A stretch of DNA of 64,000 nt from Gimesia algae (GTDB lineage Bacteria; Planctomycetota; Planctomycetia; Planctomycetales; Planctomycetaceae). A program made the position numbers and the translations under genes. Below, piece after piece: positions 1-64,000 of this stretch. Within the stretch, counting starts at the first letter, position 1. Every line of letters begins with the position of its first letter. The stretch covers positions 4,749,357 to 4,813,356 of the forward strand of contig NZ_CP036343.1 in the NCBI RefSeq assembly GCF_007746795.1, written 5' to 3'. Under the pieces are notes generated by a model. It was not told where the DNA came from. It did not search any database and was given only the letters and a program-made list of their open reading frames with translations.

Positions 1-15
1 ATTTCTTTATCTGAA

Positions 16-957
16 TTAAGCCTGCTTCAGGCAATTTTCCAGATATTCACGGGAGCGATTAATCTCCGCGGTTACCTGTTCTGCTGTCGGCAGAATGGGA
101 ATGCCGCGCGGTACCGGGTGCATGAAGATTTCCGTCCGTCCCTGGTAATTGATCTTCTTCAGAGCCGCCAGGAGAGGCACGAAGTTTAAATCTCCCCGTC
201 CGGGTAACTGTAACAATTCCTGTTCTTTCGGAAGTTTCTTGATACAACCCATGCCATGCTGCCAGGCCTGGAAGTGCAGCAGTCGATCATCCAGGTCGGT
301 GATCAGTTTGCCGATCATTTCCGGATCCTGTTCCAGATGATACGGTGCGAGCGCCATGCCGAAGTTCTTCGCGGGCAACATTTCCATCAGCCAGCGTTGT
401 GTGTCCGGATCGTTGATCAGTCCGCCGCCATGATTTTCCAGGCCGATCATCACCCCTTTTTCTTCGGCAGCAGCGACGTGCGGTTTAAGTTTTTCGGCGA
501 ACGCTTTGATCCCGGCTTTCAACTCGGCCCCTTTCAATCCTTTGGGACCGCCGCTGTTGCAGATCACCATGTCTCCGCCCAGTTGACTGACCAGATCCAT
601 TTCGCCCTGCATGTTAAACAGGCCGTACTTGAAGCAGGTGAAGCTCCCCAGCTTGATCTTGTACTTGTCGAGCAGCTGCTTTGTTTTTTCTACACCCAGT
701 TCGTCAATCTGCTCGCGCTGGTCACCGTGACGTTTCGCCCAGATCTCAATGTATTCGGCGCCCGTTTTGGGAGTTTCCTGCAGAATGGTTTCCAAAGGCA
801 GTGTGCCATACATACAGGAAGCGACAATATAATTCAGTTGGAAAGGTTTCTGTGAGGCTTCTGTCCCGGCTCCCAGCACCGTTCCCAGTAAACCCGCCGA
901 ACAGGCTGTCCCCAGAAGCTGTTTATTAAAATCGCGACGACTGAGCTGATCGTTCAT
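16..957 (-). CDS. Tat-exported sugar phosphate isomerase/epimerase-like TIM-barrel protein
   Basis: A 313-residue protein of the xylose-isomerase-like TIM-barrel superfamily, whose members isomerise or epimerise sugars or inositols. The N-terminus carries a twin-arginine signal (SRRDFNKQLL near residues 6-15) followed by an Ala/Gly-rich segment, so export by the Tat pathway is expected. The barrel begins with strands such as YIEIW and continues with GLENHGG near residue 173 and a GRGDLNF motif near 255; acidic and His residues at strand ends fit a divalent-metal site. It is the last gene of a minus-strand run with gaps of about 40-60 bases, which suggests co-transcription with the PhyH, Gfo/Idh/MocA and DJ-1 genes. 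The fold is fairly sure, the substrate unknown. Confidence 0.85.
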   Translation of the reverse strand: MNDQLSRRDFNKQLLGTACSAGLLGTVLGAGTEASQKPFQLNYIVASCMYGTLPLETILQETPKTGAEYIEIWAKRHGDQREQIDELGVEKTKQLLDKYKIKLGSFTCFKYGLFNMQGEMDLVSQLGGDMVICNSGGPKGLKGAELKAGIKAFAEKLKPHVAAAEEKGVMIGLENHGGGLINDPDTQRWLMEMLPAKNFGMALAPYHLEQDPEMIGKLITDLDDRLLHFQAWQHGMGCIKKLPKEQELLQLPGRGDLNFVPLLAALKKINYQGRTEIFMHPVPRGIPILPTAEQVTAEINRSREYLENCLKQA

Positions 958-996
958 GAATCTGAATCTTTCTGTTGCTGTGAAATCCGAAGCGGC

Positions 997-1755
997 TTAA
1001 GAAACAACCCGTTCCCCATCCTTCAGAAAGGGAACCACCAGATGTTTGGGCTGTTGTGTTTCGGGATCGATAATCGGCTCGGGAGAATACTGAGTCACAT
1101 AGGCCCGCCGCATTTTGTCGGTGGTATTCGCACCACTGCGGTGAAACGTCAACGAGCTGAACACGGCCAGGCTGCCTGCGGGAACGACCGCTGTGACGCC
1201 CGGTTCTTTGCCGAAGTATCCGGTTTTGTCTCCCGTTTCGGGATCGCGAATGTGTTCCACCAGCGAACGAATGCCGACAGTAGAATACGGCAGGACGTCG
1301 ACCGTCCCGTTTTCCAGTGTCATATCATCGACTGCCGCCCAGACCGTTACATAAGGACGATGCAGGAAACCAAGATAACCGGAGTCCTGATGCCAGGAAA
1401 ACTTGATCCCTTTTTCTGCTGCTTTGACCACATACTGATCGTAAAACAGGTACGAGGTATCACCGATTGTGGCTTTACAGATCTCTGCCATCAGATCACT
1501 GAATACGTATTCATCCAGCCGCGGCGCCTGGTCATACTTCTTCGCGATATGATAGCGTTTGCCCCGATGGCTGATATGAATATGATCGGTACCCAGGCGA
1601 TCCATTTCCTGATGCATCAGATCAATCAGATGATCGCAGGCATCGCGAACAATCTGCAGATGTTCTTCACAAATCGCCCGTTCCAGAATGAAGTAGCCTT
1701 CTTCCTGAAACTGTTTTTTATGTTCTTCGGTAATGATCCCGGTCGAGACAGTCAT
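997..1755 (-). CDS. Phytanoyl-CoA dioxygenase (PhyH) family protein
   Basis: A 252-residue Fe(II)/2-oxoglutarate-dependent dioxygenase of the PhyH family, which hydroxylates small organic substrates in the cytoplasm. The metal triad is visible: HxD in WHQDSGY (His122, Asp124) and the distal His in LTFHRSG (His205), followed by Arg in MRRAY (about 216-217), suited to binding 2-oxoglutarate. I chose the ATG at 1755 because AGGAGA lies a few bases before it; an in-frame ATG at 1773 would add six residues and has no such site. It sits between the oxidoreductase and the sugar isomerase in a compact minus-strand run. Substrate unknown; planctomycetes carry many paralogues of this family. Confidence 0.88.
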
Positions 1756-1816
1756 CGTTTCTCCTGAAAACAAAAGAAATGGTTAAGCAATCACGATCAA
1801 TAAAATTCAAAGAACT

Positions 1817-3145
1817 TTAGGTATCTTTGATCTCATAACCGGCACGCTGTTCGCGTTTGAGCCATGTATTCGCTTCGGCATCACCGACGAACTGTTCCTG
1901 CTGTGGGTCCCAGGTCAGTTTACGGCCCAGACGCTGTGAGATATTACCAATATGACAGACGGTTACTGAGCGATGCTGATTCTGTACGCTGGAAATCGGA
2001 GTCGCCCGCGTCTCAATGCAGTCGAAGAAGTTCCCCATGTGATTCACAATCGCATCCAGTTTGCCCATGCGAGGCGGACGCGAAAGATTATCGTGGGCAT
2101 AGACATTGAACGATTCTCGTGGTAAAGGATTCTTAGCCAGGTCTTCCACTGGTTTCCCGGCAATCGTGCCTCGGTTCACAAAGATGCGTCCCTCGTCTCC
2201 TTCGAACATGACACCGGTCCGTCCGGAATCATTCACTTCCAGAACGACGCCATTGGCATAGCGGGCTTTCAGATGGTAATCGAGGGCCACATTGTATCCG
2301 TTCTCGACATTCGGGAACGTCGCCGTCCCTTCGATATCAACGGGACCGGTTTCCTGCATGCCGGCCCCCCACTGGGCGATATCAATATGATGCGCGCCCC
2401 AGTCGGTCATCTGCCCCCCCGAATATTCATACCACCAGCGGAACGTATAATGGCAGCGTTCCTTGATATAGGGTACTTCGGGTGTCTGTCCCTGCCACAG
2501 ATCCCAGTTCAAGACGGAAGGAACTGATTCTGGTTTAAAGGGCCCACCGGTTTTGTTTTTACTGAGAGTGACTGTCACTTTCTGCAGGTTACCAATCCGG
2601 CCATCCTTGATCATTTCGACCGCCTGACGAAAACGGTGATCGCTTCTCTGCCAGGTACCGACTTGAACGACGGCTTTGGTCTCATCAACAACTTTGTTAA
2701 TGATTTTCCCTTCATCGACGGTCAACGATAATGGTTTCTCACAATAGACGTCCTTGCCGGCTTGACAGGCATCAATCAGCATTTTGGTATGCCAGTGATC
2801 GGGGGCACCAATCGTCACGACATCGATGTCCGCCTTATCCAACATCTCCCGATAATCTTCGAACAGAGTCGCTTTGCCGCCAAACTGCTTGCGGGCCTTC
2901 TCTGCAATTTCGCGGTCCACGTCTGCAATCGCGACGATGTCGCCATACTGCTGGGCTTTGTCCGCAATGACCGAACCCTGGTACCGCATCCCGATCGAAC
3001 CGATTTTCAGCCGTTCATTCGGATTGCGGGCCTTTTCTGCAGCACGCGCCGTATTCACAAAAACTCCCGGTGCCAGACAGGCCATGGGCAGCCCGGCTGC
3101 TGCTGTTTTAACAAACGTTCGACGAGATAGTTTTTGTGAAGTCAT
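1817..3145 (-). CDS. Gfo/Idh/MocA family oxidoreductase with Tat signal
   Basis: A 442-residue NAD(P)-dependent oxidoreductase of the glucose-fructose oxidoreductase / inositol dehydrogenase family. The N-terminus has a twin-arginine motif (SRRTFVKTA) and a hydrophobic stretch, so the protein is probably exported folded with its cofactor. A Rossmann segment follows (KIGSIGMRYQG, then IADVD), with the family's EKPLSLT motif near residue 140 and a C-terminal alpha/beta substrate domain containing GGQMTDWGAHHIDIAQWG, a strand typical of the planctomycete secreted subfamily. The start at 3145 is preceded by AGAGGAGA; an upstream in-frame ATG at 3178 is less likely. It lies 42 bases after the DJ-1-like gene. 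The sugar substrate cannot be read from the sequence. Confidence 0.92.
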   Translation of the reverse strand: MTSQKLSRRTFVKTAAAGLPMACLAPGVFVNTARAAEKARNPNERLKIGSIGMRYQGSVIADKAQQYGDIVAIADVDREIAEKARKQFGGKATLFEDYREMLDKADIDVVTIGAPDHWHTKMLIDACQAGKDVYCEKPLSLTVDEGKIINKVVDETKAVVQVGTWQRSDHRFRQAVEMIKDGRIGNLQKVTVTLSKNKTGGPFKPESVPSVLNWDLWQGQTPEVPYIKERCHYTFRWWYEYSGGQMTDWGAHHIDIAQWGAGMQETGPVDIEGTATFPNVENGYNVALDYHLKARYANGVVLEVNDSGRTGVMFEGDEGRIFVNRGTIAGKPVEDLAKNPLPRESFNVYAHDNLSRPPRMGKLDAIVNHMGNFFDCIETRATPISSVQNQHRSVTVCHIGNISQRLGRKLTWDPQQEQFVGDAEANTWLKREQRAGYEIKDT

Positions 3146-3187
3146 CGCAGTCTCCTCTGATTGATCGAGTGATTTCAAAACAGTTTT

Positions 3188-3751
3188 TCAGTACTGATTT
3201 CGTGCCTCATCCAGCATTTTCATCCAGGGGCCGATGTATTGACCATGATCGTGATACGTACGCCCACTGACCATATTCCCGTCAATCACACAGGGTTCAT
3301 TCACGAAAATGCCGCCGCAGACTTCCAGATCGAACTGGCATTTGGGAACGGTCGCCATACGACGCCCTTTCACACAACCGGCGCGTGCTGGGATTTCTAC
3401 GCCATGACACACGGAAGCAATGGGTTTATTCTTCTCAAAGAAATGTTGAGTGATCCGAATCAGGTCTTCGTCATCGCGAATGTACTCGGGAGCACGGCCG
3501 CCGCTGAAAAAGATTCCCAGGTACTCTTCTTCTTTGATATCTTTAAAGGCAATATCTGCCTGGATCGTATAGCCTTCCCACTCTTTAGTAATCGTCCATC
3601 CCGGTTTTACTTCGTGAAGGACCATCTGATACAGACGTTTCTCAGGTGCAGCAACAACGGGCTCATACCCCCCTTCAATCAGTCGATAGTAGGGATAAAG
3701 TGTGTCAACAGTCTCGGTTGCATCACCAACGATGATTAAAACTTTGTTCAT
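3188..3751 (-). CDS. DJ-1/PfpI family protein
   Basis: A 187-residue protein of the DJ-1/PfpI (class I glutamine amidotransferase-like) superfamily. Residues 83-90 contain GGRAPEY and residues 113-117 contain SVCHG, giving the nucleophile-elbow Cys115 followed by His116, the usual arrangement in PfpI-type proteins. Members include glyoxalase III, deglycase-like and protease-like enzymes; which one this is cannot be decided. It has no signal peptide, unlike two of its three downstream neighbours. It is the first gene of the four-gene minus-strand run, and a palindrome lies 23-39 bases upstream of its start codon. Confidence 0.9.
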   Translation of the reverse strand: MNKVLIIVGDATETVDTLYPYYRLIEGGYEPVVAAPEKRLYQMVLHEVKPGWTITKEWEGYTIQADIAFKDIKEEEYLGIFFSGGRAPEYIRDDEDLIRITQHFFEKNKPIASVCHGVEIPARAGCVKGRRMATVPKCQFDLEVCGGIFVNEPCVIDGNMVSGRTYHDHGQYIGPWMKMLDEARNQY

Positions 3752-3773
3752 TCAAAACATTCCTTCTACGTTA

Positions 3774-3790
3774 AATTCAAGCATTGAATT
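3774..3790. promoter_or_regulatory. Operator-like 17-bp inverted repeat
   Basis: A perfect inverted repeat with 7-base arms (AATTCAA / TTGAATT) around a 3-base centre. It lies in the spacer between the XylR-type regulator gene and the DJ-1-like gene, 23-39 bases upstream of the latter's ATG. Size, symmetry and position fit a dimer-binding operator. A second, imperfectly spaced repeat (TGGATTC / GAATCCA, 3790-3815) follows directly. That the neighbouring regulator binds here is inference. Confidence 0.4.
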
Positions 3791-3932
3791 GGATTCCATT
3801 CTACAGGAGAATCCAGGCCGGTCATTACGGAATCTCATAAACATTATCAGGTTTTGCGTAGATTATAAGACTTGTAATCGCAAAATGCCTCTGTTTTCAG
3901 GCATTTTCTGAAGAGCAGCTGTATGCCTGTGA

Positions 3933-5090
3933 TCAATGCATTTTTGCCCGGAACTCGCCCGGAGTCTCGCCTGCTTTTTCTTTGAACAGCGTACTGAAGT
4001 GCTGCGTATGGCGAAAACCGATGCGTTGGGTGATCTGAGCGAGTGACAAATCGGTCGAGGCCAGCAGTTCCTTGGCCCGCTCCATCTGCGTGCGGATGAT
4101 CTCCGCTTTGGGAGACCGGCCAATCGCGGATTTCATCTGGCGTTCCAGCGCGGTCCGCGACATGGGAACCGCTTTCAGAATATCAGTAACCTGAATTCCC
4201 TTACAGGCATTTTCGCGAATAAACCGTAATGCCAACGCCAGTTCGGGATCATCCACGGCAACCACATCGGAGGACTGTCGCGTGACGATTCCCAGCGGCT
4301 TGAGTAGATACGGCTCGTCAGGCACGGCCCCTCCTTTCATCATGCGGCTCAAGAGCGCTGCAGCTTCATAGCCGATACGCGTTGAATTAAAAGCCACACT
4401 CGACAAAGGCGGCCGCGCCATCATACACAGGATCTCATCGTTCTCGACTCCGACGACTGCAACTTCATCGGGTACGGAAATTCCCGCACGATCACAGGCA
4501 TCCAGCAGCCAGAACCCCAGCTGGTCGGTACAGGCCATGATGCCTACAGGCTTGGGGAGTTCACGGACCCACTTTACCATCTGTTCCTGATGTTTTTCCC
4601 ACTCGCGCGGCACTTCGGAGTCGTCGGGAGAAGAAAACACGCTGACTTCATAGCCTGCGTTTTTGATGGTTTGAATGTAGTTATCGCGGCGTTCTTCGAA
4701 GTAAACTTCACTACCGATCTCATAAACGCCAAAGTGACGAATCCCGCGTTCCAGAAAATGTTCCGCCACCATGCGACCCATCGCCCGGTTATCAATCCCC
4801 AGAAAGGGAAAGGCATGTTCTAGCTTGGTGGATCGTAATTCGACAGCAGGAATCCCCGAATTCGTAATGGCATCCGCCATTTCCTGACTGGTCGTACGAC
4901 TGAGAATTCCGTCACCTTTCCAGCGGGATATCCAGCCCGGGACCTGGGAATCCAGCGAACGAGGCATCACGAATACCGACCATTCTTCTTTTTCTGTAAT
5001 AAACTGACGAATGCCATTCAACAGACCCCGGCCGTGTGAGCGGGACGTTTCAATCAGTAAAGCCACGTGAGGTAGGGAAGTCTTGGCCAT
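3933..5090 (-). CDS. XylR-type AraC family transcriptional regulator
   Basis: A 385-residue regulator with the layout of E. coli XylR: an N-terminal periplasmic-binding-protein-like ligand domain (about residues 8-275, with VALLIETSRSHGRGLLNG at its start and VGVENDE near 225) and a C-terminal AraC/XylS helix-turn-helix pair (about 285-385, with LKAVPMSRTALERQ and ITQRIGFRHTQHFSTLFK). Such proteins bind a sugar and activate nearby catabolic genes. It sits immediately upstream of the minus-strand cluster of four metabolic genes and in the same orientation, 181 bases away, so it is the likely local regulator. The ligand is probably a sugar (inference), not necessarily xylose. Confidence 0.9.
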   Translation of the reverse strand: MAKTSLPHVALLIETSRSHGRGLLNGIRQFITEKEEWSVFVMPRSLDSQVPGWISRWKGDGILSRTTSQEMADAITNSGIPAVELRSTKLEHAFPFLGIDNRAMGRMVAEHFLERGIRHFGVYEIGSEVYFEERRDNYIQTIKNAGYEVSVFSSPDDSEVPREWEKHQEQMVKWVRELPKPVGIMACTDQLGFWLLDACDRAGISVPDEVAVVGVENDEILCMMARPPLSSVAFNSTRIGYEAAALLSRMMKGGAVPDEPYLLKPLGIVTRQSSDVVAVDDPELALALRFIRENACKGIQVTDILKAVPMSRTALERQMKSAIGRSPKAEIIRTQMERAKELLASTDLSLAQITQRIGFRHTQHFSTLFKEKAGETPGEFRAKMH

Positions 5091-5288
5091 CGGTGTCGAT
5101 TCAATCGAGATCTATTCTGCATCAGGAATGCAGGCGGGTGGGTCATTTCAATTCGATGATAGTAATCTTTTACAGCAAGTCCGATTTCTGTTCAATCATG
5201 ATCGAAACAGATAGGCGGACTTCGTACAATACTCTCCACAAACTTTATTTACACTATGGCAGATAAGAATTGACTGTGAAAGGCTTTC

Positions 5289-5750
5289 GTGGACTATCAG
5301 ATCAAACAGGCTCAGGCCAACGATTTTCTGGAAATTGCTGCGTTGGATCGTAACGCCTGGCCGATCGAACCGGACACATTTATCCCCGATGGCGAACATG
5401 CCTGGAGACTCTGGTGTGAATATGCAACCGTTTTAATCGCAGTTTCTTCACCTGAATCACAAGTACAGACACTCGCAGGTGCGCTGTTGATGTTTCCGAC
5501 GAATACAGATGAAATCTTTCTGCATAAAATCATGGTCCATGCAGATTTCCGGGGACAGGGAATCGGCTCCGCTTTGATGAAACAGGCTTTGCAACGGGCA
5601 GATGAGGTTGTATTACTCACCGTGAACCCTGAAAATACACCTGCTGTGAAGCTGTATGAGAGCTTTGGTTTTCAAGTCAGGAAGAAAATCGAAGGCTATT
5701 ATCGCCCCCATGAGCATCGGCTGTTAATGGAATTCCAACCTGCCACGTAA
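5289..5750 (+). CDS. GNAT family N-acetyltransferase
   Basis: A 153-residue acetyltransferase of the GNAT superfamily, transferring an acetyl group from acetyl-CoA to an amine. The coenzyme A-binding motif A is clear: VHADFRGQGIGSALMKQAL (about residues 92-110) with the R/Q-x-x-G-x-G/A core. This is followed by LTVNPENTPAVKLYESFGF, the usual C-terminal strand-helix unit. The start is GTG at 5289, with only a weak GAAAGG upstream. It is divergent from the XylR-type gene and 19 bases before the glycerol-3-phosphate dehydrogenase gene, so the two plus-strand genes are probably co-transcribed. The acceptor is unknown. Confidence 0.9.
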   Translation: MDYQIKQAQANDFLEIAALDRNAWPIEPDTFIPDGEHAWRLWCEYATVLIAVSSPESQVQTLAGALLMFPTNTDEIFLHKIMVHADFRGQGIGSALMKQALQRADEVVLLTVNPENTPAVKLYESFGFQVRKKIEGYYRPHEHRLLMEFQPAT

Positions 5751-5769
5751 TACGAAATATGGACTATTT

Positions 5770-7467
5770 ATGAATCAGACTGAGCGGGTACTCATACTGG
5801 GAGCAGGCATCAACGGCGTCGCGGTTGCCCGTGAGTTACTGTCGAACGGAATTTCCGTCTGCATGATTGATCAGGGAGATCTCTCACAGGGAGCAACATC
5901 CAAATCATCCCGACTGGTTCACGGCGGTTTGCGCTACCTGGAATATGGTGATTTTTCGCTGGTGAAAGAATCCGTTCACGAACGCGGGATTCTGCTGGAT
6001 CTGGCCCCGCATTTCGTGAAACCCCTGAGGTTCGCCATCCCGCTGGCACATCGCGCGACAGGCGTCATGTCGTCTGGTCTCCGTTTTCTCAGTGGTTTCC
6101 GCGTGCCCGGAGCACACTGGCTCAACAACCAGTTCTCCTTTTCGTCTGAGCGGGGCATGTATCTGGTTGACATGGGGCTCACCATGTATGACTGGTTTGC
6201 CTCGAAAGGCAATCTTCCCCGCCATTCGGTACACGATGTGGGTGAACCAGGATTACCCGCTATCAACAAAGAGAAATTCCGCTGGATCGCCTGCTATTCC
6301 GATGCACAAATGCGATATCCCGAGCGCTTCGTTGTCGCGTTATTACATGACTGTCGGAAAATTGCGCAGCAGAAAGGCCTCGAATTTGAACTCCTCACTT
6401 ATCATCAGCTGTCGCTGAAAAACAGAAACGTACAACTGACATCCCTGCGGCATCCCAGTTTAAATCACGAACTGTTTGTCCCTAAAGTCATCATCAATGC
6501 ATCAGGAGCCTGCGGTGATCTGACGCTCCAGCAGGTTGACGTTGCCTCTCCGCGACTGATGGGGGGCACCAAAGGCAGTCACATCATTACCTTCAATCAG
6601 ACTCTCCGGGATGTGTTAGGAGAGCAGGCCATTTACTCCGAAGCCAGCGATGGACGACTCGTCTTCATTCTACCTTTTGGAGACTGCACACTGATTGGAA
6701 CGACCGATGTCCGCGTCGAAGGCAATCCGCTCGACGTCGCCGCCAGCCCTGAAGAGTTAGACTATCTGGTCGGCATGGTCAACATGGTCTTCCCTCAGGT
6801 CGGACTTACCTCCGCAGATATCAACCTGCATTACAGCGGCGTTCGTCCCCTGCCTTATCAACCGGAGGGCAAAGCCGCTTCCATTTCGCGAGACCACTCG
6901 ATCAAAGAATACGAAGGTCCCTCCGGCTGGATCGTCACACTCGTGGGTGGAAAGCTGACTTCGTGGCGCGCCTTTGCCGAGAACGTGACCGATCGTATCC
7001 TGAAGAAGCTGGGGAAAAGCTATCACTCAGAATCGAAAACCCGTCTGATCCCCGGCGCAGAGCATTATCCGCAAACCCCTGATATCCTCAAAGCCGAACA
7101 AGGTCGTCTCGCCGAGAAGTTTCAACTCTCGCTGGCAAGTATTCAGACACTCTGGATTCTACAGGGAACTTTAATCGAGGACATTCTCGACTCGCTGCCC
7201 GACTGTTCCTCAGAATTGCTCCCCGGAACCAATATTCCGCGCCAGTACGTGCTCTGGACCATCAACAACGAATGGGTCGAGACCATCGGCGATCTCGTCG
7301 AACGTCGCCTGATGCTGATCTTCGATGAAACATTAGATGCAGCCACTCTGCAGGCGCTCGCAGAATGTCTGGTCGAAACAGGCAGACTGGATGCTGCCCA
7401 GATCCCTGCGACACTCGAAAGTTACCAGACCCACCTCACAAAGTTTTACGGCAAAAAAGTCCACTAA
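5770..7467 (+). CDS. glpD: Aerobic glycerol-3-phosphate dehydrogenase
   Basis: A 565-residue FAD enzyme that oxidises sn-glycerol 3-phosphate to dihydroxyacetone phosphate and passes electrons to the quinone pool at the inner membrane. The N-terminal dinucleotide-binding motif GAGINGVAVARE (about residues 11-22) is followed by SSRLVHGGLRYLEYG, a signature of the GlpD/GlpA family. TDVRVEGNP and YSGVRPL are also typical, and a C-terminal all-alpha cap follows from about residue 390. The length fits GlpD; there is no Cys-rich C-terminus as in anaerobic GlpA. No glpK or glpF lies in the window. Confidence 0.93.
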   Translation: MNQTERVLILGAGINGVAVARELLSNGISVCMIDQGDLSQGATSKSSRLVHGGLRYLEYGDFSLVKESVHERGILLDLAPHFVKPLRFAIPLAHRATGVMSSGLRFLSGFRVPGAHWLNNQFSFSSERGMYLVDMGLTMYDWFASKGNLPRHSVHDVGEPGLPAINKEKFRWIACYSDAQMRYPERFVVALLHDCRKIAQQKGLEFELLTYHQLSLKNRNVQLTSLRHPSLNHELFVPKVIINASGACGDLTLQQVDVASPRLMGGTKGSHIITFNQTLRDVLGEQAIYSEASDGRLVFILPFGDCTLIGTTDVRVEGNPLDVAASPEELDYLVGMVNMVFPQVGLTSADINLHYSGVRPLPYQPEGKAASISRDHSIKEYEGPSGWIVTLVGGKLTSWRAFAENVTDRILKKLGKSYHSESKTRLIPGAEHYPQTPDILKAEQGRLAEKFQLSLASIQTLWILQGTLIEDILDSLPDCSSELLPGTNIPRQYVLWTINNEWVETIGDLVERRLMLIFDETLDAATLQALAECLVETGRLDAAQIPATLESYQTHLTKFYGKKVH

Positions 7468-8148
7468 AATACTTCCATTCAACCACAGGCCCCTCGCTCG
7501 GTCTTTGCAGGAACCAGCTTTTTCACGTTTCCGGTCATTTCACAATTCATAGCCCATCTCCCTGATTGCTTTGAAGTCATCTGCAAACAGCCTTGCCTTC
7601 CAATAACAGTCATGCTCTGACTGACTCAACTGATTATTTTCGACTTGACTCCTGCGCGCCACGAAACATGATAAGCGTTTCACTGAGTCGCGCGCGTGGT
7701 CCAGTATTTCTTCACCTGCAGAACAGGAATCAGTGAGAAGATCAACACTATAAAACCCTCTTAACCTCAGCTTGATTTAAGTAAAGCCTGCTCAAACGCC
7801 CTCTGTGGATCGACACACAACGCCGCGCAATCGCCCCGGCATCGCACGTGCTCGCCTTGACATCAGCACTTGTCAACATATATCGCCACACGATTTTAAT
7901 CACAACCGCTTGACACCCCCGCGCCCCTGAAGAAAATCTTCTTCTTTGGCACGAAATATAAAAAAGAACATTCATCAAACAACATCACTGTGTAACAATA
8001 ATCGATAAGACTGTGGCTGAGAGTATAGAAAGAACAGCGTGATGATCACGCTGGCACTGTGCACAACGATTCTATTCGAAATCGCCAGCTCCCCGCAGAT
8101 GAACATTCCGCATCAGATCCTGCACTGACTGTTTTCACAACTCGGGAA
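7468..8148. other. Non-coding spacer of about 680 bases
   Basis: This region separates the convergent glpD and kinase genes. I find no convincing gene, tRNA-like fold or mobile element in it. Its one clear structure is a 19-base inverted repeat at 8035-8053, listed separately. Reading frames present are short and lack ribosome binding sites. Confidence 0.6.
8035..8053. repeat. Perfect 19-bp inverted repeat
   Basis: CAGCGTGAT and ATCACGCTG flank a single central G, giving 9-base arms. It lies 96 bases beyond the stop codon of the minus-strand kinase gene and about 570 bases beyond glpD. The near-absence of a loop makes it more like a dimeric protein-binding site than a terminator. No adjacent gene start is obvious, so its target is unclear. 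Confidence 0.4.
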
Positions 8149-10707
8149 TCAATCGAGTTGCGTTTCACGAACGATCCGAAATGCCCCGCGGGATGGTGTT
8201 TCCGGCAAGCCATGTCCTCGAATATAGGAAGTCAGTTGTGCCGCCGGTTGTTGAAATCCCCCTCCCCGCCGGACACGTTCACGCCCTTGCGCGGGTCCCG
8301 TCGGATTCTCAACAGGTGAAACGGAATAGTAGCTGGCACTGTAATAATCCTGACACCACTCCCATTCATTCCCATAGACGTCATACAGCCCAAAGGCATT
8401 GGGACGTTTCTGTTTGACAGGATAAACCTGACCGTCAGAATTATTCAGAAACCAGGCATACTGATCCATTTCGCTGGGTTGATCTCCAAAAAACCACGCG
8501 GAATCTGTTCCGGCACGGCACGCGTATTCCCATTCAGCTTCTGTGGGGAGGCGATATCGATCACCTGTTTTATCGGAAAGCCACTCACAGAATGCAGTGG
8601 CATCATTCCAGCTGATACTGACAGCCGGCGCCTGATTCTGAACAGGTAAGTCACCCAGGTTTTTCCAGGAATAATCCATGGTCTTCACCCAACTGCCACC
8701 CGTCATTCCATACCCGCCACTCCGCTCTGCATCGGTCTGATATTTTGTCGCATTCACAAATTCACGAAACTGCTCGTTCGTGATTTCAGTAGCACTCATG
8801 TAATACGGTCGGGTAAGGCTGACTTGATGCTGAGGGGCATCTGACTCAGCCGAAGTCGCCGTCTGATCGCCCATCAGAAACTTTCCGGGAGGAATCAACA
8901 TCAGTTCGATTTCTGATTCCCCAGCACCAAGGGGAACCTCTCTTTTGACAGGCAGATTCATTTTCGCAGCATAAGTCTGCTGGAAGGGAGCAAGCATCGA
9001 ATGAGATGGATTTGTTTTCGACAAATTTGCTGCCACTTCGGAGTCAGCAACCGAGTGATCCGTCACCGCCGGTTTCCAGGTAAAGGCGCCAATCAGAATC
9101 GCCGCGGCAACAGCCAGCCCCCCCCACAACAGACCACGAACAGGGAGAGCACCAGATTTTGCCAATTCCTGCTGACTGGTACTTGCCAGCATGGTCAACT
9201 CGGGAACAGCAGGCTGAACTTCGGTCGGATCACTGGCCCAGTCAGCTTTGTGCGACTGCGGTTGTGAAAGTTCAACCTGAGGAATCAAAGCGGTCTGATC
9301 ACCCGGACATTCCATTGAGAAACTTTCCAGATCGCAAATCAGTTCGGTGGCTGACTGGTAACGATCATCGGGAGACTTCGCCAGCATCTTTTCGAAAATA
9401 GGATCGAATTCGGGTGGGACCTGACAGAGCCGTTCAGACAGACGGGGAATCGGTTCGTCTCTGTGAGCCAGGATTCGTTCGACTGTCGTTTCCCCCTGAT
9501 ACACGGGCTGGGCCGTTAACAGAAAATAGAATGTGCAGCCCAGACTGTAAATGTCAGACCGGTGGTCCGCGAACTTCGTATTCCGCGCCTGTTCGGGAGC
9601 CATATAGTCAATGGTCCCCATAAAAAACTGGCTGGAAGTTAATTCGGTTTGCGCTTCCGCTCCCAGAATAACATCATCAGGCTGCTGCAGACGGGCCAGA
9701 CCCATATCCAGGATTTTCAGATCTCCCTGATCATCGACCAGAATATTAGCAGGTTTAATATCACGATGGACAACTCCCTGACGGTGTGCGTACTCCAGTC
9801 CCTGTGCTACCTGCAGAATACAGTTCAAAGCATCGAAAAAGTCAAGCGGACCAGAATTGCGCACTAACTGTGTCAGACTCTCGCCGTCGATGTATTCACA
9901 GATCAGAAAATGAATCCCCTGGTCTTCTCCAGCGTCATATGCTGTCACAATGTGAGAATGCGAAAGTTTTGCTGCCGTCTGAACCTCGCGTTCAAAACGT
10001 TTTAAACGATCCGGAACATGCTGCAGATCAGCGCGAATGACTTTTAATGCAACAATGCGTTTCATCCGGCGGTGCAGCGCCTTATATACGATACCCATTC
10101 CACCGGAACCAATTGGTTCCAGGATCAGGTAATCAGCGATTAACAACCGTCGGTCGTCGTGGGACAGTAGCACGTCCGACTGGTAGTCCGTTATTTTGCC
10201 GGACTGCACTAGTAGTTCAGTCAGATCTTCAGACGTTTGACTGGATGGCTCTGCCTCTGATGCTAGTTGCAGTGCCGTTAGTTCTGCTTGCGAGAGGATG
10301 CCCTCTTTCACAATCCGCTGTTGACACCGCTCCAGCGAAGGTGGGGCGGTCAGGTTCTGTTGTTTGTGAGCTGAAGAATTCACTACAGCAGCGAGTTGGT
10401 CCGCTTGTGCCGCTTCGAGTACAGACGCCAACCAGTCCGGCTCAAGATCGGGAAACAGTTCCAGATAATCGGCAGACTTCAGAGTCTCACCCCGTTGGCA
10501 ACGATGCTCGATTTCCAGAGGAATCAATTCTTTGAGAATGACTTCCCGGTATTCTAATGCGACATTTTCGAGATAGTCATCAATCGAAGGCAGTTCCCCG
10601 AGCCTCAACTCTGTTTCGTACTGATCACACAGTTGGTTGACTCTCAGCATCAGGTCTGAAGGCAGCTGTTCGAAATCAGTTTCATTTCGCGATTTCACAA
10701 ATTGCAA
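8149..10707 (-). CDS. Membrane Ser/Thr protein kinase with C-terminal FGE-sulfatase-like domain
   Basis: An 852-residue protein. Residues 1-100 form the acidic segment common at the N-terminus of planctomycete kinases. A Hanks-type kinase domain spans about 193-460: glycine loop IGSGGMG (199-205), Lys222 in ALKVI, HRDIKPAN (314-321), DMG in place of DFG (334-336), and MAPEQAR. A single membrane helix lies near 535-556 (GLLWGGLAVAAAILIGAF). The C-terminal 260 residues resemble the formylglycine-generating enzyme fold (FLMGDQT, RLPTEAEWEYACRAG, YDVYGNEWEWCQDYY, RRGGGF). The Cys pair used by aerobic FGE is absent, so a sensor role outside the membrane is more likely than sulfatase activation. 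It overlaps the upstream sigma-factor gene by 13 bases. Confidence 0.92.
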   Translation of the reverse strand: MQFVKSRNETDFEQLPSDLMLRVNQLCDQYETELRLGELPSIDDYLENVALEYREVILKELIPLEIEHRCQRGETLKSADYLELFPDLEPDWLASVLEAAQADQLAAVVNSSAHKQQNLTAPPSLERCQQRIVKEGILSQAELTALQLASEAEPSSQTSEDLTELLVQSGKITDYQSDVLLSHDDRRLLIADYLILEPIGSGGMGIVYKALHRRMKRIVALKVIRADLQHVPDRLKRFEREVQTAAKLSHSHIVTAYDAGEDQGIHFLICEYIDGESLTQLVRNSGPLDFFDALNCILQVAQGLEYAHRQGVVHRDIKPANILVDDQGDLKILDMGLARLQQPDDVILGAEAQTELTSSQFFMGTIDYMAPEQARNTKFADHRSDIYSLGCTFYFLLTAQPVYQGETTVERILAHRDEPIPRLSERLCQVPPEFDPIFEKMLAKSPDDRYQSATELICDLESFSMECPGDQTALIPQVELSQPQSHKADWASDPTEVQPAVPELTMLASTSQQELAKSGALPVRGLLWGGLAVAAAILIGAFTWKPAVTDHSVADSEVAANLSKTNPSHSMLAPFQQTYAAKMNLPVKREVPLGAGESEIELMLIPPGKFLMGDQTATSAESDAPQHQVSLTRPYYMSATEITNEQFREFVNATKYQTDAERSGGYGMTGGSWVKTMDYSWKNLGDLPVQNQAPAVSISWNDATAFCEWLSDKTGDRYRLPTEAEWEYACRAGTDSAWFFGDQPSEMDQYAWFLNNSDGQVYPVKQKRPNAFGLYDVYGNEWEWCQDYYSASYYSVSPVENPTGPAQGRERVRRGGGFQQPAAQLTSYIRGHGLPETPSRGAFRIVRETQLD

Positions 10708-11315
10708 TCCTCATGCCACAGACGGGTAATCAACTGAAGTTTTCGTTCAACGGTTCGGCGGGCGCAACCTTGATTCTGCGCAATTTCAGTTGTAGTTTCC
10801 CCTTCCATTTTGGCCAATGCAACCTGTCTTAAGGCGGAATCACCTGTTTTGTCTAATAAATTTAACAGTCTTTCCAGTTCTTCGGCCATCTGTACCGCGA
10901 ATTCGGGAGAGGGTTGCTGCTGGATAATCTCTTCAAAATCAACCTGCATGGACGTTTGCTTCCTGTGTGACCCTGTGTCTTCGCTATTTCCTGTGCCGCC
11001 GCGTTTCTGTCTGTTTTCCAGTCGAATCAGGTCCACTGATTTATGCGAAGTGATTGCCACCAGGAGCGGCCATAAATTTTGCCGATCGGTGATCTGTGAA
11101 AAACGGCCATTCTGGGCCCCCAGGCAGAAACTTTTAAAGGCACTCAGCGCCACATCTTCTTCGTCCGCCATGGCCCGGGGCGCACCTCGTAATTTCTTGC
11201 GGGCGACTTCCACCATTTCCAGAAAATACGATTCCCACAACCTCTGCGCAGCCTGAGCGTCACCCGATTTTATCTGATCGATCCACTGAGTGACGGTTTC
11301 TTCTATGACAGACAT
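10695..11315 (-). CDS. ECF-type RNA polymerase sigma factor (planctomycete ECF group)
   Basis: A 206-residue sigma factor of the ECF-like group abundant in planctomycetes. Region 2 spans about residues 20-105 (LWESYFLEMVEVARKKL, DEEDVALSAFKSF, SHKSVDLIR) and region 4 about 145-200 (LRQVALAKMEGETTTEIAQ, then the helix-turn-helix NQGCARRTVERKL). It directs RNA polymerase to a specific promoter set. The stop codon lies inside the start of the kinase gene (13-base overlap), so translation is probably coupled. The kinase may act on this sigma factor or on its regulon, a link known in outline for planctomycete ECF groups but only inferred here. No anti-sigma factor gene is adjacent. Confidence 0.92.
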   Translation of the reverse strand: MSVIEETVTQWIDQIKSGDAQAAQRLWESYFLEMVEVARKKLRGAPRAMADEEDVALSAFKSFCLGAQNGRFSQITDRQNLWPLLVAITSHKSVDLIRLENRQKRGGTGNSEDTGSHRKQTSMQVDFEEIIQQQPSPEFAVQMAEELERLLNLLDKTGDSALRQVALAKMEGETTTEIAQNQGCARRTVERKLQLITRLWHEDCNL

Positions 11316-11528
11316 ACAGACTTGCTTTCCTGAACGGCTTTTCTGAAATTCAGCCCACCATTATATCGTAGAGTCCAGCCATTCAACAGCTTCAGTCTCA
11401 TTTCGCTCAAAGTATCTTTTTTCGCGAAATTTTTGTCGCATCTTAACATTCGCTGACGATTTCTCTGCAACAGCAGTTTAAACAGATCAGTCTGTGTACA
11501 TCACCCGATTACAGCAAAGAAAATTCTT

Positions 11529-12452
11529 ATGTTCCACATCCGCTTAAGTAAATGCAGAGCTTGCCTCTGCGTTGTTATCTCACTCACAGCCAGTTGCCTG
11601 ATTACCGTTGATGCGCATGCACAGCAGACTGGAACACAGCGAGACGATCTCAAAAAACTGAGTGATGACTTTGATGATGCCTCTACTTTGAAACAGTGGT
11701 CGCGCATTTTTCAGACAGAACAGAGCAATGCCGACCAGCTCGAGCAGTTTGACATCGCTAACACGAAACCAGGATGGATGGTCATGATCCCTTACAGCAG
11801 CACGTGGTACAAGGACTACCGGGGAGTTCTGGTCTACAAAGAAATCAGAGGAGATTTTGTGGTCACTTCTAACATTCGCGTCGCGCGACGAAACGGCGAT
11901 GGTGCACCACGCAGTAATTATTCACTGGCAGGTCTCATGATCCGTACGCCTCGCAATGTCACTCCGCAAACCTGGAAACCAGGCGGCGAGAATTATATCT
12001 TTCTCTCTCTCGGCGCTGCCAATCGACCTGGCTCGTTTCAGTTTGAAGTTAAAACCACCCTCAACAGTCGATCGACACTGGCGGTCACCAACGCAGGGAC
12101 GCCTGCCGCGATGATCCAGATCGCGCGCATGGGAAATGACTTCATCCTGCTGAAAAAAACACCGGATGGTAGCTGGAATGTCCATCAACGCTATCGCCGC
12201 CCTGACATGCCTGAACAGCTGCAGGTGGGACTCACGGTTTATACCGACTACACCACTGCCTCGCGTTTGAAAGCACCTCAGCAGAATACACAGGTCATTC
12301 GAAACGGTCGTCCTGATCTGGTCGCCGGATTTGACTATGTTCATTTCCAACGTCCCGCCATGCCTGCCCAGTTCCAGGGAAAATCGCTCTCGAGCCCGGC
12401 AGAAGTCACAGATGCCCAGCTTTTACAGTTTCTAGGCGAACATGCTCAATAA
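11529..12452 (+). CDS. Secreted DUF1349-like (concanavalin-type beta-sandwich) protein
   Basis: A 307-residue protein with a signal peptide (hydrophobic segment about residues 10-28, cleavage after AHA-Q). The mature part has alternating strands with DDFDDASTLKQW, MIPYSSTWYKDYRGVLVYKEI, and GLMIRTPR, resembling the concanavalin-like jelly-roll of the DUF1349 / regulation-of-enolase-1 family. Such domains bind carbohydrate or occur in secreted planctomycete proteins of unknown role. It precedes the secreted FAD oxidoreductase gene by about 165 bases and may share its extracytoplasmic setting. Family assignment is by pattern only. Confidence 0.65.
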   Translation: MFHIRLSKCRACLCVVISLTASCLITVDAHAQQTGTQRDDLKKLSDDFDDASTLKQWSRIFQTEQSNADQLEQFDIANTKPGWMVMIPYSSTWYKDYRGVLVYKEIRGDFVVTSNIRVARRNGDGAPRSNYSLAGLMIRTPRNVTPQTWKPGGENYIFLSLGAANRPGSFQFEVKTTLNSRSTLAVTNAGTPAAMIQIARMGNDFILLKKTPDGSWNVHQRYRRPDMPEQLQVGLTVYTDYTTASRLKAPQQNTQVIRNGRPDLVAGFDYVHFQRPAMPAQFQGKSLSSPAEVTDAQLLQFLGEHAQ

Positions 12453-12618
12453 TTAAGAACATTATTTAACAGATCGCTCAAGCAATTCGCGCGACAGCCT
12501 GTTTGCAATTGATTCGAGCACGGGTTTATAATCTGATCTGAAAGTCTATTTCGGATCGAATCCGTTTTGATATGAGTGAGATGAATACTCAACGAATCAA
12601 TGTCAGGAGTCTGTGAGA

Positions 12619-14916
12619 ATGCGTTACCTGGTTAATACTCTCTCTGTATTCGCAGCAATTGCGATCACACTGTTTCCGGTCGAAGACTTGGCCGCTTCCC
12701 AGCCTGTGGAAGGAGTTCTGGTGGAAGCAGAAAGTTTCGACCAGCAGGGTGGCTGGAAACTGGATACCCAGTTTATCAACATCATGGGCTCTCCCTATCT
12801 GTTGGCGCATGGACTCGGCCAGCCAGTGGCAGACGCAGAAACGACCGTCCAGTTTCCCTCTACCGGAAAATATCGCGTTCTCGTTCGCACGAAAGACTGG
12901 GTTGCTCCCTGGAAAGCCAAGGGGGCTCCAGGCCGGTTCCAGTTGATGATTGATGGGAAACCCTTAAAGGAAACCTTTGGTACCAAGAGCGCCAAATGGT
13001 TCTGGCACGATGGTGGTACGGTCGAGATCACAAAACCGGAAGCGAAACTGGCGTTGCATGACCTGACAGGTTTTGAAGGGCGCTGCGATGCCATTCTGTT
13101 TACAAAAGATCTCAACTACCAGCCCCCCAACGACCTGTCTCCCATGGATCAGTGGCGCAAAGGCATGCTCGGCCTGCCGGATCAGCCGGAAAAAACGAAG
13201 AAATATGACCTGGTCGTTGTCGGTGGTGGATATTCCGGCATGGGAGCCGCGATCTCCGCTGCCCGCATGGGTTGTTCGGTCGCGCTCATCCAGGATCGTC
13301 CGGTTCTGGGTGGTAATGGCAGTTCAGAAGTTCGTGTCTGGGCACAGGGACTGGTACGTCGTGGGAAATATCCTCATCTCGGAGAGATCATCGCCGAATT
13401 CGCTGATTCGGCTGCTGCTTCTCCTGGTACTTATGAAGAGTACGGCGACAAATTGAAAGAAGATGTCGTCCGCGCCGAAAAAAATATCGACCTGTTTCTC
13501 AATACGCGTGCCTATGCGGTGAAAAAAGAGGGAGAAGCCATTCAGAGCGTGACCGCCTTCAATACCAAATCCAGCAAACGCACGGAATTTCTCGGTTCGC
13601 TCTTCGCGGACTGCACGGGTCATGGAGAAATCGGATACCTGGCGGGTGCCGACTATTACACACATGAAAAAGGCCACATGGGCATGAGCAACATGTGGAC
13701 CTGGCAAGAAGCAGAAACAGAGAAATCATTTCCCGATGTCAGCTGGGCACTCAACCTGAATATGGATGACTTCCCGTACCCCAAACGTTTTCATGGCGAA
13801 TGGTTCTGGGAAAGCGGCTTTGACAAAGATCCCATCAAAGATCTGGAATCCATGCGAGACTGGAATTTCCGTGCCGTCTATGGTGCCTGGAACGCCATGA
13901 AAAACAAAGGGGGCAAAGACAAGCACCCCAATGCGGAATTAACCTGGATGGCTTTTATCGGCGGACCACGCGAATCTCGTATGCTCCGCGGCGACGTCAT
14001 TCTGCGTAAAAAAGATATTGTGAATAAAATCGCTTTTCCGGATGGCTGTGTGCCCAGCACCTGGTCCATCGATTTACACTATCCCAAAAAACAATACATG
14101 CAGAAATACCCGGAAGACCCCTTCATTTCACAAGCTGTTTTCGACAGTCGCGTCGACCGCAGATTCGGTTATCCCGTTCCCTATCGATGCTTTTACTCAC
14201 GCAACATCCCGAACCTGTTTATGGCAGGGCGTTGTGTCAGTGTCACTCATGAAGCACTCGGAACAGTGCGTGTTATGAAAACGGGTGGCATGATGGGTGA
14301 AGTCGTCGGTAAGGCGGCCGCCGTTTGCACTGACAAAGACTGCAGTCCCCGTGAAGTCTATACGGATTACTATCAGGACCTCGAAAAACTGATGTCCCGA
14401 AAAGGCGTCGAACGCCGCGATACAATTGATGGTCAGTTCTATACGCCGAAAGATTCCAAAGAACTGCCCCCCATCATCGATGCCTACATCGACCCGACGA
14501 CACTCCCGGGTCTGGTCATTGATGACGAAAACAACAACGTACAGTTCGTCGGTACCTGGACCAGAGGGGAAGGTCTGAAAGGCTTTATCGGCAACCACTA
14601 CGTCTATCATGGCAAAGGGAAAAAAGCCGAGATTCACTTTAAATTCCAGGTTGATAAAACAGGAAAATATGAAGTCCGTCTGGCTTATGGTCACCATGAA
14701 AATCGTGCTACCAACACTCCGGTTACCGTTCGCTCTCCTCAGGAAACGAAAACGGTGAAAATCAATCAGAGAATCAAACCACCATTAAAGAACGGCTTTA
14801 TTTCTCTTGGCACCTTTGAATTTGAGAAAGGGCAACAGATTGAGGTCGTCATGTCCAATGAGGGAGTGGACGGGAATGTGCACGCCGATGCAATTCAGGT
14901 CCTGCCTGCTGACTGA
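12619..14916 (+). CDS. Secreted FAD-dependent oxidoreductase with golvesin-like C-terminal domain
   Basis: A 765-residue exported flavoprotein. After the signal peptide (about residues 1-27, ending near LAASQ) comes a beta-rich region (about 30-170) resembling a carbohydrate-binding module. The FAD domain starts near residue 195 (DLVVVGGGYSGMGAAISAAR) and includes GGNGSSEVRVWAQG, typical of the FAD_oxidored family, and a C-terminal NLFMAGRCVSVTHEALGTVRVM. The last 130 residues (from VIDDENNNVQFVG) look like the golvesin/xanthan-lyase C-terminal domain. I prefer ATG 12619, nine bases after AGGAG, over GTG 12613. The substrate may be a polysaccharide-derived compound (inference). Confidence 0.88.
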   Translation: MRYLVNTLSVFAAIAITLFPVEDLAASQPVEGVLVEAESFDQQGGWKLDTQFINIMGSPYLLAHGLGQPVADAETTVQFPSTGKYRVLVRTKDWVAPWKAKGAPGRFQLMIDGKPLKETFGTKSAKWFWHDGGTVEITKPEAKLALHDLTGFEGRCDAILFTKDLNYQPPNDLSPMDQWRKGMLGLPDQPEKTKKYDLVVVGGGYSGMGAAISAARMGCSVALIQDRPVLGGNGSSEVRVWAQGLVRRGKYPHLGEIIAEFADSAAASPGTYEEYGDKLKEDVVRAEKNIDLFLNTRAYAVKKEGEAIQSVTAFNTKSSKRTEFLGSLFADCTGHGEIGYLAGADYYTHEKGHMGMSNMWTWQEAETEKSFPDVSWALNLNMDDFPYPKRFHGEWFWESGFDKDPIKDLESMRDWNFRAVYGAWNAMKNKGGKDKHPNAELTWMAFIGGPRESRMLRGDVILRKKDIVNKIAFPDGCVPSTWSIDLHYPKKQYMQKYPEDPFISQAVFDSRVDRRFGYPVPYRCFYSRNIPNLFMAGRCVSVTHEALGTVRVMKTGGMMGEVVGKAAAVCTDKDCSPREVYTDYYQDLEKLMSRKGVERRDTIDGQFYTPKDSKELPPIIDAYIDPTTLPGLVIDDENNNVQFVGTWTRGEGLKGFIGNHYVYHGKGKKAEIHFKFQVDKTGKYEVRLAYGHHENRATNTPVTVRSPQETKTVKINQRIKPPLKNGFISLGTFEFEKGQQIEVVMSNEGVDGNVHADAIQVLPAD

Positions 14917-14979
14917 GCTCATTCTCTGAGTCAGACTGCCGTTGCACCATTGTTTGAAATCAACACCAGAGAATAAACG

Positions 14980-15005
14980 ACTCAGGCAAAGCAGACTGCC
15001 TGAGT
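14980..15005 (+). terminator. Stem-loop between FAD oxidoreductase and FMN/Fe-S genes
   Basis: A perfect 9-base stem (ACTCAGGCA / TGCCTGAGT) with an 8-base loop, 64 bases after the oxidoreductase stop codon and 14 bases before the next ATG. There is no T-tract. It may attenuate read-through or mask the next ribosome binding site. Confidence 0.4.
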
Positions 15006-15018
15006 TGATGAGAACAGG

Positions 15019-16338
15019 ATGACAGACTTACCGCAAGCCGTGAAGCCTCAACGATCGAAACGGCGCGCCAGTCTCTTAAAGTCACTTTCTCTCAAGTTCT
15101 ACCGGATGGCTCTCCTGATTCTCATTCTCTGTCTGATCAGGGATTACTTTGTGCGGCTGCGCGTCCAGGGCAAGGCTCCCATTGAACTTCAAGAAGTCCA
15201 GAAGATTCTACCCGCCGCTCATTCACTGCAGGTTGATCATTCGGACCGGATGGGACTGTTTGTCCTGAACCAGAGTCAGAAGCAAATCGGGTATGCGATT
15301 CGTACTTCACCGGTCTCCGATGGCATTATCGGCTACTGTGGCCCTTCTGACACCTTAATCGTATTTAGCCCGCAGACAGACCGCATCGCCGGCATCTCCA
15401 TCCGCAGCAGCGGTGACACCACCTCGCACGTCAATGATGTCCGTCAGAATGAGTACTGGATGAACCTCTGGCAGGAATATGGCTGGAATAGAATCGCTGA
15501 GCTGGATCTCCAGTCGGGGGAGATCGAAGGGGTTTCCGGCGCTACCATGACCAGTATGGGCATCGCCCATGCCATCGCGCATCGGATTCGCATCTCTGAA
15601 CAGAAAGCACAGGAAGATCCCCCGTTTGTATTCCGAGTGAAAGACGCAACCATTATTGGCTTTTGTATTGCCGCATGCCTGATTACTTTTACGCGTCTCA
15701 AGCGGATTCACTGGTTGCGAAAATTTTTCAAACTCGTCGCATTGATTTATCTCGGCTTCTGGACGGGAGACCTGCTGGCGGAATCGCTGTTTGCCGGCTG
15801 GGCCCGGTATGCGGTTCCCTGGAGAACGGTCTCGGGACTTGTCGTATTGGCTGCAGTCGCTGTGCTGGTTCCCTGGACGACCCGTCGGAATGTTTATTGT
15901 CAGAACATCTGCCCGCATGGGACCGCACAGGAATTTCTGGGAAGACTGCTTCCCGCACGGTCAAAGTGGAAAATCAGACCGGATATCAAACGGGCATTAC
16001 GCTGGATCCCGGCTTTATTAATCGGGCTGATTCTCATGATTCTTTTTTTAAGAATCCCCGTCGACCTGGCGGAACTGGAAGCCTTCGATGCTTACCTGCT
16101 GGCATCGGCAGGCATTGCTTCGATCATTATTGCAGTGGCAGGACTTGTCGCTTCCCTGTTTGTCCCACAGGCTTACTGTCACTATGGCTGCCCCACCGGA
16201 GCCATTTTTGAATTTGTCCGATCGCATGGCAGCGCGGATCATTTTAGCAGAAGCGATCTGGTGGCCGGCCTGTTTCTGATTCTGGCAATGGTCTTGAACC
16301 AATACGCTGAACAATTACAGCAGTTACTGCTGAACTGA
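15019..16338 (+). CDS. NosR-like membrane flavoprotein (FMN-binding domain plus CX3CP Fe-S motifs)
   Basis: A 439-residue inner-membrane electron-transfer protein. An N-terminal helix (about 34-48) anchors an extracytoplasmic FMN-binding domain (about 65-200) that carries SGAT at 173-176, with Thr176 the expected site of covalent FMN attachment, as in RnfG, NqrC and NosR. Five or six membrane helices follow, with two CX3CP motifs on the loops (Cys294/Cys298 in CQNICPHG and Cys387/Cys391 in CHYGCPTG), the arrangement of the NosR/NapH polyferredoxin family. No nos, nap or rnf genes are near. It follows a secreted FAD oxidoreductase gene, which could be its partner (inference). Confidence 0.88.
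   Translation: MTDLPQAVKPQRSKRRASLLKSLSLKFYRMALLILILCLIRDYFVRLRVQGKAPIELQEVQKILPAAHSLQVDHSDRMGLFVLNQSQKQIGYAIRTSPVSDGIIGYCGPSDTLIVFSPQTDRIAGISIRSSGDTTSHVNDVRQNEYWMNLWQEYGWNRIAELDLQSGEIEGVSGATMTSMGIAHAIAHRIRISEQKAQEDPPFVFRVKDATIIGFCIAACLITFTRLKRIHWLRKFFKLVALIYLGFWTGDLLAESLFAGWARYAVPWRTVSGLVVLAAVAVLVPWTTRRNVYCQNICPHGTAQEFLGRLLPARSKWKIRPDIKRALRWIPALLIGLILMILFLRIPVDLAELEAFDAYLLASAGIASIIIAVAGLVASLFVPQAYCHYGCPTGAIFEFVRSHGSADHFSRSDLVAGLFLILAMVLNQYAEQLQQLLLN
16318..16332. repeat. Inverted repeat at the 3' end of the FMN/Fe-S gene
   Basis: CAGCAGT and ACTGCTG flank one base, overlapping the last codons of the plus-strand gene just before the 2-base gap to the convergent kinase gene. It could be a weak bidirectional transcription end. 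No T-tract is present. Confidence 0.3.
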
Positions 16339-16340
16339 CT

Positions 16341-19300
16341 CTACTCGATATTGATGTTCGAAGCATCGTCTTGAATCTGTTGCCTGATCAACGCTTTGCT
16401 GATCACATTCACCAGTTTTTGAGGTTTGTAGGGTTTTTTCAGAAAATGGACGATTTCGGACCCCTGCATCTGTTCCGAAATATCAGTCTCACTCAGTCCA
16501 CTTGTAAGAATCACAGGGATGTCTACTCCCTTCTTCCTCAGCAGTTCAAAGGTCTCAACACCACTTAAACCTGGCATAGTCATATCCAGAAGAATCACGC
16601 TGATCTCGTCACGATGATTCTCATAAAGGTCCAGGCCTTCATTACCTGAATAAGCAGTCATCACGGAAAACCCAAAGCGTTGCAACACGCGATTCACCAC
16701 TTTACACACTGCCAGGTCATCATCAATCACCAGAATGGAACCGGATTCCACCGGTACTTGCGATTCGGCACTGCCATCATCATCGAGATCGACAGACGCT
16801 TCGACTGCCAGAGGTAAAATTACGCGAAAGCAGGAACCTCGATCCGTAATAGACTCAACGTGTAACCCCCCATGGTGCCCTCTGATAATCCCAGAGACAC
16901 CAGCCAGCCCCAGTCCCCGACCAGTAAATTTGGTTGTAAAAAACGGGTCAAACATTTTTGACTGGCAGTCAGCATCCATACCGCTCCCGTTGTCCTCCAC
17001 TTCGAGAAAGACAAATCGACCTGGGGTTCCATTTTCACAGAAATAATATTCTGAGAATTCATCCTTACCCAACTCGCTGACACCGGTGCGAATCTTGATC
17101 TTGCCTGCTTCTGCCTGGTTTTGAATCGCTTCAGAAGCATTGGTCAGTAAATTCAGAACCACCTGCTCTATCTGACCTGTATCACCATGGATCATTAGTT
17201 CTTCAGCAGACAGATCCAGGTCAATGGGTGCATTCGGAGAAACAATCGATTTCATGATCTCTACTGTTTCCTGAATTACGCGATTTAAATTAAAAGTCAT
17301 TGAGGCAAAGGTACGACGCCCGGAATAGGCCAGGAGCCGCTCGCAGATTTTCGCAGCATGACGCGCGGCCATTTCAATGCTTTTCACGTAGGGAGCCACT
17401 GGAGACTCCTCATCCAGTTCCATTAATACGAGATTCGTATTCCCTAATATTGCCAGAAGTAAGTTATTAAAATCATGGGCAACTCCACCAGCGAGTACGC
17501 CCAGACTTTCCAGTTTCTGGGCATGCAGCATCTGTGCATGCAGGTGATCTTTTTCTTCCTCAATCTGAATTCGATCTGTGATATCCCGGATAACCTTGAT
17601 ATATCCGGTAATCTGGTTATCAGATCGTCTGAGGGGGGTAACGATCGTCTCCCCCTGAAAACGGGAACCATCGGCACGTCGATACTCAACAATAAACGGT
17701 TTTAAAACACGGGTGTTGGGAAAGGAAACCCGGTTGAACTGCTCTTCATACAGACTGGAAGAGACAATAAGTTCGCGAACCGGCCGGCCCAGCAGATCCG
17801 CTTCTTGACAACGGAAGTGGATCTGAATCGACTCGTTACACATGACGATATTATGGCTGCGGTCAGTCACAATCATCGCATCTGTCACGGAGTGAAATAT
17901 GATCTGTAATAAAATCCGTTGCCGATTCAGTTGCTCAATGGTTTTCTTTCGAACCGTCACGTCAATCGCCAGCCCGATACATCCGATAATTTCATCATTC
18001 ATATTTCGTAACGGCTCGATATGGATATCCAGGTAGGTATTCTCGAACTGTTGTTCGAACCGTACAGATTCCCCTTTCAAGGTTCGCTGATGCATCGCCG
18101 TCATATTGACAGAAACATCCTGCGATTTATGGAAATTATAGATGCCTTTCCCCACCGTTTCTGCCGGTTGAATCCCCAACTGGTTCAGCCCTGCTCCGAC
18201 GATAGATGTATATTGATTATCAAGGTCAGTCGTCCACAGAATCGCAGGGATCTGATCCATAATGATGCGCAGGCGCGCTTCACTTTCCAGACGAATCTGC
18301 TGGGAACGTTTCAGATCATCAATATCAATATGGGTACCGATAATCTGCAGAGGAACTTTTTGCGGGCTGTAAGCAGAGATTCTGCCACGTGTAAATACCC
18401 ATTTCCATGTACCATCTTTTTTCTTGATCCGAACCTCAACATCATAAGAACTCGACTTACCTGAAATATAATCGTTGAGCGCTTTCACTGATGTCACATA
18501 ATCATCCGGGTGGATCATTTGAGTCCACGCCTGATTGATTGCAGGCTCTAATTCCGCTGGTTCCTTCAGATCCTGCAACCTGGCAAACGCTTCGGGAAAT
18601 TCGCCGGGACCATAACCCAGCATCGCATACCAGTGCTCATCGAAATAGACCTGTCCTGTCGTCAGGTCATATTCCCAGAATCCGATGGACGAACCCCGGG
18701 CAGCCATGGTGATGCGCAATTCACTTTCCTGCAGCTTCTTTTCGGCCTGCGCGCGACTGAGTTCAGCAGCTGCCCGATAAGTATAATTCCTGATGACAGG
18801 AAGTTTACACAAATCTTCAAAGACAGGGCGATCTCCCAGCAGCATCAAATGGCCTTGAACCTCTCCATCCTTATCGATCATCGGGAGACTGAAATAAGAT
18901 TCAATGCCATTTTTGATGAGAAATTCGTCTTGCGGATACTGCCCGGAGACTCCCTGATGTACTGAATAGGGATCCTTCCCAATAGCGTGCTCACAGGGAG
19001 AGCCAACGATATCGTATTCAAAATCGGGCCCTGGTTTTCCATCAACAGAAACGCCAAAGGTTTTACATTTAGTACTCTGGTCTCTTTGATGCTGAACCAG
19101 ACAGACATACTTCATTTTTAAAGCATGAGATAATTCCTGCACCAGACGTTTAAAAAATTCATCGCCGGTGACATCACTTGTCGCTCGAGTCAATCTTTTC
19201 AGTAATCGCTCATTTTGCCGCTGCGCGGAAATGCTGTTCAACAACCAAAGCTCTTGTTCCGGGTTGTTCGGCAGCTTGACTTCACACAAATGCTGAATAC

Positions 19301-19640
19301 CATCGGCATGTTGAAACCAGATTTCCGCCTGATCTGGTTCACTGGAATCTGTTTTTAATTCAGCTTCAGTCTGCAATTCAAACAGCCGCCCCAGATTCGC
19401 TTCAAATAATTCTGGAGTTTCAATTGAGTTCCCCAGTAACTCTTCGGATCGCTGGTTGATAATCAGCGTTTCGCCCGCGCGGAATACCACCCCCGCGGGA
19501 ATACTTTCGATTATTAATTTAATAGATGCATTGTCGGATACTTGAGGATAGGATTGTTTTGTTGAATCCGTCCTATTTTGCGTAGTATCTATACGGAACT
19601 GTTTAATGTTCCCTCTGGTGGAAGCGAAGTGGAACTTCAT
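16341..19640 (-). CDS. Multi-PAS hybrid histidine kinase with receiver domain
   Basis: A 1099-residue signalling protein without evident membrane helices. In order: an N-terminal PAS-like region (about 40-140), a GAF-like region (about 150-295), a PAS domain of the PAS_3 type (about 312-440, GFWEYDLTTGQVYF), two more PAS domains (about 450-570 and 575-700), HisKA with VAHDFNN (phospho-acceptor His about 723), an HATPase domain (NLLTNASEAIQNQ, DNGSGMD, GRGLGLAGVSG), and a C-terminal receiver (ILVIDDD; phospho-acceptor Asp in LLDMTMPG about 1018). The kinase autophosphorylates and can pass the phosphate to its own receiver; no output domain or partner regulator is adjacent. It converges on the FMN/Fe-S gene with a 2-base gap. 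Confidence 0.93.
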   Translation of the reverse strand: MKFHFASTRGNIKQFRIDTTQNRTDSTKQSYPQVSDNASIKLIIESIPAGVVFRAGETLIINQRSEELLGNSIETPELFEANLGRLFELQTEAELKTDSSEPDQAEIWFQHADGIQHLCEVKLPNNPEQELWLLNSISAQRQNERLLKRLTRATSDVTGDEFFKRLVQELSHALKMKYVCLVQHQRDQSTKCKTFGVSVDGKPGPDFEYDIVGSPCEHAIGKDPYSVHQGVSGQYPQDEFLIKNGIESYFSLPMIDKDGEVQGHLMLLGDRPVFEDLCKLPVIRNYTYRAAAELSRAQAEKKLQESELRITMAARGSSIGFWEYDLTTGQVYFDEHWYAMLGYGPGEFPEAFARLQDLKEPAELEPAINQAWTQMIHPDDYVTSVKALNDYISGKSSSYDVEVRIKKKDGTWKWVFTRGRISAYSPQKVPLQIIGTHIDIDDLKRSQQIRLESEARLRIIMDQIPAILWTTDLDNQYTSIVGAGLNQLGIQPAETVGKGIYNFHKSQDVSVNMTAMHQRTLKGESVRFEQQFENTYLDIHIEPLRNMNDEIIGCIGLAIDVTVRKKTIEQLNRQRILLQIIFHSVTDAMIVTDRSHNIVMCNESIQIHFRCQEADLLGRPVRELIVSSSLYEEQFNRVSFPNTRVLKPFIVEYRRADGSRFQGETIVTPLRRSDNQITGYIKVIRDITDRIQIEEEKDHLHAQMLHAQKLESLGVLAGGVAHDFNNLLLAILGNTNLVLMELDEESPVAPYVKSIEMAARHAAKICERLLAYSGRRTFASMTFNLNRVIQETVEIMKSIVSPNAPIDLDLSAEELMIHGDTGQIEQVVLNLLTNASEAIQNQAEAGKIKIRTGVSELGKDEFSEYYFCENGTPGRFVFLEVEDNGSGMDADCQSKMFDPFFTTKFTGRGLGLAGVSGIIRGHHGGLHVESITDRGSCFRVILPLAVEASVDLDDDGSAESQVPVESGSILVIDDDLAVCKVVNRVLQRFGFSVMTAYSGNEGLDLYENHRDEISVILLDMTMPGLSGVETFELLRKKGVDIPVILTSGLSETDISEQMQGSEIVHFLKKPYKPQKLVNVISKALIRQQIQDDASNINIE

Positions 19641-19711
19641 TCACTGAGACTCCCTGGAATGTTACTGATGTTCATAATGCTAGGTCATTCCTTACAACCC
19701 CTGACTTTGAT

Positions 19712-19738
19712 TTGACATAGGTAGGGGTATGCTACAAA
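19712..19738 (+). promoter_or_regulatory. Possible promoter of the SGNH/dehydrogenase gene
   Basis: A perfect TTGACA at 19712-19717 is followed 15 bases later by TACAAA (19733-19738); the spacing is short and a CAAAAT at 19735 would give 17. It lies in the divergent spacer and points toward the plus-strand SGNH/dehydrogenase gene. Weak evidence. Confidence 0.3.
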
Positions 19739-19845
19739 ATCATAGTTGTAATCGATATGCCAAACACGCAATCCTGAAGAATTGACTCACAAATTTGCCC
19801 TCAGGGTCTCCTGCCTTTAAAAGTTCTAAAAGAAAGCCAACAGCA

Positions 19846-22464
19846 GTGAAGAAATCTCTAAATATTTTCCTGTGCCTGATCACAGCGATCCTTGCTGTAA
19901 TATCATCAAACCAGCTCAGAGCAAACGAGCAGAAACTTGAACTGAAACCACACGATCATATTGTTTTCATCGGCAATACCTTTCCGGAACGCATGCAGGA
20001 CGCAGGTTATTTTGAAACACTGCTGCACAGTCGCTTCCCCGATAAGGAACTCGTTGTCAGGAACCTGGGCTGGTCGGCTGATGAACTGACATTGCGTCCC
20101 CGCTCCAAAGATTTTCAGGATCACGGGCATAATCTGGAAGATCACAAAGCAGATGTCATTATCGCCTGCTTTGGTTTCAATGAGTCCTTTGCCGGAAAAG
20201 CAGGACTCCCCCAATTCGAAACAGATCTGAAGAATTTCATCGACACAACCCTGGCAGCCAAATACAACGGTAAATCACATCCGCGGCTGGTTCTCTTTTC
20301 CCCCATTGCTACAGAAAATCTGAACCGCCCTGGCCTCACAGACGGAAAAGAAAACAACGAACGCATTAAGCTCTACACGGACGCGATGCAAAAAATCGCT
20401 AAAGAAAAGAACGTGATCTTCGTCGATCTTTTCACGCCCAGTAAAAAACTGATGGAAGCTGACGACCACGCTTTAACATTCAATGGCATCCACCTGACTG
20501 ACTACGGCTACCAGCAGCTTGCTCCCGTCATCGACGAAGCACTGTTCGGACCACGAGATACGTCAGGTTCAACCGTGGACATGAAAAAACTCCGCGCCGA
20601 AGTTCTGGAAAAGAACAAACAATTCTGGTACGACTATCGCGCCGTCAATGGTTACTATATTTACGGCGGCCGCAAAGAACCTTTTGGCGTGGTTAACTTC
20701 CCGTCTGAATTTGCCAAGCTCCGTAAAATGATCGCCAATCGCGACAAACGCATCTGGGCCGTGGCACAAGGGAAAACGGTCCCGGTAAAAATTGATGACA
20801 GCAACACTGGTGACTTCGCCGACATCAAGACCAACGTCAAAGACCCGGCTTCCATTAAAATCACTTCGCCTGAAGAATCACAGAAACAGTTCGAATTGCC
20901 CGAAGGCTTCGAAATCAATCTGTTCGCTTCCGAAGTCGAATTCCCCGAACTGAAGAACCCTGTGCAGTTCGCCTTCGACAGTAAAGGCCGCCTCTGGGTC
21001 TGCACGATGGCATCCTACCCGATGTACCTGCCAGGCAAAGAAGTCGATGACAAAATCCTGATCCTGGAAGACACAAACGGCGACGGACGTGCCGACAAAC
21101 AGACGGTCTTCGCTGACGGCCTGCATCTGCCCACTGGTATTGAACTGGGAGACGGCGGAGTCTATGTCGCTCAACAGCCGAACCTGGTCTTCCTGAAAGA
21201 CACCGATGGCGACGACCACGCTGACTACAAAGAAATCGTCCTGCACGGATTCGATTCCGCAGACTCCCATCATTCTATCAGCGCCTTTACCTGGGGACCC
21301 GGTGGCGGCCTGTACTTCCAGGAAGGAACCTTCCACCACAGTCAGGTCGAAACCCCCTATGGTCCACAGCGCGTCAAGAACGCAGGCATCTTCCGCTATG
21401 AACCGCGTACCGAAAAAACAAGTATCTTTGTCTCGTACAGCTATGCCAACCCCTGGGGGCACGTCTTCGACCGCTGGGGACAGAACTTTGTCGCCGATGC
21501 GTCCGGCGGAGCCAATTACTTCGGTACCGCCTATTCCGGTGACCTGGATTATCCTCGCAAACACGCCGGCATGAAACACTTCCTCAAAAAACAATGGCGG
21601 CCGACCGCAGGTTGTGAGTTCGTTTCCAGCCGCCAGTTTCCCGATGAACTTCAGGGGAATTACCTGCTCAACAACTGCATCGGCTTTCACGGCGTACTGC
21701 AGTACAAAATGAAAGATGATGGTTCCGGTTTCGCAGCTGATCCTGTCGAACCATTGGTCAAATCGACCGATACGAACTTTCGCCCTGTCGACCTGCAGTT
21801 CGGCCCCGATGGAGCGCTGTACCTGATTGACTGGTTCAACCCGCTCGTAGGACACATGCAGCATTCGATTCGCGATCCCAACCGCGATGCACAGCATGGT
21901 CGTATCTGGCGTGTTACCTATTCGAAAAAACCATTGCTCAAAGATCCGAATATCGCAGACGCTTCAATCCCTGAATTGCTCGACCTGTTAAAAACCTATG
22001 AAGATCAGGTTCGTTACCGGGTTCGTCGTGAACTGCGTGTCCGTGACACAAATCAAGTCATCGACGCCTTGAATCAATGGGTTGCCGGCCTGGATCCCCA
22101 AGAGGAAAACTATCAGCACAACCTGCTGGAAGCGCTCTGGGTCCGCCAGAGCCTGGATGTCGTCGATGTCGACTTCCTGAAAAAGATGCTGCAATCTCCC
22201 GAACCCAAAGCGCGGGCCGCCGCCACGCGTGTCCTTTGCTACTGGCGTGATCGTGTTGACAACTCTCTGGACCTGCTGCAGGTTCAGATCAATGATGAAA
22301 ACCCAAGGGTCAGACTGGAAGCCATTCGTGCACTCAGTTTTTACAATGATCCGCGTGCACTTGAGATCGCCGTTGAATCACTGATTCATCCGCAGGACTA
22401 TTATCTTGAGTACGCATTAAAAGAAACGATGGATACCCTCGAAAAACGCATGGAAGCCAACTAG
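19846..22464 (+). CDS. Secreted SGNH-like / PVC-type membrane-bound dehydrogenase protein with HEAT region
   Basis: An 872-residue exported protein. After the signal peptide (KKSLNIFLCLITAILAVISS) comes an SGNH-hydrolase-like domain (about 35-240: HIVFIGN, NLGWSADE, CFGFNES, NGIHLTDYGY), then a beta-propeller of the planctomycete putative membrane-bound dehydrogenase type (about 350-690: LPEGFEINLFASE, LEDTNGDGRADK, GLHLPTGIE, FGPDGALYLIDWFNP), and HEAT-like repeats (about 720-870). The residue at the usual catalytic Ser position is Thr within GNTF, and the Asp-His block reads NGIH, so hydrolase activity is doubtful. GTG 19846 begins the signal peptide cleanly; an in-frame TTG at 19795 would add 17 polar residues. 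The cytochrome domain usual in such fusions is in the next gene. Confidence 0.88.
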   Translation: MKKSLNIFLCLITAILAVISSNQLRANEQKLELKPHDHIVFIGNTFPERMQDAGYFETLLHSRFPDKELVVRNLGWSADELTLRPRSKDFQDHGHNLEDHKADVIIACFGFNESFAGKAGLPQFETDLKNFIDTTLAAKYNGKSHPRLVLFSPIATENLNRPGLTDGKENNERIKLYTDAMQKIAKEKNVIFVDLFTPSKKLMEADDHALTFNGIHLTDYGYQQLAPVIDEALFGPRDTSGSTVDMKKLRAEVLEKNKQFWYDYRAVNGYYIYGGRKEPFGVVNFPSEFAKLRKMIANRDKRIWAVAQGKTVPVKIDDSNTGDFADIKTNVKDPASIKITSPEESQKQFELPEGFEINLFASEVEFPELKNPVQFAFDSKGRLWVCTMASYPMYLPGKEVDDKILILEDTNGDGRADKQTVFADGLHLPTGIELGDGGVYVAQQPNLVFLKDTDGDDHADYKEIVLHGFDSADSHHSISAFTWGPGGGLYFQEGTFHHSQVETPYGPQRVKNAGIFRYEPRTEKTSIFVSYSYANPWGHVFDRWGQNFVADASGGANYFGTAYSGDLDYPRKHAGMKHFLKKQWRPTAGCEFVSSRQFPDELQGNYLLNNCIGFHGVLQYKMKDDGSGFAADPVEPLVKSTDTNFRPVDLQFGPDGALYLIDWFNPLVGHMQHSIRDPNRDAQHGRIWRVTYSKKPLLKDPNIADASIPELLDLLKTYEDQVRYRVRRELRVRDTNQVIDALNQWVAGLDPQEENYQHNLLEALWVRQSLDVVDVDFLKKMLQSPEPKARAAATRVLCYWRDRVDNSLDLLQVQINDENPRVRLEAIRALSFYNDPRALEIAVESLIHPQDYYLEYALKETMDTLEKRMEAN

Positions 22465-22492
22465 TTTTTCGAGTCACACCTGAAGGAATTAA

Positions 22493-22530
22493 AAACCATC
22501 CCGGAGTCAATCAGTAATCCGGGATGGTTT
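22493..22530 (+). terminator. Strong stem-loop between dehydrogenase and cytochrome genes
   Basis: A perfect 13-base stem (AAACCATCCCGGA and its complement) with a 12-base loop begins 28 bases after the SGNH/dehydrogenase stop codon. No long T-run follows, so it may be a partial terminator or an mRNA-stabilising hairpin between two cooperating genes. Confidence 0.6.
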
Positions 22531-22609
22531 CCCTCACCCTGAATTCCTTTGATGCCGGGCCACCTGACGGCCTGTCTTATTTTCTTACCTTATGCAGAGT
22601 TAGTTCATA

Positions 22610-24394
22610 ATGAGAATTCGATCCCGTATCTTTTCCGCCCTTAGCATTACAGTCATCGCGATGCTGTTGAGTTTATCCTGCTCCGGAGAATTATCAGCCC
22701 AGTCCCAGAGTAGTGTCTCTCACATGATGAGACTTCTCAAAAGCGGCCGCATTCCTGCCTCTCGCCAGGGTACGATTATTGAACTGATCTGCCGCAAAGG
22801 AAATCCGGAAGAACTCGGTTTTATCTGGGAGCAAATCGTCAACGATAAGTTCCAGGGAGAAGTCAAAGAAAAATCGCTGCTCGCGCTGAAAGAAGCATTT
22901 CAGAATCGAAAAATCAAACCCTCTGGTTCCCTGGCTGACATCAGTAAACTGATCGACGCCAAACCGCCCGTCAATCAGATTGCAATCGAGCTGGCAGGTT
23001 TATGGAAAGTCTCCGGGGCAGCAGACAAATTACAACAACTGGCTCTCTCTGCCAAAACCGATGAGAAACTACGAACGGCATCCATTGACGCCCTGGTTTC
23101 CATTGGAGGTCCAGAGAGCATCAAAGCCATGCAGAAACTGACGGAAGAGAATTCCCCGGCTGATATACGCTACCTGGGTGCAGCCGCCCTGGTCACCCTT
23201 GATCTCAAGCAGGCTATCACCGCAGGCATCAAAATCATGGCCTCATCGAAAGCCGGTGATCCAACCCCGTTCATTGAAGCAATCCTCGATACACAAGGAG
23301 CCCCCGATCAGCTGGCAGCCGCACTTTCAACTCAAAAAGTTCCGGAAGATGTCGCCAAAAAGCAACTGCGTTACATGTACTCTGTAGGTCGCAGTGATAA
23401 AGCTTTGAGCGATGCTCTCAGTAAAGCTGCCGGGATGTCAGGCGAAGATAAAAAACTCACTGAAGAAGAATTCAAACAACTGCTCGCTGATGTCATCGCG
23501 CATGGCAATGCCGAACGGGGCGAGCAGATTTTCCGACGCGCCGACTTGAGCTGCATGAAATGCCACTCTGTCAGTAAAGCAGGCGGCGAAGTTGGCCCAG
23601 ACCTGAGCCCAATCGGCGCCAGTTCTCCCGTGGATTATCTCGTTCGATCGATACTCTATCCCAACCAGGCAGTCAAAGAAGCTTACCAGACCTATGTAAT
23701 CGTCACGATCGAAGGCAAAATCATTCGCGGAATCATTGTTGATCGCAATGAAGAACGTGTCATTCTCAAAGACGCCAACGGCAAAGAAATCGTCATTCCC
23801 GTTGATGACATCGATGATGAAGCGGAAGGCGGATCCCTCATGCCACAGGGCCTCACCAAATTCCTGACACGTGATGAACTGATTGACCTGGTGAAATATC
23901 TGTCTGTGCTGGGCAAACCAGGTCCGTATGCGATCCGCTCCAAACCGACGATTCAACGCTGGCTGGCAATGCGGGAGATCCCCAACCTGTTATTGACGAA
24001 TGAGAACCCGGACGAAGAACTGTTCGAAGAACAGGTTTTGCGAGCATCCACAACGGCATTCGTTCCACAGTATGCGATGGTGGCTGGTCTACTCCCCTTC
24101 GAAGAACTCAAAAGTCTGAGCACTGACTCGAAAGTACTGCTGCAGGCTGAACTGGATGTCACCGAAGCGGGCACCGTTGGCATTCGTATCAATTCCGCTC
24201 AGGACACCAGCATCTGGATCGATTCACAGCGTCTGAAATCTCAAACAGAAAATGAACTTCAGCTCTCGAAAGGCGTTCATAAACTGACACTGCTGATCGA
24301 CCTTGCAAACAGGAGTGATCAGGAGGGCGTACAGGCAGAGTTCTTTAAACCTGCCGGCTCCAAAGCATCATTTACGGTAGTCGGCGGTAAGTAA
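22610..24394 (+). CDS. Secreted HEAT-repeat / c-type cytochrome protein (PVC heme-binding family)
   Basis: A 594-residue exported protein. A signal peptide (about 1-30) precedes alpha-helical HEAT-like repeats (about 35-280). A c-type heme domain follows with CMKCH (CXXCH, about residue 315) and a plausible distal Met in GSLMPQGL (about 407), matching the planctomycete heme-binding module that normally terminates dehydrogenase-HEAT-cytochrome fusions. The final 120 residues are beta-rich (GTVGIRINSAQDTSIWIDSQ). It follows the SGNH/dehydrogenase gene by 145 bases on the same strand, so the two probably make a split version of the fusion protein and transfer electrons outside the cytoplasmic membrane (inference). 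Confidence 0.9.
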   Translation: MRIRSRIFSALSITVIAMLLSLSCSGELSAQSQSSVSHMMRLLKSGRIPASRQGTIIELICRKGNPEELGFIWEQIVNDKFQGEVKEKSLLALKEAFQNRKIKPSGSLADISKLIDAKPPVNQIAIELAGLWKVSGAADKLQQLALSAKTDEKLRTASIDALVSIGGPESIKAMQKLTEENSPADIRYLGAAALVTLDLKQAITAGIKIMASSKAGDPTPFIEAILDTQGAPDQLAAALSTQKVPEDVAKKQLRYMYSVGRSDKALSDALSKAAGMSGEDKKLTEEEFKQLLADVIAHGNAERGEQIFRRADLSCMKCHSVSKAGGEVGPDLSPIGASSPVDYLVRSILYPNQAVKEAYQTYVIVTIEGKIIRGIIVDRNEERVILKDANGKEIVIPVDDIDDEAEGGSLMPQGLTKFLTRDELIDLVKYLSVLGKPGPYAIRSKPTIQRWLAMREIPNLLLTNENPDEELFEEQVLRASTTAFVPQYAMVAGLLPFEELKSLSTDSKVLLQAELDVTEAGTVGIRINSAQDTSIWIDSQRLKSQTENELQLSKGVHKLTLLIDLANRSDQEGVQAEFFKPAGSKASFTVVGGK

Positions 24395-24411
24395 TCGCGG
24401 TTCGATGGGCC

Positions 24412-25686
24412 CTACAGCGTCGGCTTAGGGGCTTCGATTGCTTCGTCCTGTTCAGCAGTCACATCCGGGACATACGGATGCGTCTTCTGCCATTCCTTCC
24501 AGAAGGGAGCGGCATGAGTATTCCGCCAGAGGGCCAGTGCATTTCCGACGTGACTGTAAAACGTGTATTTCTGCAGAATTTCCGCTTCAGTGTGAGAAGT
24601 GGTATTATTAATCACCCACTTCGCAGCTTTCACAATCTGCTCGTGCGGTGGATGCAGTTCTTTCGGAGCGATCGCCAGCCATTCCAGATGATGTCCCGTC
24701 GCAATTACATTTTTGTATTCGGGAATCACTTCAGTACTGGTCAATGCGGCCTTGCCTTCCATCCAGTTGGCTGGCCAGTGTCCATCTTCGTACTGACACT
24801 CACTGATCAAGTCTCGCACGCGTTCCAGGTAGGAGTACGCTTCAGCCCGTGCAGAATCGGAGAGAATATCGAATTCGTCATCCAGGCGGACCAGCAACAT
24901 CAGAGAATAAACCCGATGGGTGCCGACACAGACTCCATACTTCTTATGTCCGCGAATCAGTCTCCGTGTTAATTGATCAAACGAAACAGTCCGACCATCG
25001 GTCGTCTCCCACTCTTTTACTGGAGGAATCCACAAGCCAAACGCCATGGCCGACCATTCGACTTCACGTTCATCCAGACGAAAATCTCTTAATGACTGCT
25101 GAATCACATCATTGATATCCATATTACGTTGAGCGGGCGCAAACACGGGCGCATCCCGATGAATGCCTGCTTCTGTTAAGGAAGCCAACCAGTGATCGTG
25201 ATGGACAGAACCTCCCACCTGACTCCCCCAGCGAATCGAAATCCCCTGCGGTTGATCAATCAGCAGCGGCGAAGCTTCATCACCCCACGATGCCAGGTAG
25301 CGACCGTGGTCGGTGAGAAAATCACACATTTCGGCCCCCGAGACTACACTCGGATCCTGAAACGTAGAATGAATACTCCACGTACGTAAGGCATGTTCGA
25401 CATGGTTGGGCTTCAGATGTTGGCGCGGAAACTTAGGGCGAACCTGCTTGAGCACAGCCGCCAGTTCCTCATCGGTAACCACAGAAGGATCGTCATACAA
25501 GGCGGAAATCCGCAGTGGTTCTTCCCGATCGATTTTCACTTCCGGGTAGTATGTCTGATCCAGAAAGGTGCTGTTAAAAGCCTGGCGGGTATCGCGTGAG
25601 CCCAATGTATAGGCTCCGCAAAAAGCGACGACCACCAGAACCTGAACCGCAATCATGGTTTTCGATGACAACTTGCGTGATTTCAT
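24412..25686 (-). CDS. Membrane-anchored protein of unknown function, alpha-helical repeat-like
   Basis: A 424-residue protein I cannot assign. Residues 12-30 form a single N-terminal membrane helix or uncleaved signal (MIAVQVLVVVAFCGAYTLG), and the rest is soluble and mostly helical. The stretch YGVCVGTHRVYSLMLLVRL, then CQYEDGHWPANW, recalls the repeats of the terpene-cyclase / prenyltransferase alpha-toroid fold, and the C-terminus has TFYSHVGNALALW. No catalytic DXDD or Zn motif is evident. It lies 63 bases downstream of a polytopic membrane protein gene in the same orientation and probably belongs to its transcript. Confidence 0.75.
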   Translation of the reverse strand: MKSRKLSSKTMIAVQVLVVVAFCGAYTLGSRDTRQAFNSTFLDQTYYPEVKIDREEPLRISALYDDPSVVTDEELAAVLKQVRPKFPRQHLKPNHVEHALRTWSIHSTFQDPSVVSGAEMCDFLTDHGRYLASWGDEASPLLIDQPQGISIRWGSQVGGSVHHDHWLASLTEAGIHRDAPVFAPAQRNMDINDVIQQSLRDFRLDEREVEWSAMAFGLWIPPVKEWETTDGRTVSFDQLTRRLIRGHKKYGVCVGTHRVYSLMLLVRLDDEFDILSDSARAEAYSYLERVRDLISECQYEDGHWPANWMEGKAALTSTEVIPEYKNVIATGHHLEWLAIAPKELHPPHEQIVKAAKWVINNTTSHTEAEILQKYTFYSHVGNALALWRNTHAAPFWKEWQKTHPYVPDVTAEQDEAIEAPKPTL

Positions 25687-25749
25687 GACAGATCTCTATC
25701 AATATTAAAATAGGAACAATGTAATTTAGAGAAGCAGCTTTGATGTCGT

Positions 25750-27342
25750 TTACCGAATCGGGTTGTTTCGTATCAGCACGACGCTACGATCATCTTTGTA
25801 ACCCACACGCCATGCTCCGTCTCGCTCCAGACGACGCGTCAGGGTATTCCGTCGGGGTAAATCAAGTACCACCGTATTCACTCCGTAACGTTCCAGCAGC
25901 TCTTCCGCATCACCTGACGAATTCGCGATTCTGAGGTAATGATCCCAGACTTCGCGAGGCAGCAGATGCACGTGAGAGTCAGCAAAAACAGAAGCGTTCT
26001 CCGGTCCATCCCAGAGCAGGTAGTCTCCCAGTTCCATTGAGTTAAACAGCTGGCCTTCAATATTTTTCTCTTTGAGATAATCCGTAGCGCCGATGGGAGT
26101 GGAGGCGGAGACGCTCTTTTCGAAATCGACCTGTTTACCGTGCAGGATTTGCGAGCCGATCGGAGTAATCGCAAAACAGATCCAGACCATCCCCACAGAA
26201 ACAACGGTCCATTTCCCGGCACAATACACCTCTCCTGCATCAGGATCAGCCAGTTGTCTGCGTTTCTGTCCCCAGATTGCTGCACCATGCAACGCCAGGT
26301 AATAGGCGGCGACAGGTGCCCACCAGAGAACCATGCGCGAACTCCACATGGCGGCTGCTCCCAGTCCCACCAGCAGCAGAACTTCTGTAGTCCCAATACG
26401 TCGCGGAGTAAAACGACTGGCAATCACAATCAGCAATGCCAGTACAGCCGCTGTCTTCCCCTGGAACATACGCAGGGTCAGCGGATTCCACTCGATGAGG
26501 GCCTCCAGATTGGGATTGGAAGAAAAGCTGAAGACTTCAGAATATAATTGTATTCCGTAGGGATTGAACAGAACGGCAACTGCTGAAAGCTCCAGCAGCA
26601 GAAAATAGCGACGCGTGACACTGTCTCCGAACATGGCTTTCCAGGAACCGGCTTTCCGGCCTACATCCACTGCGCGACCAACCAGAAAACAACCAATCAA
26701 TCCCAGTCCCACCGGGAATGAGCCATGCAGATTCGCCCACAACGCAAATACCGCGGGAATCAGAAACCAGTAGAAATTGCGCCATTGGCGGGCATTTAAT
26801 AATGTAAATAATAGAACAAAACTGAGCAGCCCTGCCAGTTGAGGCCTTACGATTCCCAGTTGTTTCCAGTCGCAGACCAGAAAGGCAGACACACAAACCA
26901 GCCCCCACCAGAAACTGCTGGTCCGCTTTTGTACGCGAAACAGCAATAGACCCAGGCAGGCTGTAATCGCAGCGGCATACAACAGTTTAATTCCTGCGAC
27001 ACCGAAGATTTCATATGTCTGGAAGGCAAAGATCTGAGTCAGCCAGGCGGTATCAATGAACGGGACTCCTGAAGACAACGGAACCAGAGGCTCCAGCGCA
27101 GGAATGCTGCCGGTCTCCCAGATCAGCTGACCATAAGTCAAATGCCCCCAGATATCGGTATGCCAGAGAGGCATCGAACTGAATAACACAAAAGTCACGG
27201 AAAGAACACAGACCGTGAAGAAAGTAAATCGCGAAACACGCAGCGCTTCGGGAAAGCGATCGACCAGGACCGCATCTTCAGTCTGTTCTTCTTCAGGATT
27301 CTGATTCGTGGAGTCGTTTTGGTTTTCCAAAGCTGTAGCCAT
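25750..27342 (-). CDS. Polytopic membrane protein, possible GT-C-type glycosyltransferase
   Basis: A 530-residue protein with about ten to twelve membrane helices from residue 37 to about 405, then a soluble C-terminal region (about 410-530: ATDYLKEKNIEGQLFNSMELGDYLLWDG, FADSHVHLLP, YGVNTVVLDLP). The topology, with a first extracytoplasmic loop containing HTDIWGHLTYGQLI and a soluble tail, resembles GT-C lipid-linked-sugar glycosyltransferases such as the PMT/ArnT group. I see no decisive catalytic signature. It is probably co-transcribed with the membrane-anchored gene downstream. Confidence 0.7.
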   Translation of the reverse strand: MATALENQNDSTNQNPEEEQTEDAVLVDRFPEALRVSRFTFFTVCVLSVTFVLFSSMPLWHTDIWGHLTYGQLIWETGSIPALEPLVPLSSGVPFIDTAWLTQIFAFQTYEIFGVAGIKLLYAAAITACLGLLLFRVQKRTSSFWWGLVCVSAFLVCDWKQLGIVRPQLAGLLSFVLLFTLLNARQWRNFYWFLIPAVFALWANLHGSFPVGLGLIGCFLVGRAVDVGRKAGSWKAMFGDSVTRRYFLLLELSAVAVLFNPYGIQLYSEVFSFSSNPNLEALIEWNPLTLRMFQGKTAAVLALLIVIASRFTPRRIGTTEVLLLVGLGAAAMWSSRMVLWWAPVAAYYLALHGAAIWGQKRRQLADPDAGEVYCAGKWTVVSVGMVWICFAITPIGSQILHGKQVDFEKSVSASTPIGATDYLKEKNIEGQLFNSMELGDYLLWDGPENASVFADSHVHLLPREVWDHYLRIANSSGDAEELLERYGVNTVVLDLPRRNTLTRRLERDGAWRVGYKDDRSVVLIRNNPIR

Positions 27343-27683
27343 AATATACAGATCGATATGAAAAGAGAATTAATTACATCATATGTTGCCCGAAGAGCTC
27401 AATCGAGAGAGATCAACAGATTCAACGTTTCTCTCTGCGAAAATACCTGCGGCGCAGCATCACAACAGATTTGTTTACGTAAAGAGTAGGTCAGGCAAGC
27501 CGCAGGTAGAAAAATGTCTTGCAGGAATCAGTGATGTCGCCAAAAAACGACATTTCAACTTGACCTTAATGACGGATGTACCAGTTTTAATGATTTTAAC
27601 AATCAATCAGATCACTGGCGCATTTCACATCAAATACTCGTTCCCACTGCCCTTTGAGACGCTCCAGTAAAACGGGACTCAGC
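27343..27683. other. Non-coding spacer of about 340 bases
   Basis: This lies between the start of the polytopic membrane protein gene and the end of the rhomboid gene, both on the minus strand, and should carry the promoter of the former. I see no clear promoter, RNA gene or repeat in it. Confidence 0.5.
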
Positions 27684-28946
27684 CTAAAGTGTAACACCTT
27701 CCACCGCGCTCTGAGGAGAGCGCGGATCAACGGGAGGCGCAGTCAGATCGCGCGGCTGAGGTGCCCCCCGGCGCTCCGTTTCTTTCAAAAACAGAAACTC
27801 ATTCCCGGATTGATCTGACTTGGGTAAAGACACATCTGCTGACGCCACTGCGGATTGATCCAGTTTAAATCGCTCCAGCCAGGCATCGGATTCATCGCCG
27901 AATACTTCTGTGACAATTCCAAGCGCTTTCTGCTTCTGCTGTTCAGAGTTGAACTGTTTCCAGATTAGTCGCGTAATCTCGATCCCTTTATCATAGGAAC
28001 GATTGCGTTCCAGCGATCGCAGCATGATCTCCCAGGAATGAAACGGAACTCCTTCCGTGCGAAACAGACTGAGTGCCAGTTCTGCCCCGATCTTAGGTTC
28101 ACCAGGCGACAGTTCCATCCCCTTCTGCAGATAGACAATCTTTTGATTGGGATCGGTTTCATGCCGCGCCAGGTACCAGTAATACTTACCATTCCAGACC
28201 GGATGACATACCAGATAAGTACCAGGGATAATCAAAACCTGAGATAAGACAAACAGGAACCGGAGCGTCCCTGCAAAACGGGATCGATTGATGATGACGG
28301 CACCCGCCAGGATTCCATAGACAAATCCGGAAAGATGTGCTGCATTCGCAATATTCAGAATACCGAAATGTGTTAATACAAAACACAGAATCAGCCAGCC
28401 CAGTCCCCAGTTGACTTCACGATCAGTAAACACTTCAGCGATTTCAGGATGAATGCGGCGGAGCATCATCAGTAACCCGAACATCGCAAATGCGCCCCCC
28501 GATAAACCCACGGGATAATGTTCCAGAAAATATTCCGGCAGGAAGGAAACATAGGTCGCCAGGATCAGAAACGCAGCATATATCCAGTGTTTCATTACGG
28601 GCTCTATCAGCCGCCCTAAAAACCCGATCGCCAGGCAGTTCATCAGCAGATGCAACACATCGCCATGATGAAAGCCGCTGATCAGAATTCGCCACCACTC
28701 CCCGGACCAAAGATCAAAGGGACCACCGGTCGGGTATTCTTTCTCTTCAACCAGGGGATGGTCATGCACAAAGACCAGGGGCTGAACAGCGCCCAGTTTC
28801 CATAACGCATCGTCGAAACTTCCCGCGTTGGAGATCCCATGATCGATTCTGTAAATCTGTACCGCTAGAAACAAACCAATCGCAAAGGCGATATAGGCTG
28901 CAGTGACAGGATACTTTGAACAGGCTCTTCGCAGTGATTGAAACAT
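27684..28946 (-). CDS. Rhomboid family intramembrane serine protease
   Basis: A 420-residue membrane protease that cleaves within transmembrane segments. The catalytic dyad is visible: Ser149 in GLSGGAFAMFG (GxSG motif) and His204 in AAHLSGFVYGILAG. The conserved WR (85-86) and the HHGDVLHLLMN segment (93-103) provide the usual loop and oxyanion residues. Helix 1 (about 15-33) is separated from the rhomboid core by a 45-residue extracytoplasmic loop. The last 160 residues are soluble and helical (QKIVYLQKGMELSPGEPKIG), TPR-like, and end in a Pro-rich tail. It is transcribed away from the SEDS gene. Substrate unknown. Confidence 0.92.
   Translation of the reverse strand: MFQSLRRACSKYPVTAAYIAFAIGLFLAVQIYRIDHGISNAGSFDDALWKLGAVQPLVFVHDHPLVEEKEYPTGGPFDLWSGEWWRILISGFHHGDVLHLLMNCLAIGFLGRLIEPVMKHWIYAAFLILATYVSFLPEYFLEHYPVGLSGGAFAMFGLLMMLRRIHPEIAEVFTDREVNWGLGWLILCFVLTHFGILNIANAAHLSGFVYGILAGAVIINRSRFAGTLRFLFVLSQVLIIPGTYLVCHPVWNGKYYWYLARHETDPNQKIVYLQKGMELSPGEPKIGAELALSLFRTEGVPFHSWEIMLRSLERNRSYDKGIEITRLIWKQFNSEQQKQKALGIVTEVFGDESDAWLERFKLDQSAVASADVSLPKSDQSGNEFLFLKETERRGAPQPRDLTAPPVDPRSPQSAVEGVTL
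27704..27725 (-). terminator. Stem-loop inside the 3' end of the rhomboid gene
   Basis: A perfect 9-base GC-rich stem (CCGCGCTCT / AGAGCGCGG) with a tetraloop lies about 18 bases before the rhomboid stop codon on the minus strand. It codes for part of the Pro/Ser-rich tail and may also serve in transcription termination or mRNA 3'-end protection. No T-run follows. Confidence 0.4.
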
Positions 28947-29135
28947 GGAAAACGATTGATTTAAACCGGGATAGGAATGAATGACACTGAGAGAATAGCT
29001 GATTTGAAGAGCTTTGACACCCGTAATTCAATTTCACTCGAGCGAACTTCATCAAAAAAAGATCGCTCTTTCCTGATCTGCTGATTTACGCTAAAAAACG
29101 CCTGTTCGTTTCAATACTCTGAGGTTAAACTCGCA

Positions 29136-30254
29136 ATGATCCATACAGGTATTCGTAGAATTCCATGGTCGATCCTCTGCTGTATCCTGATTCTGATGGG
29201 GTGCGGCCTGGCGGGAATTGCGCGCGGAGACGAACTGGTCGGCCAGGGACACTATTTCCAGAAACAATGCATCTGGATCCTGATCTCGCTGACCGCCCTG
29301 TTTGGTACGATGCTGTTTCCCTATCGTAACCTGCGTGGCATCAGCTATCCCCTCTTTCTAGGCACACTTCTGTTCCTGATTGCGGTCTTTTTTATTCCCG
29401 CAGTCAACGGTTCCCGCCGTTGGATTCCATTGGGCTTTTTCAAATTTCAGCCTTCTGAACTCGCAAAAATCACCTACATCCTTGCCCTCGCACATTACCT
29501 GATGTATCGCAAGAACTATCGACGGATTCCGGGACTGATTGTCCCCTTCATTCTAACCTGCGTGCCTGTAGTTCTGATCCTGCGAGAACCAGACCTGGGC
29601 ACATCGTTGCTCTTCTTTCCCATTCTGTTTGCGATGCTGTTTTCCGCAGGGGCGCGTCCCAGACATCTGATTACCATTGTGATTCTGGGAATCTGCACAC
29701 TGCCTCTGCTCTGGCTGGAGATGAACGCAGAACAGAAATCGCGAATCGTCGCGTTGTTCACACAACAGGATGGAGGCGAATTACCCAAAGGTGATGGCTA
29801 TCATCTCTATCAATCCAAGCAGATGCTGGCTCTGGGAGGTGTCTGGGGTAGCGAAATTGCCGGCATGCCCGTCGATGATCCCGCTGCCTATCATCTTCCC
29901 GCGGGCCGGACCGACTTTATCTTCTGTCTGGTCGGGGAACGTTTTGGCATGCTGGGCTGTCTGTTTACCGTCCTGGTGTTTGCTGCGCTGTATATTCGCG
30001 GGCTGCAGATCGCGACTGCCACGCGCGAGCCCTTCGGACGCCTTGTTGCCGTTGGCATTGTGACGCTACTGGCCTCACAGACGATTATCAATACCGGCAT
30101 GACAGTCGGACTGATGCCAATCACGGGAATGACGCTCCCCCTGATGAGTTACGGGGGCACCAGTATGCTCAGTACCTGCCTGGCGCTGGGACTGCTGATT
30201 AATATCTGCATGCACCCCGGTTACGAAATGAACACCGAACCATTTCGCTTTTAG
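29136..30254 (+). CDS. SEDS family peptidoglycan polymerase (FtsW/RodA/SpoVE)
   Basis: A 372-residue polytopic protein with about ten membrane helices. Family motifs are present: NGSRRWIPLGFFKFQPSE (about 90-107), LREPDLGTS (about 149-157), the catalytic-site Asp in AGRTDFIF (about 256-263), and the C-terminal TGMTLPLMSYGGTS. SEDS proteins polymerise lipid II glycan strands with a class B penicillin-binding protein. Planctomycetes are variable in division and cell-wall genes, so presence of this one is informative. No PBP2/FtsI gene is adjacent, which makes RodA versus FtsW uncertain. Confidence 0.93.
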   Translation: MIHTGIRRIPWSILCCILILMGCGLAGIARGDELVGQGHYFQKQCIWILISLTALFGTMLFPYRNLRGISYPLFLGTLLFLIAVFFIPAVNGSRRWIPLGFFKFQPSELAKITYILALAHYLMYRKNYRRIPGLIVPFILTCVPVVLILREPDLGTSLLFFPILFAMLFSAGARPRHLITIVILGICTLPLLWLEMNAEQKSRIVALFTQQDGGELPKGDGYHLYQSKQMLALGGVWGSEIAGMPVDDPAAYHLPAGRTDFIFCLVGERFGMLGCLFTVLVFAALYIRGLQIATATREPFGRLVAVGIVTLLASQTIINTGMTVGLMPITGMTLPLMSYGGTSMLSTCLALGLLINICMHPGYEMNTEPFRF

Positions 30255-30414
30255 AGCTCGCTTCTGAATGACAGCTTCTGCAGATCTGCTCCGAACCGCC
30301 CGATTTCGTTTTGTACACATTCCCGCACGCTGAAAAACAACTACAATATTCACACAGATACGCAGATTTTTTCAGAGTACGACGACCTGCATTCGCTCTC
30401 AGTAAGAAACGCTT

Positions 30415-31983
30415 ATGACCAAAGCAGCCCCCGATTTATCAGCAGCCCAGTCCCGAATCCAGGCGATTTATTCTCCTGAGTTACTGGAGACGGCCAGCCA
30501 GACCTTAAGTGAATTACTCACAAACCATGCGCGTACTCTGCAACTTGAGACAACAAACGTCCTCAACTGGGCGCACCCTGCCGATAACTTCAAAGCTGCC
30601 CTGCAGCAACTTAACCAGGCCCCTATGAATGATGCGGGGGAAAGGGACATCACTCAGACAGTTGACGCCTTTCGCCAGCTGGCTCAGACCATGCTGGACA
30701 AGGGACACAACCTGCAGAACCCCCGCTATATTGGTCATCAGGTCCCTGCATCCCTGCCGCTGGCCGGTCTGTTCGAAGCCATCGTCTCGGTCACGAATCA
30801 GGTGATGGCCGTCTACGAAATGGGCCCCTGGGCCACTGCCGTCGAACTGGCTCTGATTGAATCTCTGGGTCGCGAAATTGGATACGCTCCGGGTACATTC
30901 GCCGGTCTGGTGACACACGGAGGTTCGCTGGCAAATCTGACAGGATTGCTGGCGGCCCGCAATCTGAAATGCCCTGATCTCTGGTCGCAGGGACCGCAGG
31001 CAAAACTGGATGCAGTCCCCGTGATCCTGGTTTCCAGCGATGCCCACTACAGCGTGACCCGTTCCGCAGGCATATTAGGTATCGGAGCAGACAATATTAT
31101 CAAGGTTCCCCTTGATGAGCGGCGGAAAATGAATCCTGCTGCGCTCCAGCAACTGATTTTCTCCTGCCAGGCAGAAAACAAAACCATCATCGCCGTCGTC
31201 GCCTGTGCCTGTGCCACTCCTATTGGTGCTTTTGATCCCCTGAATGACATTGCCGACCTCTGCGAACAGCATGATCTCTGGCTGCATGTCGATGCTGCAC
31301 ATGGTGGACCAACCTGTTTCTCAGAGCGACACAAACATTTAACGGCAGGGCTGCACCGGGCCGACAGTGTGGTCTTTGATGCCCACAAGATGATGTTTAT
31401 GCCTGCGCTTTGCGCATTTCTGTTTTATAAAAACAAAGCGCATCAGTTCTCAGCCTTCCAGCAACAGGCCGCGTACCTCTTCGATCCTTCTGCTCCTGAA
31501 ATTGCAGAATATGACATCGGTTTGCGTACCATCGAATGCACCAAACGTGCCAACTGCTACGCACTCTGGGGGATCTGGTCACTGTTTGGTAAAAGCCTGT
31601 TCTCCGACCTGGTGGACATCACCTTTACCACCGCCCGGACATTCTATAACCTGCTCCAGCAGGCATCTGATTTTGAACCAGTACATGAACCAGAATGCAA
31701 TATCGTCGTATTTCGTTATCAGGCCGAATGGCTCAATGCCCTGTCGAGGGAACAACAGAATCTGTTCCATTTCAAGCTGCGACGGCAATTGATTGAATCG
31801 GGGGAATTTTATATTGTGCATTCCGTGATTAATGAACAGGCCGCATTCCGGATTACTGTGATGAATCCTTTGACGACAGAAGTGCATCTGAATCAGTTAT
31901 TAAACACAATTCGACACCGTGCCAGCGAACTGCAAAAGACGTTTGATGCCCCGCCTCTGGTCGATCATTGTGAACAGACTTGA
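30415..31983 (+). CDS. Pyridoxal-phosphate-dependent decarboxylase (group II)
   Basis: A 522-residue PLP enzyme of the group II decarboxylase family (glutamate, aromatic-amino-acid and L-2,4-diaminobutyrate decarboxylases). The cofactor Lys325 lies in VFDAHKMMFMP, preceded by the ring-stacking and Asp residues in LWLHVDAAHGGP (about 289-300) and by THGGSLANLTGLLAAR (phosphate-binding, about 168-183). It removes CO2 from an amino acid in the cytoplasm; overall look and length favour the diaminobutyrate decarboxylase branch, but the substrate is not proven. It stands alone, 160 bases after the SEDS gene. Confidence 0.88.
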   Translation: MTKAAPDLSAAQSRIQAIYSPELLETASQTLSELLTNHARTLQLETTNVLNWAHPADNFKAALQQLNQAPMNDAGERDITQTVDAFRQLAQTMLDKGHNLQNPRYIGHQVPASLPLAGLFEAIVSVTNQVMAVYEMGPWATAVELALIESLGREIGYAPGTFAGLVTHGGSLANLTGLLAARNLKCPDLWSQGPQAKLDAVPVILVSSDAHYSVTRSAGILGIGADNIIKVPLDERRKMNPAALQQLIFSCQAENKTIIAVVACACATPIGAFDPLNDIADLCEQHDLWLHVDAAHGGPTCFSERHKHLTAGLHRADSVVFDAHKMMFMPALCAFLFYKNKAHQFSAFQQQAAYLFDPSAPEIAEYDIGLRTIECTKRANCYALWGIWSLFGKSLFSDLVDITFTTARTFYNLLQQASDFEPVHEPECNIVVFRYQAEWLNALSREQQNLFHFKLRRQLIESGEFYIVHSVINEQAAFRITVMNPLTTEVHLNQLLNTIRHRASELQKTFDAPPLVDHCEQT

Positions 31984-32020
31984 CAATTCAGGTTCAGATC
32001 GAAAGAATCACCGCTCAGAA

Positions 32021-32050
32021 AAGACAAGAACACAGTCTCTTGTTATAATT
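32021..32050 (+). promoter_or_regulatory. Probable sigma-70 type promoter for the histone-like gene
   Basis: A perfect TATAAT at 32045-32050 is preceded by AAGACA at 32021-32026 (18-base spacer), 82 bases upstream of the ATG of the Lys/Ala-rich protein gene. The -10 is consensus, the -35 matches four of six positions. Confidence 0.45.
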
Positions 32051-32132
32051 CGACTAATAACCTTTGACGAAAATATATTGTGTTTGAAATCGCCACCGGG
32101 CGAATTTAGATTCGAAATGGAGAAGCAAGATT

Positions 32133-32390
32133 ATGAGCGGCCCGATTGTTCGAACAGGTACGACTCCCAAATTCTGGGAAAATTATGACAAGATCTTCGG
32201 CGATCCAGCCAAAAAAGGCACCAAAAAGAAAGCGGCAGCAAAAAAAGGCGCAAAGAAGAAAACTGCAAAAAAAACAGCAGGCAAAGCCCCCGCTGCAAAA
32301 TCTTCTGCTAAAAAAGTGACAGCCAAAAAAACCGCAACGAAAAAAACCGCAACAAAAAAAGCAGCCAAAAAGAAAACGCAGAAAAAATAA
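32133..32390 (+). CDS. Lys/Ala-rich histone H1-like small basic protein
   Basis: An 85-residue protein with a folded-looking head (GPIVRTGTTPKFWENYDKIFG, about residues 3-23, here split by the reader) and a low-complexity tail from residue 25 built of AKK, AKKT and ATKK units. I count 29 lysines in 85 residues, with nearly no acidic residues in the tail. Such tails resemble eukaryotic histone H1 C-termini and bacterial H1-like proteins (for example chlamydial Hc1/Hc2) and are expected to bind DNA or RNA non-specifically. An A-rich ribosome binding region (GGAGAA) precedes the ATG. The head is the specific part and may set the partner. Function inferred. Confidence 0.85.
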   Translation: MSGPIVRTGTTPKFWENYDKIFGDPAKKGTKKKAAAKKGAKKKTAKKTAGKAPAAKSSAKKVTAKKTATKKTATKKAAKKKTQKK

Positions 32391-32477
32391 TCTGATTCCG
32401 GAACAGACTCCCAGATACTGATCCGGCAGGCGCTATTCCGGTTGACGTCTGATGGCTAAACAAGGTGCTCAAGTTCA

Positions 32478-34070
32478 GTGAATCCTGAATCCACAGCGAC
32501 TAAGATACCGTTTCCAGCCATACTCATGATATTATTGATTGGCGGATCATTTGCCGCCGATTCTTTCCTGCGATTCCCGGTTCCAGGCACAAACGAACCA
32601 CATTACCTTACCAAGGCACGCCATTACTGGAATCCACAGTGGTGCGCCGATGATTTTTTTCTCGAATCATCCAACGCGCACCTCTTTTTTTTCCAGACTG
32701 TCGGCGCGATCACACAGGTACTGTCACTTGAGCAGACAGCAGTGCTGGGCAGAATCATTGGATTCCTGTTACTGGCTGTCGGCTGGTACCGCCTGATCAG
32801 CGTTTTATGCACCGGCTTCTGGTCTCCTTTAATCACGGCCTGGCTCTATCTTGCGCTGGCAGCGATCGGGAACTTCTCCGGGGAATGGATTATTGGCGGT
32901 ATCGAATCCAAAGTCTTCGCATACGGTTTCCTGTTCCTGGCACTGGCAAACGCCTGTGAACAAAACTGGAACCGAGCAGGTATCTATGCCGGGCTAACCA
33001 TAACGTGGCATCCTGTCGTCGGAATCTGGGCGCTGGCCTGCAGTCTGTTTGCCCTGCTGATCCTGGGATTCCTGAATCGAAAACACATCGATAGGGCTAT
33101 GATCACAGGCAGCACTAAAACCGCGATTCCTGCCTGCGGATACCTTATTCTCTGTTCGCTGCCGGGGTTAGTCCCCTCCCTGGCATTGCTCACGCAGGGG
33201 AGCCCCCAAGACAGTTTCGCGGCAAATTTCATCCAGGTCTTTTATCGACTGAAGCACCACCTGGACCCCATGGATTTTAATCTTTTCAGTTACCTCTTGT
33301 ATGCGCTACTGCTGGTAGCCTGGTTGTTTCTGGCTCGTAAGCAGAGCACTTCGTTTACCATTCGCTTCTTCCAGTTTTTTATCATCGGTACCATCGGTCT
33401 GGCCTGCATCGGAATTCTAATTGGTGCCGGCCCCAGACCTGCCAGCGAAATGCCATATTACGCATTTCGCATGTCGCTCCTCAAATTCTATCCCTTTCGT
33501 CTGTTTGACGCCTTACTCCCGCTGGCGTTTTCCGTTGCCATACTTCATCTGATCCAGCAATATTTGATTAACAGCGCAACAGAAAAACCCAAACCTGCCT
33601 GGCTCACGCTTTCCCTGCGTAAAGCGATTCTGGCTGTGCTCTGCCTGGGAATCTTTACCGGCACACTTTATTCAGCCTGGAACCATCGACCAGTCCACAA
33701 GATGTCTCCCGCTCAACGTGCTGACTGGATTGACGCCTGTGAGTGGATACGAAATCATACTCCCGATGATGCGCTCTTTCTGACGCCGGCGCATGCAACC
33801 GATTTCAAATGGTATGCCCAACGACCGGAATATGTGACCTTCAAAGACTGCCCCCAGGACGCCAGTGGCATCGTAGAATGGAATCGACGCCTCAAGTACC
33901 TTCGAAAATGGGGCCAGAAATACTATAATAAGGGCTTTGATGATCGTGCCTTACAGGCTTTGCAGCAGAAGACCGGCATTACGCATCTGCTGGTAAAACG
34001 TCTGGGCCCCTTTACAACCATCGACCCGATCTATCAAAATCGAACTTATAAAGTCTACCAACTTCCCTGA
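32478..34070 (+). CDS. Polytopic membrane protein of unknown function, possible GT-C fold
   Basis: A 530-residue protein starting with GTG at 32478, with about eleven membrane helices through residue 400 and a soluble C-terminal region (DACEWIRNHTPDDALFLTPAHATDFKWYAQRPEYVTFKDCPQ is its start, not quoted fully as one motif: key parts are CEWIRNHTP, TPAHATDF, RLGPF). The first extracytoplasmic loop (NEPHYLTKARHYWNPQWCADDFFL) has acidic residues placed like those of GT-C glycosyltransferases. The soluble tail with an intact-sugar-transferase-like WIRNHTP motif is shared by many planctomycete membrane proteins. It is followed after 25 bases by a PQQ-propeller gene and may be co-transcribed with it. 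Confidence 0.7.
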   Translation: MNPESTATKIPFPAILMILLIGGSFAADSFLRFPVPGTNEPHYLTKARHYWNPQWCADDFFLESSNAHLFFFQTVGAITQVLSLEQTAVLGRIIGFLLLAVGWYRLISVLCTGFWSPLITAWLYLALAAIGNFSGEWIIGGIESKVFAYGFLFLALANACEQNWNRAGIYAGLTITWHPVVGIWALACSLFALLILGFLNRKHIDRAMITGSTKTAIPACGYLILCSLPGLVPSLALLTQGSPQDSFAANFIQVFYRLKHHLDPMDFNLFSYLLYALLLVAWLFLARKQSTSFTIRFFQFFIIGTIGLACIGILIGAGPRPASEMPYYAFRMSLLKFYPFRLFDALLPLAFSVAILHLIQQYLINSATEKPKPAWLTLSLRKAILAVLCLGIFTGTLYSAWNHRPVHKMSPAQRADWIDACEWIRNHTPDDALFLTPAHATDFKWYAQRPEYVTFKDCPQDASGIVEWNRRLKYLRKWGQKYYNKGFDDRALQALQQKTGITHLLVKRLGPFTTIDPIYQNRTYKVYQLP

Positions 34071-34095
34071 CCTCCTGCCTTTGACTGGTTTACTG

Positions 34096-35625
34096 ATGAA
34101 AGCAACAGACTCACTCATGAATCATCTCAACCGAAAAAACTGTTTCAGCGTCTGTCTGGGAATGGTGTTACTGCTGACCCTGTCGTTACCCACGCCCCAG
34201 ACAGGCCAGCCAACGGCGTCTCTCTTTGCTCAGCCTCCTGCTGACAAAACAGGTGACTGGCCTTACTTTCTCGGTCCAGAACAGACGGGTGTCTCAGCAG
34301 AAACCAATCTGATCGATGACTTCCCCCAGTCAGGCCCTCCCCTGCTCTGGGAAAAAAGTATTGGCACCGGTTACAGTGCTCCTTCAGTTCTGGGCAACCG
34401 CCTGGTGATCCACCATCGCCCTGAAAAAGGTGCGGATGAGGGAAAGGAAGTCATTCAATGCCTGGCAGCAGACACCGGAAAAGAAATCTGGAAATACGCC
34501 TACGACTCTGATTTCCGTGACCCCTATGGATACAACAATGGTCCCCGCTGCTCTCCCCTGCTGACCGAACAATTCTGCTATACGTTTGGTGCACAGGGAA
34601 AGTTGTACTGTCTCAATATCAAAGATGGCACGCTGGTCTGGCATCATGACTGCCTGCAGGAGTTCGATGTGCCCCCCGGTTTCTTCGGCATCGGCGCCAC
34701 CCCCATTCTGGAAGGCAATAAGCTCATCGTGATGGTTGGCGGCAAACCAGATTCCGGGATGGTCGCCTTCGATGCGAAGACGGGCAAAACACTCTGGCAC
34801 AATGTTGGAAAAGAGGTCTGGAATGGTACGTCGACAGGTTGGGAGAGAATGCCGGTCTACAAATGGCGCGGCAATGAAAAAATATCCAGCTACTCCTCTC
34901 CCATCGCCGTTACCATTCACGGGAAACGACATCTGCTCTGCCTGATGCGGCAGGGGCTGGTCTCCCTCAATCCCGAAGATGGCTCACTCAATTTCAAATA
35001 CTGGTTCCGGTCCATGATCAACGATTCGGTCAATGCCGCCCGACCGGTGGTCATCGATGATAAAATATTTCTCTCCGCCGCCTATCAGGTGGGCTCGGCG
35101 TTACTGCAGGTAGAACCGAACGGCAAAAGCTATAAAGAACTCTGGCGTAATCCTACTAATATGCTGACCCACTGGTCAACGACCATTCATCACGATGGAT
35201 ACCTGTATGGCTTCAGCGGTCGCCATGAGCGTGAAGCAACGATGCGGTGTGTCCGCCTGTCAGACGGCAAGGTGATGTGGGAAACTGATGGTGCTGCGCC
35301 AGTCGTCGACAAAATCAAACGCAACGCGCTCACCGGTCAGTTCCTGTGGATCGATTCCGGCAAAACAGCCCCCTGGCCTTTATATGGCCGCGGCTCCGCG
35401 ATTCTGGTGGACAACAAATTTATTGTGCTGGGAGAAAAAGGCACTCTGGCGATTGTCAAAATCGATCCCAAAGAATTTCACGAAGTCTGCCGCACATCGT
35501 TTCCGCAAATCAATTACCCTGCCTGGGCAGCCCCGGTACTCGCTCATAAAAAGCTGTATCTCAGGAGTGAATCGCATCTGATTTGCCTGGACTTTGCCAA
35601 ACAGCAGTCCGAAAAGAAAGAATAG
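34096..35625 (+). CDS. Secreted PQQ-like beta-propeller repeat protein
   Basis: About 509 residues with an N-terminal signal peptide (hydrophobic core CLGMVLLLTLSLP). The mature protein has WD-like/PQQ blades: WPYFLGPEQTGVS, then repeats with the pattern AxxxxTGKxxWxY (LAADTGKEIWKYAYDS, FDAKTGKTLWHN, RLSDGKVMWET, NPEDGSLNFKYW). This is the outer-wall-protein-like propeller (BamB/PQQ-dehydrogenase type) that planctomycetes use widely; no enzyme active site is visible, so scaffold or ligand-binding roles are possible. The start is uncertain: ATG 34096 or ATG 34117 both lead into the signal peptide, and neither has a clear ribosome binding site. Confidence 0.88.
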   Translation: MKATDSLMNHLNRKNCFSVCLGMVLLLTLSLPTPQTGQPTASLFAQPPADKTGDWPYFLGPEQTGVSAETNLIDDFPQSGPPLLWEKSIGTGYSAPSVLGNRLVIHHRPEKGADEGKEVIQCLAADTGKEIWKYAYDSDFRDPYGYNNGPRCSPLLTEQFCYTFGAQGKLYCLNIKDGTLVWHHDCLQEFDVPPGFFGIGATPILEGNKLIVMVGGKPDSGMVAFDAKTGKTLWHNVGKEVWNGTSTGWERMPVYKWRGNEKISSYSSPIAVTIHGKRHLLCLMRQGLVSLNPEDGSLNFKYWFRSMINDSVNAARPVVIDDKIFLSAAYQVGSALLQVEPNGKSYKELWRNPTNMLTHWSTTIHHDGYLYGFSGRHEREATMRCVRLSDGKVMWETDGAAPVVDKIKRNALTGQFLWIDSGKTAPWPLYGRGSAILVDNKFIVLGEKGTLAIVKIDPKEFHEVCRTSFPQINYPAWAAPVLAHKKLYLRSESHLICLDFAKQQSEKKE

Positions 35626-35631
35626 CCGCTC

Positions 35632-35664
35632 AGACTGATTTCCCGGCAGAAGCGAAATCAGTCT
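35632..35664. terminator. Bidirectional terminator-like stem-loop between PQQ-propeller gene and murA
   Basis: A perfect 11-base stem (AGACTGATTTC / GAAATCAGTCT) with an 11-base loop starts 7 bases after the propeller gene's stop codon and includes the murA stop codon and last codons on the opposite strand. Its symmetry suits transcription ending for both convergent genes. Confidence 0.6.
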
Positions 35665-37106
35665 TCGTCTGCGTGATCCTGTGAAGACGTCATGCTCTCA
35701 GAATTATGCTGACCGGTATTTTGATTCCAGTGCGGCCCGGTTAAAGCAGCAAGCAATTCTGAATGACTGGGACGACTTTCACCGTCTGTCAGTTTCAGAC
35801 TGTCGGGCATGTTTTGTGGCTCGTCTCTGACACGCTCGACATGCGCGCCCAGCGAGATCAGTTTCTCTTCCAGACGTTCATAGCCACGATCCAGATGATA
35901 AATCCGGCGAATCACTGTCTCACCTTCGGCAGCCAGACCGGCTAAAACCAGCGCGGCACTGGCACGTAAATCAGAAGCCATCACACAGGCACCACTTAAA
36001 CGAGACACACCATTCAGAATCGCACTGGCTGACTCACGGCGGATATTCGCCCCCATGCGTGCCAGTTCGGAAGCGTGCATAAATCGATCCGGAAAGACCT
36101 TGTCGGTGACGATGCTGATGCCAGGAATACACGCCAGCAATGACATTAGCTGCGCCTGCACGTCTGTCGGGATGCCTGGGTACGGTAACGCAATGCAGTC
36201 GATTGAGCGGAGAGGTTGAGTCACCTGCACAGTGACAGACTGTTTTTTTGCCGGCTGATCGGGAAATTCGAGTTGTACTGTCACACCAATTTCCCTGAGT
36301 TTTTCAATCACCGCTGTAATATGATCGGGTCTCACTTTGTTCAAACAGACATCGCCTCCGGTGATGGCAGCGGCAATCATTAACGTGGCCGCTTCAATGC
36401 GATCCGGGATCACTTCATGTTTCACGCCATTGAGTTGTTCAACACCCTCAATGGTCAGGAACGGTGTTCCCAACCCTTTGATTTTCGCACCCGCTGCATT
36501 CAGGAAGTTGCCGACATCGACAACCTCCGGTTCACAGGCTGCTGATTCGATGGTGGTCGTCCCTTCTGCCAGAGCGGCAGCGATCATCACATTGCAGGTT
36601 CCCGTGACCGTACTCCCGAAGGCGCCGCCCAGAAAGATATTGGCCCCGCGCAATCGATCCGCTCTCGCAATAACATAACCACGGTCAACACGGATCTGGG
36701 CTCCCAATGCTGAAAGTCCTTTCAGATGCAAATCAATTGGTCGATCACCAATATTACATCCGCCAGGCAATGAGACACATGCCATCCGACGTTTGGCCAG
36801 CAAAGGTCCCAGCACACACACACTGGCCCGCATGCGTCGCACCAGTTCATAATCGGCGATACAGGATGTCTCATCCACGGTCTTCAGACTCAGCGCGCCG
36901 TCTGGATCGCGGTTGACATCCATTCCGAGGGAACCCAGGACCTGCGACTGAGTTTTGACATCGACCAGATCAGGGATGGAGCAGAGGGTGGTCTCACCTT
37001 CACAGGCCATAGCGGCTGCCATCAGTGGTAATGCGGAATTTTTCGCACCACTGACAGAAACGCTACCCGAAAGCCGCTCGCCTCCGCGAACGATAAACAT
37101 ATCCAT
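35658..37106 (-). CDS. murA: UDP-N-acetylglucosamine 1-carboxyvinyltransferase
   Basis: A 482-residue enzyme that transfers enolpyruvate from PEP to UDP-GlcNAc, the first committed step of peptidoglycan synthesis. Hallmarks: [14 protein letters not shown] (19-32), [27 protein letters not shown] with Cys117 in the position of the fosfomycin target Cys115 of E. coli, [22 protein letters not shown] and [12 protein letters not shown]. It is longer than usual (about 420), with an acidic, Ser/Asp/His-rich tail of about 50 residues. ATG 37106 has AGGAGA seven bases upstream. It is the last gene of rpmE-prfA-prmC-murA on the minus strand. With the SEDS and uppP genes it implies that peptidoglycan is made; a Cys here predicts fosfomycin sensitivity of the enzyme. 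Confidence 0.96.
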
Positions 37107-37165
37107 CCCTGGATCTCCTGATGTAGATTAAACGTAGATTTGCTGACGCAGTATAGAAAATCCGT

Positions 37166-38095
37166 TCATTTTAAGATAGGCAATTTTTGCCCGATTATCA
37201 CCCGAGCCCGCCCCGCCAGATCCGCTTTTACCCTTACGTCTGTATATTTACCAGTCGCCTTAAACAGAGTCTGTAAATCCGTTTCCTGCTCTGGTGAAAA
37301 CTCCAGCATCAGCAACCCGTTATCTTTTAAGTAGCCTCCCGCCTGCTGAATGATTCTGCGATAGAAATCCAGGCCATCTTTGCCACCTGACAAAGCCAGT
37401 CGCGGCTCATGCTGTTTGACATCGTTTTCCAGCTGTTCGATTTCCGCATCAGGTATATAAGGCGGATTACTTACGATAATATCGAATAATGTTCCCGCCG
37501 GGATCTGATCGAAACAGTCACTGAGCAGAAATTGAATCTGGTTTGACAGTCCATTTGAAGTGGCATTTTTTTGAGCAATTTCCAGCGCAGGTTTACTGAT
37601 ATCCGTTGCCAGAAATTTCGCATTATGACAATTTGCAGCGGCGGAAACTGCGATGCAGCCACTCCCGGTGCACAAATCCAGAATGGAAGGATTCGTGAGT
37701 TTCTGCGCTTCATCGACCAGTTCAATGACCAGGGTCTCCGTATCAGGGCGCGGAACCAGCACATTCTTATCGACATAAAAATCGAGCCCGAAAAATTCGC
37801 GATTCCCGACCAGATAGGCAACCGGTTCGGAATTCGCACGTCTTTGTACCAGTTGCCGCATCAGGGCGCGTTCCTGCTCTGTGACGACGTCTTCGTAATT
37901 CGTATAGAGGCGAATCCGTTCACAGTTCCGTGCATGAGCCAGCAGAACTTCGGTATCCAGACGCGGAGAATCGCTGCCGTGTTTCTCTAAATGGGCAGTC
38001 GTCCAGTCCAGTATACGTCGGACTGTCCAGGGTTCCGATGCAGTGTTAGAAGTGCGATCCGGTGATGGTGAGTTCTCATTCACGGCACGATCCAT
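37166..38095 (-). CDS. prmC: Peptide chain release factor N5-glutamine methyltransferase
   Basis: A 309-residue SAM-dependent methyltransferase that methylates the Gln of the GGQ motif in release factors RF1 and RF2. It has the N-terminal helical substrate-recognition domain (about 20-100), then the SAM site (LDLCTGSGCIAVSAA, about 140-154), FLATDISKPAL and the catalytic NPPYIPD (about 210-216). It lies 39 bases downstream of prfA, its substrate's gene, and upstream of murA. The order prfA-prmC is widely conserved. The first 20 residues are unstructured and the start is less sure than the rest. Confidence 0.95.
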   Translation of the reverse strand: MDRAVNENSPSPDRTSNTASEPWTVRRILDWTTAHLEKHGSDSPRLDTEVLLAHARNCERIRLYTNYEDVVTEQERALMRQLVQRRANSEPVAYLVGNREFFGLDFYVDKNVLVPRPDTETLVIELVDEAQKLTNPSILDLCTGSGCIAVSAAANCHNAKFLATDISKPALEIAQKNATSNGLSNQIQFLLSDCFDQIPAGTLFDIIVSNPPYIPDAEIEQLENDVKQHEPRLALSGGKDGLDFYRRIIQQAGGYLKDNGLLMLEFSPEQETDLQTLFKATGKYTDVRVKADLAGRARVIIGQKLPILK

Positions 38096-38134
38096 CGTAG
38101 TTACAGCTAACCGATTATCGGTAGATAGTCGAAT

Positions 38135-39217
38135 TTATTTTTTTGAGCCGTCGCCCAGTAAACGCTCTTCTCGGTCAAACTGTAACAGGGCAGTGACCAG
38201 ATCATCCAGGTCACCCTGCATGATCTGATCAATTTTGTAAAGTGAAAGGTTGATGCGATGGTCCGTCACGCGACCTTGCGGGAAGTTATATGTTCGAATT
38301 CGCTGGCTGCGGTCTCCCGAGCCAATTAAGGTCCGACGCTGGTCGGCACGTTCATCGGCTGCTTTCTGCTGCATCTGCTCCAGCACGCGACTTCGCAGCA
38401 CACGCATGGCTTTGGCTTTATTCTTGTGCTGACTTTTTTCATCCTGGCACTGCACCACGGTGCCTGTCGGTAAGTGAGTGATCCGCACAGCGCTTTCTGT
38501 TTTATTCACTTTCTGACCACCGGGACCACTCGCATGGAATGTATCGAGGCGAATATCGTCCGGTTTGATATCCACTTCCACTTCACTGGCTTCAGGAAGT
38601 ACGGCAACCGTAGCGGCACTCGTATGGACGCGGCCCTGTGTTTCTGTCTCAGGAACCCGCTGCACACGGTGTCCGCCGCTTTCAAACTGCAAGCGGTGAT
38701 AGGCGCCTTCACCGGCAATCGAAAACGTGACTTCCTTCAAACCACCCAACTCGGTGGCACTCATGTTCAACACTTCTGTTTTCCACCCCTTTTGGGCTTC
38801 CACATAATGCATGTACATATCGAAGAGTTCGCGTGCAAACAGGGCGGCTTCATCACCGCCTGCTCCAGCACGAATTTCCATGATCAAACCGCCACGCGTG
38901 ATGGAATCGCCGGCGACCACTAGATCTTCGAGCTCTTTGGTATGCTTCTCATGCTCTTCACAGAGGTCGTCCAGTTCCTTCTGCGCATATTCTTTAGCAG
39001 CAGGATCGGTTTCCTCTTCCAGCATCTCCCGGGCGACTTCAATGTCTTCGGCCCGGGTATTAAACTCGCGGACTGCTAACGCAACCTTCGCCAGGCCACC
39101 GTATTCACGCTGGATTTCAACCAGCTTACTGGTATTAGCCAGTATTTCCGGATCCTGGAGTTCTTTTTCCAACTCCTCATAACGATCCAGTTTTACCTGC
39201 AGGGTGGGAAACTTCAT
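38135..39217 (-). CDS. prfA: Peptide chain release factor 1
   Basis: A 360-residue class I release factor that reads UAA and UAG stop codons. The GGQ motif that triggers peptidyl-tRNA hydrolysis lies in [15 protein letters not shown] (about 229-243). The stop-codon recognition region reads [20 protein letters not shown], giving PET where E. coli RF1 has PAT; the third position (Thr) is retained. Length and domain order are normal. It is preceded by rpmE, 165 bases upstream with a terminator-like hairpin between them, and followed by prmC. Confidence 0.96.
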
Positions 39218-39328
39218 TTACCCAAATCCACGTAGAAGCCTGTCTGTGGTGTTTGGTTTGTATCTCAATTCAATGTTGAAATTCAAACCCAGACATAAAA
39301 ATAGAAAAGTGACGACCATGCATTAAAC

Positions 39329-39358
39329 GAGGCTCATACGGATCGTCCGTAGAGCCTC
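39329..39358 (-). terminator. Stem-loop between rpmE and prfA
   Basis: A 13-base stem interrupted by one bulged base (GAGGCTC then TACGGA, loop TCG, then TCCGTA and GAGCCTC). It lies 25 bases past the rpmE stop codon on the minus strand. A short GTTTAAT follows. It may terminate or attenuate rpmE transcription before prfA. Confidence 0.5.
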
Positions 39359-39382
39359 AGTTTTAGACAATAGAACATTGTG

Positions 39383-39670
39383 CTACTGGTCTTCTTTTTT
39401 GTCGCCTTCTTCTGCACCTTTGCGTTTGTCCCAGTTGTATTTCTTCTGGAATTTCTCCACGCGACCGGCGCTGTCAACAAACTTCATCTTACCGGTGTAG
39501 TAAGGATGAGATTTAGAGCTGATTTCCACGGCCACCAATGGGTAAGTGTTTCCATCTTCCCATTCTACTGTGGCTTTAGAAGTAGCTGTTGACTGGATGA
39601 GGAATGAATCACCTGTTGAAGTATCCTTGAATACAACAGGATGATAGTCGGGATGAATGTCTTTTTTCAT
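39383..39670 (-). CDS. rpmE2: Ribosomal protein bL31, zinc-independent type B
   Basis: A 95-residue protein of the large ribosomal subunit. The start ([16 protein letters not shown]) and [27 protein letters not shown] are those of the type B (YkgM-like) L31, and none of the four zinc-binding cysteines of type A is present. Elsewhere type B L31 is made when zinc is scarce, replacing the zinc form; here it heads a housekeeping run, so it may simply be the standard form. The tail after residue 80 is highly charged (EEGDKKEDQ). Ribosome bridge B1b and 5S contacts are the known role. Confidence 0.94.
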
Positions 39671-40290
39671 TTTCTCAGCTTCTTTATTACCTGAAAACCT
39701 TAATCGATTTCACAGACTGTCCGCTGCCAGTCTTGTGGATCGGGACTCCGAAAGCACTTCTTGCCGTGTGCTGTCCCTGACTCTGCTTTATAACCGATGT
39801 TAACCACCGGACCGTTTTGCCGGAATGATCTCTCAAACAAAAGCGTCTGAGTCCTCAGATTCCTAAAATTAGAAAACAAAACAGCTTATAGAAATATCTG
39901 CTTCACGAAACATCACAGTTTACGTTCCTCTACACGAATGAGCAAGCGCAAAGGCCTGCAAAAACAATTAGACGCAACTCTTTATATAGATATCACATAC
40001 AGCGTTTTGAGACCTTCTGAATTCAAACAATTCGAGCATTTTTTCATATTTTCCTGACCTGGGCTTCAATCTGCACGCACTCAATTGAAATCAGCTTGAG
40101 TATAACGGTCCATTTCAGGATGTCCGCCCGCACACGGAGTCCACTTTTTATCAATAGAGGGCAGCACTCTGTATCTGTTTTGAAAATCAAATGTTAAGTA
40201 ACTTGGCCTGCCGCAGTCGACAGTTTAGAGTGAGATAAAAACAAAGGGCTATTGTCCCCATCACATATCAATTCGCTCAGGAACAACATC
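39671..40290. other. Non-coding spacer between divergent rpmE and ilvD
   Basis: About 620 bases, expected to hold promoters for rpmE/prfA (minus) and ilvD (plus). It is AT-rich around 39870-40030. I recognise no tRNA, riboswitch, leader peptide with a run of branched-chain amino acid codons, or clear promoter. The in-frame TTG at 40252 is less likely than ATG 40291 for ilvD. Confidence 0.5.
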
Positions 40291-41982
40291 ATGGATCATC
40301 CTTTAAACTGGAACAGTCAGAATCTGACGCACGGCTGGCAACGGGGCGTCACCGCATTCTACTACGGGTTGGGTTTTTCGGATGAAGATTTTGACAAGGC
40401 CCAGATCGGGATTGGTGTTCCGTTACTGGATGGCAACCTCTGTAATGTGCACGCCTATGAACTTGCGAAAGAAATTGCAGAGGGATGTCAATCCGCTGAG
40501 ATGATTGGGCTTCCCTTCGGAGTTCCGGCCGTCAGTGACAACATCACCCAGGGACAGGAAGGAGGCAATGCCAGCCTTCCCTCTCGCAATATGATTGCGA
40601 ACGCGGCGGAATGCGTCGTTAGTGCGCACTCGTACGATGCATTGATTGGCCTGCACAACTGTGACAAAAATGGACCAGGCTTTGCCATGGCATTGGCGCG
40701 GCTTAACTATCCGGGTCTGGTCGTCAGTGGTGGCAGTATTATGCCGGGCTGCCATAAAGGTCAGGACATCTCGATTCTGGATGTCTACGACTCTCAAGCA
40801 GCAGCAGCCGTCGGTGCCATGGAAGAAGAGGAAGCTGAACAGATTCTGAAAACCGCCTGCCCGGGCCCGGGGGGATGTGGGATCGCTGCTTCCTTCAATA
40901 CCTGGGGCATCGCACTCGAAGCTATCGGCTTGATGCTCCCTTTCAGCAGTTCGACACCGGCCATTGATAACGCCAAAAAAACAGAATGCCTGAATGTCGC
41001 TTCCGCCGTCCGAAACCTTCTGCAGAAGAATATCCGGCCACGCGACATTCTGACTCGCAAAGCATTTGAAAATGCCGCTACTACCATTGCAGCCGTCGGC
41101 GGATCCACGAATGGGATCCTGCATCTTCTCGCGCTGGCTCGCGAGGCGGGAGTCGAGTTTCATCTACAGGATATTCAGGAAATACTCCGAAAAACGCCCG
41201 TCTATTGCAGTTTTGCACCTCGCGGTAAAAAAACTATGGTCGACCTTCATCATCTGGGTGGCACACCGGTTCTCATGAAACATCTGCTCAAAGCAGGCAT
41301 CATTGATGGCAGTTGCCTGACTGTCACAGGAAAAACACTGGCTGAAAACCTGGCAGACATCGGCGATGTCCCCGCTAACCAGGAACTGATCGCCCCGCTC
41401 GATCAACCTTACAAAGATTATGCCGACATGCAGGTCTGCTTCGGTAACCTGGCGCCGGGGGGCATAGTCTTCAAAGTCTCCAGCATGCAGGAATCACATT
41501 TCACAGGAACTGCGTGTTGCTTTGATGAAGCAAAAGGGGTGGTCGATGCCGTTGAAGCCGGTAAGATTAAGCCAGGCAGTGTCATCGTATTACGAAACCT
41601 CGGACCGGTCGCGTCCGGCATGCCTGAAGTGCTTGTCGCGACAGCTGCCCTGACCGTGCCGGAACTCGACGGTAAAGTAGCTTTCATCTCGGATACACGC
41701 GTATCAGGCGTTTCACACGGCGCGATCGGCGTGCACTGTTCTCCGGAAGCTGCCGTCGGAGGTCCCATTGGCCTGGTACAGGATGGAGATCAAATCTCGT
41801 TCGACCTGCTCAAAGGAGAAATCCGTGTTGATGTCTCGGATCAGGAATTTCAGCAACGCCGAGAGAATCAGCCACTACAACCCGTCAGACACTCCCGCGG
41901 CTATCTGGCTGACTTTTCAGCCACGACCTCACAGGCTCATCATGGCTGTGTGAGTAATGCCCTGCTGCCGGATTGCGAATAA
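40291..41982 (+). CDS. ilvD: Dihydroxy-acid dehydratase (IlvD/Edd family)
   Basis: A 563-residue Fe-S dehydratase that converts 2,3-dihydroxy-3-methyl acids to 2-keto acids in valine, leucine and isoleucine synthesis. Fe-S ligand cysteines are in LHNCDKNGPG and CPGPGGCGIAAS, the latter close to the CPGAGACGG motif of plant-like [2Fe-2S] DHADs. SDTRVSGVSHGAIG near the C-terminus is the expected substrate-site block. Some positions differ (FNTW for YTANTM), so another sugar-acid dehydratase of the same family is possible. ATG 40291 is preceded by AGGAAC at good spacing. The UDP-sugar pyrophosphorylase gene follows after 39 bases. Confidence 0.85.
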   Translation: MDHPLNWNSQNLTHGWQRGVTAFYYGLGFSDEDFDKAQIGIGVPLLDGNLCNVHAYELAKEIAEGCQSAEMIGLPFGVPAVSDNITQGQEGGNASLPSRNMIANAAECVVSAHSYDALIGLHNCDKNGPGFAMALARLNYPGLVVSGGSIMPGCHKGQDISILDVYDSQAAAAVGAMEEEEAEQILKTACPGPGGCGIAASFNTWGIALEAIGLMLPFSSSTPAIDNAKKTECLNVASAVRNLLQKNIRPRDILTRKAFENAATTIAAVGGSTNGILHLLALAREAGVEFHLQDIQEILRKTPVYCSFAPRGKKTMVDLHHLGGTPVLMKHLLKAGIIDGSCLTVTGKTLAENLADIGDVPANQELIAPLDQPYKDYADMQVCFGNLAPGGIVFKVSSMQESHFTGTACCFDEAKGVVDAVEAGKIKPGSVIVLRNLGPVASGMPEVLVATAALTVPELDGKVAFISDTRVSGVSHGAIGVHCSPEAAVGGPIGLVQDGDQISFDLLKGEIRVDVSDQEFQQRRENQPLQPVRHSRGYLADFSATTSQAHHGCVSNALLPDCE

Positions 41983-42021
41983 CCCCGGAATCCCCAATCA
42001 ATTATAAGGGAACCAGAAAAT

Positions 42022-43443
42022 ATGACAGCTCCCGCATCCTTTCCAGAGGATCTTTACCAGACGTTAGCAGGCTTTCAGCAAACCCATCTACTTACGTGGT
42101 GGAATGACCTGAGTGAACCGGATCAGTCCAAACTGTTAGCCCAAATCCAGGCAATCAACTTCGCGCAGATCCAGCGACTGTATGCCCCCGGAGAAGCAAC
42201 CCAAAAGACAGAATCGGCAGCGCAAAAAGCAGAACGCGCCACTCGCCCTGCCACTGTTGTCCGACTGGAAGAGCGCAGCTCATCTCCCACAGAATCTGAT
42301 AAAGCAACCGAGCAAGGCAGAAAGCTGCTGGAAGCAGGCAGAGTGGGTGCGATTCTTGTAGCGGGGGGACAGGGTTCACGACTGGGCTTCAGCCATCCTA
42401 AAGGCATGTATCCCATCGGACCTGTCAAACAAACTTCCCTGTTTCAGATTCTGGTGGAACAGTTGCGTGCCCGCGCACGCCAGGCTGGAAAACCAATCTG
42501 CTATTTCATCATGACCAGCGATGCCACTCACGATGAAACAGTAGAATATTTTCAACAGCATCAGAATTTTGGACTCGCGGATGACGAACTCTACTTCTTC
42601 AAACAAGGCACGATGCCCGCGGTCGATGCGGATTCAGGGCAAATTCTCCTGGAAGAAAAACACCGCATTGCTGTCAGCCCGGACGGACATGGGGGCATGC
42701 TGGCAGCCCTCAAGAACAACGGTATGTTTGAAGTGATGCAGAAAAAAGGGATCGATACACTCTATTACCATCAGGTCGACAACCCGACTGCCATCGTCTG
42801 CGATCCCGAGTTCCTGGGTTACCATGATCATGCCAATGCAGACGTATCGGTCAAAGTGGTCTCAAAACGTTCGCCCGATGAAAAAATGGGGATCGTCTGC
42901 GATGTCGATCAGAAAACTCAGATCATCGAATACAGTGACCTGCCAGATCATATCGCCGCACAGACGGACGATGATGGCAACCTGCTGCACTGGGCAGGCA
43001 GCACCGCGATTCATATCTTCAATCGTGATTTCCTGGAGCAGATCGCCAATGACGATGCGCGGCTCCCGTTTCATCAGGCGAATAAAAAAGTGCCGCATAT
43101 CGATGCATCAGGCTCTCAGGTCGCTCCTGAAAAACCCAACGCGATTAAGTTTGAACGATTTATTTTTGATGTGCTGCCGGAAGCGGACACCGTACTCGTC
43201 TATGAAATCGATCGACAACGAGAATTTAATCCCGTCAAAAATGCGGAAGGCCAGGATTCTCCAGAGACCGCCCATGAGGCACTCATTCGAATCTTTTCCG
43301 GCTGGCTGAAGTCCTGTGGCGTTACGCTCCCCGCAGAAGCGACAGTGGAGATCAGTCCGTTATTCGCCGTCGATGAAACAGAGTTAAAACAGAAAATCTC
43401 AGCTGATGCGGAATTTACATCTCCCGTGTATCTGGGAGAATAG
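42022..43443 (+). CDS. UDP-N-acetylglucosamine pyrophosphorylase-like uridylyltransferase (eukaryotic UAP type)
   Basis: A 473-residue nucleotidyltransferase of the UDPGP family. The UTP-binding loop reads AGGQGSRLGFSHPKGMYPIG (about 114-133), followed by MTSDATHDETVEYF, GHGGMLAALK, YYHQVDNP and IKFERFIFDVLPEAD. These match the eukaryotic UDP-GlcNAc/GalNAc pyrophosphorylases (AGX1/UAP) rather than bacterial GlmU. It should join UTP and a hexose- or HexNAc-1-phosphate to make a UDP-sugar for cell envelope polymers. It follows ilvD by 39 bases and precedes a mannose-1-phosphate guanylyltransferase gene by 85, so a sugar-nucleotide cluster is likely. Confidence 0.88.
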   Translation: MTAPASFPEDLYQTLAGFQQTHLLTWWNDLSEPDQSKLLAQIQAINFAQIQRLYAPGEATQKTESAAQKAERATRPATVVRLEERSSSPTESDKATEQGRKLLEAGRVGAILVAGGQGSRLGFSHPKGMYPIGPVKQTSLFQILVEQLRARARQAGKPICYFIMTSDATHDETVEYFQQHQNFGLADDELYFFKQGTMPAVDADSGQILLEEKHRIAVSPDGHGGMLAALKNNGMFEVMQKKGIDTLYYHQVDNPTAIVCDPEFLGYHDHANADVSVKVVSKRSPDEKMGIVCDVDQKTQIIEYSDLPDHIAAQTDDDGNLLHWAGSTAIHIFNRDFLEQIANDDARLPFHQANKKVPHIDASGSQVAPEKPNAIKFERFIFDVLPEADTVLVYEIDRQREFNPVKNAEGQDSPETAHEALIRIFSGWLKSCGVTLPAEATVEISPLFAVDETELKQKISADAEFTSPVYLGE

Positions 43444-43528
43444 AAGTCGGCTGCGGATCAGACAGTTGCAAATACAGCTTTCATTCAGATGAAACAGAAA
43501 CACATTTCCTTTCGGAGAAACAAGCTTC

Positions 43529-44605
43529 ATGCTACATACAGTTGTCATGGCAGGTGGCAGCGGAACACGCTTCTGGCCTCAAAGCCGTAAAGCAATTCCC
43601 AAGCAGCTGCTGAAACTCGTGGGCCAACAGACCATGATTCAGGAGACGGTGGCGCGGTGTCGCGAACTTTCCGATGAGCAACATATCTGGATTGCCACGA
43701 ACAGCACACTTTCACCTGAAGTCAAAATCCAACTGCCTCAGCTGAACCCGAAACACATGCTGGTTGAGCCAGTGCCACGCAATACCGCTCCCTGTATTGG
43801 ACTGGCAGCGATCCACCTGCTCCACATTGATCCGGAAGCCATCATGCTTGTGGTCTCGTCTGATCACGTGATCCAGCCTGAATCGGGATTTGTGAATACC
43901 ATCAGGCAGGCGGTCACACTGATTGAAGCCAAACCGGAAACCCTCGCGCTCATCGGCATTTCACCTGCTTATCCTGCCACTGGCTATGGCTATATTCAGA
44001 CGGGAAATTCGGTCACAGCTGACCTGCCTGGTTTAAGCGTCCAGGAGTTTAAGGAAAAACCAGATCTGCCGACCGCGCAGCAGTATTGCGACAGCGGTGA
44101 CTACCTCTGGAACTGCGGTATTTTTGCCTGGAAGGCGCAAACGATTCTGGACGCGATTGCTCAATATGAACCAGAAATGTATGAGCTACTGATGCAGGTT
44201 GCGGCCGTCATTGATAAACCGGAATATATGAACGTGCTGGAGCAGACTTTCCCCAAAATGAAATCGACTTCCATCGATTACGCAGTCCTTGAGCACTCTC
44301 GAGAACAGCTGGCGGTGATCCGTGCTGAGTTTGATTGGGACGATGTTGGTAACTGGAACACGCTGCAGAAATATTTTCCGACTGATGATGAGGGCAACAC
44401 CGTGCTGGGACCGCATTGTGGCCTGGATACTTCCAACAGCATTATCCGCACGACGGACGACCATCTGATCGCCACGTTTGGGGTAGAGAACTGCCTGATC
44501 GTGCACACTCCTGATGCGACATTGATTGCTCCCAAAGACGATGAATCCGCCATCAAAAAACTGGTTACCCTGATCGAGGAGCGCGGCTATGAGCAATACC
44601 TCTGA
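43529..44605 (+). CDS. Mannose-1-phosphate guanylyltransferase
   Basis: A 358-residue enzyme that forms GDP-mannose from GTP and mannose 1-phosphate. The pyrophosphorylase signature MAGGSGTRFWPQSRKAIPKQLL (about 7-28) is complete, followed by EPVPRNTAPCIGLAA, SSDHVI, YGYIQTG, FKEKPD and the metal-site FDWDDVGNW. It lacks the C-terminal phosphomannose isomerase domain of bifunctional ManC proteins. The upstream region has TTTCGGAGAAACAAGCTTC before ATG, a good ribosome binding site. It overlaps the following ruvX gene by 17 bases, which implies translational coupling. Confidence 0.94.
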   Translation: MLHTVVMAGGSGTRFWPQSRKAIPKQLLKLVGQQTMIQETVARCRELSDEQHIWIATNSTLSPEVKIQLPQLNPKHMLVEPVPRNTAPCIGLAAIHLLHIDPEAIMLVVSSDHVIQPESGFVNTIRQAVTLIEAKPETLALIGISPAYPATGYGYIQTGNSVTADLPGLSVQEFKEKPDLPTAQQYCDSGDYLWNCGIFAWKAQTILDAIAQYEPEMYELLMQVAAVIDKPEYMNVLEQTFPKMKSTSIDYAVLEHSREQLAVIRAEFDWDDVGNWNTLQKYFPTDDEGNTVLGPHCGLDTSNSIIRTTDDHLIATFGVENCLIVHTPDATLIAPKDDESAIKKLVTLIEERGYEQYL

Positions 44606-45077
44606 AACAGGGCAACCCTTTGAAGCGGAATTCCCTCCTGAAGGGCGACTGCTGGGACTCGACTATGGCACAAAACGCGTCGGTATTGCGATTTCCACGT
44701 TTGAGCAGAATATCGCCAGCCCGCTCGATAACTATCACCGACAAAACCTGCAGCAGGACCAGAAGCACCTCTCCAAAATCATCACAGAATATCAATGTAA
44801 AGGACTGGTCGTAGGTCTCCCCGTGCATATGAGCGGCGATGAAGGACAGAAAGCCAAAGAGGCGCGTCAGTTCGGTAACTGGGTCAGTCAGTTTGCTGAG
44901 ATTCCCGTCTCTTACTGGGACGAACGCTATTCTTCCGCGACGGCTGAAGAATTTCTGGCCAACCTGAATATGAGCCGTAACAAACGGAAAGCCTACCTGG
45001 ATAAACTCGCGGCCCAGATTATTTTGCAGGCATTTCTGGACAGCCCGAACCGAAATCAGATTCCTGGTTCTTTTTGA
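44589..45077 (+). CDS. ruvX: Putative pre-16S rRNA nuclease / Holliday junction resolvase (YqgF)
   Basis: A 162-residue RNase H-fold nuclease. LLGLDYGTKRVGIAIS (about 21-36) supplies the first catalytic Asp, LVVGLPVHMSG (about 76-86) and YWDERYSSATAEEFL (about 116-130) the rest, and DKLAAQIILQAFLDS the C-terminal helix with an Asp. YqgF proteins mature the 16S rRNA 5' end and have been linked to Holliday junction resolution. It begins within the 3' end of the guanylyltransferase gene. The 20-residue N-terminal extension is somewhat longer than the family usual; an internal start is possible. Confidence 0.93.
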   Translation: MSNTSETGQPFEAEFPPEGRLLGLDYGTKRVGIAISTFEQNIASPLDNYHRQNLQQDQKHLSKIITEYQCKGLVVGLPVHMSGDEGQKAKEARQFGNWVSQFAEIPVSYWDERYSSATAEEFLANLNMSRNKRKAYLDKLAAQIILQAFLDSPNRNQIPGSF

Positions 45078-45099
45078 ATCGTTTTTGCGGCTCATGCTG

Positions 45100-45105
45100 T
45101 ATAAT
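45100..45105 (+). promoter_or_regulatory. Consensus -10 box upstream of the unknown gene
   Basis: A perfect TATAAT, 65 bases upstream of ATG 45170 and just past the ruvX stop codon. No convincing -35 is present at the right spacing. It supports the shorter start of the downstream gene. Confidence 0.35.
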
Positions 45106-45169
45106 GAGAACAGTGCGGCAGATAAGCATACTGCCATTTTCCGAACTCCCTGAATTCGAATCCAACTCA

Positions 45170-46033
45170 ATGACACAAACGCCTCTGGATCGTGAAGAAT
45201 ATATCGAACAGACTTACTTCTTTCGCAATTACCGCGAGAGACTGGAAGATGCGATCCCCTCGCAGGTCGTACTATCAACGATCTATGAAGAAATTCTGGC
45301 CACGACCAAACTCCCGATGGCGATCGACTTCCTCAAAGGCGAATTAATGCTCACCGGTCGGATCTCCGACGGAATGCAAAAGCTCTCGCACTATTTCACG
45401 CCATTCCAGACTTACATTATGAAAAATGCGGAAGATGATAAGTCAAAATTTGACCAGAAAATTGCGTTAAAAATTCTGGAACGCGAAGCAAAATATCGTA
45501 CCGAAAGTCCCAGCAGCGCAGGAATGTTCATTTATCAGTTTGAATGTATTTCACGCAACCGGCTGGGATATCATCATGGCCTGGAAGCCATCTCCCGCGA
45601 TACTCAATATAACACAGACTGGTCAGAATGGATCCGCAAGCTGAAACAGCAACTGGGATCAGTTGATTTCTCGGACTTGATCTACCTGCGTTCTCAACAT
45701 TTTGTCGATGAACAATGCAAAAAGCCCGGAAATGCTGAATTTCAGCCTCGATTTCCGGTTTTATTCAGCAGTCAGGATGGGCGCATCGCCAAAGCCAATC
45801 ACAATCGTGATCCCCTTTACATGTTCGCAGCCCTGCAACGACAACTGGGCTACCCTGAAGTCCCAAGAAACCAGCCTCAAACGGGTAAATCAGTATTCCA
45901 CCCAGCTCTGGAGGCCCGATTACATAAGATTGAAGCGCGACTGCAGTTGATTGACTCAGAACTCAAAGGGAATCTGGACCTGAACCAGTTCCTTGTGAAA
46001 GACACCAGGCTCGATAATCTTGACTCACATTAG
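45170..46033 (+). CDS. Protein of unknown function (soluble, helical, probably lineage-specific)
   Basis: A 287-residue protein without signal peptide or membrane helix. I do not recognise it. The first half is helical (PLDREEYIEQTYFFRNYRERL, TKLPMAIDFLKGELMLTGR, QKLSHYFTPFQ) and the middle contains LKILEREAKYR and FECISRNRLGYHHGLEA; the C-terminus looks like a coiled coil (LEARLHKIEARLQLIDSELKG). I prefer ATG 45170 because a perfect TATAAT lies at 45100-45105, inside a longer frame that would start at 45074 with an odd Cys-rich leader. It follows ruvX and is probably separately transcribed. Function unknown. Confidence 0.75.
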   Translation: MTQTPLDREEYIEQTYFFRNYRERLEDAIPSQVVLSTIYEEILATTKLPMAIDFLKGELMLTGRISDGMQKLSHYFTPFQTYIMKNAEDDKSKFDQKIALKILEREAKYRTESPSSAGMFIYQFECISRNRLGYHHGLEAISRDTQYNTDWSEWIRKLKQQLGSVDFSDLIYLRSQHFVDEQCKKPGNAEFQPRFPVLFSSQDGRIAKANHNRDPLYMFAALQRQLGYPEVPRNQPQTGKSVFHPALEARLHKIEARLQLIDSELKGNLDLNQFLVKDTRLDNLDSH

Positions 46034-46337
46034 TATTCGCATGTATCATTTTTCGGTAATTCTGGAAATCAGACTTGTCAATCCTGCTGTTAATCCCCTA
46101 CCATATGTCTAGCAAAAGCCTGTTCTAACACAGGCCATGAATCATTCATTCTTCTCATCCAGAAAAGTCTGTTGATTCATTAAAAATTAACCTGTTGTCT
46201 TTGTGATATTCAAATTCAGGAGGTAACATCCCGCCAGTTAAACTTTACGTTCCCGCCTTACTTTAAAGATGAAACGCCTTATTTTCCCACCCCTTACCTA
46301 CACCCACCTTAAGTAGGAACAACAGAAAGGCTCAAAG
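46034..46337. other. Non-coding spacer with an orphan Shine-Dalgarno sequence and a 15-codon frame
   Basis: About 300 bases before the small membrane protein gene. An AGGAGGT at 46219-46225 is not followed by a usable start codon. An ATG at 46269 opens a 15-codon frame ending in TAG at 46316, 21 bases before the next gene's ATG. It has no ribosome binding site of its own, so it is only a weak leader-peptide candidate. Confidence 0.35.
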
Positions 46338-46799
46338 ATGTCCACGATAACCATCGACGCGCCCGAATCGCGCTCCAATTATCCTTCCACACTCACTATC
46401 GAAACATATACACAGACCGTAATCAGAATGTTGACCTGGGTCCTGGGTTCAATCGTCTTCTGCCTGGCAATGGTTGACTTTTATGCCCAGACCTATGCTC
46501 ATGAGACCGAACTGGCATTGCTGCAGGCTCAGACTGAAATGCTTGAGCAGAATAATGATCTGCGGATGTCTGATGTGAATCAATACATTGCAGGCACCCC
46601 GAGTGTTCTGACACGCCCTGCCGACAACCATACCCAGATGTGTAAAAAAATGAAGGAGTATACCTGGAAAGGTTTCTTCAGAGACTACACGATTCTGGTA
46701 TACGTAGGCCTGGGGGAAAACCCCTCGATTGATTTTGTCCACGGACCAGGAGAGATGATTAAAGACTTACCGGCACATACTCTGGGAAAAACTCTGTAA
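46338..46799 (+). CDS. Small single-pass membrane protein of unknown function
   Basis: A 153-residue protein. One membrane helix spans about residues 33-53 (MLTWVLGSIVFCLAMVDFYAQ), followed by a short helical or coiled-coil segment (HETELALLQAQTEMLEQNNDL, about 57-77). The rest is soluble. AGAAAGG sits at good distance from the ATG. A strong intrinsic terminator follows directly, so the gene is likely monocistronic. No family is recognised. Confidence 0.75.
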   Translation: MSTITIDAPESRSNYPSTLTIETYTQTVIRMLTWVLGSIVFCLAMVDFYAQTYAHETELALLQAQTEMLEQNNDLRMSDVNQYIAGTPSVLTRPADNHTQMCKKMKEYTWKGFFRDYTILVYVGLGENPSIDFVHGPGEMIKDLPAHTLGKTL

Positions 46800-46843
46800 C
46801 AGATCGGCTTAAGCCAGAATCTTTCGCCACTGGTTGAACATCA

Positions 46844-46885
46844 GCCTTGAGCAGACTATAACGTCTGCTCAAGGCTTTTTTCTTT
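46844..46885 (+). terminator. Intrinsic terminator after the small membrane protein gene
   Basis: A perfect 13-base stem (GCCTTGAGCAGAC and its complement) with a 6-base loop is followed by CTTTTTTCTTTT. This is the clearest rho-independent terminator in the window. It lies 45 bases after the stop codon. Confidence 0.9.
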
Positions 46886-46941
46886 TGATATTTTGAATGT
46901 CATACTCCCGAGCATAATACGTACATCGGCAAGAAAGAAAT

Positions 46942-47721
46942 ATGGAAACGATCAAAGGGCACCTGTACGACTATCCCAAATATTACGATCTCATTTTTGG
47001 TGATGACTGGAAAGCAGAGTTCGATTTTCTACAAAGCTGCTTTAAGAAGCACGCTACCCGTAAAGTAAAACGTCTGTTTGAACCAGCCTGTGGAACCGGT
47101 CGCCTGCTGATCAAACTGGCTCAGGCAGGCTATCAGGTCTCGGGCAACGATCTCAATCAACATGCCATTAAATACTGCAACGACCGACTGGAACGTTTTA
47201 GTTTTCCCCGCTCCGCTGTCCTGGGAGACATGTCAGACTTCAAACTGAAAAAACCCGTCGATGCCGCTTTCAATACCATCAACAGTTTTCGTCATCTGCC
47301 TTCCGAAACTGCAGCAAAAAACCACTTGAAATGTGTGGCTGATGCGCTGGCTCCTGGCGGGTTGTACATTTTGGGACTGCACCTGACTCCCACTGTCGGT
47401 GAGCCGATGCAGAGTGAAAGCTGGTCAGCCCGGCGGGGAAACCTGCAGATCAACTCTCATATGCAGTCGATCTCAACAGATCTGAAGAAACGCAACGAAC
47501 ATCTGGAAATGACGTTCGACGTCTATACTCCCTCACGACAGTTTCAGCTGTTTGATACGATGGACTACCGCACTTATACGGCGCCTCAATTTAAAGCGCT
47601 GCTGAAAAAGGTCCCTGAATTCGAAGTTGTAGAGCTATACGACTTCATGTATGAAATGGATTTCACCATCGAGCTCGATGCGCAGACCGAAGATGTTGTC
47701 TTCATACTTCGCAAAAAATAA
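46942..47721 (+). CDS. Class I SAM-dependent methyltransferase
   Basis: A 259-residue methyltransferase with a Rossmann-like SAM fold. Motif I is FEPACGTGRLLIKLAQAGY (about 48-66), followed by GNDLN (the acidic loop contacting the ribose), DAAFNTINSFRHL (motif IV region) and APGGLYILGLHL (motif post-II). The C-terminal half is beta-rich. Such YcgJ/UbiE-like enzymes methylate small molecules; the substrate is not determinable. It converges on pyrH with a 17-base gap. Confidence 0.88.
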   Translation: METIKGHLYDYPKYYDLIFGDDWKAEFDFLQSCFKKHATRKVKRLFEPACGTGRLLIKLAQAGYQVSGNDLNQHAIKYCNDRLERFSFPRSAVLGDMSDFKLKKPVDAAFNTINSFRHLPSETAAKNHLKCVADALAPGGLYILGLHLTPTVGEPMQSESWSARRGNLQINSHMQSISTDLKKRNEHLEMTFDVYTPSRQFQLFDTMDYRTYTAPQFKALLKKVPEFEVVELYDFMYEMDFTIELDAQTEDVVFILRKK

Positions 47722-47738
47722 TCGGGAAGTGGCTCAGT

Positions 47739-48506
47739 TCAGCTCTCTGTGCGCGATTCGACAGTTGGCAGCACGCGGGTACCAATGTTTTCACCAGCCA
47801 CTGCTTTTTCAATATTTCCTGTTTTACGGAAATTGAAAACCAGAATTGGAATCCCGTGTTCCATACAATGATGCAGCGCCTGCGCATCCATTACCTGCAG
47901 ATTCTTATGCAGGACATCCCGGTAACTGATCTCAGAAAACCGGACGGCATGTGGATTTTTCTCTGGATCATCAGAATAGATCCCATCTACTTTAGTTGCT
48001 TTGAGCAGAATATCCGCATCGATTTCACGCGAACGCAAGGCAGCAGCAGTATCTGTCGTCACAAAAGGACTCCCCGTTCCCGCAGCCAGAATGACCACGC
48101 GCCCCTTCTCCAGATGACGAACGCAACGTCGACGGATGAAGGGCTCTGCCACACCTTCCATGCGGATTGCCGTCTGCAGGCGAGTTGGTACACCCGCGTT
48201 TTCCAGGGCATCCTGTAAGGCAAGACCGTTGATGACTGTCGCCAGCATCCCCATATAATGTGCGGTAGCCGGATTGATAGAACCACTGGAAGAAGAGAAC
48301 TGTTTGCCTCGCAGGATATTGCCACCGCCACAGACGATGGCCAGCTGAACTCCTGAATCAACCAGCCGTTTAATCTGAGCGGAAATCGACTCAAGCTCAG
48401 ACATGCTGATGCCACCTTCACCATCTCGGCAGAAAACTTCGCCACTTAATTTGAGTAAAACACGCTCATAAGCAGGCTTAAGCAAAGGGGCAGGAGAATC
48501 GGTCAT
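47739..48506 (-). CDS. pyrH: Uridylate kinase (UMP kinase)
   Basis: A 255-residue enzyme of the amino-acid kinase fold that phosphorylates UMP to UDP, feeding UTP, CTP and UDP-sugar synthesis. Motifs: LLKLSGEVF (substrate and ATP loop), [12 protein letters not shown], and [18 protein letters not shown] (the uridine site). GAGGAT lies eight bases before ATG 48506; a TTG at 48521 would add five residues. It is the third gene of rpsB-tsf-pyrH. The usual next gene frr is missing here; a convergent methyltransferase gene follows instead. Confidence 0.96.
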
Positions 48507-48623
48507 CCGTGGTATCCTCAATAGTCAGTCAGGAGTTGAATTAAAAACAGAGCACTCAGAGTCAATATAGAAAAAAACGCACGCGCACTGAATCAGTACG
48601 CATGCGTCACAGTTTACTATTAC

Positions 48624-49460
48624 TTAACCGCCAATTGCACAACGGGTAAATGAAACTGCTTCCAGGCCTTTTTCGGCCAATGCCTGGCTGACAGTTTTGG
48701 AATCATCAACCGCATAAGGCTGATAATTCAGTACTCCCTGTTCTACAAAAAATGTTTTCATGCGGCCATCTACAATTTTTTCAATAATATTATCTGGCTT
48801 GCCTGTCGCTTTGGCTTCTGCAATCAGACGATCGCGTTCCTCCTGAACAACAGCAGGGTCCAGATCTGATTCATTGACGGCAACCGGTTTCAAAGCAGCG
48901 ATGTGCATGGCCACGCCGCGAAGCAGTTCGGCATCAGCTGTCTCACCTTTTGCCTGAAGCAGCACGCCGGTTTTGCCATCATGGTGCACATAGCTGCCAG
49001 TTGGCCCCTGTGACCGGGCAATGCGGGTGACGACGATTTTTTCACGGATCTTGTTTAACATATCCATGAAATCATCATTCAGAGTTTTTCCCGGGGTCTT
49101 TTCGGAAGGCAGCGCCAACAGACCTTCTACCGTATCGACTCCTGGATTTGCGATCAGCTGCGCGACACAGGTGTTGGAAAAGTTAACCAGGTCTTCTCCA
49201 CTGGCAACGGGGGCAGACTCACAGGCAATTTCCAGCATGACTGTTTCTGAACCATCTTCGCTGGACAGGACCGTAATTCGACCTTCTGAAGTGGCATTGT
49301 CGCTCCGCTTCAGCTGGATCTTGCCGGCTTCTTCCCGCAGAATATCGATTGCCTTTTCCTGATCGCCGCCTGCTTCCTGCAATGCTTTTTTGCAGGCCAT
49401 CATGGGCAGGTCGGTAATTTCACGTAATGCTTTCACGGCTGCTGCTGTGATTTCAGCCAT
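48624..49460 (-). CDS. tsf: Elongation factor Ts
   Basis: A 278-residue guanine-nucleotide exchange factor for EF-Tu. The N-terminal UBA-like domain reads VKALREITDLPMMACKKALQEAGGD (about 8-32, key part TDLPMMACKKAL), and the core and dimerisation domains follow (LNKIREKIVVTRIARSQGP, LRGVAMHIAALKP, ERDRLIAEAKATGKPDNIIEKIVDGRM in part). AAGGAG lies nine bases before ATG 49460, so I prefer this over an in-frame start at 49496. It follows rpsB by 147 bases on the same strand. Confidence 0.96.
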   Translation of the reverse strand: MAEITAAAVKALREITDLPMMACKKALQEAGGDQEKAIDILREEAGKIQLKRSDNATSEGRITVLSSEDGSETVMLEIACESAPVASGEDLVNFSNTCVAQLIANPGVDTVEGLLALPSEKTPGKTLNDDFMDMLNKIREKIVVTRIARSQGPTGSYVHHDGKTGVLLQAKGETADAELLRGVAMHIAALKPVAVNESDLDPAVVQEERDRLIAEAKATGKPDNIIEKIVDGRMKTFFVEQGVLNYQPYAVDDSKTVSQALAEKGLEAVSFTRCAIGG

Positions 49461-49542
49461 CTCAGTAATCTCCTTCGAAAGCAATTGCTTCATCAATCGC
49501 TTTAATTTGATATTCCGATTTGTTTATGTCTTGAAGTGACTC

Positions 49543-49570
49543 CGCTGACTGGCTGGATCACCAGTCGGCG
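49543..49570 (-). terminator. Stem-loop between rpsB and tsf
   Basis: A 10-base stem with one imperfect pair (CGCTGACTGG / CCAGTCGGCG) and an 8-base loop lies 37 bases after the rpsB stop codon. There is no T-run. Partial attenuation between rpsB and tsf is known in E. coli, and this could be an analogous element (inference). Confidence 0.45.
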
Positions 49571-49607
49571 AGAGACACTGTCGCCATCTCAATTTGCCAT
49601 CTATCTC

Positions 49608-50366
49608 TTACAGTGAAGGGACGGGCTTGAATTCTTCTTCAGCACCAGCTTCACCACTGTCATCTTTTTTACCGGCATCAGGCAGTTTGCCTTTGCCTTC
49701 CATGATGGAAGAAGCCAGCTGGTTCATTACCAGACGAATCGAGCGGATGCTGTCATCATTACCGGGGATCGGCAGATCGACTTCATCAGGATCGGAGTCG
49801 GTATCAATCAGACCAACCACTTTAATTCCCAGAATGTGTGCTTCGTGAACCGCATTCTTTTCCTTGGTCGGGTCAACCACAACCAGTGCTTCGGGCAGAC
49901 GGTTCATGGTACGAATACCGTTCAGGTTACGGAAGACTTTTCGCTTTTCACGCAGCAGTGTGGACTGCATCTTCTTGGAATAAGAATGAATTTCACCGGT
50001 TTCATCAAATGATTCCAGCTCTTCCAGACGTTTCAGGCGGTTACGTACGGTGCGGAAGTTGGTCAACGCACCACCCAGCCAGCGTTCTGTCACATAAGGC
50101 ATACCACAGGCATTCGCTGCATCGCGAATCGGCCCTTGAGCCTGCTTCTTGGTACCTACGAACAGGATCAGACTTCCCTGTGAGGCGACCCGTTCCAGAT
50201 AACGTTTTCCACGAATAATGCCGCGGACAGTCTCTTTCAGGTCGATAATATGAATCTGGTTACGACGACCATAAATGTAAGGTCGCATCTTAGGGTTCCA
50301 GCGGCTGGTCTTATGGCCGTAGTGAACACCCGCTTCAAGAATATCCTTGACTACCAATTCCGACAT
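49608..50366 (-). CDS. rpsB: Ribosomal protein uS2
   Basis: A 252-residue small-subunit protein. The beginning ([26 protein letters not shown] in part) and [40 protein letters not shown] and [21 protein letters not shown] are universal S2 blocks. A 25-residue acidic C-terminal tail follows. GAGGAG lies seven bases before the ATG. It heads rpsB-tsf-pyrH. An inverted repeat 65-84 bases upstream may be a leader element or operator. Confidence 0.97.
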
Positions 50367-50430
50367 TTTTCACTCCTCTTTGTTAATGGGCACATGACCT
50401 GCCAGGGGCCACGTTCTTAAAGAATTACAA

Positions 50431-50450
50431 TCAATAGACTTATCTATTGA
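50431..50450 (-). promoter_or_regulatory. Inverted repeat upstream of rpsB
   Basis: TCAATAGA and TCTATTGA separated by four bases form a 20-base perfect inverted repeat 65-84 bases upstream of the rpsB ATG. On the minus strand it sits next to a TTGACG-17-TATTGA promoter-like pair. It could be an operator or the first hairpin of an S2-binding leader. Confidence 0.4.
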
Positions 50451-50577
50451 AGGCGTCAAACAGCATCTACAAATTCTCTCTGCGCAACTTGAGCTGAGAA
50501 CACTGCAAAGTGCGGCTGGGTGGATCGTATCTGAGTTAATTGCGCCCGTCAAACCTCGCGACCGTTAATTCAGAGAA

Positions 50578-50608
50578 TTGGATCGAATTTGAAGCGTCTC
50601 TGATCCAA
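50578..50608. repeat. Stem-loop in the rpsB/GTPase divergent spacer
   Basis: A 7-base stem (TTGGATC / GATCCAA) with a 17-base loop, about mid-way between rpsB and the first GTPase gene. The 360-base spacer otherwise shows only the inverted repeat near rpsB. No function is evident. Confidence 0.25.
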
Positions 50609-50730
50609 ATTGGACTCATCCTGAGATCCCGGAATCGATATACTCAAACAGGGCGATTTTGTAATAAGAATGAGCCCTGACTGGCGAATCACAGACTGTA
50701 ACATCATCCATTCCTGAACTCAAATATCCT

Positions 50731-52635
50731 ATGTCCACCACGCTTCACAAATTTTCGCATACGATCCACCAGTTGCGGAACCATCTGCAGTCTCTGGCAG
50801 CACAAACCAGTCAGCTGGAAATTCCCAGCCTCAGTGGCCGGGAATGGTTTGATATTCTGGAACGTAAACTGATTCCCCAGCTGACAAATGAGATGTATCT
50901 GGTCGTCGCAGTCGTGGGGGGAACCAATATTGGCAAGAGCGTCATCTTCAATCATCTCGTTGATCAGCAGACCAGCGCCATCAGCCCCCTCGCCTCTCAG
51001 ACACGCCATCCGGTTTGCCTGGTGCCACAGCACTTTGAACAGCAGCACGACTTACGCAAAGTTTTCCAGGGATTCGAGCTGATTCTCTGGTCATCGGCGG
51101 AAGACCCACTCCAACAGGACGAGCGGCATCTGCTCTTCTGGAAAAACTGTGATACCCTGGCTTCGAATCTCCTCGTGCTGGACACTCCCGATATCGACAG
51201 CGATGCCGAAGTCAACTGGGAACGCGCAGAACGGATCAGGCAATGCGCAGATGTGCTGGTCACCGTCTTAACACAACAGAAATACAACGACGCCGCGGTG
51301 AAAAAATTTTTCCGGGAAGCAGCCCGGGAAGACAAAGTCATTATCACCGTCTTCAATCAATGCCAGTTACCCGACGATGAAGCATACTGGCCTTTGTGGT
51401 TAAACACATTCTGTCAGGAGACCGGAGCACATCCGGAACTGGTGTTTATCGCCCCGAACGATCGGCGTGCGGCAACCAACCTGGAACTCCCTTTCTACCC
51501 GCGTCAATTTGAACCGGCTTCGGCAGATTCACATCCCGAGGTCAATGACAGTCCGCCTCAAACAGATTCCGCTGTGAATCTAATGGAAGTTCTGTCACAG
51601 ATGCAGTTCGGCGAGATCAAAGTTCAGACGCTACGGGGCGCATTGAAGTATCTCATCCAGCAGGAGACAGGTGTGCCCTCTTATCTACGGGAAATCAAAT
51701 CGCGCAGTCAGGAATTCCGTTCGGCGGCGGAGTTACTTTCAGAGCATGAACTGGCCGAGATCGAAAACTGGCCGCTGGTTCCCAATGCCGTGCTCGTCGC
51801 CGCCGTTCGTAAATGGTGGCAGGAACAACGGGAAGGCTGGTCAGCCCATGTGCACGGCTTCTACAACTCACTTGGCAAAGGAGTCCTCTGGCCGGTCCGT
51901 TACCTGCATTCGCTCACCACAGAAGAAAAACGACCACCGATGGAAGTTTACCGCGACCAGGAATGGACGGTAGTCCTGCAGACAGTCGAGGGGATCTACG
52001 ATCGGCTGACACTCGTCAGTGAACTGGGTAACGAACTGCTGACCAATCGCCTGAAAACCCTGTTAAATGGAACATCACGTGAAGCCCTTCTGAAGACGTT
52101 GCATGAGGAGCACTCCCGCTTCGATTTCACGACTCAGTTTGAAGACCTGGTCAACAAAGAGATGACCAGTTTCAGATCGGAAAGTCCGCAGTATTATGCG
52201 TTGATTAAGCAGATCGACCGGGCCGCTGCCGTAGGACGCCCGGTCCTCAGCGTCGGATTATTCTTTGTCGGCTTTGGCGCCGTCGGTGATGTGGGAACAC
52301 AAATCGTCACCGATACCATGATTCAGTCGGTCGTCAATGTAGCCGGTGATGTGGCCGGAGGTGCCGCCGCCACGACCGTCGGAGAGACAGCCGTCAGCAG
52401 TTCCGCTGCATCGGGCATGGGATACCTCGAAGCAAAAATCAGACGATTTCACGCCGTCTTTGCACAGAGACGAACCGAGTGGCTCGCGAATGCCGTTCGA
52501 ACTCATTTATTGAAAACACTTCCGGAAGAACTGAAGTCGGCTGTCGCACTGCCAGACTCCGAACATTACCATGCGGTTCAACAGACCGTCAACGAGCTGG
52601 AACAACAGCTGAATCAACTGCAGATTACGCTCTAA
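50731..52635 (+). CDS. Large P-loop GTPase with glycine-rich membrane-associating segment (dynamin/YfjP-like)
   Basis: A 634-residue GTPase. The P-loop reads GGTNIGKS (63-70), switch/G3 is LVLDTPD (about 148-154), and G4 lacks the standard NKxD, reading FNQCQ (about 208-212). After the G domain (about 55-245) come long helical regions (RSQEFRSAAELLSEHEL) and a Gly/Ala/Val-rich segment (about 510-570: VGLFFVGFGAVGDVG, GDVAGGAAATTVGETA) that could insert in or lie on a membrane. The C-terminus is a coiled coil (VNELEQQLNQL). It is the first of two adjacent GTPase genes, 44 bases apart; they probably act together, like paired bacterial dynamin-like proteins (inference). Confidence 0.8.
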   Translation: MSTTLHKFSHTIHQLRNHLQSLAAQTSQLEIPSLSGREWFDILERKLIPQLTNEMYLVVAVVGGTNIGKSVIFNHLVDQQTSAISPLASQTRHPVCLVPQHFEQQHDLRKVFQGFELILWSSAEDPLQQDERHLLFWKNCDTLASNLLVLDTPDIDSDAEVNWERAERIRQCADVLVTVLTQQKYNDAAVKKFFREAAREDKVIITVFNQCQLPDDEAYWPLWLNTFCQETGAHPELVFIAPNDRRAATNLELPFYPRQFEPASADSHPEVNDSPPQTDSAVNLMEVLSQMQFGEIKVQTLRGALKYLIQQETGVPSYLREIKSRSQEFRSAAELLSEHELAEIENWPLVPNAVLVAAVRKWWQEQREGWSAHVHGFYNSLGKGVLWPVRYLHSLTTEEKRPPMEVYRDQEWTVVLQTVEGIYDRLTLVSELGNELLTNRLKTLLNGTSREALLKTLHEEHSRFDFTTQFEDLVNKEMTSFRSESPQYYALIKQIDRAAAVGRPVLSVGLFFVGFGAVGDVGTQIVTDTMIQSVVNVAGDVAGGAAATTVGETAVSSSAASGMGYLEAKIRRFHAVFAQRRTEWLANAVRTHLLKTLPEELKSAVALPDSEHYHAVQQTVNELEQQLNQLQITL

Positions 52636-52679
52636 ACCCCTCCATAATATGGGGAACAGTGTCAAACCTTACCCGAGAC

Positions 52680-54542
52680 ATGAGACCAGAAACAAAGACA
52701 GAAACCATGCCTACATCCGAATTAGCACAAATTGAACTGCTGGCAGCTGTGGACAACCTGATTCATCAGCTCAAACACTGGGGTGAGCAGCAAACACACT
52801 GGAAGACTGCACAACAATGTCAGGCGGTAATCCAGCAGCTCCTGCCACGGCTGGGCATGCTCCGCGTACGCCTGGAATCTCCTCTGGTCATCGCCACCTT
52901 TGGCGGCACCGGAACAGGAAAAAGCAGCCTCGTCAATGCTCTGATTGGATCGTACTGCACCACATCTGGAAGACAGAGACCGACAACGACCAAGCCGGTC
53001 CTGATTGCACATCCGGAGACCGACCTCGATCGACTGGGGCTGGACCTGAGTCAGTTTCATGTTGAACAGAAAAAACTGGATCAGTTGCAGAACATCATTC
53101 TGATCGACTGCCCGGACCCGGACACGTCTGAATCCAACTTCGAAGAAAATAACCTGACCCGCCTGCAGCACATCATCCCACTGTGTGACATCTTGCTCTA
53201 CACCTCGACCCAGCAGAAATACCGCTCCGCGCGGGTCTCCGAGGAACTGATTGAGGCAGCCATCGGCCGACGACTGATCTTTGTACAGACACATGCCGGC
53301 CTGGATGAAGACATTCGCGAAGACTGGAAACAGCAACTTTCACAACAGTTTGAAGTACCGGAAATCTACTTTGTCGATTCGGTCAAGGCGCTGGAAGATC
53401 AGCTGGCAGACCGCACTCCCGACCCGGAATTCGCTGCTTTACAGAATATTTTGAGTGCCCAGCTCGGCAAGTCAGAACGCCTCCAGGTCCGCCGCGCCAA
53501 CCTGCTCGAGTTAATGCAAAATGCCATCGACCACTGCGCAGGCAAAATCGAAAACGGATTGCCTGCAGTCCATGAACTCGAAGCATTTTTGAAACAGCAA
53601 CAGGTTGTACTCACCGGACAAATGTCACAAGAACTACGGTCGGAATTACTCGTCAGTCGCAATCTCTGGGAACGCAGACTCCTTTCCTGTGTTTCCGATT
53701 CCTGGGGCTCGAGTCCGTTTTCCATGATGCTCCGCCTGTATAACGGATTAGGAAATCTGGTCGCCTCAGCCAGTCTGTTTCGTGCCAGAAATTCAGCACA
53801 GGTCGCATTGATCGGTGCCTTGCAGGGCGCCCGCTGGCTGGGAAATCGCCATCAGGAACAGGCGGCGGATGACCGCATTAAACGCATTGGTTCATTTGGC
53901 CTGGATGATAATAAACTGCGCGAATCACAACTATTGATTGACGGCTATACACAGGCGGCAGGTCTCACCCCTCCGCCAGGACACCAGATCGGGTCACTGG
54001 AATATCTGCAAACCGAAGCAGCGCATGTCGAGGAACAGTTCCTGAATGATGCAGGCACAAAAATCGACAGCATCATTACCCGTCTCGCGCATAAAAACTC
54101 CGGCTGGTTTACACGCTGTGTGTATGAAACCCTGTTTCTGGCATTGGTCGTTTATGCACTGGTCCGTATTGGAAAAAACTTTTTCTACGACTCGTTCCTG
54201 GACGAATCAAATATCCTGGCGATTGATTTTTACGTCACTGCAGGAGTCATTTTTCTGATCTGGACCGGGTTCCTGGTGATGATGTTTACCCGCAAACTGA
54301 AGCGAGGACTGGAACAGGAGATCAATCAGCTGGCAGACCATCTGGCCAAGACCAGACTTTCACACGGACTGTTTCCACATCTGGAACGCGAGTGTCGCCA
54401 GGTCTACTCTCAACAGCATGCACTGGAACGCATGCGGGGAGAGGTACATCAACTCCGCTCAGAAATCGCAGGCTCCAGGATCTTGGGGTCCTGGAAAGTA
54501 AATGAGCCGACAAAGCACGTCGGCTCTCAAGCAAGGCAATAA
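52680..54542 (+). CDS. Second large P-loop GTPase with two C-terminal membrane helices
   Basis: About 620 residues, starting at ATG 52680 (or ATG 52707, both lacking a strong ribosome site); the frame extends upstream over the previous gene but that part is unlikely to be used. The P-loop is GGTGTGKSS (75-83), G3 is LIDCPDPDT (about 145-153), and the G4 position reads VQTHAG in place of NKxD. A helical middle follows. Two membrane helices lie near residues 478-498 (CVYETLFLALVVYALVRIG) and 520-540 (YVTAGVIFLIWTGFLVMMF), forming a hairpin with a short loop, then a coiled-coil tail (about 545-600). Membrane remodelling or envelope-stress roles are possible; unproven. Confidence 0.8.
   Translation: MRPETKTETMPTSELAQIELLAAVDNLIHQLKHWGEQQTHWKTAQQCQAVIQQLLPRLGMLRVRLESPLVIATFGGTGTGKSSLVNALIGSYCTTSGRQRPTTTKPVLIAHPETDLDRLGLDLSQFHVEQKKLDQLQNIILIDCPDPDTSESNFEENNLTRLQHIIPLCDILLYTSTQQKYRSARVSEELIEAAIGRRLIFVQTHAGLDEDIREDWKQQLSQQFEVPEIYFVDSVKALEDQLADRTPDPEFAALQNILSAQLGKSERLQVRRANLLELMQNAIDHCAGKIENGLPAVHELEAFLKQQQVVLTGQMSQELRSELLVSRNLWERRLLSCVSDSWGSSPFSMMLRLYNGLGNLVASASLFRARNSAQVALIGALQGARWLGNRHQEQAADDRIKRIGSFGLDDNKLRESQLLIDGYTQAAGLTPPPGHQIGSLEYLQTEAAHVEEQFLNDAGTKIDSIITRLAHKNSGWFTRCVYETLFLALVVYALVRIGKNFFYDSFLDESNILAIDFYVTAGVIFLIWTGFLVMMFTRKLKRGLEQEINQLADHLAKTRLSHGLFPHLERECRQVYSQQHALERMRGEVHQLRSEIAGSRILGSWKVNEPTKHVGSQARQ
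54504..54526 (+). terminator. Stem-loop within the last codons of the second GTPase gene
   Basis: A perfect 8-base stem (GAGCCGAC / GTCGGCTC) with a 7-base loop, ending 14 bases before the stop codon TAA. It lies inside the coding sequence and may act in transcription termination or mRNA stability. No T-run follows. Confidence 0.4.
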
Positions 54543-54635
54543 GTCAGAACACTTCCCTGTTTCACCAGGGGACCTCTTACCTTACGAGACTCAAGGCTTA
54601 AAAAGCTGGGATTCTGCAGACAAGATGATCACAGA

Positions 54636-55037
54636 CTATTTGCGATTGTAGAACATCTCAGCAATGCTGTAGGCATTCAATGAACCAGATCGACTGACTT
54701 CTTTGCCGTCGACAACCAGGATCAGCGTCGGCAAGGACTGCACGTGATATTTTTCTGTCAAATCTGCGTGCTGGTCGACATCAATCACTCGAATGTGACT
54801 TGATTCTGATTCACTGATTTCCCAGTTCTGCCTTTTGAGCGCGGGAAATTCATTGTTCTTCATCTGCACACAGGCAGGACACCAGCTTGCTGTAAACAGT
54901 AACAGTTGATGGCTGGAAACGTCTTCTTCCATTTTAAAGAGTTGAATGACGTTTTCGGGCAACGCAGGCACTTCCACTGACTGGGCTGGTGCTAAGGAAA
55001 GAGATAACACCAATGTTGCTGGGATGAGTGTATTCAT
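54636..55037 (-). CDS. Secreted thioredoxin-like protein
   Basis: A 133-residue protein with a short signal peptide (about 1-20, ending near AQS-VE). The thioredoxin active site is ASWCPACVQMK, with Cys53 and Cys56 (CPAC instead of CGPC). The fold continues with VIDVDQHADLTEKYHVQSLPTLILVVDGKEV, including the cis-Pro in SLPTL. It is expected to be an oxidoreductase of the periplasm or outer compartment. It converges on the GTPase pair (gap about 90 bases), with no obvious partner gene. Confidence 0.92.
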   Translation of the reverse strand: MNTLIPATLVLSLSLAPAQSVEVPALPENVIQLFKMEEDVSSHQLLLFTASWCPACVQMKNNEFPALKRQNWEISESESSHIRVIDVDQHADLTEKYHVQSLPTLILVVDGKEVSRSGSLNAYSIAEMFYNRK

Positions 55038-55367
55038 TGTGATCCATTACAATTTAAAGACATTTAGAAATCTCATTTACAATAGGCAACAACCATAGCG
55101 ACTCAAGCTAACCCGTTCAACCGTTAAACTCGACTCAAATTGACAAGATTCCGATTCCTCGTTATAGAGTCTCTGCAAGAGACTCTAATGATTTTCATCT
55201 AGATGCAACATGTATCACTATTTGTAATTCCAATCATTATTTGCACTTACATCACTTCAGACTCCACAGGATTGTAACTCCGAAAAATTGTCTTCATCAA
55301 TCCACATTGATCAGTTCCTACGCTGGTCGAAGTCAATCGCTTCCCGTTTCCTTGAAAAGATGTCCCC
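55038..55367. other. Divergent spacer between thioredoxin-like gene and uppP
   Basis: About 330 bases, AT-rich, with a candidate uppP promoter at 55140-55168. Apart from this I see no RNA gene or repeat. Confidence 0.5.
55140..55168 (+). promoter_or_regulatory. Candidate promoter of uppP
   Basis: TTGACA (55140-55145) is followed after 17 bases by TATAGA (55163-55168), which matches the sigma-70 consensus at all six -35 and four -10 positions. It lies about 200 bases upstream of the uppP ATG, so a long leader would result. Confidence 0.45.
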
Positions 55368-56135
55368 ATGACCTGGTTAAAAATGATACTGCTGTCCATC
55401 ATTCAGGGTATCAGCGAATTCCTGCCGATCAGCTCTTCCGGGCACCTGGTAATCGTGGAGAGCCTGCTGAAGATCCAGGCAGATCAGACCGATGTGAATA
55501 TCGTGTTGCATGCGGGAACACTGCTCTCGATCCTGATCTTTTATCACAAAACGATCTTTCGGCTATTAAGCCGGGACATGCGTGTCATTCCACTGATGAT
55601 TGTGGGCACACTGCCAGTTGTCGTGATTGGACTGGCGGCCAAAAAATATGCAGAGCACTATCTGGAAAGCCCTCTGCTGGCAGGCTGCATGTTGCCTGTG
55701 ACCGGCCTGCTCCTGCTGCTGATTCCTCGCATTCCACATCACGACCAGAGCTACACAAAAATCACTTACAAGCAGGCAATTCTGATTGGACTGGCGCAGG
55801 CAATTGCCATTCTGCCGGGAATCTCCCGCAGTGGAAGTACCATCGTTGCAGGACTGCTCACGGGGATGTCGCGGCAGTCGGCAGCCACCTTCTCTTTTCT
55901 ACTTGCCATCCCGGCGATTTCCGGCGCCACCATACTGGAGACGGCGGAAATCATTTCGAGCCAGCACCTCAGCACGCCCCTGAGTCTGTTACTCATCGGC
56001 GCCCTGATCGCGGCAGTCGTAGGACTTGTGTCACTCTGGCTGCTCGTGCGCTGGCTGGAAAAAGGCAAGCTGCACTACTTCGCCTACTGGTGCATTCCAC
56101 TGGGAATTGTAATCGTCATCATGCAGTTGATCTGA
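55368..56135 (+). CDS. uppP: Undecaprenyl-diphosphatase (BacA type)
   Basis: A 255-residue membrane enzyme that dephosphorylates undecaprenyl pyrophosphate to recycle the lipid carrier used for peptidoglycan and other polymers. The two signature blocks are present: QGISEFLPISSSGHL (about 14-28) and LPGISRSGSTIVAG (about 146-159). About eight membrane helices follow the known BacA topology. It supports active peptidoglycan synthesis along with murA and the SEDS gene. It converges on glgX with a 12-base gap. Confidence 0.95.
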   Translation: MTWLKMILLSIIQGISEFLPISSSGHLVIVESLLKIQADQTDVNIVLHAGTLLSILIFYHKTIFRLLSRDMRVIPLMIVGTLPVVVIGLAAKKYAEHYLESPLLAGCMLPVTGLLLLLIPRIPHHDQSYTKITYKQAILIGLAQAIAILPGISRSGSTIVAGLLTGMSRQSAATFSFLLAIPAISGATILETAEIISSQHLSTPLSLLLIGALIAAVVGLVSLWLLVRWLEKGKLHYFAYWCIPLGIVIVIMQLI

Positions 56136-56147
56136 TCATCAATCTGC

Positions 56148-58244
56148 TTATTTACGACCACTCCGACGGACATAGCAACGCAGTGAGCGTGGCGGCAGGA
56201 CGGCAACACGAGGATACAACGTCGCTCCATCCCGTTTGGGGAAAATATCCATCGGAGAACGGGCTGAAGTATCGATAGTCAGGTTCCACTCCTTAGGTTT
56301 GATTCCAACAGGCAATTCAAATGCCTGCGGATCATGTGAGGAATTAACCAGAATCATCAAGTCAGAACCATCGCGCACCCTGCGTGAGGTGTGTCTTGCA
56401 CCCAATATGCACAACAGGCAGTTCTTATCATGGCGCCAGTCGACAGATTGTCCCATGACGTTATACCAGCTGACATCGGGCAGTTTCTCAACACCATTTG
56501 ATTGACCGGTGAGAAAATTCCGCTGTCTCAGGGTTGGCTCACAAAGCCGAAAATGGATCAGTTCTTTACAGAATCGATACAGACCTTTGTACTTATTGAC
56601 CAGCGACCAGTCAAACCATGAAATGGCGTTATCCTGACAGTAGGTATTGTTGTTCCCCCGCTGAGTTCGGCGGCATTCATCACCAGCGAGCAGCATCGGG
56701 ACACCCTGGCTCAAAAAGAGCGTCGCCAGCATATTCTTGATCTGTCGCTCACGCATCCCGATAATGGCAGGATCATCAGTAGGACCTTCAGCGCCGAAAT
56801 TCATGCTGATGTTGTTATTTTCGCCATCCTGATTATCTTCGCGGTTGGCATAATTGTGCTTGTGTTCATAGCTCACCAGATCATTCAGCGTGAAACCATC
56901 ATGTGCGGTAATAAAGTTCACGCCATGAAATGGTTCGCGTCCCGTCTCCTGATAGAGATCGCTCGACCCTGAAAGCCGGGTAGCATAATCGCCTAGCGTA
57001 GGAACATCACCTCGCCAGAATCGACGAATATCATCCCGGTAACGGCCATTCCACTCCGCCCAGCGAATGTGTGAAAAGGAGCCGACCTGATATGCGCCGG
57101 CAGCATCCCAGGCTTCTGCGATCAGCTTGGTATCTGCAAGCAAGGGATCTTCTGCGATCGCTTCCACCAGGGGAGGACTGGGGACGAGATTACCACTACG
57201 ATCACGGCTCAGAATCGAAGCTAAATCAAAACGGAAACCATCAATATGATAATTGCAGGTCCAGTGCCGCAGACAATGGAAGATCATTTCCCGAACAACC
57301 GGATGGTTTCCATTAATTGCGTTTCCACAACCGGAATAGTTTTTATAGTATTTTCCACCTTGATCCAGATGGTAATAAACCTGGTTTTCCAGTCCACGGA
57401 ATGAGAGGGTTGGACCATTCTCATTTCCTTCCGCAGTATGATTGAATACTACATCCAGAATCACTTCGATGCCGGCTTTATGCAGTGCTCGCACCATCTC
57501 TTTGAATTCGCGTACCTGCCCCCCTGGTTCTGAACTCGTCGCAAAACCACGGTGCGGTGCAAAGAAGGCCAATGTTTCATATCCCCAATAGTTTTGATGG
57601 TCTGTGAAAGTACCATCGGCCTCATTCATCGGGAATTCGTGAATGGGCATTAACTCGACCGCGGTGACGCCCAGGTCAATCAGATAAGGAATCTTTTCAA
57701 TGACTCCCAGATAAGTGCCGGGATTCTCCACTCCACTGGAAGGTGAGTTGGTAAAACCACGCACATGCATTTCATATATGACAGTATCAGCCAGATGGTG
57801 ACGGACATGCCGATCTCCCTGCCAGTCAAACTGATCATCAACAACCACACATTTAGGAGGCCGCACGATACCATCTAATGCAGGCTGAAAATTTCCTGCT
57901 AGCGCTTTCGCATAAGGGTCAATCAGTCGCGCCCGCTTATCAAATCGCTGGCCGATTTCCGGCTGAAAGGGACCATCTGCCTGAAAGTGATAAAGCTGGC
58001 CTGGACCAATGCCGGAGATGAATGCAGTCCAGATATCTCCGAGGCGTCCATATTCCTGATTGAAACGGATGACTTCCGAAGGCTCTGTATCATCAACATG
58101 ATTATACAGTAAAAGCCACATTGATGTGGCTGATCGACTGTAAACGGAAAAAAGCACCCCGTTATCCTGCGGCACCGCGCCGTAGGAAAAAGTATGCATT
58201 GAATGAATCGGGGAGCTGAGAGAGTGTACCAATTCGCGACCCAT
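56148..58244 (-). CDS. glgX: Glycogen debranching enzyme
   Basis: A 698-residue GH13 enzyme (GlgX/isoamylase type) that hydrolyses alpha-1,6 branches of glycogen. A CBM48 N-terminal domain (VLFSVYSRSATSMWLLLY, about 19-36) precedes the (beta/alpha)8 barrel with DVVFNHT, the nucleophile in GFRFDLAS, the acid/base Glu in LIAEAWDAAG, and the transition-state His-Asp in FITAHDGFTLND. ATG 58244 has AGG six bases upstream; a GTG at 58262 would add six residues. No other glg genes are nearby. Confidence 0.94.
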   Translation of the reverse strand: MGRELVHSLSSPIHSMHTFSYGAVPQDNGVLFSVYSRSATSMWLLLYNHVDDTEPSEVIRFNQEYGRLGDIWTAFISGIGPGQLYHFQADGPFQPEIGQRFDKRARLIDPYAKALAGNFQPALDGIVRPPKCVVVDDQFDWQGDRHVRHHLADTVIYEMHVRGFTNSPSSGVENPGTYLGVIEKIPYLIDLGVTAVELMPIHEFPMNEADGTFTDHQNYWGYETLAFFAPHRGFATSSEPGGQVREFKEMVRALHKAGIEVILDVVFNHTAEGNENGPTLSFRGLENQVYYHLDQGGKYYKNYSGCGNAINGNHPVVREMIFHCLRHWTCNYHIDGFRFDLASILSRDRSGNLVPSPPLVEAIAEDPLLADTKLIAEAWDAAGAYQVGSFSHIRWAEWNGRYRDDIRRFWRGDVPTLGDYATRLSGSSDLYQETGREPFHGVNFITAHDGFTLNDLVSYEHKHNYANREDNQDGENNNISMNFGAEGPTDDPAIIGMRERQIKNMLATLFLSQGVPMLLAGDECRRTQRGNNNTYCQDNAISWFDWSLVNKYKGLYRFCKELIHFRLCEPTLRQRNFLTGQSNGVEKLPDVSWYNVMGQSVDWRHDKNCLLCILGARHTSRRVRDGSDLMILVNSSHDPQAFELPVGIKPKEWNLTIDTSARSPMDIFPKRDGATLYPRVAVLPPRSLRCYVRRSGRK

Positions 58245-58753
58245 TGCTGACCTGTTCCTCACAATGACTGCATCAAACGTTTAAATGTGAAAATAATTGA
58301 ATCTTCTCCTGAGCGCCAAAAAAAGAAATCAGAACTTTCCGTCTAACACAGTTACATATCTTTAAATATTTCAAAACGGCTGTCAGCCTCATGCCACAGA
58401 ACAGAGGCAACCGCCATTAAATTCTAACCATTATCCCTAATTCTATACTTCGACGTCCCTGCCAGTAATTGATCATTCTTTTTTTTTCTGAAATTGAGAA
58501 CTTTAAAATCAGTATCTGATTGAAGCTATGACCGAGAGAAAGATCGCTGAGTACTTTATTCAATCAACACTCAGTTTATACATAAATTAACTGAGAGGTG
58601 TAGATAGTTTAACAAGTAAAACAACTTTACCCAGAACAATTTCCCAAAAATGACAACTGAGCTGCTGGAACGTTCCAGCAGCTCAGTGCTTGCATAACCA
58701 CATTTTTCATCCTGTAGTTTTGAACCAGTTTTCCAGTGAAATATACTTTACTC
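58245..58753. other. Non-coding spacer between glgX and the CX4C-repeat protein gene
   Basis: About 510 bases, AT-rich, upstream of glgX and downstream of the secreted Cys-repeat protein gene, both on the minus strand. It contains a 32-base perfect palindrome at 58656-58687 (listed separately) and should hold the glgX promoter, which I cannot identify with confidence. Confidence 0.5.
58656..58687 (-). terminator. 32-base palindrome, probable terminator of the CX4C-repeat protein gene
   Basis: A perfect 32-base palindrome (arms ACTGAGCTGCTGGAAC and complement). As an RNA hairpin it gives at least a 14-base stem with a 4-base loop. On the minus strand it lies 66 bases after the stop codon and is followed by TGTCATTTTT, a fair T-tract. 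Confidence 0.75.
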
Positions 58754-59323
58754 TTAAGGGAAAAATGGATCATTTCGGATGGAATTAGTAGATGCTGGTA
58801 CAGACGTCCGGTATACGGGCTGGGTTACCGGGCGGTAAGCCGGGTATTGCTGTACACCGTTAAACCCTGTTCCGCGGTACCCGGTATAGTTCTGGGTAGG
58901 ATAACGGTATTGAGTCAAGTTACAGTTACCACCAGGGCAGTTGGCTGTACCGTAAGGCGTTCCGCAGTTCCCACCGGGGCAACTGGCAGAGCCATATCCG
59001 GTTCCACAATTACCCGAGGCACAGGGACTGGCGTAATTGCTGGTGAAGTTACTGGTGGGGGAACAGACACCATTAACACAATTCGTCCTGCCATAAGAAG
59101 CTTGGCCATAAGATGTCTGACCATAATAGGGACGATACGTCTGCTGTGCAGTCCGATAGCTGACAGGTCTGGTTAACGCACGAAAAGGCGAGGTAATCAC
59201 ATCGACCACACCACCGGGACGAGGTTGAAAGAAAGCTGTCTGAGTTTCAGCAGCTTGAGAGTCGTCAGACAGCATCACAACAGCCGCAGCGCAAATAGCT
59301 AAAGTTGTAAGGAAACGTTTCAT
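58754..59323 (-). CDS. Secreted protein with repeated CX4C motifs and Tyr/Gly/Gln-rich linkers
   Basis: A 189-residue exported protein with a signal peptide (KRFLTTLAICAAAVVML, cleavage near SQA-AE). I know no family. After a short Pro/Val stretch comes a Tyr/Gln/Ser-rich part (YRPYYGQTSYGQASYGR), then four CX4C units: CVNGVC, CASGNC, CPGGNC and CPGGNC, separated by short Gly/Tyr linkers (GTGYGSAS, GTPYGTAN). The remainder is again Tyr/Pro/Gln-rich. Eight cysteines in regular spacing suggest metal binding or disulfide cross-linking in the proteinaceous cell envelope. GGAGAA precedes ATG 59323. Confidence 0.75.
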   Translation of the reverse strand: MKRFLTTLAICAAAVVMLSDDSQAAETQTAFFQPRPGGVVDVITSPFRALTRPVSYRTAQQTYRPYYGQTSYGQASYGRTNCVNGVCSPTSNFTSNYASPCASGNCGTGYGSASCPGGNCGTPYGTANCPGGNCNLTQYRYPTQNYTGYRGTGFNGVQQYPAYRPVTQPVYRTSVPASTNSIRNDPFFP

Positions 59324-59819
59324 TGAGATTTCTCCACATTTGAAAAAACGAGTTACTGTTATCATTTAAACCACATCGTGGCAAATAACAGCTAATGCAC
59401 TCGCCGTGCCAAACTACAACAACCACCATCAACACATCACACTATACCATTACAATACAACAACTTATACACATACAACTAAAGCCAAATAGATCATTTT
59501 AGCAACACACCAGATCAATATTTGTAACAATTACGACATCATTTCTACAAACAGCCATCACTTAATCTGATTAATATTAAAACAGGTAGGATTTTCGGCT
59601 AACCTGTAGTGATCAGTTAAATTTAAACAACGTTTACAGGCATTCCACCCGCCCCAACATGTTATCAAATTGATTAGCTTGTTTTTCGTTCTGGCAGTCT
59701 GGTCTGGTTATTCTAAATAGACGCTATTGCCGATATCCCATATAACTCCTCCCCCCAGCTCAGCAGACCTTTTCATTGGGATGTATTTTTCACAGATCCC
59801 ATTTGCAGTGATGAGAACC
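59324..59819. other. Spacer with a 75-base G-free (C-free on minus) tract
   Basis: About 500 bases between divergent genes. Positions 59409-59483 contain no G at all, so the leader of the minus-strand CX4C gene has a 75-base stretch with no C. No RNA gene or repeat is evident otherwise. The compositional run lies 86-160 bases upstream of that gene's ATG. Confidence 0.5.
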
Positions 59820-60713
59820 ATGAATCGGTACACCAAAAAAATCGACCAGTTTGCAGCAGCCCCCATGTTCTGCTGTTCTATTCTGTTTCTCGCTTTTTTC
59901 GCGGGCACGCTACATCTCTTCAATCTGGAATCGCCGGGAATCGCACTGGATATCTGCAACTGGTGCCTGTTCCTGCTCTACCCCTGCTTCGTCGTTGAAG
60001 CCATCACACATATTGCACTGGGAAGTCCCCGCTGGAAATTTAATCTGCTGTACTGCCTGGCTCCCCCTCTCAGAATTTGCGCACGAGACCAAATGACGGG
60101 ACGCGCGATCTGGTTTCCCATTCTGGCGTGGCGGGAAGTCAATAAAGCATTTCTGGAACGTGTGAGAAAATCCTTTTCCGTGCCTATGCTGGTGATCGCC
60201 CTGCTGGTGCTCCCACTGTTTGCGCTCGAACATTACTGGCAGAAACAGATTGAAGCCAGCCCCCTGATGGCGGATATCACTGCTTTAGCAACCGGGTTCA
60301 TCTGGTTTGCATTCACGCTTGAGTTCATTGTAATGATCTCGATTGAACACAAACGCGTAGACTACTGTCGCAAACACTGGATCGACCTGGCCGTCATCTG
60401 CCTGCCGATGATTGCCTTCCTGCGGGCGTTTCGCATGGCTGGGCTGCTGAAGTCCGCGCGGGTGTTTCGCTTAAAGAGTCTGGTAATGAAGCTCTACCGT
60501 GCACTCCTCATGCTGGAGGTCATTAACCGATTACTACAACGAAATCCGGAAAAACGGATCACACGCCTGGAAGCCCAGCTCCTTGAGAAAGAACGCGAAA
60601 TCAATGAGATCAAAACCGAAATCGCGATGCTGTCAGACAGGATTGCCTTGAAATCTCTGTCAATCTGCGAGGTTACCTGCCAGGATGAAACCCAACAAAA
60701 AAGAGCAGCCTGA
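59820..60713 (+). CDS. Membrane protein with voltage-sensor-like segment and C-terminal coiled coil
   Basis: About 297 residues with five or six membrane helices. The region CRKHWIDLAVICLPMIAFLRAFRMAGLLKSARVFRLKSL (about 190-228, key part RAFRM, KSARVFRLK) resembles the S3-S4 voltage-sensor segment of six-helix cation channels, with basic residues spaced by about three. A typical selectivity filter (TxGYG) is not seen; a coiled coil (about 250-285, RLEAQLLEKEREINEIKTEI) follows instead. This layout is like a sensor domain without pore, as in Hv1-type proteins, but unrelated helices could look the same. ATG 59811 or 59820 is likely; upstream starts add a non-helical stretch. Confidence 0.65.
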   Translation: MNRYTKKIDQFAAAPMFCCSILFLAFFAGTLHLFNLESPGIALDICNWCLFLLYPCFVVEAITHIALGSPRWKFNLLYCLAPPLRICARDQMTGRAIWFPILAWREVNKAFLERVRKSFSVPMLVIALLVLPLFALEHYWQKQIEASPLMADITALATGFIWFAFTLEFIVMISIEHKRVDYCRKHWIDLAVICLPMIAFLRAFRMAGLLKSARVFRLKSLVMKLYRALLMLEVINRLLQRNPEKRITRLEAQLLEKEREINEIKTEIAMLSDRIALKSLSICEVTCQDETQQKRAA

Positions 60714-60744
60714 CAGTAATTACCCTCAAAACACGGTAGCGCGA

Positions 60745-61719
60745 TTACTCATCCCGATCATAACGGGGACGGCGATCAGACCAGTCACCAGGCAGCTTTT
60801 TCAGGTGCTTATCCAGAAACTTCAGGATATCCAGTTCAAGCCCCAATCGCTTGCCGATCATATCAGTACCTCGCAATTTGCCTGGGTACTCCTTGAAGTA
60901 CATGCGCTCTTTGGAATCCTGTGCGGAGGACAATAGCGTATAGAGCTTGTTGGCAGACCCGCGATCCAGGGAGTCGCTGGCACCAGTGCACACGAAAAAA
61001 CTGACCCCTAATATTGGTTCCTTGACCTTGACTGCAGCGCGCGAGGCAGAGACTCCAGGAACACTCGCATCAGGTGAAATCAGTACCAGTGCTCTCACAG
61101 TCTGGCCTTTGGGGGTTTTGGCTGCCAGCACAGGCGCGTCATCATAGGGAATTTTACTCCAGTCATATAGAGCATAATTCAAGACAATCGGCACACTCAT
61201 GTCCGACGCGATGACTGCTGTTTTCTGCATGTTTAGATGTTTTTTCTGATGTTCCTCGTACAGAAACTTCCAGACCGCTTCCATATCCAAACCGACCATC
61301 GCCCTGTAATCCAGAGCGGAAAGCTTATCCCGGGAACTTCCTTTCTGATTCTGATTGCCTCCTGCATCTGCGGCAGTCAACTGACTTTTGCCATGCTTTC
61401 GCAAATCAACAGAGACAACTGCATACCCATTCTGCTGCAGTATGGGCGCAAACTGCTGATCCCATACCCGTTTACTTCCTCCCTTACCATGCAACAGAAC
61501 AACAACGGGCGACTCAGAAGCATTACTGGATTCAAAGTAGGTAATCGCAATCGGCCAACCACCCTGTGCCGTTAAGGTCATCTCCTGAGGTTTAGGCGGA
61601 CCTTTAGTATCTTTAGCCTGTGCAAAGACAGCACTGCTACTTATCAACGAAATGGAAACCAACGTGAAGACCGAATAAATCAGGTGACTTGTTTTCGTAC
61701 AGTGTAAAAGATTTCGCAC
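60745..61719 (-). CDS. Secreted alpha/beta hydrolase-fold protein with altered nucleophile elbow
   Basis: A 324-residue exported protein with a signal peptide (about 12-33). The hydrolase-fold start VVLLHGKGGSKRVWDQQFAPIL and YAVVSVDLRKHGKSQ are clear, and an oxyanion-type HG is present. The nucleophile elbow, expected as GxSxG, reads AVIASDMSVP (Ala-Ser-Asp-Met-Ser), which places Asp rather than Ser at the nucleophile position. A Ser-based esterase is therefore unlikely; an Asp nucleophile as in dehalogenases, or loss of activity, are alternatives. A convergent membrane protein gene ends 31 bases away. Confidence 0.82.
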   Translation of the reverse strand: MRNLLHCTKTSHLIYSVFTLVSISLISSSAVFAQAKDTKGPPKPQEMTLTAQGGWPIAITYFESSNASESPVVVLLHGKGGSKRVWDQQFAPILQQNGYAVVSVDLRKHGKSQLTAADAGGNQNQKGSSRDKLSALDYRAMVGLDMEAVWKFLYEEHQKKHLNMQKTAVIASDMSVPIVLNYALYDWSKIPYDDAPVLAAKTPKGQTVRALVLISPDASVPGVSASRAAVKVKEPILGVSFFVCTGASDSLDRGSANKLYTLLSSAQDSKERMYFKEYPGKLRGTDMIGKRLGLELDILKFLDKHLKKLPGDWSDRRPRYDRDE

Positions 61720-61935
61720 GGAACCCCCTCAACGTTGGAATAAATTCTTTGTGGCTGTAAGCTTGATGATGCAAACGGTCTGGGATATGCAATATTTCTA
61801 TTGAACTATACTTTTATTCTATGAGTTATTCATAGTGAGGTCAATTAGTGTCCTCGCTTTTCAGGATCTTCTCTCTCCCGATTACTGTATTTTTCAGTAT
61901 ATTTTATCATTCTTCAACGCGAGAACAGATTGTCA

Positions 61936-62340
61936 ATGCAGGACCAGGAAACCAACGAAACCCCCTCACGACCATTTCTTGGTCTGCAACGGGATGATCA
62001 GTATTTCCTGGGGATCCTGTTCACCATCATCCTGCTCCTTGCGCTGATTCATTTAATTCAGTTGTCGCATTGGGGAACGAAATCCATTGTAATCGAACGG
62101 CTGCCACATCTCCCCTACGAATATCAGGTTGATATCAATCAGGCAACCTGGGTGGAGTTTGCTCAACTTGAGGGTATCGGCCCTTCTCTGGGAAAACGGA
62201 TTGTAGCCTACCGGGAAGCCAATGGTCCCTTCGCTTCCCTCGATGACTTGAAAAACGTCAACGGAATCGGCGAAAAGAAACTGAACGCCAACCGGAAACA
62301 CCTGATTTTGGATTCCACCTTGAAGACCTCAATCCATTGA
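61936..62340 (+). CDS. Membrane-anchored ComEA-like helix-hairpin-helix protein
   Basis: A 134-residue protein with one membrane helix (about 26-44, YFLGILFTIILLLALIHLI) and a C-terminal tandem helix-hairpin-helix domain: VDINQATWVEFAQLEGIGPSLGKRIVAYRE and DLKNVNGIGEKKL (key parts LEGIGP, VNGIGE). ComEA-type proteins bind DNA and, in competent bacteria, pull it through the envelope. The membrane anchor with an N-terminal cytoplasmic tail puts the HhH outside the membrane. No other competence genes are near, so DNA uptake is only a possibility. ATG 61936 is preferred over an in-frame TTG at 61930. Confidence 0.88.
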   Translation: MQDQETNETPSRPFLGLQRDDQYFLGILFTIILLLALIHLIQLSHWGTKSIVIERLPHLPYEYQVDINQATWVEFAQLEGIGPSLGKRIVAYREANGPFASLDDLKNVNGIGEKKLNANRKHLILDSTLKTSIH

Positions 62341-62345
62341 GGTCT
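62324..62345 (+). terminator. Stem-loop overlapping the ComEA-like gene's stop codon
   Basis: A perfect 10-base stem (AGACCTCAAT / ATTGAGGTCT) with a 2-base centre includes the stop codon TGA at 62338-62340. It may serve as part of a termination zone together with 62384-62416. Confidence 0.45.
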
Positions 62346-62383
62346 GGTTGCGTTCAGGCTTGTACAGCCTCTGAAAGCTGAAG

Positions 62384-62416
62384 ACTGCTGATTCCCTGTT
62401 AAAAACAGCAGTTTTT
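62384..62416 (+). terminator. Intrinsic terminator-like hairpin after the ComEA-like gene
   Basis: A 7-base stem (ACTGCTG / CAGCAGT) with a 15-base loop is followed by TTTTC. A small hairpin (AGGCT / AGCCT, 62357-62371) precedes it. Together they separate the ComEA-like gene from the DUF485 gene. Confidence 0.5.
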
Positions 62417-62560
62417 CAATATCTTTGCCGCTCCCGTTCTGAAGTCAGTTGATTCCATACCCGAATCACGGTTGAATAGTCTGTTCAATCATTGATTCAG
62501 ATCCAGTCTTTCTGGCTGATCTTGCCCGAAATAGCGTTTCATCTAAAGGGTTTACTTCTT

Positions 62561-62866
62561 ATGGCAGGTTTTGATCATGGCTCCCATGAGCCAGATGAAC
62601 AGGAGAGTCTTGAGACCATTTCGCGAAACACGCGTCTGGGTCTCAAACTCTTCGTAGTCTATCTGGTGTTGTATGGTGGATTTGTATTTCTAAATACGTT
62701 TTCGCCTGCCCAGATGGAAGTGGTCGTCTTTGCCGGCTTGAACCTGGCCATCGTCTATGGTTTCACCCTGATTATTGCCGCGTTTCTGCTGGCCCTGATT
62801 TATGGCTGGTTGTGCCGCAATGAGATTAACTCCCCGTCTGCAGATAATGGGGAGGCAAAATCATGA
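62561..62866 (+). CDS. DUF485 family inner membrane protein
   Basis: A 101-residue protein with two membrane helices (about 27-47, FVVYLVLYGGFVFLNTF; and about 57-85, VVVFAGLNLAIVYGFTLIIAAFLLALIYGWL). This matches DUF485 (YjcH-like), a small protein typically encoded just before the acetate/cation symporter ActP. Its stop codon overlaps the symporter's start by four bases (ATGA), so translation is coupled. ATG 62561 is preceded by AAAGGG. A role as a subunit or stabiliser of the symporter is inferred from this constant pairing. Confidence 0.9.
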   Translation: MAGFDHGSHEPDEQESLETISRNTRLGLKLFVVYLVLYGGFVFLNTFSPAQMEVVVFAGLNLAIVYGFTLIIAAFLLALIYGWLCRNEINSPSADNGEAKS

Positions 62867-64000
62867 TTTATGAACCATCACTAATGGCCGTTTTAATCTT
62901 CGGTGCCATCGTCGCTGTAACCCTCGGACTCAGTTTCTGGCTGGGCGCCAAAGCCAAATCGGCAAAAGGCTACTTCGCCGCTGGTGGAGGCATCCACTGG
63001 TTTGTGAACGGGGTTGCCTTTGCCGGCGACTACCTGTCAGCCGCTTCATTCCTGGGTATCTGCGGCATGATTGCCTTTTATGGATACGATGGGTTCCTGT
63101 ATTCCATCGGATATCTGGCAGGCTGGATCGTGGCTTTGTTCGTGATTGCAGAACCACTCAAACGTATGGGCCGATTTACCTTCGCCGACGCGCTCGACAG
63201 TAAATTTCAATCTCGAGGTATCAAGCTGGCTGCTGCCATCAGTACTCTGGTAGTCAGTATTTTCTACTTGATTCCCCAGATGGTCGGCGCCGGCGCACTG
63301 ATTACCCCTCTGCTTGGATTCCCGCACTACGTCGGCGTATTGATGGTCGGGACCATCGTCATTCTGATCGTCGTGACAGCAGGCATGGTCAGTACAACCT
63401 ACGTGCAGTTTTTGAAAGGCTCATTGCTCGTCATCTTCAGCACTATTCTCACCGTTCTGATTCTGCAGCGTGGTCTTTCCACCGAACCAGTGAACGATGG
63501 TAAAACAACTCACCAGTTCCAGATCCTGGGCCCCGCTGCGGTGAATGATCTTCAGCAATGGAGATCAGAATTGAAACTCACCGATCAGGACAATCTGACT
63601 CCCCTCGATCAGGGAGCCTGGGCGAAAAAAGGATTCCTGCGACTGATACAGGACGGCAAAACATCTTATTGGAAGATTTCTGAAAATGAAGAACAGCAGT
63701 ATTTTCTTTCCGAAACCCAATACAAACTGACCACATCCCAGGGCGCTGTCATCATCAATGGCTTGCCACAGGGTACAGGCGAAGGAGAAACCGATTTCTA
63801 TCCCGTCGGTCGCGTCAGCAAACTGCCCGGCGATAAAACAGAGACGGGTCCGCTGGGACTGACCAGTTTTTTAAGTACCATTCGCGAAAGCGAAATCATC
63901 CTCTGGGGGTCTGAATCCATTAAAGAAGAGGATGGTTCAGCGTTGACGATTTATTTTCCTCAACCCACGTCGGGTGAAAAAGTTCTCAGTCCCGGTAACC
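62863..64000 (+). CDS. actP: Cation/acetate symporter ActP-like (partial, runs off the window)
   Basis: The first 379 residues of a sodium:solute symporter family protein. Helices 1-6 resemble E. coli ActP: SAKGYFAAGGGIHWFVNGVAFAGDYLSAASFLG (key part AGDYLSAASFLG, about 54-65), GRFTFADAL, VSIFYLIPQMVGAGALI and VSTTYVQFLKG (about 177-186). After helix 6 an unusually long hydrophilic stretch follows (residues about 206-379, still unfinished), where E. coli ActP has about 45 residues. GGGGAGG precedes the ATG. It should import acetate or a related monocarboxylate with Na+ or H+. The reading frame is open at the right edge. Confidence 0.9.
   Translation, partial: MIYEPSLMAVLIFGAIVAVTLGLSFWLGAKAKSAKGYFAAGGGIHWFVNGVAFAGDYLSAASFLGICGMIAFYGYDGFLYSIGYLAGWIVALFVIAEPLKRMGRFTFADALDSKFQSRGIKLAAAISTLVVSIFYLIPQMVGAGALITPLLGFPHYVGVLMVGTIVILIVVTAGMVSTTYVQFLKGSLLVIFSTILTVLILQRGLSTEPVNDGKTTHQFQILGPAAVNDLQQWRSELKLTDQDNLTPLDQGAWAKKGFLRLIQDGKTSYWKISENEEQQYFLSETQYKLTTSQGAVIINGLPQGTGEGETDFYPVGRVSKLPGDKTETGPLGLTSFLSTIRESEIILWGSESIKEEDGSALTIYFPQPTSGEKVLSPGN

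Follow-up and report, generated by a model that had tools for sequence, protein, structure and literature searches.

A recurrent planctomycete gene pair for predicted dynamin-like GTPases, with altered G4 motifs in Gimesia algae and its family

Two neighbouring genes of Gimesia algae, here called A and B, probably encode the two subunits of a heterotypic, membrane-anchored bacterial dynamin-like remodelling system. Both lie on the forward (+) strand of the 64,000-nucleotide stretch of contig NZ_CP036343.1 that was analysed (the window; positions are counted from its first letter). Paired bacterial dynamin-like GTPases are a kind already described, and a previous sequence-only reading, which took the arrangement to be undescribed, is at odds with the statement in the available portion of PMC6104087 that most bacterial dynamin-like genes form operon pairs. 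New here are the recurrence of the order A then B in Planctomycetota and actinobacteria, the lack of an FtsZ match in 147 of 148 class genomes and, as read from aligned rows, the loss of the guanine-reading aspartate in A together with a family-specific loss of NKxD in B.

GTPase A (50731..52635) comprises 634 amino acids, arranged as N-terminal helices, a G domain, a long helical region, a hydrophobic Gly/Ala-rich stretch and C-terminal helices. GTPase B (52680..54542) comprises 620 amino acids when read from ATG 52680. Two P-loop GTPase ORFs are indeed present where they had been reported. The accompanying claim of a 44-base gap depends on that start; ATG 52707, which gives 611 residues and a 71-base gap, is the more likely start on comparison with the window's four closest named loci (L065-L068). 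Three of these (L066-L068) have no start codon at the position of 52680 and their first start aligns with ATG 52707; L065 has start codons at both. Both ORFs are conserved and thus more than chance readings: identity to the closest relatives is 76-91% for A and 80-94% for B, and to other family members 33-52%.

The P-loops GGTNIGKS of A (residues 63-70; 50917..50940) and GGTGTGKS of B (residues 75-82; 52902..52925) carry the G1 pattern GxxxxGK[ST], and the G3 motifs are DTPDIDS in A (residues 151-157; 51181..51201) and DCPDPDT in B (residues 143-149; 53106..53126), all as first read. The canonical dynamin G3, DxPG, is absent, DxPD replacing it in every row compared: DxPDxD occurs in 97/97 rows of A from the family and the named loci (6 of them repeats), in 13/13 rows of A from outside, and in 59/59 family and named-locus rows of B. 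A further signature, TQQKY, is common to A (TQQKYND, residues 181-187; 51271..51291) and B (residues 177-181; 53208..53222); in A it reads T[QD]QKY in all 97 family and named-locus rows, and KY is kept in 11 of the 13 outside rows.

The canonical G4, [NT]KxD, is likewise absent from the window's family, where A has NQxx and B has [TS]HxD/G. At the expected place A carries an eroded NQCQ (residues 209-212; 51355..51366; FNQCQ in context), and the guanine-reading aspartate, retained in just 4 of 91 distinct family rows, has been lost. In B the altered motif THAGLD (residues 204-209; 53289..53306; QTHAGLD in context) aligns with the NKxD of relatives; the family form is T/S-H-A-D, the form in the window's genus T-H-A-G, and the final aspartate of THAGLD is invariant (56/56 distinct family rows). 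None of the 56 family rows of B has NKxD, against N[KR]xD in 13/13 relatives of B outside the family. The lack of NKxD noticed earlier in both proteins is thereby upheld, and for B the alignment marks it as a derived loss.

The hydrophobic features proposed from the letters alone are also real by hydropathy. In A, a Gly/Ala-rich stretch (residues 500-560; 52228..52410), a candidate membrane-binding tip, contains the one hydrophobic segment of the protein (residues 500-518, mean Kyte-Doolittle 1.69 over 19 residues). The AlphaFold2 model of A (pLDDT 79.1, pTM 0.70) has pLDDT <50 over most of residues 502-560, and this stretch is accordingly without a reliable predicted structure; over the last 40% of the chain, 58 of the 97 family and named-locus rows of A have one hydrophobic segment, 35 none and four two. 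B has two such segments (residues 480-498, mean 1.77; 519-537, mean 2.07; 19 residues each), forming a predicted two-helix membrane hairpin (residues 480-537; 54117..54290) with modelled helices at 476-507 and 515-559 (pLDDT 75.5, pTM 0.64). Over the same portion, 44 of 59 family rows of B show two hydrophobic segments and 15 show one; outside the family two are present in just 8/13.

A and B had been called dissimilar, which is too strong. Their G domains are 27% identical (BLASTP E 3e-10), and the alignment of their profiles (370 columns, E 7.3e-37) starts in the N-terminal helices and runs on into the helical region; the two proteins are homologous. The models of both place helices ahead of the G domain and long helices behind it, the latter part being a mostly helical chain of about 350-400 residues that in B includes the hydrophobic hairpin. 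In structure searches of the PDB, the first 34 listed matches of the A model and the first 38 of the B model were all chains of the dynamin superfamily, led for A by Drp1 (8t1h, 9.7e-8), MFN2 (mitofusin 2), IniA, Fzo1 and BDLP, and for B by BDLP (2j68, 4.7e-10), the Cj-DLP pair (5owv_C, 6.7e-9), Drp1 and IniA. The listed alignments span 350-850 columns with low TM-scores (0.15-0.51), which would be expected if the hinges differ, but also if little is shared beyond the G domain.

Profile evidence is more mixed. MMR_HSR1 is passed by both proteins (36.9 bits for A and 26.1 for B, cut-off 21.9), whereas Dynamin_N stays below its cut-off of 27 in both (21.6 and 24.1); in the genome search, where B stood with its neighbours, Dynamin_N reached 27.1 against 27. 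It scored 45.5, 26.9, 31.6, 27.4, 35.6 and 37.9 on six actinobacterial-type relatives. Sequence matches of the B profile include BDLP (1.4e-5) and mitofusin 1 (4.4e-4), over stretches extending past the G domain, while those of the A profile are Der/Era-type and other small GTPases only. Since the models match dynamin-superfamily structures first, A and B may be assigned to the bacterial dynamin-like pairs, in line with the two-component, membrane-linked system first suggested; since the canonical G3 and G4 are lacking, the claim is one of dynamin-like fold and layout, not of canonical membership.

Among 148 genomes sampled from the class, 91 have both genes, and in 60 of these A and B are adjacent in that order on one strand (a gap of at most 2,200 bases between profile matches); 49 have neither at E 1e-15. 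A adjoins B in 42 of 72 decidable named loci, and 13 of those 42 show a 4-base overlap between an in-frame start codon of B and the stop of A. Outside the family, A precedes B directly in 28 of 39 genomes of the phylum sample, judged by eye among the matches listed, although in three of those 28 it is the B profile, not the A profile, that gives the first ORF its higher score. The genes are thus adjacent in most genomes judged, and dynamin-superfamily structures come first; neither a general separation of the two genes nor membership of an ordinary ribosome-assembly family, either of which would have told against the first proposal, was observed. Two of the six class genomes with a B match only were read (G408, G332), and both carry a sub-threshold A-like ORF directly upstream. 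Five other B-only genes, from families f25, f28, f44 and f75, were rejected as pair members: they are single BDLP-like genes with DTPG and [NST]KxD, unlike A and B.

In the window's own family (f1), 36 of 37 genomes have both genes. The two are not adjacent in 12 of the 36, and in five of these over 300 kb separates them on a single contig; contig ends were checked for part of the non-adjacent genomes, and in G358 A sits at a contig end. This joint retention, even where the genes are unlinked, argues for a two-subunit system. No conserved third component stood out among the neighbours in 100 loci and the window. The largest other neighbour cluster occurs in 14 loci, and genes reading as rpsB, tsf and pyrH recur beside the pair solely in the window's four closest loci. 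Neighbouring ORFs were chosen by length; where GC content is high this admits spurious ORFs and could hide a neighbour that is in fact shared.

Among the closest described systems is the Campylobacter jejuni pair Cj-DLP1/Cj-DLP2 (PDB 5owv, 5oxf), likewise encoded by side-by-side dynamin-like genes and a structural match of both A and B, at 11-14% identity over the structural alignments. A and B differ from it in having DxPDxD, TQQKY and an altered G4, and an HcpA-like gene putatively belongs to the Cj-DLP operon (PMC6104087, in the portion available). The same source describes mitofusin and Fzo1 as dynamin-like proteins with membrane-anchoring tip helices; they match B structurally with TM-scores, normalised by target, of up to 0.51, but are eukaryotic and do not form an A/B gene pair. 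Nostoc BDLP1 belongs to the same superfamily, its structure 2j68 being the best match of B. Mycobacterial IniA, whose structures come third in the structural match list of A and sixth in that of B, is absent from the sequence matches of either. IniA and IniC are a gene pair. Mitofusin and Fzo1 keep an [NT]KxD-like G4.

In the dynamin-like system that we favour, B would be anchored in the membrane by its hairpin, and A would be mainly soluble, making contact through its hydrophobic stretch, which occupies the corresponding portion of the chain. Nucleotide binding may join the G domain of A to that of B, after which hydrolysis could swing the helical necks and trunks so that membrane is tethered, constricted or sealed. 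A would be an eroded, regulatory partner. Because the G4 of B has changed too, beside that of A, the pair probably reads the nucleotide otherwise or relies on pairing; the G4 loss in A, and within the family in B, provides a natural experiment on whether a dynamin-type motor needs both partners to recognise guanine.

As to its cellular role, the pair may, somewhat tentatively, serve membrane repair or envelope stress, being recruited to damage and tethering and resealing the membrane as proposed for DynA of B. subtilis and the Cj-DLP pair. The patchy presence across the class suits such a maintenance role, whereas near-universal presence within the family suggests more than an accessory function, and among the length-picked ORFs of the 100 loci and the window no stress gene emerged as a repeated neighbour.

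More doubtful is a planctomycete form of Streptomyces DynA/DynB that would help to constrict or sever the membrane, without FtsZ, at the bud neck or where the cell divides. DynB, the partner of DynA, carries two transmembrane segments, and the dynAB operon products stabilise Z-rings, according to the available parts of PMC8748795 and PMC6428758. The likeness to A and B is one of layout and description rather than of compared sequences, and B of the window's family differs in having lost NKxD. The order A then B does occur in actinobacteria, in two Nonomuraea loci and two other contigs, where B reads as having two C-terminal hydrophobic helices and A as lacking NKxD. Yet the A-like proteins barely prefer the A profile in two of the four loci (1.6e-36 against 4.3e-33 in L165; 3e-37 against 1.5e-36 in L180), and they branch beside B in a G-domain tree (40 of 182 planctomycete A and B rows, seven rows without D.P[DG].D left out) whose deep forks have support of 82-98. 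One contig has the order A-B-SSB (SSB Pfam E 1.1e-20). We take SVEN_2472 to be dynA and SCO2683 to be ssbB. The available part of a table in PMC3765725 equates sven2472 with sco2685, and the A-B-SSB order therefore fits a dynA near ssbB.

DynA and DynB work with FtsZ, whereas the complete G. algae genome gave no tubulin/FtsZ family match in a search that detected 13 of 14 controls, and the FtsZ family was not found in 147 of the 148 class genomes, which favours a division role without FtsZ. Against it, the profile search of the class sample did not find the pair in nine f2 genomes and part of f93, which also lack FtsZ, so the pair is no general substitute for it; nor did a division gene recur beside the pair among the length-picked ORFs of the 100 loci and the window. 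It seems rather improbable that a DynA/DynB-type pair outlived FtsZ, with a heterodimer performing bud-neck scission and G4 drifting because the nucleotide is read via the interface; if true, bud-neck membrane would be severed by a heterodimer in FtsZ-less Planctomycetaceae-like bacteria. According to the available parts of PMC6952346, PMC5147048 and PMC4164004, it is not known how planctomycetes bud in the absence of FtsZ. A dynamin-like pair with a predicted membrane anchor, near-universal in a family that includes strain Thalassoglobus neptunius KOR42, supplies concrete genes for that question. No supporting evidence was found for the tie to planctomycete internal membranes drawn in the sequence-only reading.

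That these paired GTPases form a Leo-like system for phage defence or abortive infection is very unlikely. Similarity to PADLOC entries is weak (LeoA 2.9e-5 for A; mad8 1.6e-5 and LeoA 6.3e-5 for B), mostly covering the N-terminal helices and P-loop, or the G domain for mad8, and no strong match was obtained (E-values 1.6e-5 to 0.51). Relatives of the actinobacterial (Nonomuraea) B occur on two IMG/VR contigs, one of them with the A-then-B order, but a search of viral contigs with the planctomycete B profile yielded none, and near-universality in the family with a stable site by rpsB-like genes in the window's four closest loci is unlike a defence island.

GTPases of the ordinary Era/Der type, small or involved in ribosome assembly, whose P-loops come first in single-sequence searches and with which the passed MMR_HSR1 cut-off agrees, are ruled out by curated cut-offs (NCBIfam equivalog scores lie far below them, e.g. 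HydF 33.4 against 325.55 and Era 29.9 against 237), by the length of the helical chain with its hairpin in B and by the predicted fold, Era entering the structural match list of A only from rank 35 on. The sole other Dynamin_N matches in the G. algae genome fall within a single 487-aa ORF with two P-loops, which reads as Der.

The paired genes lie on the forward strand of a complete, single-contig genome of 7.93 Mb, A at 50731-52635 (634 aa) and B at 52680-54542 (620 aa, or 611 aa from the more likely start at 52707). By reading of ORFs, the opposite strand upstream carries genes resembling rpsB, tsf, and pyrH, and the pair is followed downstream by a thioredoxin-like ORF, uppP, and a glgX-like gene. 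MMR_HSR1 scored above its Pfam cut-off in both proteins and Dynamin_N below its cut-off of 27 (A, 21.6; B, 24.1); an NCBIfam search of A and B returned no model close to its cut-off, and PADLOC gave weak matches only, to LeoA, LeoBC, and mad8. Against PDB sequences, A alone matched the P-loops of Der and Era, and its profile found no matches beyond small GTPases such as Der and Era. The B profile matched Irgb10 (6.6e-10), Der, BDLP (1.4e-5, profile 183-329), and mitofusin 1 (4.4e-4, profile 215-300), with a weak match to the Cj-DLP chain 5owv_C (0.0069).

AlphaFold2 models were built from A with 51 of its 80 named-locus relatives (pLDDT 79.1, pTM 0.70) and from B with 34 of 42 (pLDDT 75.5, pTM 0.64). 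Dynamin-superfamily chains filled the first 34 (A) and 38 (B) rows of the Foldseek PDB matches, with Era, GIMAP, Toc34, and immunity-related GTPases at lower ranks. Membership of the dynamin superfamily is thus well supported by the predicted folds; because TM-scores over the full length were low for both models, the claim is kept at superfamily level and no exact trunk form is assigned. BLASTP aligned A with B over 205 aa at 27% identity (E 3e-10) and profile-profile alignment did so over 370 columns (E 7.3e-37). DxPDxD is common to both, as is TQQKY within f1, the window's family. On these alignments, A and B are old paralogues.

The history of the guanine-reading G4 motif (NKxD) was followed over distinct rows from f1 and the named loci, comprising 91 A and 56 B sequences after removal of 6 and 3 repeats (97 and 59 with them). 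A reads NQxx in 89 and has Asp in fourth place in four (NQCD twice, SKLD and NRVD once each). NKxD occurs in none of the 56 B sequences, whose fourth place holds Asp (38), Glu (6), Gly (8), or another residue (4); an Asp two positions further on is kept in all 56. Outside f1, NKxD survives in one of 13 A sequences (NKSD), the others being eroded, and B carries N[KR]xD in 13/13, counting one locus (L058) that is shifted in the alignment and reads FNKVD. From these counts inside and outside f1, the guanine-reading Asp is judged to have been lost widely in A, and in B only within f1. Residues 502-560 of A form a low-confidence part of its model, and B has a helix pair in the corresponding part of the chain. 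The reading that fits best, and which we consider probable, is a heterotypic dynamin-like remodeller in which B would be membrane-anchored and A peripheral and eroded.

A scan of genome contigs gave 312 relatives of A, and among the best 80 the closest were from Gimesia, followed by other Planctomycetaceae-type records. B lay directly downstream in 42 of these 80, was absent in 30 despite 2.5 kb or more of available sequence, and was undecidable in 8; in 13 of the 42 linked loci an in-frame B start codon overlaps the A stop by four bases. A uppP-like gene, by reading, lies near the pair at 55368-56135 in the window and in four loci (L065, 14645-15409; L067; L103; L120); in A, L103 and L120 reach just 46% identity.

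In 294 genomes of the phylum, single-sequence searches (E 1e-3) gave matches to A in 61 genomes and to B in 96, and classical BDLP-like genes are among the B matches. With profiles, 266 (A) and 239 (B) genomes matched at that threshold, totals that include other GTPases and were set aside. By eye, among the matches listed, 56 genomes (17 of f1 and 39 of other families) had an A-profile ORF of at least 70 bits distinct from B. B stood directly behind A in 28 of those 39, the contig stopped in 7, and 4 were unlinked or without B. For three of these 28 genomes (G128, G235, and G290) the first ORF scores higher with the B than the A profile and is assigned to the A type only from its position. Across the sample of 148 genomes of the class (E 1e-15), 91 had both genes, 2 A only, 6 B only, and 49 neither. 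The order A then B was adjacent in 60 of the 91, and both B-only genomes that were read (of six) have an A-like ORF directly upstream. Within f1 (n=37), 24 genomes have the genes adjacent, 12 non-adjacent, and one, a draft, A only; in five of the 12 both genes share a contig more than 300 kb apart, and in the remainder, only some of which were examined for contig ends, they are on different contigs. One genome (G084) has two separate pairs in the order A then B (L160 and L163).

Relatives also occur beyond the phylum. The sole tblastn match in a plasmid collection was an 11.85 Mb Nonomuraea gerenzanensis record filed as a plasmid, in which two loci (L165 and L166) each have an A-like then a B-like ORF. 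Their second ORFs score 5.7e-39 and 1.7e-36 with the B-family profile against 8.9e-18 and 6.3e-16 with the A-family profile, and their first ORFs 4.6e-43 and 1.6e-36 with the A against 2.2e-32 and 4.3e-33 with the B profile; by these scores the second are clearly of B type and the first less clearly of A type. By reading, the first ORFs are without NKxD and the second have NQxD and two C-terminal hydrophobic helices; one pair follows cobT/cysG-like and the other response-regulator-like genes. In a G-domain tree of 46 rows, actinobacterial B falls inside planctomycete B (joint support 96/93), all planctomycete A lies outside the B group, and actinobacterial A stands beside the B clade (82/94), the deepest branching order being unsettled. 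Either the duplication would predate both phyla or the pair would have moved as a unit.

The order A then B also appears at the end of an IMG/VR contig (L178, 65% GC) and, followed by an SSB gene, in L180 (MT837334.1, 75% GC, filed as 'Bacteriophage sp.'), whose first ORF scores 3e-37 with the A and 1.5e-36 with the B profile. Because L180 carries A, B, and SSB together with further genes of ordinary bacterial appearance, it is probably a bacterial contig. We take SVEN_2472 to be dynA and SCO2683 to be ssbB; if so, L180 would be a dynAB-ssbB-like locus, a tie to Streptomyces that we treat as a lead. A table in PMC3765725 equates sven2472 with sco2685, and a passage of PMC6428758 gives dynAB as an operon (DynA, vnz_12110; DynB, vnz_12105). 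As described in part of PMC8748795, DynB is membrane-associated via two transmembrane segments, DynA is its partner, and together they stabilise FtsZ rings.

For the cellular role, membrane repair is a possibility to which we give somewhat less than even weight. PF00091 (tubulin/FtsZ) had no match in the window's complete genome, with 13 of 14 controls detected, and one in the 148 class genomes (G321:C1:584108-584320, in a 1157-aa ORF; 23.3 bits, or 36.4 with its neighbours, above cut-off). The mechanism of P. limnophila budding is called unknown in PMC6952346; the word 'dynamin' is absent from the main texts of PMC6952346 and PMC5147048, and the titles and abstract openings listed for planctomycete, Gimesia, or YfjP dynamins held no description of the pair. 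A role in division, as for DynA and DynB, is unlikely, and its weight was lowered because of the narrow margins between the A and B profiles. Against a grand reading, neither the pair nor FtsZ was detected in nine genomes of another family (f2).

A and B were not found in those nine f2 genomes listed in the class sample at E 1e-15. By match positions, in seven of them two GTPase ORFs of another kind lie side by side, and three of these pairs were read (L167-L169, in G121, G331, and G328). These, and the pairs of two f93 genomes (L170-L171, in G311 and G294), have DTPG and an NK/NQ-type G4, and no A/B pair was detected in the genomes that carry them. By reading, the first GTPase of each has two N-terminal hydrophobic stretches, and an amidase-like gene separates the two in L170 and L171. 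Pfam placed DUF697 in both L167 ORFs (92.5 and 132.8 bits), and G331 has a further Dynamin_N match in a 798-aa ORF. Single BDLP-like genes in families f44 (L145 of G217, 3890-6143) and f75 (L147 of G182, 1072-3370) are each directly followed by what reads as an ispF-like gene.
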